Positions 1-40,089 of a DNA stretch of 40,089 bases are shown here, piece by piece. The notes below the pieces were generated by a model. It saw only the letters and a list, made by a program, of their open reading frames with translations. It searched no databases and had not been told where the DNA came from. The position numbers and the translations under genes are program-made. The stretch covers positions 1-40,089 of the forward strand of contig JAGBQR010000002.1 of NCBI GenBank assembly GCA_017632775.1, written 5' to 3'. This DNA is from Oscillospiraceae bacterium (GTDB lineage Bacteria; Bacillota; Clostridia; Oscillospirales; Oscillospiraceae). Numbering within the stretch: the stretch's first letter is position 1; each line of letters begins with the position of its first letter.

Positions 1-223
1 CCGCCTGCCGGAAGGCCTCTTCCACCATGCGGGCGCTTGTGGTCTTCCCGTTCGTTCCCGTGATGGCCACGGTATCCACACCTCCGGCAAGACGCTGCAG
101 CATATCCGGGCAGATCTTCGAAGCGACGCGCCCGGGCATGGCAGTCCCCCCGCGGTGAACCAGAAGGGAAAAGGCCTTCAGGAATTTGCAGACGATCACT
201 GCCAGTAGAAATCGTATCTTCAT
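1..223 (-). CDS. murT: MurT, lipid II isoglutaminyl synthase subunit (partial, N-terminus)
   Basis: The gene runs off the left edge, so only about 74 N-terminal residues are visible. MurT works with GatD to amidate the alpha-carboxyl of D-glutamate in lipid II, using glutamine-derived ammonia and ATP. What is seen: a hydrophobic N-terminus, the phrase TAMPGRVASKICPDML and then the Mur-ligase P-loop TGTNGKTTSARM at about residues 56-67. That arrangement is typical of MurT rather than MurC-F because of the short N-terminus and the 'PGRvA.kicPd' segment before the P-loop. The ATG at 221-223 is preceded by GAGGA. A partner gatD would be expected beyond the left edge, but cannot be seen. Confidence 0.85.
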   Translation of the reverse strand, partial: MKIRFLLAVIVCKFLKAFSLLVHRGGTAMPGRVASKICPDMLQRLAGGVDTVAITGTNGKTTSARMVEEAFRQA

Positions 224-268
224 ACAGTCCTCATTCATTACAGAAGTGGCCGGAACAGCCGTCAGCCT

Positions 269-297
269 ATTATAAAGGAGCCTCCCTGAATTATCAA
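269..297 (-). promoter_or_regulatory. Predicted sigma-A promoter for murT
   Basis: On the minus strand TTGATA (292-297) and TATAAT (269-274) are separated by 17 bases. The predicted start of transcription lies about 40 bases upstream of the murT ATG. Confidence 0.65.
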
Positions 298-328
298 CTG
301 CGGATTTTTCACGGCGTTCCCGAATAAG

Positions 329-365
329 CGGACAGGCCATGCAGTGTGACCGCATGGCCTGTCCG
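329..365 (-). terminator. Hairpin downstream of the M3 peptidase gene
   Basis: A perfect 14-bp stem (329-342 with 352-365) with a 9-base loop starts just after the M3 peptidase stop codon. There is no clean U-tract, so termination efficiency is uncertain; it may mainly stabilise the 3' end. Confidence 0.55.
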
Positions 366-377
366 GTCAGCAGATGT

Positions 378-2075
378 TCAGATCTTTTCCCCGAACTCCA
401 GGATGGCTTTTTTCACGCCTTCCATCACTTTTTCCACTGTCCCCTCCTGGAAGGGGTTGTCCAGCCCGGCATACTCAAGAAGTTCAAAATAGCCGCGGCT
501 CCCTCCGGCCCGGCAGAGCCGCAGATAGTTCTCCCAGGCTTCCTTCCGGTCTTCCCGCATCTTCAGGAAGAACTGGAACGCGCAGATCTGAGCCAGCGCA
601 TAGTCGATATAGTAGAATGGATAGAGAAAGATATGCTGTTTCTGCATCCAGAATCCGCCCTGCTCCAGGAAAGCGTTCCCGTCGTAATCTCTCCACGGAA
701 GATAGATCCCCTCGATCTCTTTCCACACCTTCCGGCGCTCCGCCGCGGACATTTCCGGTTTTTCGAACACGCGGTGCTGGAATTCGTCCACACTCACGAG
801 GTACGGGATCGTGGTGACCGCGCTGCAGAGATGGGCATAGCGGTAGCGGTCCGCCTTTTCACCGAAGAAACTCTCCATCCACGGATAGGCGAAATGCTCC
901 ATGGACATGGAGTGTATTTCGTTGATCTCGCTGGTGGAGGAGATCTGATTTGCCAGAGGAAGCGTCCGGCTGGCCAGATACGCCTCGAACGCATGTCCCG
1001 CCTCATGGGTCAGAACGTCCACATCCGCGCTGGTGCCGTTGAAATTGGAAAAGATGAACGGTGCCTTGTAAGTCGGCAGGAACGTGCAGTACCCGCCCAG
1101 ATGCTTGCCCGGACGCGTCTCCAGATCGAACAGTTCATGCTCCCGCATGAAACGGAAGTATTCTCCCGTCTCGGCGGACATCTCGTCATACATCTTCCCA
1201 GCCTTGGCCACCAGTTCATTCCGGTCGCCGATGGGAAGGGCATTCCCCTCCGGGAAGACCAGCGCCTCATCATACCAGTGGAGCTTCTCCACGCCAAGGC
1301 GCTGCCGCTGCTGTTCATACAGCTCTGCACAGAACGGCACGATCACATCCCGGACCTGGTCCCGGAAAACTTTCGCATCCGCGGCGGTATAGTCATAACG
1401 TCCGCGGCTCGGATAGATATACTCAATATAGTTTCCGAAGCCCAGTTTTTTTGCCTTGCGGACACGCAGCTTCACCAGTCTGTCATACGTCCGGTCAAGC
1501 TTTTCGGATACGCTCTCATACAATGCCGCCCAGGCCCGGAAGGCATCCCGCCGCTCTTCCCGGTCCGTGCTCTCCATATGTTTGAGCAGACCGTAGAAAT
1601 TGCATTCCTCTTCGCGGAAATCACATTTGCACAGGGCGGCATCCCGGGAATATTCCTGCCCGAGCCGGTCTTCGCGGATCATATCCGGTACGATACGCGC
1701 GCTGAACAGGCGAAGCTGCATCTCGGCGTCCTTCATGAGCTGGGGGCCGAATTCCGCATCGAAATCCTTCCGGAACGGTGAGGCCACACCGGCTTTGATC
1801 ACTTTCTGCATTGAAAGCTGCAGCCTGGCGCTCCCGGCGGAGAGGGCCTTCTGCTCGGATTCATAGAACGCATCGGTCTTGTCCATGGTATTGCGAATAT
1901 GCGCAATGCTGGACATCGTATAGACTTCCTTTATGACGTCCTCCAATTCCTGATATCCTTCACGATACTCTTCGTAGTTCGCGGCCTTCCGGATCTTTTT
2001 TTCCACGGCCGACAGCCTGCGTCTTGCCGCGGCGAAATCCGGGCGTTTGTACTCCAGATCGCAGAATCTTTCCAT
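378..2075 (-). CDS. M3-family oligoendopeptidase (zinc metallopeptidase)
   Basis: Predicted cytoplasmic zinc endopeptidase of about 565 residues that hydrolyses short peptides. The zinc motif HEAGH is at about residues 357-361 in the context VLTHEAGHAFEAY, followed about 25 residues later by the downstream metal-binding glutamate region (STSEINEIHSMSMEHF), as in M3 peptidases. The length and the N-terminal LEYKRPDF phrase fit the PepF-like oligoendopeptidase group. The reading frame is open further upstream, but the ATG at 2075 has AGGAGAT seven bases before it and matches the family start; the upstream extension is rejected. There is no signal peptide. It probably degrades peptides of the kind the Opp transporter in this window could import, but it is about 25 kb from that operon. 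Confidence 0.9.
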   Translation of the reverse strand: MERFCDLEYKRPDFAAARRRLSAVEKKIRKAANYEEYREGYQELEDVIKEVYTMSSIAHIRNTMDKTDAFYESEQKALSAGSARLQLSMQKVIKAGVASPFRKDFDAEFGPQLMKDAEMQLRLFSARIVPDMIREDRLGQEYSRDAALCKCDFREEECNFYGLLKHMESTDREERRDAFRAWAALYESVSEKLDRTYDRLVKLRVRKAKKLGFGNYIEYIYPSRGRYDYTAADAKVFRDQVRDVIVPFCAELYEQQRQRLGVEKLHWYDEALVFPEGNALPIGDRNELVAKAGKMYDEMSAETGEYFRFMREHELFDLETRPGKHLGGYCTFLPTYKAPFIFSNFNGTSADVDVLTHEAGHAFEAYLASRTLPLANQISSTSEINEIHSMSMEHFAYPWMESFFGEKADRYRYAHLCSAVTTIPYLVSVDEFQHRVFEKPEMSAAERRKVWKEIEGIYLPWRDYDGNAFLEQGGFWMQKQHIFLYPFYYIDYALAQICAFQFFLKMREDRKEAWENYLRLCRAGGSRGYFELLEYAGLDNPFQEGTVEKVMEGVKKAILEFGEKI

Positions 2076-2124
2076 TTCGGATCTCCTCTCTTCTTCTCTC
2101 TTTATCCTTTTTCCGACAGAAGGA

Positions 2125-2153
2125 ATTATACCATGCTCTCCCGCCGCTGTCTT
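2125..2153 (-). promoter_or_regulatory. Possible promoter for the M3 peptidase gene
   Basis: A good TATAAT (2125-2130, minus strand) has only a weak AAGACA hexamer 17 bases upstream. It is placed about 50 bases before the chosen ATG. Confidence 0.4.
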
Positions 2154-2173
2154 CTGTTTTTTCTCCGGCGGCC

Positions 2174-2202
2174 TTGCGAAAAGCGGTTTCCTGATATATA
2201 GT
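2174..2202 (+). promoter_or_regulatory. Predicted sigma-A promoter for the DUF1097-like gene
   Basis: TTGCGA (2174-2179) and TATAGT (2197-2202) are 17 bases apart, with transcription expected near 2209, about 27 bases before the ATG at 2236. Confidence 0.55.
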
Positions 2203-2235
2203 AAGGAACGAAAACACTTCCTGCAGGAGTATGCC

Positions 2236-2739
2236 ATGAAAAAACTTCTGAACCGTGAAAACCTTACGCTTGCGCTGTGCATCGCTTTATTCCCGCCTAT
2301 CTGGGCTGTCCTTGCGCCGCATCTGGGCGTGCAGACCGGGGCGGTGGCTCTGATCTGCGCCGGCGTTTACGCTGCCGCGGGCAATCAGGTGAAACTGGCT
2401 GTCCCCATGTCGCTCGGTTTTCTGGCCGGAGACGCGTGGGCAGTCCTTGCCCTGTGGGTAATGAGCCTTCTCCCTTTCGGAGAAAGTCTCACCCTGTTTC
2501 TCACGCTGTTCGTCATGGGCGGACTGGCCGTGATCATCTCCTCGCTCCTTCCGAAGGTGTTCTACTGCCCCGCCTGGCTCTGCGGCTGGGCGATCGGTCT
2601 GACGATCCTGGCCCCGGCGGGCCTCGGCGCCGTCGGCACCACTCCCTGGCAGATCGGTGCGGCCATGCTGGCCGGCATCTGGTATGTCGGCGTGCTGGTG
2701 GAATGGATCCATCAGAAACTCTGTACCGGAAAGAAATGA
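2236..2739 (+). CDS. DUF1097-like integral membrane protein
   Basis: A 167-residue, very hydrophobic protein with about five membrane segments (roughly 10-27, 32-47, 53-76, 81-101 and 112-150). Its size and the spacing of Gly/Ala-rich helices with PxxxxGxxxG-type turns resemble DUF1097 (E. coli YcdZ) proteins, whose function is unknown. The reading frame is open upstream to 2047, but the ATG at 2236 is chosen because CAGGAG precedes it by seven bases and a promoter lies at 2174-2202. Only 28 bases separate it from the next gene, so the two are probably co-transcribed. The family call rests on general resemblance, not on a specific motif. Confidence 0.65.
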   Translation: MKKLLNRENLTLALCIALFPPIWAVLAPHLGVQTGAVALICAGVYAAAGNQVKLAVPMSLGFLAGDAWAVLALWVMSLLPFGESLTLFLTLFVMGGLAVIISSLLPKVFYCPAWLCGWAIGLTILAPAGLGAVGTTPWQIGAAMLAGIWYVGVLVEWIHQKLCTGKK

Positions 2740-2767
2740 ACCGACCGCTCCCTGATCGGAGGTTTTT

Positions 2768-4438
2768 ATGAAAAAAGCCGTTATTCCGCTTCTTGCGATC
2801 CTGTTCCTGGCTGTGATCTTCTTTCCTTCCCGCGCTTCCGCCGTGAGCTGTCCGAACTGCGGGGGGGACATGGCTGTTACCGGCACTTCGGCGGCTCCGC
2901 AGCCCGATTGCACCAATGCCGGCGTATACACCTATCAGTGCGCTGACTGCGGCCACGTGACCACGGTCCGCTCCGGTCCGCTCGGCCATGATTATGTGGC
3001 CGATCCGCTCGAAGATCCGGACTGCACGCACGGCGGCAGAGTCCTCTATGTCTGCGTCCGCTGCCAGGATACCTATACGGAGGACACTCCCCCCCTCGGC
3101 CACGACTATGACGCTGAGATCCTGCAGGCGGCCGACTGTGAACACGGCGGACGCATCCGTTACGTCTGCTCCCGCTGCCAGGATACCTATGAACAGGTAA
3201 CGAAGCCGCTCGGTCATGATTATGCCGCGGAGATAATGGAGGCGACCTGTGAAGAGGACGGGGAGACCGTGTATACCTGCAGCCGCTGCGGAGACACCTA
3301 CAGCGAACCGATCCCGGCGACCGGCCATTACTTTGAGACCACCGAAAAAGAACCGACCTGCGAAAAAGAAGGCAAGCGCCGCGACATCTGCCTGAACTGC
3401 GGTCTGGAAAACACGACGGTCCTTCCCGCCCTCGGCCATGACTATGTCTATACTGTTACCGATCCCACCTGTATTGCCGCCGGTGAAAAGAAAGGTGAAT
3501 GCAGCCGCTGCGGCGCGCGCACATCCGAGACTCTGCCCGCGATCGGCCACAGCTTTACTCCCTGGGCCGTGGTGAAAGAGCCCACCGTTCTGAAGGAAGG
3601 AGAGCAGGAACGTCACTGCACGGTCTGCGGACTTTCCGAAACACAGGCACTGCCGAAGAAGACCCCGCTGCCGATCATCATTATCTCTACTGTCCTTCTG
3701 GGCGGCGGAACCGCGGCAGCCCTGATCATTCCCAAAGCCGTAACAGCCGCAAAGACCGCTTCGGCCGCTCCGGGCATGATCACCCTTCAGCTCAAGCATG
3801 TGCTCTCGCTTCTTCCCCCGTCTGCCGAGAACCGGCGTTTTGAAACCTTTCTGAAGAAGAAGAAATTTATCGACCTGAAGAAACCGGGTCAGGTCTCCTC
3901 TGATCCGGATCCCGAAAAAGGGAAGCGATACCAGCCGGATCTTGTCCTGATCCAAGCCGATTCCCTGGATTCTCTCACCGATGCCCTGGCAGCCGCCAAA
4001 GAGCGTTACGGCGATGCGAACATCGGTGTCCTTGCCGAGGACAGCCTGGGCAAAGTCCATCTGGATGCCGCCGTTGCCGACAAGTCCGTGTTCGCCTATG
4101 CCTACCGGTCGTACAGTGAATCGAGAAGACTGGTCCGTCTGATTATGCCCCTGTACAAGCCCAGTGAATCATCAGGGAATTACGCCGAAAACGCCACGCT
4201 CATCACCGGTGCGATGGGACTTCCCTTCCTCTCTGTGATCCTGAACGCCTATGTTGTGGGCGGAGATATCAAGGAAGCCATCGAAAAGCGCGGAATGAGC
4301 AAAGCGGAAACCGCCGACCTGATCAACGATATCGCCGGCCTCTTCGGTCTGGAGGCGCTGGCCAACATCACGGAGGCTCTCCGTATCAGCGCGGATCAGG
4401 GACAGCGTGTGAAAGACAATGAGGAAACCGGAAAATAA
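2768..4438 (+). CDS. Exported cysteine-repeat (CxxC / Gly-His) protein with one membrane helix
   Basis: A 556-residue protein. Residues 1-25 are a signal peptide (cleavage near SRASA-V). Residues 28-288 hold about seven tandem units of 35-40 residues, each with a CxxC pair (C-x-R/N/D-C-G/Q), usually an upstream lone Cys (PTC/ADC/DPDC) and a closing LGHDY-like Gly-His motif. Residues 302-322 form a membrane helix, followed by a 235-residue presumed cytoplasmic part. In that part, PDLVLIQAD, an alpha-helix, NIGVLAED and FAYAYRS loosely recall a response-regulator receiver fold without clear catalytic aspartates. Known: such cysteine/Gly-His repeats are common in secreted clostridial proteins. 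Inference: a zinc- or redox-binding surface sensor or scaffold. SD GGAGG lies at 2757-2761. No homologous named gene is recognised. Confidence 0.75.
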   Translation: MKKAVIPLLAILFLAVIFFPSRASAVSCPNCGGDMAVTGTSAAPQPDCTNAGVYTYQCADCGHVTTVRSGPLGHDYVADPLEDPDCTHGGRVLYVCVRCQDTYTEDTPPLGHDYDAEILQAADCEHGGRIRYVCSRCQDTYEQVTKPLGHDYAAEIMEATCEEDGETVYTCSRCGDTYSEPIPATGHYFETTEKEPTCEKEGKRRDICLNCGLENTTVLPALGHDYVYTVTDPTCIAAGEKKGECSRCGARTSETLPAIGHSFTPWAVVKEPTVLKEGEQERHCTVCGLSETQALPKKTPLPIIIISTVLLGGGTAAALIIPKAVTAAKTASAAPGMITLQLKHVLSLLPPSAENRRFETFLKKKKFIDLKKPGQVSSDPDPEKGKRYQPDLVLIQADSLDSLTDALAAAKERYGDANIGVLAEDSLGKVHLDAAVADKSVFAYAYRSYSESRRLVRLIMPLYKPSESSGNYAENATLITGAMGLPFLSVILNAYVVGGDIKEAIEKRGMSKAETADLINDIAGLFGLEALANITEALRISADQGQRVKDNEETGK

Positions 4439-4447
4439 GAAAGAAAA

Positions 4448-4478
4448 TGTGGCCTGTATCGCTATGATACAGGCCACA
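4448..4478 (+). terminator. Hairpin after the cysteine-repeat gene
   Basis: A perfect 13-bp stem (4448-4460 with 4466-4478) and a 5-base loop begin ten bases after the stop codon. It lacks an adjacent U-tract, so it is a likely but unproven terminator. Confidence 0.6.
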
Positions 4479-4591
4479 CAACACTTTAATGATATCGGAA
4501 TTTTCTTTTTCCGTCAAGGTTTTCCCGGCCTTTCTCCTCTGATTCTCCCTATTGAATAAAAACGGCTTCGCATCTTTGGAACTTTGATCAA

Positions 4592-4620
4592 TTGCAGAAT
4601 CCTTTTCTATCCATTATGAT
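4592..4620 (+). promoter_or_regulatory. Strong predicted promoter of a very short transcript
   Basis: TTGCAG (4592-4597), a 17-base spacer and TATGAT (4615-4620). Transcription should start near 4627. The only downstream gene on this strand is the 9-codon ORF at 4664, before a hairpin and a T-run at 4752-4757. Confidence 0.65.
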
Positions 4621-4663
4621 AAATACACCAGATAATCAAAACGATGAAAGGAGGTAACCACAG

Positions 4664-4693
4664 ATGCTAGATATCAAGAATTTTGAGAGATAG
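4664..4693 (+). CDS. Nine-codon ORF (MLDIKNFER) in a stand-alone short transcript
   Basis: ATG at 4664 is preceded by a near-perfect Shine-Dalgarno AAAGGAGGT with optimal spacing, which is stronger than most genes here. The ORF is MLDIKNFER followed by TAG. Its last codons and stop form the 5' base of the hairpin at 4687-4740, so a ribosome on the ORF would open that hairpin. The flanking 452 bases between the two neighbouring large genes contain no other credible coding region. It could be a leader peptide, the coding part of a dual-function small RNA, or a decayed remnant of a longer gene. No family is recognised. Confidence 0.4.
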   Translation: MLDIKNFER

Positions 4694-4757
4694 CCCCCTA
4701 CCGAAGCAGGTGAAAGATGCAGCGGTAAGGGGGCTATCTCACATTCAGGGGTTTTTT
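4687..4757 (+). terminator. Long hairpin and T-run ending the short transcript
   Basis: A 12-bp perfect outer stem (4687-4698 with 4729-4740) is extended by five more pairs with one bulge (4699-4703 with 4723-4728). TTTTTT lies at 4752-4757, eleven bases after the stem, farther than in a canonical intrinsic terminator. Confidence 0.6.
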
Positions 4758-4826
4758 CAACGTCCGGAGAGGGGCGTATTTTTTTTACCCCGATCCGGCC
4801 GGGTCCGGACGCTGTTTTCCGCAGTA

Positions 4827-4863
4827 CGAAAACCGGGCGGTCCCTTTTCGCGGAACCGCCCGG
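4827..4863 (-). terminator. Terminator of the sugar ABC operon
   Basis: On the minus strand, 27 bases after the ATPase stop codon, a GC-rich stem (4855-4863 with 4833-4841, extended past one bulge) is followed directly by TTTTCG. Confidence 0.75.
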
Positions 4864-4890
4864 CTGCTCAACTGAGGCTGTCTTGATCTT

Positions 4891-6015
4891 TCAGTTCAGA
4901 AGATTCTCGTTGGTCTCATGATCGAAGAAATGCATCACCTTTCCTTCGAAGGAAACATAGAGCTTTGCCCCGTTCACGAGCTCTTCGCGCTCTTTGCTGT
5001 CCAGACCGATCGTGGGAACGCGTACGATAAGCCGCGTTCCGTCCTCGGTATAGACATGCAGGTGGAGCTCGCTGCCCATCATCTCATTGACTTCCAGCAC
5101 ACAGGGGATCGCTCCGGGCTCGTTCGCATGAGCCAGCACCATGTGCTCCGGACGGACGCCGAGGATCACCTTGCCCGTGGAAACATTCTTCTTTGCGAGC
5201 AGTTCGCCCTTCTCGCCGTCCACCTCGATCTTCGCGCCGAAAGGCTTCACATAGAATTTTCCGCCTTCCCGGACAAGTTCGGTGGTGAACACGTTCATCT
5301 TCGGAGCTCCGATGAATTCCGCAACGAACAGATTCTTCGGCATCTCAAAGACCTCAGTCGGAGTACCGACCTGCTGAATGAATCCGTCCTTCATGATGAC
5401 GATCCGGTCGCCGAGCGTCATGGCCTCGGTCTGGTCGTGCGTCACATAGATGAACGTGGTATCCAGTTTCTGGCGAAGCAGGATGATCTCCGCGCGCATC
5501 TGGTTCCGCAGCTTGGCATCCAGGTTGGAAAGCGGTTCATCCATCAGGAACACCTTGGAATTCCTCACCATGGCACGCCCGATCGCTACACGCTGACGCT
5601 GGCCGCCGGAAAGCGCTCTCGGCTTACGCATCAGATATTCCGTGATGCCGAGGATCTCCGCCGCGTTGGTCACCTTCTCATAGATCACATCTTCCGGCAC
5701 CTTCTGAAGGCGCAGGGAGAAGGCGATATTGTCGTACACGGACATATGGGGATAAAGCGCATAGTTCTGGAAGACCATGGCGATCCCGCGGTCCTTGGGC
5801 TGAAGGTCGTTGACAACGACCCCGTCTATCTCGATCGTTCCGTCGGAAATGTCCTCCAGACCGGCAATCATGCGAAGAGTCGTGGATTTCCCGCATCCGG
5901 ACGGACCGACGAAGACCACGAACTCCTTGTCCTGGATATCCAGATCGAAGTCATGGACAGCTACGACATTGTTGTCATATACTTTCTGAACTTTGGTCAG
6001 TTTAACACTTGCCAT
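4891..6015 (-). CDS. Sugar ABC transporter ATPase, MsmK/UgpC/MalK type
   Basis: A 374-residue ATPase that energises the CUT1-type sugar importer encoded just upstream. Walker A GPSGCGKST is at residues 37-45, followed by a Q-loop (FQNYALYPHMSVYDN), signature LSGGQRQRVAIGRA, Walker B VFLMDEPLSNLDAKL and H-loop YVTHDQTEA. After about residue 235 there is the C-terminal MalK-type regulatory domain with OB-like strands (LGVRPEHM). The ATG at 6015 has AAGGAGA seven bases upstream. It is the last gene of binding protein-malF-malG-ATPase; the gap to malG is 31 bases. Many CUT1 operons lack their own ATPase, so having one here while a second copy stands alone at 17.7-18.9 kb is worth noting. Confidence 0.92.
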   Translation of the reverse strand: MASVKLTKVQKVYDNNVVAVHDFDLDIQDKEFVVFVGPSGCGKSTTLRMIAGLEDISDGTIEIDGVVVNDLQPKDRGIAMVFQNYALYPHMSVYDNIAFSLRLQKVPEDVIYEKVTNAAEILGITEYLMRKPRALSGGQRQRVAIGRAMVRNSKVFLMDEPLSNLDAKLRNQMRAEIILLRQKLDTTFIYVTHDQTEAMTLGDRIVIMKDGFIQQVGTPTEVFEMPKNLFVAEFIGAPKMNVFTTELVREGGKFYVKPFGAKIEVDGEKGELLAKKNVSTGKVILGVRPEHMVLAHANEPGAIPCVLEVNEMMGSELHLHVYTEDGTRLIVRVPTIGLDSKEREELVNGAKLYVSFEGKVMHFFDHETNENLLN

Positions 6016-6046
6016 ACTGAATTCTCCTTTTCACATCGTGGCCTAA

Positions 6047-6916
6047 TCAGCCCTTGACGGCGCCGCCCGTGACGCCTTCGACATAGTATTTCTGCAGGCA
6101 CATGAACAGGATCGCCACGGGGATCGCAACGATCACGCCGCCGGCGCAGAACATGGTATAGCGCTGGTTGATCATATCCGGCGTCAGCCAGTTCCACATA
6201 CCGACTGCCACGTTCATGCCCGCCGATGTTCCGAAGGAGACATACCTTGCAAAGACAAAGTCGCCCCAGGGGCCCATGAAGGCGGTAAGGATCGTATAGA
6301 TGACGATGGGCTTCGCCAGCGGAAGGATGATTTTTGTCAGCACCTGTGCGCGGGTCGCTCCGTCCACACGGGCGGCTTCATCCAGAGATTTCGGGAGTGT
6401 GTCGAAGAAGCCTTTGGATACATAGTATCCCATTCCGGATGAGGCGACATACACCAGGATCAGTCCGGGCACCGCGTTGGCCTGCGTGAGTCCGAGATCC
6501 TTGAGCACACGGTAGAGGATGATCATGGTAAGCATGCCCGGGAACATGCCGAGGATCAGCATGAAGCGCATCAGCCCCGCACGCATTTTGAAACGGAAAC
6601 GGGAGAGGGTATAGCTCATGCACAGAACGATGACGGTCTGCAGGGCCGCAACCACCAGGGCGATCACGAACGTGTTGAGATACCAGCGCTTGAAATCGGA
6701 GTTCCAAAGGGCGACGTAGTTATCCCAGCCCCATTTCTGCGGGATGACATATCCGACCTGCCAGGTGGACTCAACACGGAAGGACTGCAGAACGATGCAG
6801 ACGAAGGGGAAAAGCCAGATCACGCTCATCACGATCAGGATAACATAAATGATCGTGTTCGAGATCGCGCGGCTGGCGCGGAGGCCCATGTGGCGTTTTT
6901 CTAATGTTTCATTCAT
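6047..6916 (-). CDS. Sugar ABC transporter permease, MalG type
   Basis: A 289-residue inner-membrane permease with six predicted helices. The cytoplasmic EAA loop, which contacts the ATPase, reads EAARVDGATRAQVLTKIILP and is typical of the MalG/CUT1 family, as is the FPFVCIVLQSFR-type region after the first helix. The ATG at 6916 overlaps the malF stop as TGATG; a GTG at 6919 is also possible. GGAGG ten bases upstream serves either start. Overlap with malF implies translational coupling. The substrate is inferred from the operon: an alpha-glucan oligosaccharide such as maltodextrin. Confidence 0.92.
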   Translation of the reverse strand: MNETLEKRHMGLRASRAISNTIIYVILIVMSVIWLFPFVCIVLQSFRVESTWQVGYVIPQKWGWDNYVALWNSDFKRWYLNTFVIALVVAALQTVIVLCMSYTLSRFRFKMRAGLMRFMLILGMFPGMLTMIILYRVLKDLGLTQANAVPGLILVYVASSGMGYYVSKGFFDTLPKSLDEAARVDGATRAQVLTKIILPLAKPIVIYTILTAFMGPWGDFVFARYVSFGTSAGMNVAVGMWNWLTPDMINQRYTMFCAGGVIVAIPVAILFMCLQKYYVEGVTGGAVKG

Positions 6917-8460
6917 CACTGGAAATCCTCCTCGTTCTTGATTGAGGGCAGGACATTGTATACGATCAGCGAGATGACCGCGATCACCACAAACACCAGG
7001 ATACCGATGACCGAAGCCATATAGTACTGCGCTCCGGCACCTGTGGTGATCTTGAACAGCCAGGTGATCAGAAGGTCGGTATATCCCACGCTGCCTGCCG
7101 CAGATGATGCCGCCGGATTGACCGGCGCTCCTCCCGTAAGCAGATAGATGACATTGAAGTTGTTCATATTGCCCGTAAAACTGGTGAGCAGATACGGTCC
7201 TGTGATGAACAGCATATAGGGGAGCGTGATCTTGGTATACTGCTGCCAGGCGTTCGCTCCGTCGATGCGGGAGCTCTCATAGAGGTCCGCAGGGATGTTC
7301 ATCAGGATACCGGTCGCGATCAGCATCAGGTAGGGAATGCCGATCCAGATGTTGACTACAATGACCATGATGCGGGGCAGGAGGGCGTTATGCGCCGTGG
7401 AGCCCCAGAAATCGATTGCCTGGTCGATCCAGCCCCAGTTGAGGAGCAGTCCGTTGATGATGCCGTTCTTGGCGAACATCTTGGAGACATACAGCAGAGA
7501 GATGAACTGCGGGATGGCGATCGTCAGGACCAGGATGGTGCGCCATCCTTTTTTAAACCGGATCCCCTTCTTGTTGATCATCATGGCGACGAACATTCCG
7601 AGGAAGTAGTTCGTGAAGGTGGCAAAAAAGGCCCAGATCAGCGTCCAGGTGAGCACCTCGCCGAATGCCGCGGAATAGACGTTGCCTCCGCCTTCCCAGG
7701 ACAGCATGGTGCCGAAGTTCTTCCATCCGACCCAGGTGAAGAGCGCGTTGTTGAAGCCGTCGTGCGTGCCGTCATAATTCGTGAAGGCCACGAGGATCAT
7801 GAACACGATGGGCATGACCGTGAAGATCAGGATGCCGAGCAGCGGAAGGGCAAGCAGTGTCTTGTAAAACTGTTCGTCCACCAGGGCGCGGAGATCGTCC
7901 CTGCCGCTCTTGAGCTTGCGGCCGTGCTCCTCATATTCCTGCGCGATCTTGCTCTGTTTGATATTCAAACGCCAGGTATAGATGAAAGCGACGATGAAGA
8001 AGATCGTCAGAACGCCGTAAAGCAGGATCTTGAACGAGTTGTCTCCATATACCGTGGTGTATGCGTCGAGGATCTCGTTGTATTCCTCGTGAGGGCCGAC
8101 CCTTCCGAGCGTGCCCAGCATGCTCATCCAGTATCCGCCCGTGGTGATCATATAAAAGATGAAGACGATCTCAAAGAGAAGGAAAAGAAGGCCGCGCAGG
8201 ACCTGTCCCCTGGCGATGAGGCCCAGCCCCATCACAAGATAGGAGCCCCGGGTCTTCCAGTCACCGTTTTTAAAGGTGAGAAAGACATCGGCGATTTCGG
8301 ACGCGATCGTCCCGAATATCTTTTTTACGATAAAATTCCAGATTCCGACGAAAAAGCGGGCAACCGCACGCGGAATCGAAGTGAAAAAGCTTGCGAGCTT
8401 ATAAAAGAACTTCTCACTCTTTGACAGCCGGAGAAATTCCAGGTCGCTGTATTTTTTCAT
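6916..8460 (-). CDS. Sugar ABC transporter permease, MalF type, with long N-terminal extension
   Basis: A 514-residue permease, far longer than the roughly 300 residues usual for CUT1 MalF-like proteins in Firmicutes. Residues 1-210 form an extension with membrane helices near 74-110 and 145-165 and an amphipathic, basic region. The core permease starts near residue 205 (LLALPLLGILIF) and includes the EAA loop ESSRIDGANAWQQYTKITLP. Enterobacterial MalF also has an enlarged N-terminal part, so the layout may be ancestral to maltodextrin permeases rather than new. AAAGGGG lies before the ATG at 8460. It is separated from the binding-protein gene by an intergenic hairpin and overlaps malG. Confidence 0.9.
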   Translation of the reverse strand: MKKYSDLEFLRLSKSEKFFYKLASFFTSIPRAVARFFVGIWNFIVKKIFGTIASEIADVFLTFKNGDWKTRGSYLVMGLGLIARGQVLRGLLFLLFEIVFIFYMITTGGYWMSMLGTLGRVGPHEEYNEILDAYTTVYGDNSFKILLYGVLTIFFIVAFIYTWRLNIKQSKIAQEYEEHGRKLKSGRDDLRALVDEQFYKTLLALPLLGILIFTVMPIVFMILVAFTNYDGTHDGFNNALFTWVGWKNFGTMLSWEGGGNVYSAAFGEVLTWTLIWAFFATFTNYFLGMFVAMMINKKGIRFKKGWRTILVLTIAIPQFISLLYVSKMFAKNGIINGLLLNWGWIDQAIDFWGSTAHNALLPRIMVIVVNIWIGIPYLMLIATGILMNIPADLYESSRIDGANAWQQYTKITLPYMLFITGPYLLTSFTGNMNNFNVIYLLTGGAPVNPAASSAAGSVGYTDLLITWLFKITTGAGAQYYMASVIGILVFVVIAVISLIVYNVLPSIKNEEDFQ

Positions 8461-8474
8461 ATCATTGCCCCTTT

Positions 8475-8512
8475 AAAAAATGGTTGGAGTCAATTCGCTT
8501 GACTCCAACCAT
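8475..8512 (-). terminator. Intergenic hairpin between binding-protein and malF genes
   Basis: A perfect 14-bp stem (8480-8493 with 8499-8512) with a TTCGC loop is followed on the minus strand by six Ts. It is a full intrinsic-terminator shape inside an operon, and would let most transcripts stop after the binding-protein gene while a fraction reads into the permeases. Confidence 0.8.
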
Positions 8513-8567
8513 CATTGTGGTTCAGCCAAAGTCAGCTGTTTACTTTGGTCGTGTTATTCACCTGTTC

Positions 8568-10169
8568 TCAGCCTGCGGTGATCGAGATCTCTCCGGAGGC
8601 TGTGTCGATGGAAACGGTGTAGGTGCCCGGATTGACAAAAACGATGTTATTGTCATCTCCGCCTGCCGCAACATCGATCAGATCCGCGCCGGTCTTGACC
8701 TGCGCAGCGCCCATGCCGGTCTCCCAGCTGCCGATGTTGACGATACGGCCGCCCATGTAATCGGATTCGGGAACTTCGATCGTCAGGCTCTTGACATCAC
8801 CGTCGCCGGTGAGGATATAGGTATCGGCCTCGTCGGCATTGTTCCAGCCGTTCCAGGCGCCGACAAAGATCAGGCCTTCGCGGAGATTCTTGAGTTTCTC
8901 AAGACCGTCGGCATAGGTCTGCAGGGCAGCCTTGTACGCCGCTTCATCCCCGCTCTCCTTGGCGGTGGCACTCAGCGCAGCGGCAAGGTTCCACCAGCCG
9001 TCGTTTACCTGTCCCTGCGCGGTGCAGCACTGCTGCTGGAGCATATCCGCTGCGATGACAGGATTGGCCTTGACTGCGTCGGCAGCCGCGGCATTCACGT
9101 TGACCGGAGCCCACGTGACCGCTTCAAAACGCTGGAGCTGAGCCTCTTCCGAGGTCAGGTACTGGGCCAGTCTGTGCAGGGCTGCGGCTTTGACCGCATC
9201 GGTCTGGGTCTTCACGCCGATGAACTTGTAGCCCATGAAGGGTTTGAGCTGGTAGTCCTTCCCGTCAACGGTGAAGGAGGGCAGCGGAGCCGCGCCGAGG
9301 TTGTCCCCGAGGATATCCTTGGCAGCGCCGGCATCCCAGAGACCGCTCATGACGACCGCGGCACCGGCGTCAAATTCGGCCGCGCCGGATTTGGAGAGGA
9401 AGAAGGGGGAAGCCTGCAGCTTGTTGAGGCCCTTCATGGCGATCAGGCCTTTGTCGCTGTTGAAATCGTCATTGACGTTCCAATGGCCCTCAGCATCCGT
9501 GGACCACTGGGAAACACAGCCTGCGCCGAAGAAATATGCGGAGAGATACCAGCCGCTACCCACATCGAACGCAAGATACTTCTGGGCGGCTTCGCAGGCC
9601 TCGATGATCTTGTCCATGCTTCCGACCGCATCCTCAGGGATGACGGATTTGTCGTAGTACATGAAGAAGCCGTTGTCGGTCAGGGGGTAGGCATACATCT
9701 CACCGCCGATCGTCACGGCGTCAACAGCTGCGGGGCTGTTGCCCTCCTTGACGATCTCGGCCGCCTTGGAGCCAAGCTTCGCCAGCGCGTTGGCCTGAAC
9801 CAGACGGGCAAACTGGTCGGAAGCGAAGTTATACAGATCCGCGCCGGCTTCCACGTCGGTGATCAGCTGTGTGGCAGCCTCTCCTTCGCCTACGTTCTCC
9901 ACGGTGGCGTTGAAGACGATGCCGTCCGTGTTGGTCTTGTTGAATTCTTCGATCATGGCTTTGCGGAGTTCGACTTCGTTGTCCGGGCACCAGACAGTGA
10001 TGTCATATGTGCCGGCCAGCTCACCGCCGGATGAGCCCGCCTGCCCGCTGCCGGAAGAAGCTGAACCGCCGGATCCCGCAGATCCGGAAGCGGCCGGAGC
10101 TCCACCGCCGCAGGCGCACAGAGCAGCGATCATGGTGAGCGCCAGAATGATTGCCAGAATCTTTTTCAT
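8568..10169 (-). CDS. Sugar-binding lipoprotein (MalE-like) with C-terminal starch-binding-like module
   Basis: A 533-residue extracellular solute-binding protein, family 1. A signal peptide ends at a lipobox (ALCA-C20), then a Gly/Ser-rich linker (21-50). The binding domain runs from about 53 to 430: YDITVWCPDN at the start, WAPVNVNA near the hinge. Residues 432-533 form an extra domain with FVGAWNGWNNAD, alternating beta strands and a closing PGTYTVSIDTASGEISI, resembling SusE/SusF- or CBM-type starch-binding modules. Typical MalE-like proteins stop at about 400-430 residues. The upstream ATG at 10205 is rejected; the ATG at 10169 has AGGAGG and starts the signal peptide. It heads the sugar ABC operon. 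Confidence 0.88.
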   Translation of the reverse strand: MKKILAIILALTMIAALCACGGGAPAASGSAGSGGSASSGSGQAGSSGGELAGTYDITVWCPDNEVELRKAMIEEFNKTNTDGIVFNATVENVGEGEAATQLITDVEAGADLYNFASDQFARLVQANALAKLGSKAAEIVKEGNSPAAVDAVTIGGEMYAYPLTDNGFFMYYDKSVIPEDAVGSMDKIIEACEAAQKYLAFDVGSGWYLSAYFFGAGCVSQWSTDAEGHWNVNDDFNSDKGLIAMKGLNKLQASPFFLSKSGAAEFDAGAAVVMSGLWDAGAAKDILGDNLGAAPLPSFTVDGKDYQLKPFMGYKFIGVKTQTDAVKAAALHRLAQYLTSEEAQLQRFEAVTWAPVNVNAAAADAVKANPVIAADMLQQQCCTAQGQVNDGWWNLAAALSATAKESGDEAAYKAALQTYADGLEKLKNLREGLIFVGAWNGWNNADEADTYILTGDGDVKSLTIEVPESDYMGGRIVNIGSWETGMGAAQVKTGADLIDVAAGGDDNNIVFVNPGTYTVSIDTASGEISITAG

Positions 10170-10247
10170 TTGATTTCCTCCTATAACAATGTATTTTCGC
10201 GGCATTTGCCGTAAAATATATAGAAACGGGCCTATTTATACTACAGT

Positions 10248-10276
10248 ATTATACTATCGTGTTTTTCCCGTGTAAA
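10248..10276 (-). promoter_or_regulatory. Promoter of the sugar ABC operon
   Basis: TTTACA (10271-10276), a 17-base spacer and TATAAT (10248-10253) on the minus strand. The 5' leader is about 72 bases, ending in AGGAGG before the ATG at 10169. The interval 10170-10368 holds this promoter and no gene. Confidence 0.75.
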
Positions 10277-10368
10277 CATTCCGGCTGATTCACTTTTTCA
10301 CAAAAATATCTCCGGAATTTTGTACAAATTTTTGATGGAACCGTCCGGAAACAGGCATGACCGGCCGC

Positions 10369-11661
10369 TCATTTCCCGGATGCGGTCACCTCTTCCGGTC
10401 TTTCGCCCGCGTTCGCCGCGGAGAAAGCTTTCAGTGACTCCAGCGCGTGTCCCTGCGCATCGAAGAAGGCCTGATTGTCCACCGCGCTGCCGCCCCAGTA
10501 CCTGCCGGCGTCTTCCGGATCATATTCCGCAGCGAACCCGGAAGCCCAGCCTGATCCGTACTGATTCCACTTTTCGCTGTTTTCCTCCCGGGACCGTGTT
10601 CCCACCGCGATCCAGGCGCCTTCCCAGTAACACACGCCGATCCCCTTTTCCATACAGGCCGCCGTATCGATCATATCGTTCACGAAGTCCGCCTGACCCT
10701 GCACCGTGAACGGATACGGCTCTTCCGCAAAAGTGTCTTCGGAAACCGTATTCGCAAAACAGTCAGAATCCTTCAGCGTATGCGCATAGGCCGTCTCCAT
10801 CACCATCACTTTTTTCCCGAAGGTCCGGGCGATGTCTGAAAGAACAGCCGAGAGATTTTCCTGTGTCCCGTGCCAGCAGGGATAATAGGAAGAAGCGAAC
10901 ACATCATAGTCCACTCCGTAATGCGCCAGTGTTTCCGCATACCAGGAAAAGCTCCCCGCTCTCTGCGGATCGGTAAAATGCACAGCCACCATCGCTTCCG
11001 GGCAGGTCTCCCGCACCGCTTCCGCCCCGGCTTCCAGAAGGCGGCAGATGTTCTGCCACTCCGTCTCTCCGGCAAGGCCGCTGTTGATCTCGTTGCCGAT
11101 CTGCACCATGCGGATCGATGCCCCGACATCCAGAAGCGCGCGCAGGCTCTCCTCCGTGAAGGAGCGGAGGGCTTCGGTCTTTTCGCCGATGTCCATGTCC
11201 CGCCAGGCTTTCGGCGCGAACTGCTTTCCCGGATCCGCCCAGAAATCGGAATAATGGAAGTCAACGAGCAGCTTCATTTCGTTGTCCGCGGCACGTCTCC
11301 CGATCTCGCACGCCGCACCGATATCGCAGTTTCCGCCTCCGTATCCGTTCCCGTCCTTATCAAAAGGATCGTTCCAGATACGGACGCGGATCGTATTGAT
11401 CCCGTTCGCAGCAAGGATAGCGAAGAGATCCCGCTCGGTGCCGTCAAAATCATAATACTTCACACCGCTTCGCTCTTCTGCAAGGACACTGGAGACATCC
11501 ATGCCCAGGATGAATTCCCCGGGCAGTTCCTCCGCCCCGTAAACAGGCAGGCTGTCTTCCTGCACCGCCATCCTCTCCTTTTCCGCGGGTATTTCCGCCC
11601 CGCAGCCGATCAGAAGCGACAGCATGAGGACCCATGCTGCCGCGATCCAAGGTTTTTTCAT
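10369..11661 (-). CDS. Endo-beta-1,4-galactanase, GH53, lipoprotein
   Basis: A 430-residue surface-anchored glycoside hydrolase expected to cut the beta-1,4-galactan side chains of pectin (type I arabinogalactan). The lipobox is LLIG-C20. The catalytic (beta/alpha)8 domain starts near residue 50 (FILGMDVSSVLAEE) and carries family hallmarks: GINTIRVRIWNDPFDKDG, DFHYSDFWADPGKQ, the acid/base Glu191 in QIGNEIN and the nucleophile Glu289 in VMETAY. Cys262 sits in the SSYYPCWHGT segment. Length and motifs match a complete single-domain GH53. SD GGAGGA lies between the preceding stop and the ATG at 11661. It is the third gene of an operon with two unknown membrane proteins and is divergent from a GH13 gene. 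Confidence 0.93.
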   Translation of the reverse strand: MKKPWIAAAWVLMLSLLIGCGAEIPAEKERMAVQEDSLPVYGAEELPGEFILGMDVSSVLAEERSGVKYYDFDGTERDLFAILAANGINTIRVRIWNDPFDKDGNGYGGGNCDIGAACEIGRRAADNEMKLLVDFHYSDFWADPGKQFAPKAWRDMDIGEKTEALRSFTEESLRALLDVGASIRMVQIGNEINSGLAGETEWQNICRLLEAGAEAVRETCPEAMVAVHFTDPQRAGSFSWYAETLAHYGVDYDVFASSYYPCWHGTQENLSAVLSDIARTFGKKVMVMETAYAHTLKDSDCFANTVSEDTFAEEPYPFTVQGQADFVNDMIDTAACMEKGIGVCYWEGAWIAVGTRSREENSEKWNQYGSGWASGFAAEYDPEDAGRYWGGSAVDNQAFFDAQGHALESLKAFSAANAGERPEEVTASGK

Positions 11662-11677
11662 TGTGTCATTCCTCCGG

Positions 11678-12223
11678 TCATTTCAGGTGTGACAGATCAT
11701 ACGCCACCTGCAGCGCCGCATCGTCCGCCGATCCGTTGAGTGAAGCGGTATGCACGGAGTTGACTCCGAAAAACAGATAGACATCGCTCTCTTCCGCTCC
11801 AAAATCAAAATAAGGCAGAGCGCCCTGAAGCTTCAGTCCGTATGCTGTTCCCTCCCATGACCACAGTTCCGCGTCCTTCCACGGAAGCCGCGATGGATTC
11901 AGCGGACTGTAGGACTCGATATAGTCCGCCGCCCTGCTTCCGGGAACCAGATAGATATCCGCATTCAGAAGGCCCGCCTCGTCAAACATGGTATAGTCGA
12001 ACGTATGGGCACGGATCAGGCGGATGCTGTCCGGCTTTGTTTTTTCCAGCTCGATATCCAGATCCTTCTCCTCGCAGCGGAGGGCATCCGCAAAGATCAC
12101 GATCTTTTTTTCTGCAGGAGCGTCCGTGATGATCCCGAAGATGAATCCCCAGAACACAGCTGCGATCAACGCCCACAGAACATAGGTATGGAGGCGGGAG
12201 ACGATATTTTTCAGTATCCTCAT
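11678..12223 (-). CDS. Membrane-anchored protein of unknown function
   Basis: A 181-residue protein with one membrane helix near residues 12-34 (YVLWALIAAVFWGFIFGII) and a C-terminal domain predicted outside the cell. The domain begins KKIVIFADALRCEE and continues with FDYTMFDEAGLLNADIYLVPGS. The latter faintly resembles a fragment of a solute-binding-protein fold, but no family is recognised. The ATG overlaps the stop of the upstream gene as ATGA, so the two are translationally coupled. The GH53 gene follows 16 bases later. A role in sensing or displaying sugars at the membrane is only a guess from context. Confidence 0.7.
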   Translation of the reverse strand: MRILKNIVSRLHTYVLWALIAAVFWGFIFGIITDAPAEKKIVIFADALRCEEKDLDIELEKTKPDSIRLIRAHTFDYTMFDEAGLLNADIYLVPGSRAADYIESYSPLNPSRLPWKDAELWSWEGTAYGLKLQGALPYFDFGAEESDVYLFFGVNSVHTASLNGSADDAALQVAYDLSHLK

Positions 12224-12708
12224 ATCTTCCGGAAAGCTGCCACGTAGCCGTTTGCCACGAACAGCTCAAGCTCCTTTCCGGATCTCTCCAGTTCTGCCGC
12301 CTTCCCTTCGATCACATTCACCCGGCGCGTTTTTCCCTCTGTTTCCACCGTCACGTGCCGGAAAGGAATGCTGTTCAGGATCCGGAGCTTTTCCGCGGAA
12401 ACAGTCACCGTCCCCCGCAGAATCTCCTTTTCCGACTCATGAAGCATCTTCGCATGACCCAGTTCCCAGCGGGTCTCCAGCAGCACGAACCGCCTGAGAT
12501 ACAGCAGGAGCCATCCCGCCGCCACGGTCACGGCGATCACGGTGTATTCCATCCGTTCGGCATTGGCTGTGTTTGTCCTGAAGCACAGCAGGACGCAGAA
12601 AGCCAGGACCGCCGCGGCAGACAGCAGCAGGGCGCTCCGGACCCTTATGATTCTTTTTTCCAGGCGCACGATATCCGCGGCGCTGTAAATATCTTTTCTT
12701 TCGTTCAT
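12220..12708 (-). CDS. Two-helix membrane protein of unknown function; probable leaderless start
   Basis: A 162-residue protein with a charged N-terminus, two membrane helices (about 26-43 and 53-70) and a soluble C-terminal half. A beta-rich stretch (FRHVTVETEGKTRRVNVIEG) in that half recalls PH-like or NfeD-like small domains; the family is not assignable. No Shine-Dalgarno precedes the ATG at 12708. Instead, TATAAT ends only six bases before the A of ATG, so the transcript probably starts at or next to the start codon. An upstream in-frame ATG near 12750 would be upstream of the -10 and is rejected. The gene overlaps the following one by ATGA. Confidence 0.7.
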   Translation of the reverse strand: MNERKDIYSAADIVRLEKRIIRVRSALLLSAAAVLAFCVLLCFRTNTANAERMEYTVIAVTVAAGWLLLYLRRFVLLETRWELGHAKMLHESEKEILRGTVTVSAEKLRILNSIPFRHVTVETEGKTRRVNVIEGKAAELERSGKELELFVANGYVAAFRKI

Positions 12709-12714
12709 GGGCTC

Positions 12715-12743
12715 ATTATATCCCCGGTCCCTTTTCTTGACAA
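12715..12743 (-). promoter_or_regulatory. Minus-strand promoter of the GH53 operon
   Basis: TTGTCA (12738-12743), a 17-base spacer and TATAAT (12715-12720). The hexamer at -35 overlaps that of the plus-strand promoter by five bases. Confidence 0.75.
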
Positions 12744-12765
12744 GCGGCATTTCCCCCGCTAAAAT
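12737..12765 (+). promoter_or_regulatory. Plus-strand promoter of the GH13 lipoprotein gene
   Basis: TTGACA (12737-12742), a 17-base spacer and TAAAAT (12760-12765). Transcription is expected near 12772, giving a leader of about 39 bases. It shares its -35 region with the opposing promoter. Confidence 0.75.
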
Positions 12766-12810
12766 CAAAGCGGATCCCAATCTGAACGCATGCTGACAGG
12801 AGGCTGGATC

Positions 12811-14481
12811 ATGAAAAAATACACTCTGTTTCTTCTCTGTCTGCTTCTTCTTGTTTCCGTTTTTTCCGGCTGCGGAAAACCCTCTTCCCCGGAAGGCACA
12901 ACGCCCGTTCCCGAACCGGAGAGCTCTGCGTCCGCTGAGATGCCGGCACCGGAAACTGCTCCGGAGGAATACCGGCTGACTGCCCCTGAACTGCAGTCTG
13001 ATTTTGTCTGCGGGGATACTGCCCGGGTGTTTTATGAGATCTTTGTCGGCTCGTTCTCCGATTCGAACGGAGACGGGATCGGAGATCTCCGCGGGATCAT
13101 CGACCGGATGGATTACCTGAACGACGGGGACCCGAATTCCGGACTCAGTCTGGGGATCGAGGGCATCTGGCTTACCCCGGTCTTTCCCTCTCCGTCCTAC
13201 CACAAATACGATGTGGCCGATTATTACGGCATCGATGCCAAGTTCGGAACGCTGGATGATATGAAAGAGCTGCTTTCCCTCTGTCACGAACGGAACGTGA
13301 AAGTCATTCTGGACATGCCGATCAACCATACCAGCATCCGGAACGAGTGGTTTCAGCGCTTTGTCGTTGCCCATCGCCAGAAAGACCCCCAGAACGAGTA
13401 CTACGATTTCTACAGCTGGTGCACAGCCGATTCACAGATCCCCGGCAGCACCTACCGCCCCGTCCCGGATACGGACCATTTCTATGAATGCAACTTCTCC
13501 GATGACATGCCTGAGCTCAACTTCGACCTTGAGGCTGTCCGGCAGCAGATGCTGGACGTCGCGAAGTTCTGGATGGATCTGGGTGTGGACGGTTTCCGCT
13601 TTGATGCCGCCAAGTACATTTATTTCAACGACAACGGGCAGAGCGCGGATTTCTGGCTCTGGTATCTCGGGCAGCTCCGCGCCGTGGATCCGGATCTTTA
13701 TACCGTGGCCGAGGTATGGGATGCCGACCCCGTCATCGACCAGTATATCGGTTCGACCAACTGCTTCAACTTCACGCTTTCCCAGGCGGAAGGTCTGCTG
13801 GCCTCCTCCGTCAAAGGGAGCAAAGTGGATGCGCTCACCTCATATGAACAGGAATACATCGCCCGGATCCGCAGCATCAATCCCGGGGCCATGATCGTTC
13901 CATTCCTCACGAACCATGATCAGGACCGTGCCGCAGGCTTTCTGAAGACAGACAGCGGACAGATGCAGATGGCGGCCAACCTCTATCTGCTCGGCCCGGG
14001 TTCTCCCTTCCTCTATTACGGGGAAGAACTGGGCATGCGCGGTTCCCGCGGCGGAGCCAATACGGACGCGAACCGGCGTCTCGCCATGGTGTGGGGCGAC
14101 GGGGACACAGTCCGGGATCCCGAGGGAAGCACCTACAGCAAACAGATTGAAAACGGGGTGACAGAGCAGCGATCCGATCCGGACAGTCTCTATACCTATT
14201 ACAAGCTGCTGCTCATGATCCGCCACGCCAATCCCGAGATCGCCCGCGGTGACTATCAGGCCGTCGGCTTTTCCGGGAACCGTCTCGGGGGATTCACCTC
14301 TTCCTGGAATGGAAGCACTGTCTGCATCCTGCACAACCTCACCGATTCGGAGATCACGGTCGATCTGGCCAAAGCCGGGCTTGATTTTTCCGTGCTCCGC
14401 GCTGCAGCAGGGCTGAACAGCGCCGTTCTGGACGGAGATCTCCTCACCGTCGGTGCGATGACGAGCGTCATACTGAAATAA
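12811..14481 (+). CDS. GH13 alpha-amylase family lipoprotein
   Basis: A 556-residue surface-anchored alpha-glucan hydrolase. The signal peptide ends at lipobox VFSG-C21; a Pro/Glu/Ser linker follows to about residue 60. The GH13 catalytic barrel shows VFYEIFVGSFSDSNGDGIGD, region I LDMPINHTS, region II GVDGFRFDAAKY with nucleophile Asp265, region III YTVAEVWD with acid/base Glu301, and region IV FLTNHDQDRA with Asp370. A C-terminal beta domain closes the protein. The family includes alpha-amylases, neopullulanases and cyclomaltodextrinases, which cannot be separated here. The ATG at 12811 has AGGAGG seven bases upstream and begins the signal peptide; the ATG at 12790 is rejected. Products would suit the neighbouring MalEFG-type importer. 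Confidence 0.93.
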   Translation: MKKYTLFLLCLLLLVSVFSGCGKPSSPEGTTPVPEPESSASAEMPAPETAPEEYRLTAPELQSDFVCGDTARVFYEIFVGSFSDSNGDGIGDLRGIIDRMDYLNDGDPNSGLSLGIEGIWLTPVFPSPSYHKYDVADYYGIDAKFGTLDDMKELLSLCHERNVKVILDMPINHTSIRNEWFQRFVVAHRQKDPQNEYYDFYSWCTADSQIPGSTYRPVPDTDHFYECNFSDDMPELNFDLEAVRQQMLDVAKFWMDLGVDGFRFDAAKYIYFNDNGQSADFWLWYLGQLRAVDPDLYTVAEVWDADPVIDQYIGSTNCFNFTLSQAEGLLASSVKGSKVDALTSYEQEYIARIRSINPGAMIVPFLTNHDQDRAAGFLKTDSGQMQMAANLYLLGPGSPFLYYGEELGMRGSRGGANTDANRRLAMVWGDGDTVRDPEGSTYSKQIENGVTEQRSDPDSLYTYYKLLLMIRHANPEIARGDYQAVGFSGNRLGGFTSSWNGSTVCILHNLTDSEITVDLAKAGLDFSVLRAAAGLNSAVLDGDLLTVGAMTSVILK

Positions 14482-14496
14482 AAGTCCTGCATACAG

Positions 14497-14536
14497 AAAA
14501 AACCAGGGTACCGGATAATCCGGTACCCTGGTTTTT
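14497..14536. terminator. Bidirectional terminator between GH13 and M32 genes
   Basis: A perfect 13-bp stem (14503-14515 with 14519-14531) is flanked by six As on the left and five Ts on the right, so it works in both directions for the two convergent genes. Confidence 0.9.
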
Positions 14537-14548
14537 CATGTTCCGTGC

Positions 14549-16051
14549 TCAGAGTTCGTAGAGCTTTGTAAATTTCTCCTCCAGATAGTCAAGGAAGTAG
14601 GAAGTGTTCAGGCTCTCGCCGGTGATGGCGCGGATCCACTCGTCCGGATCCGTCACCGAGGCGATGGAGAATACATGTTCTTTCAGCCAGGAAAGGATCT
14701 TCTCCAGATCGCCCTCCCGCACGGCCGCCATGACATCGAAGTCCTTCTTCATGGTATTCATGATCTGTGCGCCATAGGCATTCCCCAGCGCGTAGGAGGG
14801 GAAATACCCGTATGCCATGGTCCAGTGCACATCCTGCAGGCAGCCTTCCGTGTCGTTCGGCACATCCACGCCGAGGTATTCCCTGTATTTCGCGTTCCAG
14901 AGCGCCGGGATATCTTCGACTTCGATCGTCCCGTCGATGAAGGCTTTCTCGATCTCATAGCGGATGAGCACGTGAAGCGAGTAGGTCAGTTCATCCGCCT
15001 CGCAGCGGTTCAGGCCTGGCGTGGCGATATTCACCGCTTCATAGACTTCCCTTTCGCTCACATCGGAGAAGGTATCGCCGGTCGCCTCAAGGACTTTCGG
15101 CCAGATAAAATGAATGAACTCCTCACTCCTGCCGATCAGATTTTCATAGAAGCGGGAGATGCACTCATGCATGGCATTGGACATGCTGTTGTCCGCATGC
15201 TCGGCATAGAATTCCTCCGGTTCGTTCTGCATGAACAGCGCGTGTCCGCCTTCGTGGAGCGTGGTGAAGATGTTGGAGACGAAGCTGTCCTCGTGGTAGT
15301 GCGTGGTCACCCGCACATCCTTCGGACCGAAATTGGTCGTAAAGGGATGTTCGGTCGTCATCAGCACCAGAGCGGTCTTCCGCATCCCCTCCAGTTCCAG
15401 AAGCATCCGGGAGATCGCTTCCTGCTGAGGGATGGGACAGGGCCGCGTGAGGAAATCCGACCGGATGGCCTTTCCGTCTTTCGCGATACGGTGAAGCAGG
15501 GGAACGATCCGCTCCTTCAGTGAGCCGAAGAAAGCATCCAGCTGTTCCTCGCTCCCGCCCTTTTCGTGATCGTCGATGCAGGCGTCGTAATACGTGGGAT
15601 ACTTCCGGTCGCGGAGGTCGATGGCGCGGCGTGTGAAATCGATCGTCTGCTTCATCATAGGCGCGAAAAGGGAGAAATCGGACTTCTGTTTTGCCTCGAG
15701 CCAGACCCCGTAAGCCCTGCTGAACGCCACATCCATCTCATAGGCGAACTTTGCGGACTGGTTTTTCGTCTTTTCGTACTCCTCGTAAAGATGTTCCACC
15801 ATCTTTTTCTGCACCGGCGTCAGTCCTTCGCCGTCCTCGTGCAGTTCACAGACAAGCCGCCGGTATTTCGGAGCATGCATCATTTTATGCAGCTGCTTGC
15901 CGAGGATCGCCATGTCTTCCCCGGCCTTTTCCATGCCCTCCGGGGGCGCGCAGCACTGGAGGTCGAATTCAAGTTTGCCCAGGCTGCGTCCGTAGGCAGC
16001 GATCTCTTCCAGCAGCTTGTTGAGTTCGCTGAGTTTTTTTGCGTTATCCAT
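14549..16051 (-). CDS. M32-family metallocarboxypeptidase
   Basis: A 500-residue cytoplasmic zinc carboxypeptidase of the Taq type, which trims residues from peptide C-termini. Family motifs appear in order: HPF at 235-237, DVRVT at 245-249, HEGGH at 266-270, then HECISRF, where most relatives have HES or HEx with Gln/Ser (here Cys-Ile), and YSLHVLIRYEIE. The all-helical composition and length are typical. The ATG at 16051 follows AAAGGAAA. Its first bases overlap the end of nth by eight bases, so it is translated from the same mRNA as nth and the membrane Pro-rich protein. It could process peptides delivered by an oligopeptide transporter. Confidence 0.92.
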   Translation of the reverse strand: MDNAKKLSELNKLLEEIAAYGRSLGKLEFDLQCCAPPEGMEKAGEDMAILGKQLHKMMHAPKYRRLVCELHEDGEGLTPVQKKMVEHLYEEYEKTKNQSAKFAYEMDVAFSRAYGVWLEAKQKSDFSLFAPMMKQTIDFTRRAIDLRDRKYPTYYDACIDDHEKGGSEEQLDAFFGSLKERIVPLLHRIAKDGKAIRSDFLTRPCPIPQQEAISRMLLELEGMRKTALVLMTTEHPFTTNFGPKDVRVTTHYHEDSFVSNIFTTLHEGGHALFMQNEPEEFYAEHADNSMSNAMHECISRFYENLIGRSEEFIHFIWPKVLEATGDTFSDVSEREVYEAVNIATPGLNRCEADELTYSLHVLIRYEIEKAFIDGTIEVEDIPALWNAKYREYLGVDVPNDTEGCLQDVHWTMAYGYFPSYALGNAYGAQIMNTMKKDFDVMAAVREGDLEKILSWLKEHVFSIASVTDPDEWIRAITGESLNTSYFLDYLEEKFTKLYEL

Positions 16052-16703
16052 CGATTGTTTCCTTTCCCGTTTTTTTCACATAATCACAGTGTTCGCGCAG
16101 ACAGCACCTCTCACAGAGCGGCTTCCGCGCGTCACATACGGCACGGCCATGGAGTACGATGCAGTGGCAGAAGGCGGAAGAACTCTCCGGGGGAAGCACT
16201 TTCCGCAAAACCATCTCGATCTTCACCGGTTCCTTCTGATCCTTCACGAAGCCGATCCGGTTGGCAAGGCGGATACAGTGCGTGTCCACGACCGTGGATC
16301 CCGGCACGTGAAACACATCCCCCAGGATCAGATTCGCCGTTTTTCGACCCACTCCGGGCAATGCTGTAAGTTCTTCCATCGTACGGGGCAGTTCACCGCT
16401 GTATTTCTCCAGCAGCACTTTCGCGCAGGCGACGATATCCCGTGCCTTTGCCCGGTAAAACCCGCACGAATGGACATAGCGCTCCACTTCCTCCACGTCT
16501 GCCTCCGCAAACGATTCGAGTGTGGGGAAGCGTTCGAAGAGTGCGGGCGTGATCTTGTTCACCCTCTCATCGGTACACTGCGCGGCCAGGCGGACGGAGA
16601 ACAGCAGCTCATAGTCCTTTCCCCAGTCAAGCGTGCAGTCGGCTTCCGGATATTCCTCCAGAAGGAGCCGTACGATCTCCTGTGCTTCCTTTTTTGTCTT
16701 CAT
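16044..16703 (-). CDS. nth: Endonuclease III (DNA glycosylase/AP lyase)
   Basis: A 219-residue base-excision-repair enzyme that removes oxidised pyrimidines and nicks abasic sites. The helix-hairpin-helix LPGVGRKTANLILG contains catalytic Lys121; the GPD-motif aspartate is Asp140 in VVDTHCIRL. The iron-sulfur cluster ligands are Cys190, Cys197, Cys200 and Cys206 in the exact C-x6-C-x2-C-x5-C spacing. The frame is open upstream to 16784, but the ATG at 16703 with GAGGT is the family start. It begins two bases after the stop of the upstream gene and ends eight bases inside the M32 gene. Confidence 0.96.
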   Translation of the reverse strand: MKTKKEAQEIVRLLLEEYPEADCTLDWGKDYELLFSVRLAAQCTDERVNKITPALFERFPTLESFAEADVEEVERYVHSCGFYRAKARDIVACAKVLLEKYSGELPRTMEELTALPGVGRKTANLILGDVFHVPGSTVVDTHCIRLANRIGFVKDQKEPVKIEMVLRKVLPPESSSAFCHCIVLHGRAVCDARKPLCERCCLREHCDYVKKTGKETIDG

Positions 16704-16705
16704 TT

Positions 16706-17464
16706 CTACCTCGTTACTGTGATGTTCCCGCCGCAGGTGACGGCGTTGAGGGTCTTGCCGCTGTAACTCCCCATGAACTGCCACTCCGCAGTGACGGGGA
16801 ACGTTTTCGTTTCGCCCTGCTGCAGATCAATCGTAAAAGACCGGCTCCCCATCTCCGTCACGATCCGTTCCGCTCCGTCATAGTCGATCGCCGGTGCCTG
16901 GACCGACTCATAGCTTTCCTCCACACTCAGGTTCACAGGGAGTGCTCGTGTATGGAGAGCCGCGGATTCGAGCCGCGCCGTAAGTATGACCTGCGCCTTT
17001 CCCTCGGGCATGCTCCATACTTCCCAGTCTACCACCAGATTCAGCGCGGTCTCCGTATCTGAACGGAAGCTGCCTGATCCCAGCTTCTCTCCGGAACGCT
17101 CCGGTTCGGCGGGCGGTTCCGGTGTGGGCTCAGGAGTCGGCTCGGGGGTCGATTCCGGCAATGGTTCAGGGGTCGGCTCCGGAAGCGGAGCAGTCTCTGT
17201 TTCGCCGGTCACTGTTTCGGCGGGTTCCTGCTGCGGAGCTTCTGTGCGTGACGGGATCGGTGTCAGTGACGGTCTCGGAGTCGAGACCGGCTCTTCCGGA
17301 GCAGGCGGTGTCTGCTCCGTATTCCCGGACTTCTCCTTGTCGCCGATCAGTCCCATGCCGTTGAGCAGGGCAAAGATGACGGCCAGCATCAGCAGAAATA
17401 CAACGATGAAGAGCAGTGCCCGCACTTTCATGGAAGTCTGCCCTCTCCTGTTTCTGTTCGCCAT
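16706..17464 (-). CDS. Membrane-anchored protein with Pro/Glu-rich stalk and beta-sandwich domain
   Basis: A 252-residue protein. Residues 12-36 form a single membrane helix, and residues 45-125 are a low-complexity stalk rich in Pro, Glu and Thr (repeats of PTPEP). Residues 130-252 are a predicted extracellular beta-sandwich with alternating strands (LNLVVDWEVW, QVILTARLES, SFTIDLQQGE, WQFMGSYSG). No enzymatic motif or named family is recognised. The start at 17464 has a weak upstream AAAGGAAA; the internal ATG at residue 12 (17431) with AGGAGAGG is an alternative. It is the first gene of a three-gene operon with nth and the M32 carboxypeptidase, which gives no obvious functional link. Confidence 0.75.
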   Translation of the reverse strand: MANRNRRGQTSMKVRALLFIVVFLLMLAVIFALLNGMGLIGDKEKSGNTEQTPPAPEEPVSTPRPSLTPIPSRTEAPQQEPAETVTGETETAPLPEPTPEPLPESTPEPTPEPTPEPPAEPERSGEKLGSGSFRSDTETALNLVVDWEVWSMPEGKAQVILTARLESAALHTRALPVNLSVEESYESVQAPAIDYDGAERIVTEMGSRSFTIDLQQGETKTFPVTAEWQFMGSYSGKTLNAVTCGGNITVTR

Positions 17465-17502
17465 GAAAGCCTATGTTTCCTTTCCATTCCTGATTTTTCC
17501 TT

Positions 17503-17531
17503 ATTATATCGCAGGCTCTCCGAATTGTCCA
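17503..17531 (-). promoter_or_regulatory. Promoter of the membrane protein-nth-M32 operon
   Basis: TGGACA (17526-17531), 17 bases and TATAAT (17503-17508) on the minus strand, about 30 bases of leader before the ATG at 17464. The interval 17465-17697 contains only this promoter and the terminator at 17636-17670. Confidence 0.7.
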
Positions 17532-17635
17532 TGCGTCTCAGGCCGCTGAACAGTCCGCACGCCGAAAGCTTCATAGTTTGTTCACGGTCTCGCCTCATGT
17601 CCGCTTCGGAAAAAAACCGCAGCATCTTTTCGCAG

Positions 17636-17670
17636 AAAAACAGCGGCAGCAGGTGTTCCTGCTGCCGCTG
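17636..17670 (-). terminator. Terminator of the stand-alone MsmK-type gene
   Basis: A perfect 13-bp stem (17641-17653 with 17658-17670) with a 4-base loop is followed on the minus strand by five Ts. Confidence 0.9.
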
Positions 17671-17697
17671 AAGATCCTGATTTTCTGATCCGGAGAA

Positions 17698-18879
17698 TTA
17701 CCACTCCAGATTTTTGCTCGTCTCCTTGCTGAAGACATGCGCCACATTGCCGCTGAATGTGAAATTCACGACACTGCCCATTGCGAAGTGGGAAACAGCG
17801 CCTTCCGTCGGGACAATGATGATGACGTCTCTTCCCTCTGCAGTGACATGCAGGTGGATGGAGGAACCCATCATTTCCGAAACGTCGACCGTTGCGGGAA
17901 CGCCTTTGTCCGACAGGGAGAGGTGCTCCGGACGGACACCGACCGTGATATCCTGGCTCTGCACGTCGTTGCCCAGAAGTCTTGCTTCCTTCTCCGCGCT
18001 GAGCTCTACTTTTTCATCCGCCAGGCATACGAAGAACTTATCTCCTTCGCGGACCAGCTTTGCATCAAAGAAGTTCATCTGCGGAGTGCCGATGAAGCCG
18101 GCAACGAAGAGGTTGCGTGGATTGCTGAACACTTCCTGCGGAGTGCCGATCTGCTGGATGAATCCGTCGCGCATGATGACGATCCGGTCGCCGAGCGTCA
18201 TGGCTTCGGTCTGGTCATGGGTAACATAGATGAAGGTGGTATCGATCCGGTCGCGCAGCTTGATGATCTCCGCACGCATCTGGTTACGCAGTTTGGCGTC
18301 CAGGTTGGAGAGCGGTTCGTCCATCAGGAAGACCTTCGGGTCACGCACGATCGCACGGCCGATGGCGACACGCTGCCGCTGGCCGCCCGAAAGCGCTTTG
18401 GGCTTACGATCGAGATACTCGGTGATGTCGAGGATTTCCGCAGCCTGCTTGACCTTCTTGTCGATCTCATCCTTCGGCATCTTGCGAAGCTTCAGGGAAA
18501 ACGCCATGTTTTCATATACGGTCATATGCGGATAAAGCGCGTAGTTCTGGAAAACCATCGCGATATCACGGTCTTTCGGCGCGATATCGTTCACGCGTTT
18601 GCCGTCGATCAGAAGATCGCCTTCCGTGATCTCTTCAAGACCGGCGATCATACGCAGGGTGGTGGATTTTCCGCAGCCGGAAGGTCCGACCAGAACGATG
18701 AATTCCTTATCGGCGATATCCAGGCTGAACTGCTGAACCGCCACGACGCCCTGATCCGTGATCTGAAGGTTTACCTTCTTCTCCGGCTCGTCGTCTTTCT
18801 TTTTCTTCTTGGATTTCTTCTCTTCACCGCTGACGAATGGATAGATCTTCTTGATGTTTCTGAGTTCTACAGTTGCCAT
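17698..18879 (-). CDS. Stand-alone sugar ABC ATPase, MsmK/UgpC type, with charged insert
   Basis: A 393-residue ATPase with no permease gene beside it; such orphans can serve several CUT1 sugar importers. Walker A GPSGCGKST (residues 65-73), Q-loop FQNYALYPHMTVYEN, signature LSGGQRQRVAIGRA, Walker B VFLMDEPLSNLDAKL and H-loop YVTHDQTEA are intact, and a MalK-type C-terminal domain follows (VGVRPEHLSL). Residues 15-44 hold an insert absent from the paralogue at 4.9-6.0 kb: a Lys/Glu-rich tract (EEKKSKKKKKDDEPEKK) between the first two strands. The ATG at 18879 matches the family start but has only a poor SD. An in-frame ATG at 18909 is possible. Confidence 0.9.
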   Translation of the reverse strand: MATVELRNIKKIYPFVSGEEKKSKKKKKDDEPEKKVNLQITDQGVVAVQQFSLDIADKEFIVLVGPSGCGKSTTLRMIAGLEEITEGDLLIDGKRVNDIAPKDRDIAMVFQNYALYPHMTVYENMAFSLKLRKMPKDEIDKKVKQAAEILDITEYLDRKPKALSGGQRQRVAIGRAIVRDPKVFLMDEPLSNLDAKLRNQMRAEIIKLRDRIDTTFIYVTHDQTEAMTLGDRIVIMRDGFIQQIGTPQEVFSNPRNLFVAGFIGTPQMNFFDAKLVREGDKFFVCLADEKVELSAEKEARLLGNDVQSQDITVGVRPEHLSLSDKGVPATVDVSEMMGSSIHLHVTAEGRDVIIIVPTEGAVSHFAMGSVVNFTFSGNVAHVFSKETSKNLEW

Positions 18880-19097
18880 AGCATTGCTTTGGGCCCTGTG
18901 CCTCCGCATGCAGGGCTCTCACGGGGATCATTGATCCGCCGCATTACGGCACGTCTCCACTATGCCGCACCCCAAGCAGGGGTCCCGACTACTCCTCCTT
19001 TTTCAGCCCTTTACAGTCGTATGAGTCGGAGAACTGCAAAAAGCCGGTAATAATGTTTGGTTCTCAGAGGCCGCACTGATCGATCCTATGAAAACTT
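18880..19097 (-). promoter_or_regulatory. Long, hairpin-rich 5' leader of the MsmK-type gene
   Basis: About 218 bases separate the predicted transcription start from the ATG. On the minus strand a series of short hairpins follows: ACCCC/GGGGT, CGGCA/TGCCG, GGATCA/TGATCC and CCCTG/CAGGG. An AAAAAGGAGGAG sequence near 19000 is a perfect SD without a nearby start codon in a long frame. No known riboswitch or T-box core is recognised. The remaining part of the gene-free interval, 19134-19252, shows nothing. Confidence 0.35.
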
Positions 19098-19103
19098 GTA
19101 CAT

Positions 19104-19133
19104 ATTATACGGAAAGGGGGATCGGACTGTCAA
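19104..19133 (-). promoter_or_regulatory. Promoter of the MsmK-type gene
   Basis: TTGACA (19128-19133), an 18-base spacer and TATAAT (19104-19109) on the minus strand. Confidence 0.7.
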
Positions 19134-19252
19134 TCTGCCGTTTTCCATAAAATTCCCCCGCTGAAATTAGTTATCTTACCGAATCATCCGCGCCTACCGG
19201 ATCCGGCCAGACGGAGCAGAAGGACACGCCTGCCCGGTTTCCCTTGTTCCCG

Positions 19253-19281
19253 TTGATTTAGTTCTCTGTTTATACTATGAT
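19253..19281 (+). promoter_or_regulatory. Promoter of the ridA operon
   Basis: TTGATT (19253-19258), 17 bases and TATGAT (19276-19281), with about 28 bases of leader before the ridA ATG. Confidence 0.7.
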
Positions 19282-19315
19282 AGAAAAAAGAAACAGAGAA
19301 AGGAAGACAACGACT

Positions 19316-19687
19316 ATGAAAACCGTTTCCACCCCGAACGCACCGGCCGCGATCGGCCCCTACTCCCAGGCGCAGATCAGCGGGAACTTCGTATTCACCT
19401 CCGGGCAGATCGGCATCGATCCGGCAACAGGCGCCGTCGCTCCGGATGTGGAATCCCAGGCCCATCAGGTATTCCGCAACCTTGCCTCCGTGCTCGAAGC
19501 AGCCGGCAGCAGTATTTCCAGAACCGTGAAAACGACCGTGTTCATCAAGGATATGGCGGATTTCGGCAAAGTGAACGAGATCTATGCGCAGTATTTCTCG
19601 GAGCCTTTCCCGGCCCGCTCCTGCGTGGAGGTCGCCCGTCTTCCCAAGGACGTCCTGATCGAATGCGAGGCGGTCGCCGAACTCTGA
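19316..19687 (+). CDS. ridA: RidA-family reactive intermediate/imine deaminase
   Basis: A 123-residue protein of the YjgF/YER057c/UK114 family, which hydrolyses reactive enamine/imine intermediates made by PLP enzymes. It acts as a cytoplasmic homotrimer. Seen: NAPAAIGPYSQAQ at the N-terminus, TSGQIGIDPATG, and the substrate-binding Arg101 in PARSCVEVARLP followed by IECEAVAEL. Length is normal. The ATG at 19316 is preceded by AAGGAAG; the ATG at 19277 falls inside the promoter and is rejected. Three bases separate its stop from the pseudouridine synthase start, so they form an operon. Confidence 0.95.
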   Translation: MKTVSTPNAPAAIGPYSQAQISGNFVFTSGQIGIDPATGAVAPDVESQAHQVFRNLASVLEAAGSSISRTVKTTVFIKDMADFGKVNEIYAQYFSEPFPARSCVEVARLPKDVLIECEAVAEL

Positions 19688-19690
19688 GCC

Positions 19691-20341
19691 ATGGAGATCC
19701 TTCGTGAAACCGCGGACTACATCTTGTGCGTCAAGCCTGTAGGCGTCCTCTCGACCGATGAGCCCGGCGGGATGCCTTCCCTTGTCCGGGAAGCGACCGG
19801 GGCCGCGGAGATCCGTACCGTGCACCGGCTGGATCAGGTCGTCGGAGGACTGATGGTGCTGGCCAAAAGCAAAGAAGCCGCCTCGCAGCTGGGCCGCCAG
19901 ATCATGGACGGGGTTTTTGAAAAACAGTATCTGGCCGTGGTCCACGGGATCCTGCCGCAGGCGGAGGACCGCCTGACCGATCTGCTTATCCGGAACAGAG
20001 CGGAGCGGAAGACCTATGTGGCCTCCGCGCCCGGGAAAGACGTGCAGGAGGCCGTGCTGGACTATGTGCGCCTGGCTGTATCCGGAAGCTTCTCTCTCGT
20101 TTCGATCACGCTCGTGACCGGGCGGACCCACCAGATCCGCGCGCAGTTTTCCTCCCGCGGGTTTCCCCTCGTCGGGGACCGGAAATACAGCACACACGAA
20201 GACCCCTGCGGGATCGCTCTCTGGTCGCACCGCCTGGCTTTTTCCGACCCGGGTACGGGAGAGCGCGTCGACTGTTCCCTGCCCCCGCCGTACGAAACAC
20301 CGTGGGACCTTTTTGAAATCGAAAAACGGACCGGCAGCTGA
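19691..20341 (+). CDS. RluA-type pseudouridine synthase
   Basis: A 216-residue RNA-modifying enzyme that isomerises uridine to pseudouridine. Catalytic Asp48 lies in TVHRLDQVVGGLMVLAKS; GRTHQIRAQF is the RluA-family uridine-pocket motif. There is no N-terminal S4 domain, as in the shorter RluA/TruC-like members, so the exact rRNA or tRNA target cannot be given. Its ATG follows ridA by three bases. The last bases of the gene are part of the terminator stem at 20323-20360. Confidence 0.93.
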   Translation: MEILRETADYILCVKPVGVLSTDEPGGMPSLVREATGAAEIRTVHRLDQVVGGLMVLAKSKEAASQLGRQIMDGVFEKQYLAVVHGILPQAEDRLTDLLIRNRAERKTYVASAPGKDVQEAVLDYVRLAVSGSFSLVSITLVTGRTHQIRAQFSSRGFPLVGDRKYSTHEDPCGIALWSHRLAFSDPGTGERVDCSLPPPYETPWDLFEIEKRTGS

Positions 20342-20360
20342 TACGCTGACGGTCCGTTTT
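20323..20360. terminator. Bidirectional terminator between pseudouridine synthase and Nudix genes
   Basis: An 11-bp stem (20323-20333 with 20350-20360) flanked by As and Ts, with additional inner pairs (CAGC/GCTG). It overlaps the pseudouridine synthase stop codon and can serve the convergent Nudix gene. Confidence 0.8.
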
Positions 20361-20380
20361 CTGTTGCTTTGTTTTTCGGA

Positions 20381-20929
20381 TCACTCCACGATCTGTCCCG
20401 GCCAGAGTTCATCCGGATCACAGATGCCGTATTCCGCCACGAATTTCTTCATCATGATGAAATCCGCGCATCCCGGGCGGACCGGGCCAGCCAGCTCCGC
20501 CGCTTTTTTCACGTCCACCCAGACGGCTTCCTCCACCTCGTCCGAAAGCTTGAATTCGCATTTCGGGATAAAAGCCAGGAAGGCGATCATGAGCACACCG
20601 CCGCGGAACCAGTAGGTCCCAAGATTCTCCAGCTCTTCGATCTCGATGCCCAGTTCCTCCTTGAGCTCGCGCTTCGCCGCATGCTCCGCCGTCTCGCCGG
20701 GAAGGATGAATCCGGAGTTATACATCCAGTGCCGGTTCGTCAGATGGGACTGTCTCGTCATGACGACTTCGTTGAACTCATTGTGCGTGAGGACGATCAC
20801 TGCCGTGGGAAACGCGTCGAACCACATTTTTCCGCAGTCCTCGCAGAAGGGGACCATCCCGTCCTCTCCGGCAGACTTCAGCACAAGTTTTTTCCCGCAG
20901 AGCGGGCAGTATTCATAATGCGTGACCAT
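20381..20929 (-). CDS. Nudix hydrolase with N-terminal zinc ribbon
   Basis: A 182-residue hydrolase of nucleoside-diphosphate-linked compounds. A zinc ribbon is formed by CPLCG (8-12) and CEDCG (29-33). The Nudix box is GFILPGETAEHAAKRELKEE followed by LGI (73-95) and matches G-x5-E-x7-REUxEExGU. The zinc ribbon plus Nudix order recalls NudC-type NADH pyrophosphatases, but the diagnostic NudC SQPWPFPxS motif after the Nudix box is not seen, so the substrate is open. GGAGGAGAACA precedes the ATG at 20929. It is probably the third gene of the NAGPA operon, 39 bases after a small membrane protein. Confidence 0.9.
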   Translation of the reverse strand: MVTHYEYCPLCGKKLVLKSAGEDGMVPFCEDCGKMWFDAFPTAVIVLTHNEFNEVVMTRQSHLTNRHWMYNSGFILPGETAEHAAKRELKEELGIEIEELENLGTYWFRGGVLMIAFLAFIPKCEFKLSDEVEEAVWVDVKKAAELAGPVRPGCADFIMMKKFVAEYGICDPDELWPGQIVE

Positions 20930-20968
20930 TGTTCTCCTCCATTCATTCTTTCCGGTGTATTCCGAATC

Positions 20969-21166
20969 CTATCTGCGGCTGTTCCGCACGATCGCGGTGA
21001 TCGAGGATGCCAGAACGACAGTGCTGAACAGGAACAGGAAGATCCTTGAGGTCCGGCTGGTAAGCCAGGCCATCAGAGGGTTGAACCCGTTCAGGATCGT
21101 GATGACCACAAGGGCAACCGCCATACACGCTGCCAGATGCGGAAGGAAATCCAGAAATCTTTTCAT
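20969..21166 (-). CDS. Small two-helix membrane protein
   Basis: A 65-residue protein with two predicted membrane helices (about 8-27 and 40-60) separated by a short basic loop (SRTSR). The ATG overlaps the stop codon of the NAGPA-domain gene as ATGA, which supports real, coupled translation. No family is recognised. Confidence 0.65.
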   Translation of the reverse strand: MKRFLDFLPHLAACMAVALVVITILNGFNPLMAWLTSRTSRIFLFLFSTVVLASSITAIVRNSRR

Positions 21167-22455
21167 GCCGTTCCCTCCTCTTCTCGGGAGACCCCGGAGA
21201 TCTCCGCGATCAGGAGAATATCTCCGAGCTGTCTGTATCCGCTGGGTTTGTTGTATGTAGAGCCGTCAAACGTCAGCACTGAGGACGCCCCGCCGTCCAT
21301 ATTGTAGGCTCTGGTGCAGCCCAGTTCCTCAAACAGCTGCGCGAACTCGGAAAGCACGAAGCCTCGCGCGTGGTTCTGGCGGCCATCTGCCACCACGAAG
21401 CAGTAATGTCCGGGTTCATAATATCCAAAGCCGCTGCGCGGCGCTTCTTCATAGATGATCTCCGTGGTCGTATTGAAGGAGGTCATCGCCTTTCCGTCCT
21501 CGTCGAGGAGCTTCGGCCCGAATTTCCACGTCTGATACGGTCCGGCTTCCAGAAGTTCCTGCGGATCATACTCGGAAGGTGAATAGGTTTCGACCCTTCC
21601 GTCATGGAAGAGAACGCACAGATCGAAAGTAAGCGCGTCGTCATAATAGACATCTCCGTTGCGTACCAGGAAGCCGGAGCGCTGGTTGTTGCAGTAGTCC
21701 CCGTTCATGGCGAGGATGGCATCCGCGCTCTTGGACAGGGCGACAGCATCCTGTGCGCCGTAATAAACGAACTGGTCGTTGGCAAAGCGGGTGCGGAAAT
21801 TCTCGATGTTCGCCACATAGATATCCGCCACATAATAGGTCTGATAATAGCCTTTGTATTCTCCGCTGTAGGTGGATATCGAAACAGCGACATCCGGACT
21901 CGAGTAGGAATCCGCCGTGCGGATGACCTCATCGGTGAATTTATCCGCAAATCGCTTCTGCCATTCCGTCCGCAGATCGACTTCCTCCGGAAGCGGCTCC
22001 TGCGTCTCCTCCGGCGGTTCTTCGTTCTCCGGTACCGCCTGCTGGACCGGAGCTGGCCCAGACGTTTCGGCCGGAGGCGGTGTTGTGGCGGACACGACCG
22101 TGGATTTCGGAGCGATCACTGTGTTTCGCGCCGTGATCCGGGGAAGGACATGATGGAAAAAGGCAAAAACCACCAGAATGATACCGACCAGGAGGATATC
22201 CCGCAGGATCATCCCCGCAGCGGACGGTCTCTTTTTCTTTTCCGGACGAGGCGCGAGTCTTTCTTTTCTTTCGGCTCTTTCGTCGTCCGGACGGTATATC
22301 GTCTGCGCTTCCCGGACCCGCGCAGGTCTTTCCGGCGCGGTCTGTCTCTGCGTCGGCGTTTCCGCGGTCCGCCGCGGCTGCGCGGTCGCTGCGCGCATGC
22401 CCGTTCTCCCCGAAGGGGCAGCCGTATGCTTTGGCGTTGTATGTCGTCCTTCCAT
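21163..22455 (-). CDS. Membrane-anchored NAGPA-domain (phosphodiester glycosidase) protein
   Basis: A 430-residue protein. Residues 1-80 are a basic, Arg/Thr/Pro-rich cytoplasmic tail, 82-103 a membrane helix, 112-160 a Pro/Glu/Thr linker, and 190-425 the extracellular NAGPA domain. The domain carries AILAMNGDYC and the signature AYNMDGGASSVLTFDG. Relatives of the mammalian uncovering enzyme cleave N-acetylglucosamine-1-phosphodiester bonds; bacterial homologues are thought to act on cell-surface or exopolysaccharide phosphodiesters. GGAGAG precedes the ATG at 22455. It is the first gene of an operon with a small membrane protein and a Nudix hydrolase. Confidence 0.88.
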   Translation of the reverse strand: MEGRHTTPKHTAAPSGRTGMRAATAQPRRTAETPTQRQTAPERPARVREAQTIYRPDDERAERKERLAPRPEKKKRPSAAGMILRDILLVGIILVVFAFFHHVLPRITARNTVIAPKSTVVSATTPPPAETSGPAPVQQAVPENEEPPEETQEPLPEEVDLRTEWQKRFADKFTDEVIRTADSYSSPDVAVSISTYSGEYKGYYQTYYVADIYVANIENFRTRFANDQFVYYGAQDAVALSKSADAILAMNGDYCNNQRSGFLVRNGDVYYDDALTFDLCVLFHDGRVETYSPSEYDPQELLEAGPYQTWKFGPKLLDEDGKAMTSFNTTTEIIYEEAPRSGFGYYEPGHYCFVVADGRQNHARGFVLSEFAQLFEELGCTRAYNMDGGASSVLTFDGSTYNKPSGYRQLGDILLIAEISGVSREEEGTA

Positions 22456-22500
22456 GATTCTCTCCGGGATCCTGTTTTTCTCTCAGCAAATGAGCAATTA

Positions 22501-22530
22501 AGTATAATGCATTTGAGGCAGCCATGTCAA
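22501..22530 (-). promoter_or_regulatory. Promoter of the NAGPA operon
   Basis: TTGACA (22525-22530), 18 bases and TATACT (22501-22506) on the minus strand, about 40 bases before the ATG at 22455. Confidence 0.7.
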
Positions 22531-22557
22531 ATTCTGTTTTCTCCGCGCCGGGGATTC

Positions 22558-22586
22558 TTGCGGGAAGCATCCGAAAGTGATATGAT
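22558..22586 (+). promoter_or_regulatory. Promoter of the degV gene
   Basis: TTGCGG (22558-22563), 17 bases and TATGAT (22581-22586), about 48 bases before the GTG start. It diverges from the NAGPA promoter. Confidence 0.6.
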
Positions 22587-22640
22587 ATCAATAATATGAA
22601 TTTTTTAAGCATCTGACGAATCAGAAGGAGCGTGAACAAA

Positions 22641-23531
22641 GTGTCTGAAGACTATATCCTTTCCTGTGAATCCACGGTGGATCTCCCCTTTTCCTATGTC
22701 GACGGCCGAAAAATCCCGGTGCTCTTTTACACCTACACTGTAGACGGATCCGAATACACGGATGACATGGGCCGGGATCCCGCGGAGCTGGAAAAATTCT
22801 ACGGATTCATTGCGGATGGAAAGATCCCGAAAACCGCGCAGCTCAATGTATATAATTATCTGGCGTTTTTCCGTCCGCTGCTGGAGAAGGGCAATGTCCT
22901 CCATATCGCTTTCGGCACTGGCATGACCAATTCCGTCGTGAATGCCTATGAAGCGGCGGAGATCCTGAAAGGGGAATTCCCCGAACGGAAACTCGTCGTG
23001 ATCGACTCCTACTGCTCTTCCTCCGGCTACGGTCTGCTCGTGGATCTCGCCGCCGACCTCCGCGATGAAGGGAAAAGTCTGGAGGAGACAGCGGACTGGG
23101 TGCGGGCCCATGCGAAAAAGATCCACCATCAGTTCTTCACGGTGGATCTCCAGTATTTCCGCCGGAGTGGACGCATGTCCGGCCCTGCGGCCGCCATCGC
23201 CACGATCCTGAACATCTGCCCGATCATGAGGCTGAATAATGCCGGTCAGATCATCGCATACGGAAAAGTGCGCGGCAAGAAAGCGGCCATCGCCGAGACA
23301 GTAAAGATGATGGCGGCGCACGCAGAGGGCGGCACCGCATACAGCAGCAAGTGCTTCATCTGCAACTCCAACTGCCTCGAGGATGCGCTGGCCCTGAAAG
23401 AAGCCGTTGAAGCCGCGTTTCCCGCATTAAAAGACCGGGTCCGGATCTGCGATATCGGAGCGATCATCGCCTCTCACTGCGGACCGGGTACGGTAGCCGT
23501 CTTCTTTGTAGGGGACGAGCGCGCGGTCTGA
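22641..23531 (+). CDS. DegV-family fatty-acid-binding protein
   Basis: A 296-residue cytoplasmic protein of the DegV/FakB family, which binds a single fatty acid and, in known cases, presents it to the FakA kinase. Seen: a CESTVDLP motif near the N-terminus, KIPKTAQLN, VLHIAFGTGMTNS (fatty-acid carboxylate region), VIDSYCSSSGYGLLV, and a C-terminal AIIASHCGPGTVAVFF. Start choice: the GTG at 22632 sits one base after AAGGAG, too close; the in-frame GTG at 22641 has AAGGAG ten bases upstream and is preferred. It is a single-gene unit between two bidirectional regions; no fakA is nearby. Confidence 0.93.
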   Translation: MSEDYILSCESTVDLPFSYVDGRKIPVLFYTYTVDGSEYTDDMGRDPAELEKFYGFIADGKIPKTAQLNVYNYLAFFRPLLEKGNVLHIAFGTGMTNSVVNAYEAAEILKGEFPERKLVVIDSYCSSSGYGLLVDLAADLRDEGKSLEETADWVRAHAKKIHHQFFTVDLQYFRRSGRMSGPAAAIATILNICPIMRLNNAGQIIAYGKVRGKKAAIAETVKMMAAHAEGGTAYSSKCFICNSNCLEDALALKEAVEAAFPALKDRVRICDIGAIIASHCGPGTVAVFFVGDERAV

Positions 23532-23548
23532 TCCTTCAGAAAAGCAAG

Positions 23549-23595
23549 AAAACCCCCTGCTGTTCATGAGAAGAAAGTGAACAGCAGGGGGTTTT
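23549..23595. terminator. Bidirectional terminator between degV and uridine-kinase-like genes
   Basis: A perfect 18-bp stem (23549-23566 with 23578-23595) with A and T ends, placed between two convergent genes. Confidence 0.93.
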
Positions 23596-23600
23596 TCTGC

Positions 23601-24536
23601 TCAGTAGTCGTAGATCCCGCCTCCGATGAATTCCCGGATCAGGGAATCCGGCGGGACCAGTGATTCGTCGATGACTCCGAAAAGCTGCAGCGCCGGCAGG
23701 ACTTCCCGAAGTTCGTCGAAGCGTTCGATCCCTTCCGGAACGGAGGAAAAGAGCTTTGTCGCCGTCGGGTTCAGTACGGGAAGCTCGTACGGGAGAGAAG
23801 AATCGAACTGGTAATCCGCCTGATCTTTGAAAGGCGAGATATTGTTTTTCTCCCCTCTGCACACGTTCCCCCACATGGCCATCGTTCCGGCGGGATCGGT
23901 CCCCCGGAAGAGATAATCCCGCACTGTTCGGCGCACGAGACGGAACCAGCTTCTCTTGAAGACGATCTTTCCGTTGAACTTCACATCGCTTCGCGCAGAG
24001 ATATACAGCTTGAAAGCTTCCGGATGGCGTTCGGTCACAAGGCTGTTCAGCGCATGGATCCCTTCAAAAATAACGATCTCATCTCTTTTCAGCTTGATCG
24101 ACTTGGAGGGTTCCTGGATCCGCATCTGCCGGGAGAACTCGTATTTCGGCACGAATATCCTTTCTCCGGCTTCCAGCTGATCGAAATGGCGGTTCAGAAG
24201 CTCCATATCCAGGCACAGCGGGCTTTCCAGATCGTAATCCCCTTCGGGTGTCCGGGGCACGGTCGCGGGGTCCAGGGTGTTGAAATAGTCATCCAGCGCA
24301 ACATAATGGGAATGTACACCGTGTTTTTCCAGCGCTTCCGCGATCTTCATGGAGGTGGTCGTCTTTCCGGAGCCGGAAGGACCGGAAAGCAGGACGATCG
24401 GACTTCTTTTTTTATTCTCCAGGATGAGTTCCGCAGCTTTATCCACTTTTTTCCGGTATTCGGCGTCGGCTTCCATGATAAAGCCGACCGGGTCCGCTAC
24501 CGTTTTGAAATTCAGTTCAGAAAGGTCATAAGCCAT
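23601..24536 (-). CDS. Uridine-kinase-like nucleoside kinase
   Basis: A 311-residue P-loop kinase expected to phosphorylate a nucleoside. Walker A is GPSGSGKTT (52-60), the Walker B-like EIVIFEGIHALN follows at about 155, and the DDYF segment after strand 2 (VALDDYFNTLD) matches the uridine kinase/phosphoribulokinase superfamily. Longer clostridial relatives carry an N-terminal TGS domain; here only about 45 residues precede the P-loop. The SD GGAGGT overlaps the end of hemZ, and the ATG follows the hemZ stop by two bases. The true substrate cannot be set from sequence. Confidence 0.88.
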   Translation of the reverse strand: MAYDLSELNFKTVADPVGFIMEADAEYRKKVDKAAELILENKKRSPIVLLSGPSGSGKTTTSMKIAEALEKHGVHSHYVALDDYFNTLDPATVPRTPEGDYDLESPLCLDMELLNRHFDQLEAGERIFVPKYEFSRQMRIQEPSKSIKLKRDEIVIFEGIHALNSLVTERHPEAFKLYISARSDVKFNGKIVFKRSWFRLVRRTVRDYLFRGTDPAGTMAMWGNVCRGEKNNISPFKDQADYQFDSSLPYELPVLNPTATKLFSSVPEGIERFDELREVLPALQLFGVIDESLVPPDSLIREFIGGGIYDY

Positions 24537-24538
24537 TA

Positions 24539-26014
24539 TTATACCTCCGCAGTATAGAACTGTTCGATTTTTTCTTTTCCTTCACAGATCCTTCCTATCG
24601 AGCCGATGTATTCCAGGGGATATTTCGGCGCCATGATCCGAATATTCCGGGTGTCTCCCGGTTTTACGAGTTTGGTCGATCCTCCTCCGCCCATGGCAAG
24701 AATCGAACAGAGTTCCTCCATGATGCAGATGTTGTACAGATTTGCAGAACCCGGTTTCGTCCATCCGATGTTTTCGAAGCCTCCGGACATGAACTTCTGG
24801 CGGTAGAGATAATAGGGTCCATAGCCGTTCTCCCGCAGCAGGCTCCGGGACAGATCCAGCATCTCCGCGACTTCCGCCCCGGAAGGAATCCGTGTCTTTT
24901 CCAGGGTGATCCTTGATCCGTTTTTCAGAGAAAGCGTATGGACGGTAATGTTTTCCGGTCCCAGTTCCAGGACCGTTCGAAGCGTCTTTTCAAAACCGGA
25001 TACGCTGTCCTCCGGAAGACCGGCGATCAGGTCCATGTTCACTTCAAATCCGCCGACTGAACGGACTTTTTCCAATGCCGCGAGGATATCCTCCGCGGAA
25101 TGCCTTCGCCCGATCACTTCAAGGATGCGGTCCGACATCGTCTGCGGGTTCACGCTCACGCGCGTCACTCCGTGTCTTTTCAGGATCCGGAGCTTATCCC
25201 CGGTGATGGTGTCCGGTCGTCCGGCTTCGACTGTATATTCCTGCACAGCGGAAAGATCGAACGCTTCCTCCAGTTCGGTGCAGAGCCGATCCAGCTGCTC
25301 CCCGGAAAGCGTGGTGGGTGTTCCGCCTCCGAAATAGACGGATACAGGACGAAGTCCGCAGCGCCTGACCTGAGAGGCCGTCGCCCGGATCTCCTTCTCC
25401 AGCGCCTCCAGAAAAGGTCCCATCAGTTTCATACTCTTTTCGACCGACTGACTTACAAAACTGCAGTAAGCACAGCGGGTCGGGCAGAAGGGGATGCCGA
25501 TATAGAGGCAGACGTCCTCCTGGCGCAGCCGTGAAGCCGCCTCAAGGGTATAGTACGCAGTATCCGCGCAGAGCTCCGCACGTTCCGGTGAGACATCGTA
25601 CTCGTTTTCGAATCGTCTGCGTGCTTTTTCCCGGTCCTTTTCCTCATCCAGGAGGCGGCAGAGGATCTTTCCCGGACGGACCCCGGTCAGAGCGCCCCAG
25701 GGCGGTTTCGACACTCCGGAGTTAAGCGCTGCCTGGTAGATCGCATTTTTCACAAGGCGTTGGCCTGTCCTGTTCTCCTCCAGCCCGTTCGTTTCATCGG
25801 AAAGCACTGCAGTATCTTCCCCTTCGAAGGTCTCTCCCCCGATGATCAGCCGGCAGCAGGCGCTCCGCTCCGGTCCGTTCCTCCGGTATGAGACCTCCAT
25901 CCGGTCACCGTCGGGGAGCTTCTCCGGGTATTCCGGTCTTTCCTCAGGAAACAGTGTGAGAAGCATTTGTTCGACCGCGTATTTATACTCATGTCCGATC
26001 AGCCAGATTTTCAT
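24539..26014 (-). CDS. hemZ: HemZ, coproporphyrinogen-III-oxidase-like radical SAM protein; probable leaderless start
   Basis: A 491-residue radical SAM protein related to HemN; HemZ members are annotated as coproporphyrinogen dehydrogenases. Cluster ligands Cys177, Cys181 and Cys184 are in CPTRCAYCSF, followed by VSVYFGGGTPTTLS (SAM-binding Gly-rich motif). A 165-residue N-terminal domain (MKIWLIGHEYKYAVEQML), ALTGVRPGKI and the GFENIGWTKPGSANLYNICIM-type C-terminal region distinguish HemZ from HemN. No SD lies before the ATG at 26014; TATAAT ends seven bases upstream, pointing to a leaderless or near-leaderless mRNA. The longer open frame to 26086 lies upstream of that -10 and is rejected. 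Downstream is the kinase gene. Confidence 0.93.
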   Translation of the reverse strand: MKIWLIGHEYKYAVEQMLLTLFPEERPEYPEKLPDGDRMEVSYRRNGPERSACCRLIIGGETFEGEDTAVLSDETNGLEENRTGQRLVKNAIYQAALNSGVSKPPWGALTGVRPGKILCRLLDEEKDREKARRRFENEYDVSPERAELCADTAYYTLEAASRLRQEDVCLYIGIPFCPTRCAYCSFVSQSVEKSMKLMGPFLEALEKEIRATASQVRRCGLRPVSVYFGGGTPTTLSGEQLDRLCTELEEAFDLSAVQEYTVEAGRPDTITGDKLRILKRHGVTRVSVNPQTMSDRILEVIGRRHSAEDILAALEKVRSVGGFEVNMDLIAGLPEDSVSGFEKTLRTVLELGPENITVHTLSLKNGSRITLEKTRIPSGAEVAEMLDLSRSLLRENGYGPYYLYRQKFMSGGFENIGWTKPGSANLYNICIMEELCSILAMGGGGSTKLVKPGDTRNIRIMAPKYPLEYIGSIGRICEGKEKIEQFYTAEV

Positions 26015-26021
26015 GGTATGT

Positions 26022-26050
26022 ATTATATCATACCGGCCCCGTGAATGCAA
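26022..26050 (-). promoter_or_regulatory. Promoter of hemZ, at the start codon
   Basis: TTGCAT (26045-26050), 17 bases and TATAAT (26022-26027). The -10 box is seven bases from the A of the ATG at 26014, so the transcript should start within about two bases of the start codon. Confidence 0.65.
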
Positions 26051-26057
26051 AAAATGC

Positions 26058-26086
26058 TTGAAAACCCTTGATAAATAAGGTATCAT
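26058..26086 (+). promoter_or_regulatory. Promoter of the CarD-family gene
   Basis: TTGAAA (26058-26063), 17 bases and TATCAT (26081-26086). It lies back to back with the hemZ promoter, eight bases apart. Confidence 0.55.
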
Positions 26087-26139
26087 AATACATAGAGGAG
26101 TAGTTTGGGGTATTGTCTGTTTTGAAATCGGAGTTTAAC

Positions 26140-26634
26140 ATGTATTCAGTCGGCGAAAAAATCATTTACGGAGAGAGCGGTGTCTGCACCGTCGATAAGA
26201 TTGCTCCCCTTGAGATCAGCGGCTCCTCTCCCGACAAGCTTTTCTATCACCTTACTCCGCTTATCGGAAGCGGCATGTTCTTCACGCCGGTGGATTCCGC
26301 CACCTACATGCGGCCTGTCATGAGCCGGGAAGATGCCGAGGCCTTCGTTCTGAGCATCCCCGGGATCTCTCCGGCCATATGCAACGACAACCGGTTCAAT
26401 CATGTGGATTCCTTCTATCGCGAACGTTTCAAGACGCACTCATTGGAAGACCTCGTTTCCGTGATCAAAGGGCTCTCGATCCGTCTCAGTGAAAAGAAGA
26501 CCCGCAGCACCCGGGCCGAGGCGACCATCCGGAGAGCAAAGGACATCCTGTACGGAGAACTTTCCGTCTCCCTGGATATGGACCTGAAAACCATCGAGTC
26601 CTATATCTGTGAAAAAACGGGGATTTCCGTCTGA
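26140..26634 (+). CDS. CarD-family transcription regulator
   Basis: A 164-residue protein. Residues 1-60 match the RNA-polymerase-interacting domain shared by CarD, CdnL and TRCF (MYSVGEKIIYGESGVCTVDKI, with KLFYHLTPL and MFFTPVDSA), and the rest is helical (LEDLVSVIKGL, RRAKDILYGELSVSLDM). Such proteins bind the beta subunit of RNA polymerase and modulate open-complex stability. Start choice: ATG at 26140 with GGAG seven bases upstream; a TTG at 26113 would add nine residues and has a poorer SD. It is a single-gene unit. Confidence 0.9.
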   Translation: MYSVGEKIIYGESGVCTVDKIAPLEISGSSPDKLFYHLTPLIGSGMFFTPVDSATYMRPVMSREDAEAFVLSIPGISPAICNDNRFNHVDSFYRERFKTHSLEDLVSVIKGLSIRLSEKKTRSTRAEATIRRAKDILYGELSVSLDMDLKTIESYICEKTGISV

Positions 26635-26665
26635 TCCCGAACGGAGAGCAATTCAACATGAGAAC

Positions 26666-26699
26666 AAAGCAGGGGCTATCGAAACAGATCCCCTGCTTT
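26666..26699 (+). terminator. Terminator of the CarD-family gene
   Basis: A 10-bp stem (26666-26675 with 26690-26699) followed by TTTCTTTTT. Confidence 0.8.
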
Positions 26700-26710
26700 T
26701 CTTTTTCCTG

Positions 26711-26756
26711 AAAAACGGCAGGAATGCGGCGTTTATGCCGCATTCCTGCCGTTTTT
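26711..26756. terminator. Bidirectional terminator, mainly of the oligopeptide ABC operon
   Basis: A perfect 20-bp stem (26711-26730 with 26737-26756) ending in five As and five Ts; it follows the last gene of the minus-strand operon by about 14 bases. Confidence 0.93.
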
Positions 26757-26769
26757 CAGTTGTCTTCCG

Positions 26770-27057
26770 TCAGTGCAGGAACAGCCACGCGGCCGCGATA
26801 CCGGCGCCGAGAATGAGCAGGATCGGGCCAAAGGTCAGGAAGGCGGACAGGATGATCGCCAGCATGTCCCCTTTTTCCAGCTCAAGCTTCTCCTCTGTAT
26901 GGAATTCCTGCGCCTTGCGCTCCGCGTCAGCCAGCTCCTCTTCCGGGGAAAGTGTTTCCGGAACTTCCCGGTTCCCGGCGTTCACACTGTCCAGATAGCG
27001 CCGGTTCTTTTCCCGCATGATTTCCAGCCCGCGGTCGATCTTATGGCGAAACAGCAC
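26770..27057 (-). CDS. Small membrane protein at the end of the oligopeptide ABC operon
   Basis: A 95-residue protein: a basic N-terminus (about 1-30), an acidic, Glu-rich middle (31-64) and one or two C-terminal membrane helices (about 66-94). The GTG at 27057 begins one base after the stop of the oppF-type gene, with GGAG seven bases upstream inside that gene's 3' end; the ATG at 27018 has no SD. The tight coupling argues that it is a transporter accessory. No family is recognised. Confidence 0.65.
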   Translation of the reverse strand: MLFRHKIDRGLEIMREKNRRYLDSVNAGNREVPETLSPEEELADAERKAQEFHTEEKLELEKGDMLAIILSAFLTFGPILLILGAGIAAAWLFLH

Positions 27058-27058
27058 C

Positions 27059-28582
27059 TTACATCTCCGCTTCTTCCAGCATGTGGTGGCAGGCGACAAA
27101 ATGGTTCGGCCGTACCTCTTTCAGCTGGGGAATGATCTGTTTGCATTCTTCGGTGCAGTACTTGCATCTCGTATGGAACTTGCAGCCTTTCGGAGGATTG
27201 ACCGGACTTGGGATATCCCCCTCCAGAATCACCAGATCACGGTTGGCGTCCGGGTTCGTCGTAGGAATGGCGTTCAGCAGCGCTTCGGTATAGGGATGCA
27301 TCGGATGATCGAACAGTTCCTGTGAATCGGCAAGTTCCACGATGTTTCCCAGATACATGACACCGATACGGTCCGAGATATACTTGACGACCGAGAGGTC
27401 ATGGGTGATGAAGAGATAGGTATAGTTCTTCATCTCCTTCAGATCCTGCAGGAGGTTGATGATCTGGCTCTGGATGGAAACGTCCAGGGCGGACACCGCT
27501 TCGTCGCAGACAACGAATTTCGGCTCGGTGGAAAGCGCACGCGCGATCCCGATCCTCTGGCGCTGACCGCCGGAGAACTGATGCGGGTAGCGGTGGATGA
27601 AATACGGTGCAAGACCGCAGCTTTCCATGACCTCCAGGATCTTATCCTGTTTTCTGGGACTGCGTTTGGTGAAGTAGTTATGGGCGACCATTCCTTCACT
27701 GATGATCTGTCCTACCGTGAAGCGGGGATTCAGCGAGGAATAGGGGTCCTGGAAAATCAGCTGCAGGTCGCTTCTCAGATGGCGCATCTCATTGTAGGAG
27801 AGCCGCGCCAAGTCGATCCCGTCGTCGCGGAAAGCTTCCAGACGCTGAAACTCCTCATCGCCGGCATGCGCAGCGCGCAGCTCGTCCAGTCTGGCGTGAG
27901 CGGCATCCAGTCTGGCCTTATACTCTTCCAGTTCGCTGTTGAGCGTCTTCAGCTTATCTTCAGCCGCCTTCAGCTGCCGGTCACGGTTCTTCCCGTTTTC
28001 CTTGAGATACTTTTCGTCCTCCAGCTTTGACTCGGCCGGGATCTGTGCGTTGACCAGCCTGCTGTATTTCACGGAGAGATCATAGATCTCCGTAAGCACG
28101 GCTTTTGCCTCGGAGCAATCGGGAAGAGCATAAAAACCGCCGAATATGTTGGTGATATTCAGGAATGCCGCATCCGCGTCATGCTGCGCCTGCAGCATCT
28201 CCTCGTGGCGCTGTGCCCGCTGCTCATCGGAGGCTTTTTCAAATGCGGCCTCCGCGGAAGCCTTCTTTTCTTCCAGGCGTTTCACCTCGGCACGAAGCTT
28301 GTCGAAGTTCCGGATCGTATCCCTCACATATTTCGGCGCCACTTCATCCAGTGAGCGGCCGTAATACATGCTGCGTCCATCGGTCTGCTTATAGAGTTCG
28401 AGGATCGTACGTCCGAAGGTCGACTTTCCGCAGCCGGATTCACCGACCAGGCCGAGTGTCTCTCCTTCATAGATGTTGATGTCGATGCCGTCGTTGGCCT
28501 TGACATACATTCCCTTCTGTTTCAGAGGAAAGTACTGCTTCAGATTTGTGACCTTTAAAAGAACTTTTTTCTCTTCAGCCAT
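27059..28582 (-). CDS. Oligopeptide ABC ATPase, OppF/DppF type, with about 170-residue helical insert
   Basis: A 507-residue ATPase against about 320 in usual OppF/DppF. Walker A GESGCGKST is at 47-55. After SMYYGRSLDEVAP the protein has an insert of about 170 residues (82-255), mostly Glu/Lys/Ala-rich helix (RAEVKRLEEKKASAEAAF; AEDKLKTLNSELEEYKARL) around a short non-coil part (NIFGGFYALPDCSEAK). The normal sequence resumes at MRHLRSDLQLIFQDPYSSLN (Q-loop), then signature FSGGQRQRIGIARAL, Walker B FVVCDEAVSALDVS, and the OppF C-terminal zinc/iron-type cysteines (GCKFHTRCKYCTEEC). It overlaps oppD by eight bases. The insert would protrude from the nucleotide-binding domain. Confidence 0.9.
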   Translation of the reverse strand: MAEEKKVLLKVTNLKQYFPLKQKGMYVKANDGIDINIYEGETLGLVGESGCGKSTFGRTILELYKQTDGRSMYYGRSLDEVAPKYVRDTIRNFDKLRAEVKRLEEKKASAEAAFEKASDEQRAQRHEEMLQAQHDADAAFLNITNIFGGFYALPDCSEAKAVLTEIYDLSVKYSRLVNAQIPAESKLEDEKYLKENGKNRDRQLKAAEDKLKTLNSELEEYKARLDAAHARLDELRAAHAGDEEFQRLEAFRDDGIDLARLSYNEMRHLRSDLQLIFQDPYSSLNPRFTVGQIISEGMVAHNYFTKRSPRKQDKILEVMESCGLAPYFIHRYPHQFSGGQRQRIGIARALSTEPKFVVCDEAVSALDVSIQSQIINLLQDLKEMKNYTYLFITHDLSVVKYISDRIGVMYLGNIVELADSQELFDHPMHPYTEALLNAIPTTNPDANRDLVILEGDIPSPVNPPKGCKFHTRCKYCTEECKQIIPQLKEVRPNHFVACHHMLEEAEM

Positions 28583-29576
28583 GTTTCCGTTCCTCCTTGT
28601 TGGGATAGAAGCACCGGATCTCCTGATCGTCCGTGATCTTTGTCATAGGAGGCTCTTCTTCTCTGCACCGGTCTGTGGCATATTTGCACCGGGGAGCAAA
28701 CTTGCAGCCCTTCGGAAGATCCAGCGGATGCGGGACCGCGCCGGGAATGGCTTCGAGTCTTTCATTCGCCGGAGTATCCAGTCTCGGGATGGAAACAAGC
28801 AGGCCTTCTGTATAGGGATGGGAGTATTCAGATTTCGGATCGAAGATCACCCGGCAGGGAACGCGTTCCACTACCTGGCCGCAGTACATGACAGCAACAT
28901 AGTCTGCCATCTGATTGATAACGCCCAGGTCATGCGTAATGAACAGAATACTGGTCCCGCGTTCGCGCTTCAGATCATTCATAAGGCGAAGGATCTGCGC
29001 CTGGATCGTCACATCCAGAGCCGTGGTAGGCTCGTCTGCGATCAGCAGTTTCGGCTGACAGGCAAGCGCCATGGCTATCATGACACGCTGCCGCATACCG
29101 CCGGAGAGCTGGTGCGGATACTGTTTGGCCACGATCTGCGGATTCGGGATCTTGACCGAAGCGAGGATCTCTACAGACTTTTCCGCAGCCTGTTTCTTAT
29201 TCATTCCCTGGTGGACAATGAACACTTCCGAGAGCTGTTTTTCGATCGTGAACACCGGATTGAGACTGGTCATCGGTTCCTGGAATATTACAGAGATCTC
29301 GTTTCCGCGGATCTTATAGATATCCTCTTTGGAAACTTTCGTGAGATCCCGGCCGTTGAACCAGATCTCTCCGCTGTCGATATAGCCGTTTCCGTCCAGA
29401 AGGCGGAGGATACTCATCGCCGAAACGCTTTTCCCGGAGCCCGATTCACCCACGATGCCAAGAGTCTCCCCTTCCTTTACGGAATAGGAAGCATCGTTGA
29501 CCGCCTTGACGATACCGCGTTTGGTGGTGAAATAGGTATGGAGGTTTTTGACCTCAAGAAGATTTGTCTTTTCCAT
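28575..29576 (-). CDS. Oligopeptide ABC ATPase, OppD/DppD type
   Basis: A 333-residue ATPase with normal domain architecture: Walker [10 protein letters not shown]-loop [11 protein letters not shown], signature [15 protein letters not shown], Walker [18 protein letters not shown]-loop FITHDLGV and the cysteine-containing OppD/DppD C-terminus ([15 protein letters not shown]). Three ATGs occur in a row at 29582, 29579 and 29576; the third has the best spacing to AGGAG and is used. It is paired with the OppF-type protein as the asymmetric ATPase dimer of a peptide importer. It lies 12 bases after the permease gene. Confidence 0.93.
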
Positions 29577-29588
29577 CATCATCTCTCC

Positions 29589-31448
29589 TTATCTTCCGTT
29601 GGCTTTCGGATCGAGCGCATCACGCAGGCCGTCGCCGATAAGGTTGATGCAGATACAGGTGATTCCGAAAATAGCACCGACAAACACCCAGTTCCACCAG
29701 TAGCTCTGAATAATCAGACTGTTGTTTGCGCCGGTAAGCATATTGCCCCAGGTCGGTGTCGGCAGAGGAACGCCGAAACCGAGGTAGGAAAGCGTGGACT
29801 CGGTGAGCATGGAAGTACCGAACGCGAGTGTGATGGTGACCAGGCAGACAGACATGACGTTCGGGATGATCTGGGAGAAAATGATCTTTCCTTCCTTGAC
29901 GCCGAGGGTCTTCGCCGCCACAACATACTCCATCTCGCGCTGGGCAAACATCTGGGCGCGTACCAGCCGGCAGATGCCCGGCCAGGAAAGGATACCCAGG
30001 ATGACCATGATGATGTACATTCTCTGTTCAATGGTAACTCTCGTGCCGAGAACAGCCGAGAGGATCATGCAGAACGGGATGAACGGCATGGAAGAGATGA
30101 CCTCCGCCAGACGCATGATCACCATGTCGACTACCCCGCCGAAGTATCCTGCGATGCCTCCGAGGATAACGCCGATGATGGTTTCGATGATCACCGCGAC
30201 CGCGCCGATCGTCATCGTCATCTTACCGCCGTTGACAAGACGTGCAAACACATCCCGTCCGAGCGTGTCCGTGCCGAGGATGAAGCCCTTGAGTCCCCAG
30301 TTGTGCAGGTGTCCGTCTTCATCGACCGCATAGTTTTGGAAGGATCCGGAATGGATCTTCACGATATGAGCATTCTGAGCTTCTTCCGGTACATCGCACT
30401 GGTTATAGCGATTGCTTCCCCAGGCAACGATCTCGCCGTTCTCCAGCCGGGCGCAGTAGTGATAACGCCCGCCCTCAATCTCGACCGCTGGAGCACTGAA
30501 TGCTGGCACCAGGTTTTCGCCCTTGGTGGTCGCGCCCCAGACGATGACGCTGCCGTCTTCCATCAGAGCCGCCACACTGTTCGTGCTTCCCGCGATGGAA
30601 ATCACGCCGCTCTGCGCAGCTTCAGGAACCTTCTGGACCGTTGACGAGGACGTGTATGCCGGGTTGACCACGGAGCCGTCATCCAGCAGGACCATGAATG
30701 CGTTCATGGTCAGTGCCACCTGCTTCACATGCTTCTGGACCTGGGTGCGGACATCCAGATCAACGAAATTCGTGTTGCCCCAGAGAAACAGCTGACCGTC
30801 CGCCGTGAGTGCCGCAGAGAACTGGTTGGACGCCTGGATATCGATGATCTCCATCCTGTGGCGCTTGTTGTTGGTCTGCAGTTCAAACGGCAGATCCAGC
30901 TGTCCGAGACGTTTGTTTCCCCAGCAGTAGATCGTTCCTTCCTCATCGAGAGCAACAGCATGGTCGGAACCGGCTGCCACACGCACGACATGCGCGGCCT
31001 GCACTTCTTCCGGGACATCCTTGAGATCGATGATCTTGGTAACTTTGCTCTTCCCCCAGACATAGACCTTTCCGAGGGTATCCACACCGATGGAGTAGTT
31101 CGGACCGACGGAGATATCGACCACGCCGTTCTCTTCCAGTTCCTTCGGATATTTCATCATGTCATACCCCGGAGCCAGGCTGGTGAGCGTACTGTCCTGC
31201 TCGCCGAGATCAAGCGTGACAAAGCTTGGAGCGATAAAAACGAAAAGTGCAATAATGATAAACAGGATGAGCGCGACCACCGCGATCGGCTGGGAGAAAT
31301 AGTTTTTCAGCACGACCCGGAACGGGCTCTGCAGCTGCTCCTCCGTATAGATGTCCAGTTCCTTGTTGGGGAAGAAGGCTCTGCGAATCCAGCGCCAGAG
31401 GAAGAATTCCTTCTTCTTGGAAGCATTCGTATTCTTTTCTTTACTCAT
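29589..31448 (-). CDS. Oligopeptide ABC permease, OppC/DppC type, with inserted RCC1-like beta-propeller
   Basis: A 619-residue permease, twice the usual 280-310. Residues 1-50 are cytoplasmic, 55-78 the first membrane helix, and 108-388 an insert of about 280 residues. It resolves into seven blades of about 40 residues, each with the RCC1 pattern (A-x-D-x-x-G-x-(I/V/L)-x-x-WG), for example ALDEEGTIYCWGN, ALTADGQLFLWGN, ALMEDGSVIVWGA and RLENGEIVAWGSN. The normal sequence resumes at LGTDTLGRDVFARLVNGGKM (391-410), then five helices and the coupling loop (VAAKTLGVKEGKIIFSQIIP). The insert is therefore outside the cell. Of two adjacent ATGs, the one at 31448 is seven bases from GGAGG; an upstream frame to 31481 is rejected. 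Confidence 0.92.
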   Translation of the reverse strand: MSKEKNTNASKKKEFFLWRWIRRAFFPNKELDIYTEEQLQSPFRVVLKNYFSQPIAVVALILFIIIALFVFIAPSFVTLDLGEQDSTLTSLAPGYDMMKYPKELEENGVVDISVGPNYSIGVDTLGKVYVWGKSKVTKIIDLKDVPEEVQAAHVVRVAAGSDHAVALDEEGTIYCWGNKRLGQLDLPFELQTNNKRHRMEIIDIQASNQFSAALTADGQLFLWGNTNFVDLDVRTQVQKHVKQVALTMNAFMVLLDDGSVVNPAYTSSSTVQKVPEAAQSGVISIAGSTNSVAALMEDGSVIVWGATTKGENLVPAFSAPAVEIEGGRYHYCARLENGEIVAWGSNRYNQCDVPEEAQNAHIVKIHSGSFQNYAVDEDGHLHNWGLKGFILGTDTLGRDVFARLVNGGKMTMTIGAVAVIIETIIGVILGGIAGYFGGVVDMVIMRLAEVISSMPFIPFCMILSAVLGTRVTIEQRMYIIMVILGILSWPGICRLVRAQMFAQREMEYVVAAKTLGVKEGKIIFSQIIPNVMSVCLVTITLAFGTSMLTESTLSYLGFGVPLPTPTWGNMLTGANNSLIIQSYWWNWVFVGAIFGITCICINLIGDGLRDALDPKANGR

Positions 31449-31461
31449 CATTATGCCTCCT

Positions 31462-32481
31462 TTACTTATCGATCCGGACACGCGGGTCGACCAGCGTGTA
31501 ACTCAGGTCCGTAAGCAGGACACCCACAAGGCTGACCAGTGTATAGAACATCTGCATTGCAAGAACGAGCTCATAGTCCGTGGTGTTCAGTCCGCTCCAG
31601 TACAGGCGTCCCGTACCGTTCAGCGAGAAGGTGTTCTCAATGACGAGTGATCCGCCTGTGAACACACTGATCATCCAGCCCATGATCGAGGTGGAAACCG
31701 GGAGCAGCGCGTTCCGCCAGGCGTGGCTGTAAATGACGACCTTTTCGCGAAGACCTTTGGCACGGGCCGTGCGGATATAGTCCTGCGAAAGCGTGTCCAT
31801 CATGGCTGCGCGGACTGTTCTCGTCATACCGGCAAGACCTGCGAAAACGAGGACCAGCACCGGGAGAGCCAGATAGTACATTCGGTCGAGAAACTCCCTT
31901 GTACCGGTGTATGTAGAGCCCGGTGTCTTGGCGCCTCCCGTTGGAAACCATCGCAGGAGTACGGCGAATACATAGATGAACAGGATACTGATCAGGAAGA
32001 TGGGAAGACTGTATCCCACAACGGTTGCCGCCTGGATGGCGCTGTCCCCCGCGGAACGGGCATGGACCGCGCAGTAGATGCCCAAAGGGATCGTAATGGC
32101 CAGCGTGAGGATCGTGGAAACAAAATTCAATATGATCGTGTTTTGCATCGGTGTTCCGATGATATCCACGACCGGCCGTTTGTAGCTGACCGAGTAACCG
32201 AAGTTGCCCTGCAGCAGGCCGCTGAACGTTCCGTCCACATCCCGCATGAAGCCCATCCATCGGGCATAGCGGATCAGCAGCGGCTGATCGAGGCCGAGTT
32301 GGCTGCGCAGTTCGAGATACTGCCTCGTCCACTCATCAGGCTTCAGTGTTTTCCGCAGCGGCTCCATCTGCACAAGGGCCGGATCGCTGGGAATGAGGTT
32401 GTAGATCGAATACATCATCAGCGAGACTACAAAGAACACAATGATGAGGTACAGGATCCTCTTCAGAAGATATTTTTTCAA
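31462..32481 (-). CDS. Oligopeptide ABC permease, OppB/DppB type, TTG start
   Basis: A 339-residue permease with six predicted helices. It has the OppB N-terminus (LLKRILYLIIVFFVVSLMMY, then NLIPSDPA), the large first extracellular loop and the coupling loop YIRTARAKGLREKVVIYSHA. The start is TTG at 32481, with GGAGGT nine bases upstream. An ATG closer to the SD is out of frame and encodes only Met-Val before a TGA that overlaps the TTG. It is co-transcribed with the OppC-type gene; 13 bases separate them. Confidence 0.92.
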   Translation of the reverse strand: MKKYLLKRILYLIIVFFVVSLMMYSIYNLIPSDPALVQMEPLRKTLKPDEWTRQYLELRSQLGLDQPLLIRYARWMGFMRDVDGTFSGLLQGNFGYSVSYKRPVVDIIGTPMQNTIILNFVSTILTLAITIPLGIYCAVHARSAGDSAIQAATVVGYSLPIFLISILFIYVFAVLLRWFPTGGAKTPGSTYTGTREFLDRMYYLALPVLVLVFAGLAGMTRTVRAAMMDTLSQDYIRTARAKGLREKVVIYSHAWRNALLPVSTSIMGWMISVFTGGSLVIENTFSLNGTGRLYWSGLNTTDYELVLAMQMFYTLVSLVGVLLTDLSYTLVDPRVRIDK

Positions 32482-32534
32482 ACCATTATGACCTCCGTTC
32501 CTTTTTTTGACGATCTCTCACGATAGCATAAATC

Positions 32535-32586
32535 GCAAAAGCAGGAAAAGGAGTCCCGCGTGAGAGGCTGCTTTTTCCGCTTTTGC
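32535..32586 (-). other. Second intergenic hairpin before the oppB gene
   Basis: An 8-bp GCAAAAGC/GCTTTTGC stem (32535-32542 with 32579-32586), extended by further A/T-rich pairs with a mismatch, encloses about 20 unpaired bases. It lacks a U-tract. It may shape mRNA stability between the binding-protein and permease genes. Confidence 0.45.
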
Positions 32587-32610
32587 CATGTGCATTTTTG
32601 AGGCGACAAA

Positions 32611-32634
32611 GGGCCTCCTTTTGAAGGGAGGCCC
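32611..32634 (-). terminator. Intergenic hairpin after the oligopeptide-binding-protein gene
   Basis: An 8-bp GC-rich stem (32611-32618 with 32627-32634) is followed on the minus strand by TTT only. It is likely a leaky terminator or 3'-end stabiliser. Confidence 0.6.
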
Positions 32635-32672
32635 TCCGCGTCAACAATTGATTAAGATGGTTCTCTCAGAGA

Positions 32673-34709
32673 TTATGCAGCATAGTCTGCATAGAGGATG
32701 GCACGGGAGAATCCCCAGAAGGGGCCTTCCTGATAATCCACGATGCTGTTCGGGAACACAGAGACATAGATGTTTGCATAGAGAGGAACCTGCGGGAGCA
32801 GATCGTTGTAACGAACGACGAACTGCTGCCACATATCGAGATAGGTGTCATAGTCACCCGGCTCAACACCGTAGACCATCTCCATGGAGAGTCTGTCGAG
32901 CTCTTCATCATAGCAATGGGTGGTGTTGTATCCTTCAAGGATATAGTCCTCGTTGGTGGTGAACTCGAAGGAGAAGTCATAAGCGCCGGAGTTCCAGCCG
33001 GTCGCCAGGTTGAACATGTTGTAGGTCGGGACGGAGTAATCACCGCCGAGGCCGTAGGCATCCTGACGATACATGTAGTTGAGCAGCTCGGGGAAGCTCA
33101 TGATGTTCTGCTTGAGCTCGATGCCAGCCTGCTTGGCAGCTTCGCCGTTGGCGAGCATGGTGGAGAGCAGGTCGGAAACGGAGTTGCCTTCGGAGGAAGC
33201 CCAGTTCAGGGTGGCGGACATGAGGAGCTTGCCGTCAACTTCAACGCAGAAGTCGCCGTAGTTCTCAGCCTCTTCCTTGGTCACTTCCTTATAGCGGACA
33301 AGGCCGGAGCCGTCCACATAATCGGTGCCGTCGGCATTGTAGACGAAGCCGATGCTCTTGAGGAGCTCAGCAGCGCCTTCGGGGTTGTAGTCATAGGTGT
33401 TCAGGTTGTTTGCAAGGAACTCCTTGGAGTCTTTGTACATGGTGAAGGCAGTGCAGTAAGGACCATGGACAACGCCGCCCCAGCCTGCGCAGAAGGTGTT
33501 TGCAAACTCGTTGCGGTCAAGGCACATGGCAACTGCCTGACGGAACTCTTTCCACTGGGCAGGGCCGAGGTCGCAGCCGAATGCGAAGTAGCCGTAGCCG
33601 GCGCGGTCATAGCGGCAGTAGTCGCTGTCGATCTCGCCGCCTTCGATCATGTCGATGAGGGCGTTGACCTGAGCACCGTCGGCGATGCCGGAGTAGAGTT
33701 CGATACCGCCGGTGGCGATGGTATCAAGGATGGTCTCGTCCTCAGCGCGGACGATGACGATCTTCTTGATGGCGGGTTTCTGTCCCTGGAAGTCGCCGCA
33801 GTAGTTCGGGTTGATCTCCAGAGTGACTTCGGTGGCTGCCTTGTCAAAATTCACAAGGTTGTAGGGGCCGGCCGTGACACGGTCGGAAGTGGCATACTGA
33901 GCAGCGGTGACATAGTCGGCAACGTTGTCCTTGGTGAACTCAAGGCCGTTGTCGTTGACGAGGTAGGCACCCTCGCCGTCATCGGCAACATGCCAGCCGG
34001 GGCCGAACCAGTAGTCAAGGTTGACTGCACGGGCGCCGAAGTTGGCAAGCTCATAGTAGTAAGGCAGGTAGTTGACACCGTCATAGCCGGTGGCGAGCAT
34101 GCTGAAGGAGAAGGAGTAGTCACCCAGGAGACGGATGCCGGCCAGATAATTCACATCGCCGTTCTTGTAGTCCGGGCCGCCGGGGATCTGGTTGTAGGCT
34201 GCGGAAACAGTTCCCATTTCCTTGCCGGCAGGGCTGATGACGAAGAGCGTCCATGCGAGGAAGTTCTCGGCGGTGATGGGATCACCGTTGTTGAACACGA
34301 GGCCTTCGTTGATCTCAAAGGTGTAGGTGACGTTGCCGTCTTCATCCTCGGAGCGCTCGTAGCTTTTAACTACGCTCTCGTTGATGACATAGTCGCCGCC
34401 CTCGTTGGAGGTAACGGTAACGCAGTCATCGGTGAGGGTGATGACATCCTGGTCCGTGGCGTTGATGGAGCTGGTGAAAGCGCCATAGGCCCAGTCGCCG
34501 TTCGGCTCGGTGGAAGTACCGATGATGACGTCTTCCTTGACGGGCTTGGCCGGAGCCTCTTCCGCCTTCGGAGCATCTTCGGTTTTCGGAGCTTCTGCTG
34601 CAGGTGCTTCGGACTTCGGAGCATCAGTCGCAGGAGCTGCCGTGCTTCCGCATGCGCAAAGAGCAAAGATCATTGCGAGTGCGAGAAGCAGTGCGAGATA
34701 CTTTTTCAT
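32673..34709 (-). CDS. Oligopeptide-binding lipoprotein, OppA/DppA type (SBP family 5)
   Basis: A 678-residue extracellular substrate-binding protein, longer than the roughly 520-600 usual in the family. The signal peptide ends at lipobox ALCA-C20, followed by an Ala/Pro/Glu/Lys linker to about residue 60. Family-5 features: YTFEINEGLVFNNGDPITAENF, SDRVTAGPYNLVNFDKAATEVTL and FRQAVAMCLDRNEFANTF, ending in a C-terminal lobe with VRYNDLLPQVPLYANIYV. AGGAGG precedes the ATG at 34709. It is the first gene of the operon with OppB, OppC, OppD, OppF and a small membrane protein. The peptide or other ligand cannot be deduced. Confidence 0.93.
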   Translation of the reverse strand: MKKYLALLLALAMIFALCACGSTAAPATDAPKSEAPAAEAPKTEDAPKAEEAPAKPVKEDVIIGTSTEPNGDWAYGAFTSSINATDQDVITLTDDCVTVTSNEGGDYVINESVVKSYERSEDEDGNVTYTFEINEGLVFNNGDPITAENFLAWTLFVISPAGKEMGTVSAAYNQIPGGPDYKNGDVNYLAGIRLLGDYSFSFSMLATGYDGVNYLPYYYELANFGARAVNLDYWFGPGWHVADDGEGAYLVNDNGLEFTKDNVADYVTAAQYATSDRVTAGPYNLVNFDKAATEVTLEINPNYCGDFQGQKPAIKKIVIVRAEDETILDTIATGGIELYSGIADGAQVNALIDMIEGGEIDSDYCRYDRAGYGYFAFGCDLGPAQWKEFRQAVAMCLDRNEFANTFCAGWGGVVHGPYCTAFTMYKDSKEFLANNLNTYDYNPEGAAELLKSIGFVYNADGTDYVDGSGLVRYKEVTKEEAENYGDFCVEVDGKLLMSATLNWASSEGNSVSDLLSTMLANGEAAKQAGIELKQNIMSFPELLNYMYRQDAYGLGGDYSVPTYNMFNLATGWNSGAYDFSFEFTTNEDYILEGYNTTHCYDEELDRLSMEMVYGVEPGDYDTYLDMWQQFVVRYNDLLPQVPLYANIYVSVFPNSIVDYQEGPFWGFSRAILYADYAA

Positions 34710-34826
34710 TCTTTTTCCTCCTATTAATTATAATAGACAGATCTATCTGAACAGGGCCGGAGCCCTCGTTCACAAAAGGAAAGGCACAGCCCGCGCCGTG
34801 CACTCTTGCGGTATTCCCGGTATACG

Positions 34827-34842
34827 ATTTAAAGCGCTTTCC
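34827..34842. promoter_or_regulatory. cre-like palindrome in the leader of the oligopeptide operon
   Basis: TTTAAAGCGCTTTCC contains the palindrome AAAGCGCTTT, as in CcpA-binding cre sites, and lies about 16-30 bases downstream of the -10, where it could act as a roadblock. The outer TG/CA positions of the consensus are poor. Confidence 0.35.
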
Positions 34843-34857
34843 GGAAAGATATAGGAC

Positions 34858-34886
34858 ATTATAGCATCACGAAAATGCTATTGCAA
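34858..34886 (-). promoter_or_regulatory. Promoter of the oligopeptide ABC operon
   Basis: TTGCAA (34881-34886), 17 bases and TATAAT (34858-34863) on the minus strand, with a 5' leader of about 142 bases. The gene-free interval 34710-34986 also holds the cre-like site and the ispE terminator. Confidence 0.7.
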
Positions 34887-34930
34887 GAACAAACTGTTCA
34901 AACATTACGAAACACAGCGCTCATTTTTGT

Positions 34931-34966
34931 AAAAAACGGCAGAAACCTTTCTCCTGTTTCCGCCGT
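34931..34966 (-). terminator. Terminator of the GH13-ispE operon
   Basis: On the minus strand an 11-bp stem with one mismatch (34956-34966 with 34936-34946) is followed by TTTTTT (34931-34936). Confidence 0.8.
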
Positions 34967-34986
34967 CCTGTTTCATATAGGTTCAC

Positions 34987-35856
34987 CTATGCGAGCGGGC
35001 CGACGTTCCCGCAGACCGCAGCGAGGCGATGATCCCCCTTCATTTCCGATACCGCTGTTTCCGCTGTCTTCTGTGACTCGAACACGGCAAACACCGCAGA
35101 ACCGGTCCCGGTCATGAGCGCCCCCATGGCGCCGCAGTCCATCAGCCGGCCTTTGATCTCCGCGACGGTCCGCATTCGGCGGTCGTCCACGTCTTCGAAT
35201 ACATTGTACATCCTGCGGCAGACCCCGGACAGGTCTCCGTTTTCCACCGCCTGGACCAGTCCCTGTGTGTCCGGGTGACAGCGTATCTTTTTCCCGTCCA
35301 GTTTCCGGAACAGTTCCGGGGTGGAAATGGAAAAATGCGGCATGATGATCCCGTACCAGCATTCCGGCATGGACGGCAGCCGGGTGAGGATCTCTCCCCG
35401 TCCCGAGGCCAGCATGGTCCCGCCCAAAGTGCAGAAAGCCACATCCGAGCCCACCTGTTCGGCCGCCCGGACCAGTCCTTCGCGATCCAGCGGCATCCCG
35501 TACAGCCGGTTGAGCGCGCGCAGGACCGCTCCTGCATCCGCTGATCCTCCGGCAAGACCTGCTCCTACAGGGATCTTTTTCCGGATGCTGATGCGCAGTC
35601 CTTCCTCTGCGATGCCGCTTTCCCGGAAGAACACGCCTGCCGCCCGGACGGCAAGGTTCCGTTCATCCCCCGGGATATACTCCAGATTTGTAGACGCACG
35701 GATCCCCTGCCCGTCGGTCCGCTCGATGCTGACCTCGTCCGTAAGGCTCACCGTCTGCATGATCATGACCATGTCATGATATCCGTCGGGGCGCTTCCCG
35801 AGCACATCCAGCGATATATTCAGTTTGGCACAGGCCTTTTCCCTTATCTCATCCAA
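34987..35856 (-). CDS. ispE: IspE, 4-diphosphocytidyl-2-C-methyl-D-erythritol kinase, TTG start
   Basis: A 289-residue GHMP kinase that phosphorylates the 2-hydroxyl of CDP-methylerythritol in the non-mevalonate isoprenoid pathway. Lys11 (KLNISLDVLGKRPDGYHD) and Asp138 (GSDVAF) match catalytic positions; the ATP loop is PVGAGLAGGSADAGA (96-110). The TTG at 35856 has GAGGG about nine bases upstream. An ATG at 35852 is out of frame and meets a stop after two codons. The start overlaps the end of the GH13 gene by eight bases. Confidence 0.94.
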   Translation of the reverse strand: MDEIREKACAKLNISLDVLGKRPDGYHDMVMIMQTVSLTDEVSIERTDGQGIRASTNLEYIPGDERNLAVRAAGVFFRESGIAEEGLRISIRKKIPVGAGLAGGSADAGAVLRALNRLYGMPLDREGLVRAAEQVGSDVAFCTLGGTMLASGRGEILTRLPSMPECWYGIIMPHFSISTPELFRKLDGKKIRCHPDTQGLVQAVENGDLSGVCRRMYNVFEDVDDRRMRTVAEIKGRLMDCGAMGALMTGTGSAVFAVFESQKTAETAVSEMKGDHRLAAVCGNVGPLA

Positions 35857-37528
35857 ACAGATAGACCCTCACTTCATACGGCCTCATCGTGAAGCCGTTC
35901 GCTACGATATAATTGTATTCATAATTCGTAAACACCGGTTCCGCTCTGTCCAGCCGCAGTTCCTCCGGCGCTTCGAAGCGCACCGTCTCTGATGTGAAGG
36001 AACATACGACCAGAAGCTTCTTTCCCTCGAATTCCCGCAGATACGCATAGATCTTGTCGCTGTCCGGACAGATCTCCCGGTAATCGCCATAGATCGCGAC
36101 CGGTTCCTCCAGCTTGAAACGGACAAGCCTCCGGTAGAAGTTCAGCAGGGAATCCGGATCGTCATTCTGCGCCGCCACATTGATCTCCCGGTAATTCGGG
36201 TTTACAGGGAACCATGGCTCCGCTTCGGAGAAACCCGCGTTTCTCCCGCTGTCCCACTGGACCGGGGTCCGTGCATTGTCCCGGCTGGACTCATTGACCA
36301 TTTTCATGACCCTTTTCTTCGGGAGAAACCGCATGGCCACTTTGGCGTTGTTGATCGTCTGAACATCCGCATAGGACTCCAGGTCCGGCATTTCGATATT
36401 CAGCATGCCGATCTCCTGGCCCTGATAGATAAAAGGCGTGCCCCGCTGCAGCATATACATGGCTGCCAGCATCTTTCCGCTCTCCACGGGGTAGTCTTCA
36501 CTGCCGTAACGGCTGATGATGCGGGCGTGATCGTGGTTTTCGATATACAGCGCGTTCCACGCCTTGCCGTACAGCTTCTGCTGCCATTCGGAGAAGGCCC
36601 GCTTCATCTTTTTCAGATTGAACGGTCTCCGCAGCATATCCGTCATGAAGCAGTCGGCCTCCATATGATTGAAGGCGATCATCTCATCCAGCACGCGGTC
36701 CGGTCCGTCGCTGAGATACTTCAGTGCGGTGTCCGCACTTGTGAGGGGACTCTCCCCTACGACAAAACAGTCATAGCGGTCAAGCACGTCGTTCTTGAAT
36801 TCCCGCAGATATTCGAGTGCTTCCGGCCGGTTGGAAAAATGCTTCATCCCGTTGGCCACGGGAAGTTTCGGATAGGAGTTGGGCAGTCCCGGCGTTTTCC
36901 CGATAAAGGTGATCACGTCCTCGCGGAATCCGTCCACGCCCATATCCAGCCAGAAGCGCATGATATCCTTGACCTCCTCCCGAACAGCAGGATTTGCCAT
37001 GTTGAGATCCGGCTGCTTACGGGCAAACAGGTGGAGATAGAACTCCCCCAGGTCTTTATCATATTCCCAGGCTTCCCCCTCGAAAATGCTCATCCAGTTG
37101 TTCGGAGGCAGGATGCGCGATCCCTTCAGGATGCCCTTTCTCCAGATGTAATAATCGTGATACGGATTGTCCGCACTTTTCCGGCTTTCCCGAAACCACG
37201 GGTGTTCGTCAGACGTATGGTTGACCACAAGATCCATAAACACCCGCATCCCCCGCTGATGTGCCCCGTCCAGGACCTGTTTGAATACGTCCAGATTCCC
37301 GTAGTCCGGATGGATGTTCCTGTAGTCGGAGATATCATATCCGAAATCCGCGTTCGGGGACGGATAAATCGGAGAGAACCAGATCGCATTGACGTTCAGG
37401 CTGCGTATATAATCCAGCTTCGAGAGCACGCCCCATAAATCGCCGATCCCGTCTCCGTTTCCGTCGCAGAAGCTTCGGCACCAGATATGATAGACGGCCA
37501 TTTCCTTATACCAGCTGTGTCCGTTCAT
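35849..37528 (-). CDS. GH13 alpha-glucosidase / oligo-1,6-glucosidase (cytoplasmic)
   Basis: A 559-residue enzyme without a signal peptide, similar in length and motifs to subfamily-31 members such as oligo-1,6-glucosidase, alpha-glucosidase and trehalose-6-phosphate hydrolase. Region I is DLVVNHTSDEH, region II GVDGFREDVI with nucleophile Asp204, region III FVVGESP with acid/base Glu259, and region IV IENHDHARI with Asp333. The tail after about residue 470 is the usual C-terminal beta domain. AGGAGG precedes the ATG at 37528. It is likely to split imported maltodextrins or isomalto-oligosaccharides. The operon partner ispE has no evident functional link. Confidence 0.93.
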   Translation of the reverse strand: MNGHSWYKEMAVYHIWCRSFCDGNGDGIGDLWGVLSKLDYIRSLNVNAIWFSPIYPSPNADFGYDISDYRNIHPDYGNLDVFKQVLDGAHQRGMRVFMDLVVNHTSDEHPWFRESRKSADNPYHDYYIWRKGILKGSRILPPNNWMSIFEGEAWEYDKDLGEFYLHLFARKQPDLNMANPAVREEVKDIMRFWLDMGVDGFREDVITFIGKTPGLPNSYPKLPVANGMKHFSNRPEALEYLREFKNDVLDRYDCFVVGESPLTSADTALKYLSDGPDRVLDEMIAFNHMEADCFMTDMLRRPFNLKKMKRAFSEWQQKLYGKAWNALYIENHDHARIISRYGSEDYPVESGKMLAAMYMLQRGTPFIYQGQEIGMLNIEMPDLESYADVQTINNAKVAMRFLPKKRVMKMVNESSRDNARTPVQWDSGRNAGFSEAEPWFPVNPNYREINVAAQNDDPDSLLNFYRRLVRFKLEEPVAIYGDYREICPDSDKIYAYLREFEGKKLLVVCSFTSETVRFEAPEELRLDRAEPVFTNYEYNYIVANGFTMRPYEVRVYLFG

Positions 37529-37579
37529 TCCGTGGATCCCTCCTGTCCCGTCTTTCGCTCTCCGCTTTTTTCGGATATG

Positions 37580-37608
37580 ATTCTACCACAGACCATCTGA
37601 AATCACAA
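37580..37608 (-). promoter_or_regulatory. Promoter of the GH13-ispE operon
   Basis: TTGTGA (37603-37608), 17 bases and TAGAAT (37580-37585) on the minus strand, about 45 bases before the ATG. Confidence 0.65.
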
Positions 37609-37640
37609 TCGCTCCTGCGGCAGCTTCTTCACCCGCTTTG

Positions 37641-37669
37641 TTGACTTTTGCAGTCTTTTATTGTAGTAT
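37641..37669 (+). promoter_or_regulatory. Promoter of the Ig-like surface protein gene
   Basis: TTGACT (37641-37646), 17 bases and TAGTAT (37664-37669), about 83 bases before the ATG at 37759. Confidence 0.6.
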
Positions 37670-37758
37670 TCACCTGCATTCAAGCCGATACAGTTTCCAA
37701 AATTCCCCGAAAACAGCAGCTGCTTCGTTTTCGGACAACCTTTCGGAAAGGATATGAC

Positions 37759-39528
37759 ATGAAAAAACGGTTTGCAGCCGGTATCCTTATTCTTCTGCTT
37801 TCCGTCCTTCTCTCCGTCTCCGCTTCTGCGGATTCCTGGCCCGCTTTCGGCAGTGCCCCGGCTGGTGTGAGTTACAACCAGCCTGTTACCGAAGCCGATG
37901 GAGCCTTGACCCTCGCGCTTTATGACGAGAATGGGGACGGCATGCCCGAAACGGCACTCCCCGCAGGGCTTCAGATCGAGGCAGAAGCAGAGCCATCCAC
38001 GGGTCTCAACCGCTATTATCTCCGCGGCCTTCCCTCGGTCGCCGGTGATTATTCCTTCGTTCTTCTGGCGCAGTTCCCCAACGGGACTTCGGAGCTCCTG
38101 CACTGCACGCTCCGCATCGACCCCGCGATCCCCGCGGTCTCTTCCAGTCCTGACGTGGTGTGCGGCACCGAAGATGCCGCCACGGTCTCGGTGGCCGCTT
38201 CCGTTCCGGACGGGGGGGCTCTGAGTTATCAGTGGTACGTGAACACCATCCCTTCCGTTGACGGAGGGATGGCCGTAATCGGAGCGGTCACTCCGGTTTA
38301 TACCGTTCCCGTGAACGAAGCCGGCGATTACTATTATTACTGCACGGTGGCCAACAATAACAACGGTGCGGTCGCCGCCGCCTCTTCTCCCGTGATCCAT
38401 GTTCTTGTGCGCGGCGTCACGGCTATCGACGTTCTCTCCATGCCGGTGGTCACGCAATATCATGAAGGTGACGCGCTGAACATTCTCGGTCTGCAGATCC
38501 AGGCCACCTATTCCGACGGGACCACGGCTGTTGTGTCCGATCCTTCCGCACTGGGGATCTTTCCCCTTATGCTGAACACCGCCGGCGAACAGGATATCAC
38601 GGTAAGCTATCACGGGAAGATCTGCAAGTTCCGCGTCCTTGTGGAGGCTTCGAAAGATCTGGTGGAAGTGGTCCATCTCCCCAACCGCACGACCTATGAG
38701 GTCGGCGATACCGTCGACATGACCGGACTGATTCTGAAGCTCACGCACAGGGGGGTCGAGACCCTGATCACGGATGGTTTCACCTGGTCGCCGCGGATCG
38801 TGACGGCGGAAGGCTCAAGGCCCATCACCGTTATCCTTTCCGACGGGAACTCCACCACCTTCAATGTTTCGGTATCCGCCGCAAAGAAGGACCAGAGCAT
38901 CCGTATCGATACTCTTCCGGCCAAGATTGTCTACAAAGTCGGTGAATCGCTCGATACGACCGGCATGATCCTGAGCGTCGTCACGAACAAGGACTCCCGC
39001 ACTGTGGATGCCGGCTATACCTGCACTCCGAGCCGCTTTACCGAAGCCACTGAAAGCCAGACCGTTACCGTCCGTTACGGCAGTTTCACCGCCGTCTTCA
39101 CAGTTCGGGTCGAGGCCGAGGAAGCGGTCCAGCCGGCTCCTGTTCCGACCCCGAAGGTCACTGCCGCTCCCGTCTCTCCGTCCCAGACGACTGTTCCTGT
39201 GCGGGTCACCCCCTCCCCCGCGGAAAACGCCGGTGACCGCGCCCCCTTCCTGATCGTTTTCATCGCCGTCACCATCGCCCTCGCGGCTCTGGCAGGCGCC
39301 ATCGTATACCTGTACATGCTCCGTCTCCGAAAACAGGCGAAGGACTCCCCGGAATCCGGGAAGAGCGAAACTGCAGACAATGCGGACATCCCGCCTGCGG
39401 AACCGGCGGAAAAAGATCCGGAGACGCCTGAGGAAGGGACAGATTCCGGGTCTGTGCACTACAGCAGCGTGGAACCGGAGAAAAAAGACTACTTTGAAGG
39501 TCTTTTTGACGATAAGGAACCAAAATGA
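37759..39528 (+). CDS. Surface protein with Ig-like domains, one membrane helix and acidic tail
   Basis: A 589-residue type-I membrane protein. The signal peptide is about residues 1-24 (SASA-D). After an N-terminal beta region, an Ig-like domain (LSYQWYVNTIPSVDGG, GDYYYYCTVANNN) is followed by three bacterial Ig-like (Big_3-type) repeats, each with a YxxGDxxDxTGLxL pattern: YHEGDALNILGLQI, YEVGDTVDMTGLIL and YKVGESLDTTGMIL. A Pro/Thr linker leads to a membrane helix (about 499-521), then a 65-residue tail rich in Glu/Asp/Pro ending FEGLFDDKEPK. There is no sortase motif. The ATG at 37759 is preceded by AAAGGA. The role is presumably cell-surface adhesion or structural; no enzyme motif is seen. 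Confidence 0.85.
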   Translation: MKKRFAAGILILLLSVLLSVSASADSWPAFGSAPAGVSYNQPVTEADGALTLALYDENGDGMPETALPAGLQIEAEAEPSTGLNRYYLRGLPSVAGDYSFVLLAQFPNGTSELLHCTLRIDPAIPAVSSSPDVVCGTEDAATVSVAASVPDGGALSYQWYVNTIPSVDGGMAVIGAVTPVYTVPVNEAGDYYYYCTVANNNNGAVAAASSPVIHVLVRGVTAIDVLSMPVVTQYHEGDALNILGLQIQATYSDGTTAVVSDPSALGIFPLMLNTAGEQDITVSYHGKICKFRVLVEASKDLVEVVHLPNRTTYEVGDTVDMTGLILKLTHRGVETLITDGFTWSPRIVTAEGSRPITVILSDGNSTTFNVSVSAAKKDQSIRIDTLPAKIVYKVGESLDTTGMILSVVTNKDSRTVDAGYTCTPSRFTEATESQTVTVRYGSFTAVFTVRVEAEEAVQPAPVPTPKVTAAPVSPSQTTVPVRVTPSPAENAGDRAPFLIVFIAVTIALAALAGAIVYLYMLRLRKQAKDSPESGKSETADNADIPPAEPAEKDPETPEEGTDSGSVHYSSVEPEKKDYFEGLFDDKEPK

Positions 39529-39557
39529 TCTTTTAACGGGATCCCATGCCTCTTCCG

Positions 39558-39595
39558 GTGCCTGCCCGTTTCCTGCGGGCAGGCACTTTTTCTTC
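39558..39595 (+). terminator. Terminator of the Ig-like surface protein gene
   Basis: A perfect 11-bp stem (39558-39568 with 39576-39586) followed by TTTTTCTTC. Confidence 0.9.
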
Positions 39596-39614
39596 TTTTC
39601 TTTTCGAAAAATTA

Positions 39615-39644
39615 TTGACATCCGGTCCGGGCATATGCTATTAT
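39615..39644 (+). promoter_or_regulatory. Promoter of the tRNA cluster
   Basis: TTGACA (39615-39620), 18 bases and TATTAT (39639-39644), about 48 bases before tRNA-Gly. Confidence 0.7.
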
Positions 39645-39691
39645 CTTTTGGCTAACGGGTAGAATCCCGCCGGCGATCAGCAAGAAAGCCT

Positions 39692-39765
39692 GCAGGTGTA
39701 GTTCAATGGTAGAACACCAGCCTTCCAAGCTGGATACGTGGGTTCGATTCCCATCACCTGCTCCA
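39692..39765 (+). tRNA. tRNA-Gly (TCC)
   Basis: A complete cloverleaf: acceptor GCAGGTG/CACCTGC, anticodon stem CCAGC/GCTGG with loop CTTCCAA (anticodon TCC), T-arm GTGGG/CCCAT with TTCGATT, discriminator T and an encoded CCA at 39763-39765. It is the first tRNA of the cluster. Confidence 0.95.
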
Positions 39766-39788
39766 ACCTTCCCTTGCAAGGCAGATAT

Positions 39789-39865
39789 GCGCCAATAGCT
39801 CAGCAGGATAGAGCAACTGCCTTCTAAGCAGTAGGTCAGGGGTTCGAATCCCTTTTGGCGTGCCA
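39789..39865 (+). tRNA. tRNA-Arg (TCT)
   Basis: Acceptor GCGCCAA pairs with TTGGCGT (first pair G-U), anticodon loop CTTCTAA gives TCT, T-loop is TTCGAAT, discriminator G and encoded CCA at 39863-39865. Confidence 0.95.
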
Positions 39866-39870
39866 AGCGT

Positions 39871-39912
39871 TATGCCAGGAGGATTCCGTTTCGAATTCCT
39901 CTTGGCATACGA
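39871..39912 (+). repeat. Inverted repeat containing a degenerate copy of the tRNA-Arg 3' end
   Basis: Positions 39889-39912 match the T-arm and acceptor 3' half of the preceding tRNA-Arg (39842-39865) at 18 of 24 bases. The same segment pairs with 39871-39886 (TATGCCAGGAGGATTC) to form a hairpin with a few mismatches. Confidence 0.5.
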
Positions 39913-39933
39913 AAAACCTCAGCGGTTCATAAT

Positions 39934-40010
39934 GGTGGGATTAGCTCAGTTGGTAGAGCACCGGATTGTGGTTCCGGGTGTCGTGGGTTCGAGCCCCATA
40001 TCCCACCCCA
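39934..40010 (+). tRNA. tRNA-His (GTG)
   Basis: Acceptor GTGGGAT/ATCCCAC with the extra 5' G (-1) at 39934 opposite discriminator C, anticodon loop TTGTGGT (GTG), T-loop TTCGAGC and encoded CCA at 40008-40010. Confidence 0.95.
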
Positions 40011-40045
40011 CTTTTTTCCGTTGAGGCATCTGCCGGATCCTATAT

Positions 40046-40089
40046 TGGGATGTAGTGTAATGGTAACACACCGGACTTTGACTCCGATA
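40046..40089 (+). tRNA. tRNA-Gln (TTG), partial at the right edge
   Basis: The 5' half matches tRNA-Gln: TGGGATGTAGTGTAATGG, D-arm and anticodon arm CCGGA-CTTTGAC-TCCG with anticodon TTG. The 3' half is beyond the window. Confidence 0.9.

Follow-up and report, generated by a model that had tools for sequence, protein, structure and literature searches.

The analysed window is a stretch of 40,089 nucleotides from the genome of an Oscillospiraceae bacterium (contig JAGBQR010000002.1). It carries on its reverse strand a five-gene operon in the order oppA-oppB-oppC-oppD-oppF. Judging by its domains and operon, the third gene encodes OppC, a subunit of an Opp-type ABC importer whose substrates are presumed from the family alone to be peptides. 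The operon comprises the following features:

26710..26757, palindromic, reported on the + strand: 20-pair stem-loop after oppF, possible operon terminator
27059..28582, - strand: oppF ATPase, 507 aa, with a long Walker A to Q-loop segment
27824..28357, - strand: extra oppF segment, approximately residues 76-253 (boundaries drawn by eye against the short OppF of locus L145)
28575..29582, - strand: oppD ATPase, 335 aa
29589..31448, - strand: permease gene of oppC type carrying the RCC1 insert; 619 aa when started at the ATG at 31448 (open reading frame and Pfam)
29601..30173, - strand: BPD_transp_1 permease core, residues 426-616 (Pfam, 2.6e-30)
30252..30278, - strand: LGTDTLGRD motif, residues 391-399, where permease sequence resumes (sequence and alignment)
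30291..31169, - strand: predicted seven-bladed RCC1/BLIP-II-type propeller, residues 94-386 (profiles, predicted model and fold comparison)
31170..31328, - strand: OppC_N domain, residues 41-93 (Pfam PF12911, 7.3e-08)
within OppC_N, - strand: TM1, approximately residues 54-76 (helix 54-76 in the predicted model)
31481, - strand: alternative in-frame GTG start of the oppC-type gene, giving 630 aa and overlapping the end of oppB
31462..32481, - strand: oppB permease, 339 aa
32673..34709, - strand: oppA-type binding protein, 678 aa (SBP_bac_5; ALCAC lipobox-like N-terminus by eye)
34858..34886, - strand: promoter-like site upstream of oppA (10/12 match, with a TG preceding the second hexamer; shuffled sequence yields such sites at least as often)

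Residue numbering throughout refers to the 619-aa form.

The operon and its relatives

The gene order oppA-B-C-D-F is complete in 37 of the 40 propeller-bearing loci compared (the window, L036-L049 and L142-L166), and the other three (L041, L047 and L049) are truncated where the locus ends. When scored against the window OppA, the OppA proteins of the propeller operons reach 144-1568, versus at most 77 in 15 comparison operons, nine of which have no score above 40. The immediate neighbors outside the operon differ among five divergent loci, and no partner gene recurs beside the operon in the five loci examined; a peptidase M3 gene adjoins it only in L164. No regulatory RNA that would hint at the substrate was found at the operon within the window; a T-box was seen in one of the six loci searched (L164), beyond the operon. 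Additional genes were observed in two operons: a second oppA within the operon of L159 and an ATPase-like gene after oppF in L152. The genome of the window also encodes a standard Opp operon (L181), in which OppC has 307 aa and OppF is short. Elsewhere in the window, a malK-I RNA motif (18874-19049, - strand; Rfam RF03069, 108.1 bits) lies just upstream of an ATPase-like ORF (17698-18909), and four tRNA matches are clustered at 39692-40089 (+ strand), the last one being cut by the window end.

The OppF subunit of the window has 223 residues between its Walker A motif and Q-loop, versus about 43 in an ordinary OppF. Among the 38 propeller operons with a readable OppF, this spacing is 186-245 in 36 and 47 in two close relatives (L145 and L146); in all 15 comparison operons it is 43 or 44. 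The extra segment is charged and helical-looking. Since the propeller and the OppF insert both mark this one clade, finding them together does not in itself argue for cooperation.

The predicted propeller of OppC

Pfam profiles run against the 619-aa form recovered both the permease domains and the RCC1 repeats, each above its cut-off: OppC_N (32.6 bits, cut-off 23.9), BPD_transp_1 (105.9 bits, cut-off 26.4), RCC1_2 in five stretches (5.4e-35, 118.7 bits, cut-off 22), and RCC1 (1.5e-07, 32.3 bits, cut-off 21.7). The whole-domain model PF25390 WD40_RLD, which describes longer blades than those found here, was missed at 133.8 bits versus a cut-off of 150, and two other propeller members scored 110.8 and 124.1; the RCC1 repeat models are passed. 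In a phmmer search, residues 388-615 matched the OppC chain 8z21_B (9.4e-47). The best NCBIfam model is Opp4C (3.4e-86), its 289 bits being below the equivalog cut-off of 350, and every listed NCBIfam equivalog for OppC, DppC or NikC scores the window permease under its own cut-off.

A single-chain structure prediction contains seven strand triplets, starting at residues 109, 154, 201, 241, 282, 321 and 362, the fourth of which has two strands assigned. The pLDDT is 76-95 per ten-residue block from residue 101 to 380 and about 90 in the strand triplets, and the predicted propeller superposes on BLIP-II over 255 residues. Thus, by repeat profiles and fold, the seven predicted blades would close a ring that belongs to the RCC1/BLIP-II propeller group. 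The remainder of the model is poor (mean pLDDT 67.4 and pTM 0.57 overall, with most of the membrane part below 65), and therefore it is sequence homology, not the model, that places the propeller within the membrane protein. The first-pass annotation had described a seven-unit RCC1 propeller in an OppC/DppC-type permease, inserted between TM1 and the LGTDxxGRD motif. Profiles, predicted model, fold comparison and the conservation across the order and further afield all bear this out; the motif at residues 391-399 directly follows the propeller. Its range of residues 108-388 agrees with the 619-aa numbering; the propeller extends slightly beyond it, over about 94-386. Most units were said to end in WG, and six of the seven do (at residues 131, 176, 223, 304, 343 and 384), blade 4 being the exception.

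An assembly artefact or a chance repeat is ruled out by the occurrence of the same fusion in 54 distinct genomes and by the profile E-value given above. Recent blade amplification was rejected as well, the insert being without long DNA-level repeats (the longest is 36 nt at 78%). Foreign composition is likewise rejected, the GC content of the insert (0.51-0.59) being inside the operon range (0.50-0.60).

Conservation is lower in the propeller than in the permease (0.49 vs 0.71), and lowest in the linkers of the propeller. Conserved polar residues (D162, H163, Q209, H330, Q371, N372 and Y373) are found on the strand 1-2 turns and on strand 2 of blades 2, 3, 6 and 7. With G, W and P excluded, the mean conservation of the strand 1-2 turns is 0.42 versus 0.40 for the opposite turns; as a class the former are thus not the better conserved, and no face can be singled out for binding.

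Distribution and single origin of the propeller

Using the window protein as query, we searched four overlapping genome samples with one genome per species. Matches extending over the insert occurred at the family level in 15 of 200 genomes (counting the window's own), at the order level in 23 of 295, at the class level in 13 of 291 and at the phylum level in 9 of 299; a few are truncated at contig ends (e.g., G185, G390, G361 and G242). The union of the samples contains the 54 distinct genomes from 18 families, seven of these genomes being outside the class. A contig scan revealed 15 further loci with 60-83% identity, which may include species already counted; their sources are metagenome-assembled genomes, titled for the most part as gut Clostridia/Oscillospiraceae of goat, buffalo, roe deer or other origin. 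Among plasmids, 518 records contain OppC relatives at E 1e-40, none of which has one place covering 80% of the query. Five phage records encode RCC1-like proteins with 22-25% identity and no permease seen under the matches; four of the five carry the annotation RCC1/BNR or hypothetical.

The comparison covered 108 open frames, duplicates included, that contain a permease core of the OppC kind. A propeller profile picks out 68 of them (scores 114.6-508.2) and gives no match in the other 40, and the permease scores of the two groups likewise do not overlap. In permease-core trees, the 65 distinct propeller rows fall on one side of a single branch, supported at 99/99 when the two paralogues of the window genome are included and at 100/100 without them. 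Propeller loss was not seen among the 68 frames; the trees cover the sampled loci, and lower-scoring permease-only matches lie outside this set, which leaves room for loss in a fast-evolving member there. Repeated convergent gain was considered and rejected, the sampled tree needing one change. Within the sample, the propeller thus has a single origin and has been retained in its clade. Propeller importers make up a widespread Opp branch without a name, which the annotation models now in use do not set apart.

The same loop is occupied differently in other clades. Among the 40 propeller-free frames are 20 distinct sister OppC proteins with large regions of another kind ahead of the core (frames of 458-737 aa; loci L021-L035 and L118-L122); the remainder have short loops. 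Four of the large ones were scanned with Pfam (L167, L169, L171 and L172), which assigns no domain between OppC_N and the core. The TM1-TM2 loop is thus a site of extra domains in this permease group. The unnamed regions may resemble the extracellular domains of AmiC, the OppC-like subunit of the pneumococcal Ami oligopeptide importer.

RCC1 repeats were also observed in other proteins. The window genome encodes a second RCC1 protein (L004, a 491-aa frame on G000:C40) with an N-terminal hydrophobic segment and, by eye, no permease domain. In the same family, RCC1 repeats occur in giant frames of 40694 aa (G077:C3, L053), 32325 aa (G160:C1, L054), 30029 and 8036 aa (G014:C1, L055), 18501 and 13329 aa (G116:C2, L051) and 7968 aa (G152:C9, L060); to our knowledge such lengths, if real, would be among the longest of bacterial genes.

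Possible functions and comparison with known systems

In OppC proteins, the TM1-TM2 loop is extracellular and adjoins the place where the binding protein docks, and the RCC1-type propeller is a fold often employed for gripping other proteins. From the known OppC topology, the window propeller would be located outside, and its fold, together with the example of BLIP-II, suggests that it may bind a protein. We propose, with a probability of about 0.5, that the propeller serves as a docking and gating platform for the operon's own binding lipoprotein OppA: (i) the propeller would form a rigid outer platform on OppC, (ii) this platform would bind the OppA of its own operon in the closed, loaded form, and (iii) the bound OppA would be set over the OppB/OppC gate, which would aid the hand-over of cargo. 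The scheme is modelled, with another fold, on the role proposed for AmiC, in which residues 31-278 are described as two extracellular domains that contact or clamp the binding protein in AlphaFold-Multimer models (PMC11192437). This analogy and a weak co-divergence signal would make OppA the probable partner.

Co-divergence was assessed by rank partial correlations of pairwise distances over 33 operons, the remaining subunits being controlled for in each case. The propeller correlates best with OppA (0.40, jackknife 0.33-0.44), followed by the OppF core (0.22), OppB (0.15), the OppF insert (-0.03), the permease core (-0.07) and OppD (-0.24). The OppF core value reflects the noise level, since this core cannot touch the propeller, and OppA correlates with the permease core (0.38) nearly as well as with the propeller. 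Two fast extracellular domains may also share rates for other reasons. The pattern is thus a hint at OppA as the partner that is suggestive only. Of the contacts suggested in the first-pass annotation (binding lipoprotein, cell wall or a partner), it speaks weakly for the first. Loop length and OppA length are weakly related (rho 0.32, p 0.046, without correction for kinship and with some lengths mis-measured), and this relation was given no weight. Because the co-divergence is of this kind and no turn class is better conserved, we hold the docking-platform reading at moderate confidence.

The propeller might instead bind a target other than OppA, such as peptidoglycan, a surface polymer, a secreted protease or another surface protein, and hold the importer near a source of peptides. 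Propellers of the RCC1/BLIP-II type do bind proteins (as described in PMC9218822), and RCC1 repeats are reported as frequent in cell-surface proteins of gut bacteria such as bee bifidobacteria (PMC4449606) and also occur in proteins that are predicted to lie at the surface and are encoded in genomes of the same family. However, a single orthologous clade keeps the propeller over 18 families with possibly very different habitats, its divergence follows OppA best, and the five loci examined share no partner gene beside the operon; such a tether therefore seems somewhat unlikely. It is also conceivable, and in our judgement rather unlikely, that an ancient Opp branch was rebuilt on both membrane sides, by the outer OppC propeller and an OppF insert of about 140-200 residues. 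The importer would then double as a receptor or anchored complex, with the propeller recognizing a dedicated protein partner and the OppF insert reporting or anchoring in the cytoplasm; the OppF insert and the propeller do not diverge in step.

Capture of peptides or a larger ligand by the propeller itself, for passage to OppA or to the gate, is quite improbable. A folded domain of 290 residues beside the importer gate, with the conserved polar residues on four of its blades, would suit such a role, but histidine and similar residues at those places are common in RCC1 repeats at large, and a second capture domain is not required, because each complete operon (37 of 40 loci) retains its own OppA. 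The least probable of the readings considered is a spacer or shield, for example against proteases, which binds nothing specifically and became fixed in one clade. The lower conservation of the propeller, especially of its linkers, agrees with it, as do the unrelated and very differently sized inserts of other clades in the same loop; yet a mere spacer would be expected to show occasional loss or replacement, whereas among the 68 frames no loss is seen and the blade-forming residues are kept throughout.

The first-pass annotation knew of no RCC1 domain inserted in an import permease. This stands insofar as no NCBIfam equivalog covers the protein and no description of an RCC1 insert or propeller in a permease was found in the open-access literature; the RCC1 content in the relevant portions of PMC5359404, PMC10710014, PMC2394750 and PMC6429367 is unrelated to any permease insert. 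A large extracellular TM1-TM2 region as such has a precedent in AmiC, an OppC-like subunit of the Opp type that shares with the window OppC (region 94-386) a large region between TM1 and TM2; its published description, by which we compare it, speaks of two extracellular domains and, in its account of them, mentions no propeller (PMC11192437). As far as seen in the open-access literature, we are thus dealing with a known importer and a known strategy of loop domains, with a propeller there that was apparently not described before.

The recognition and opening of the binding protein at ABC importers is an old question, and a clean, removable and well-folded module, long kept by one clade, offers a direct route to testing binding-protein recognition. 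It also places a bacterial RCC1 propeller in a well-defined functional context, whereas most of them sit in surface proteins without an assigned role, and defines a subfamily of gut Opp importers that is worthy of a name.

Compared with E. coli OppC and DppC and with the NCBIfam Opp4C family, the window protein has the permease core in common; those proteins have a short TM1-TM2 loop and 300-302 aa overall, and the window protein scores under the Opp4C cut-off. Eukaryotic RCC1, UVR8 and the RCC1-like domains of HERC2 have longer blades, about 18-26% identity over the fold, and stand-alone or signalling contexts. The Streptomyces beta-lactamase inhibitory protein II (BLIP-II) belongs to the same RCC1/BLIPII propeller group; it is a free secreted binder of class A beta-lactamases, whereas the predicted propeller of the window is located inside a permease loop.
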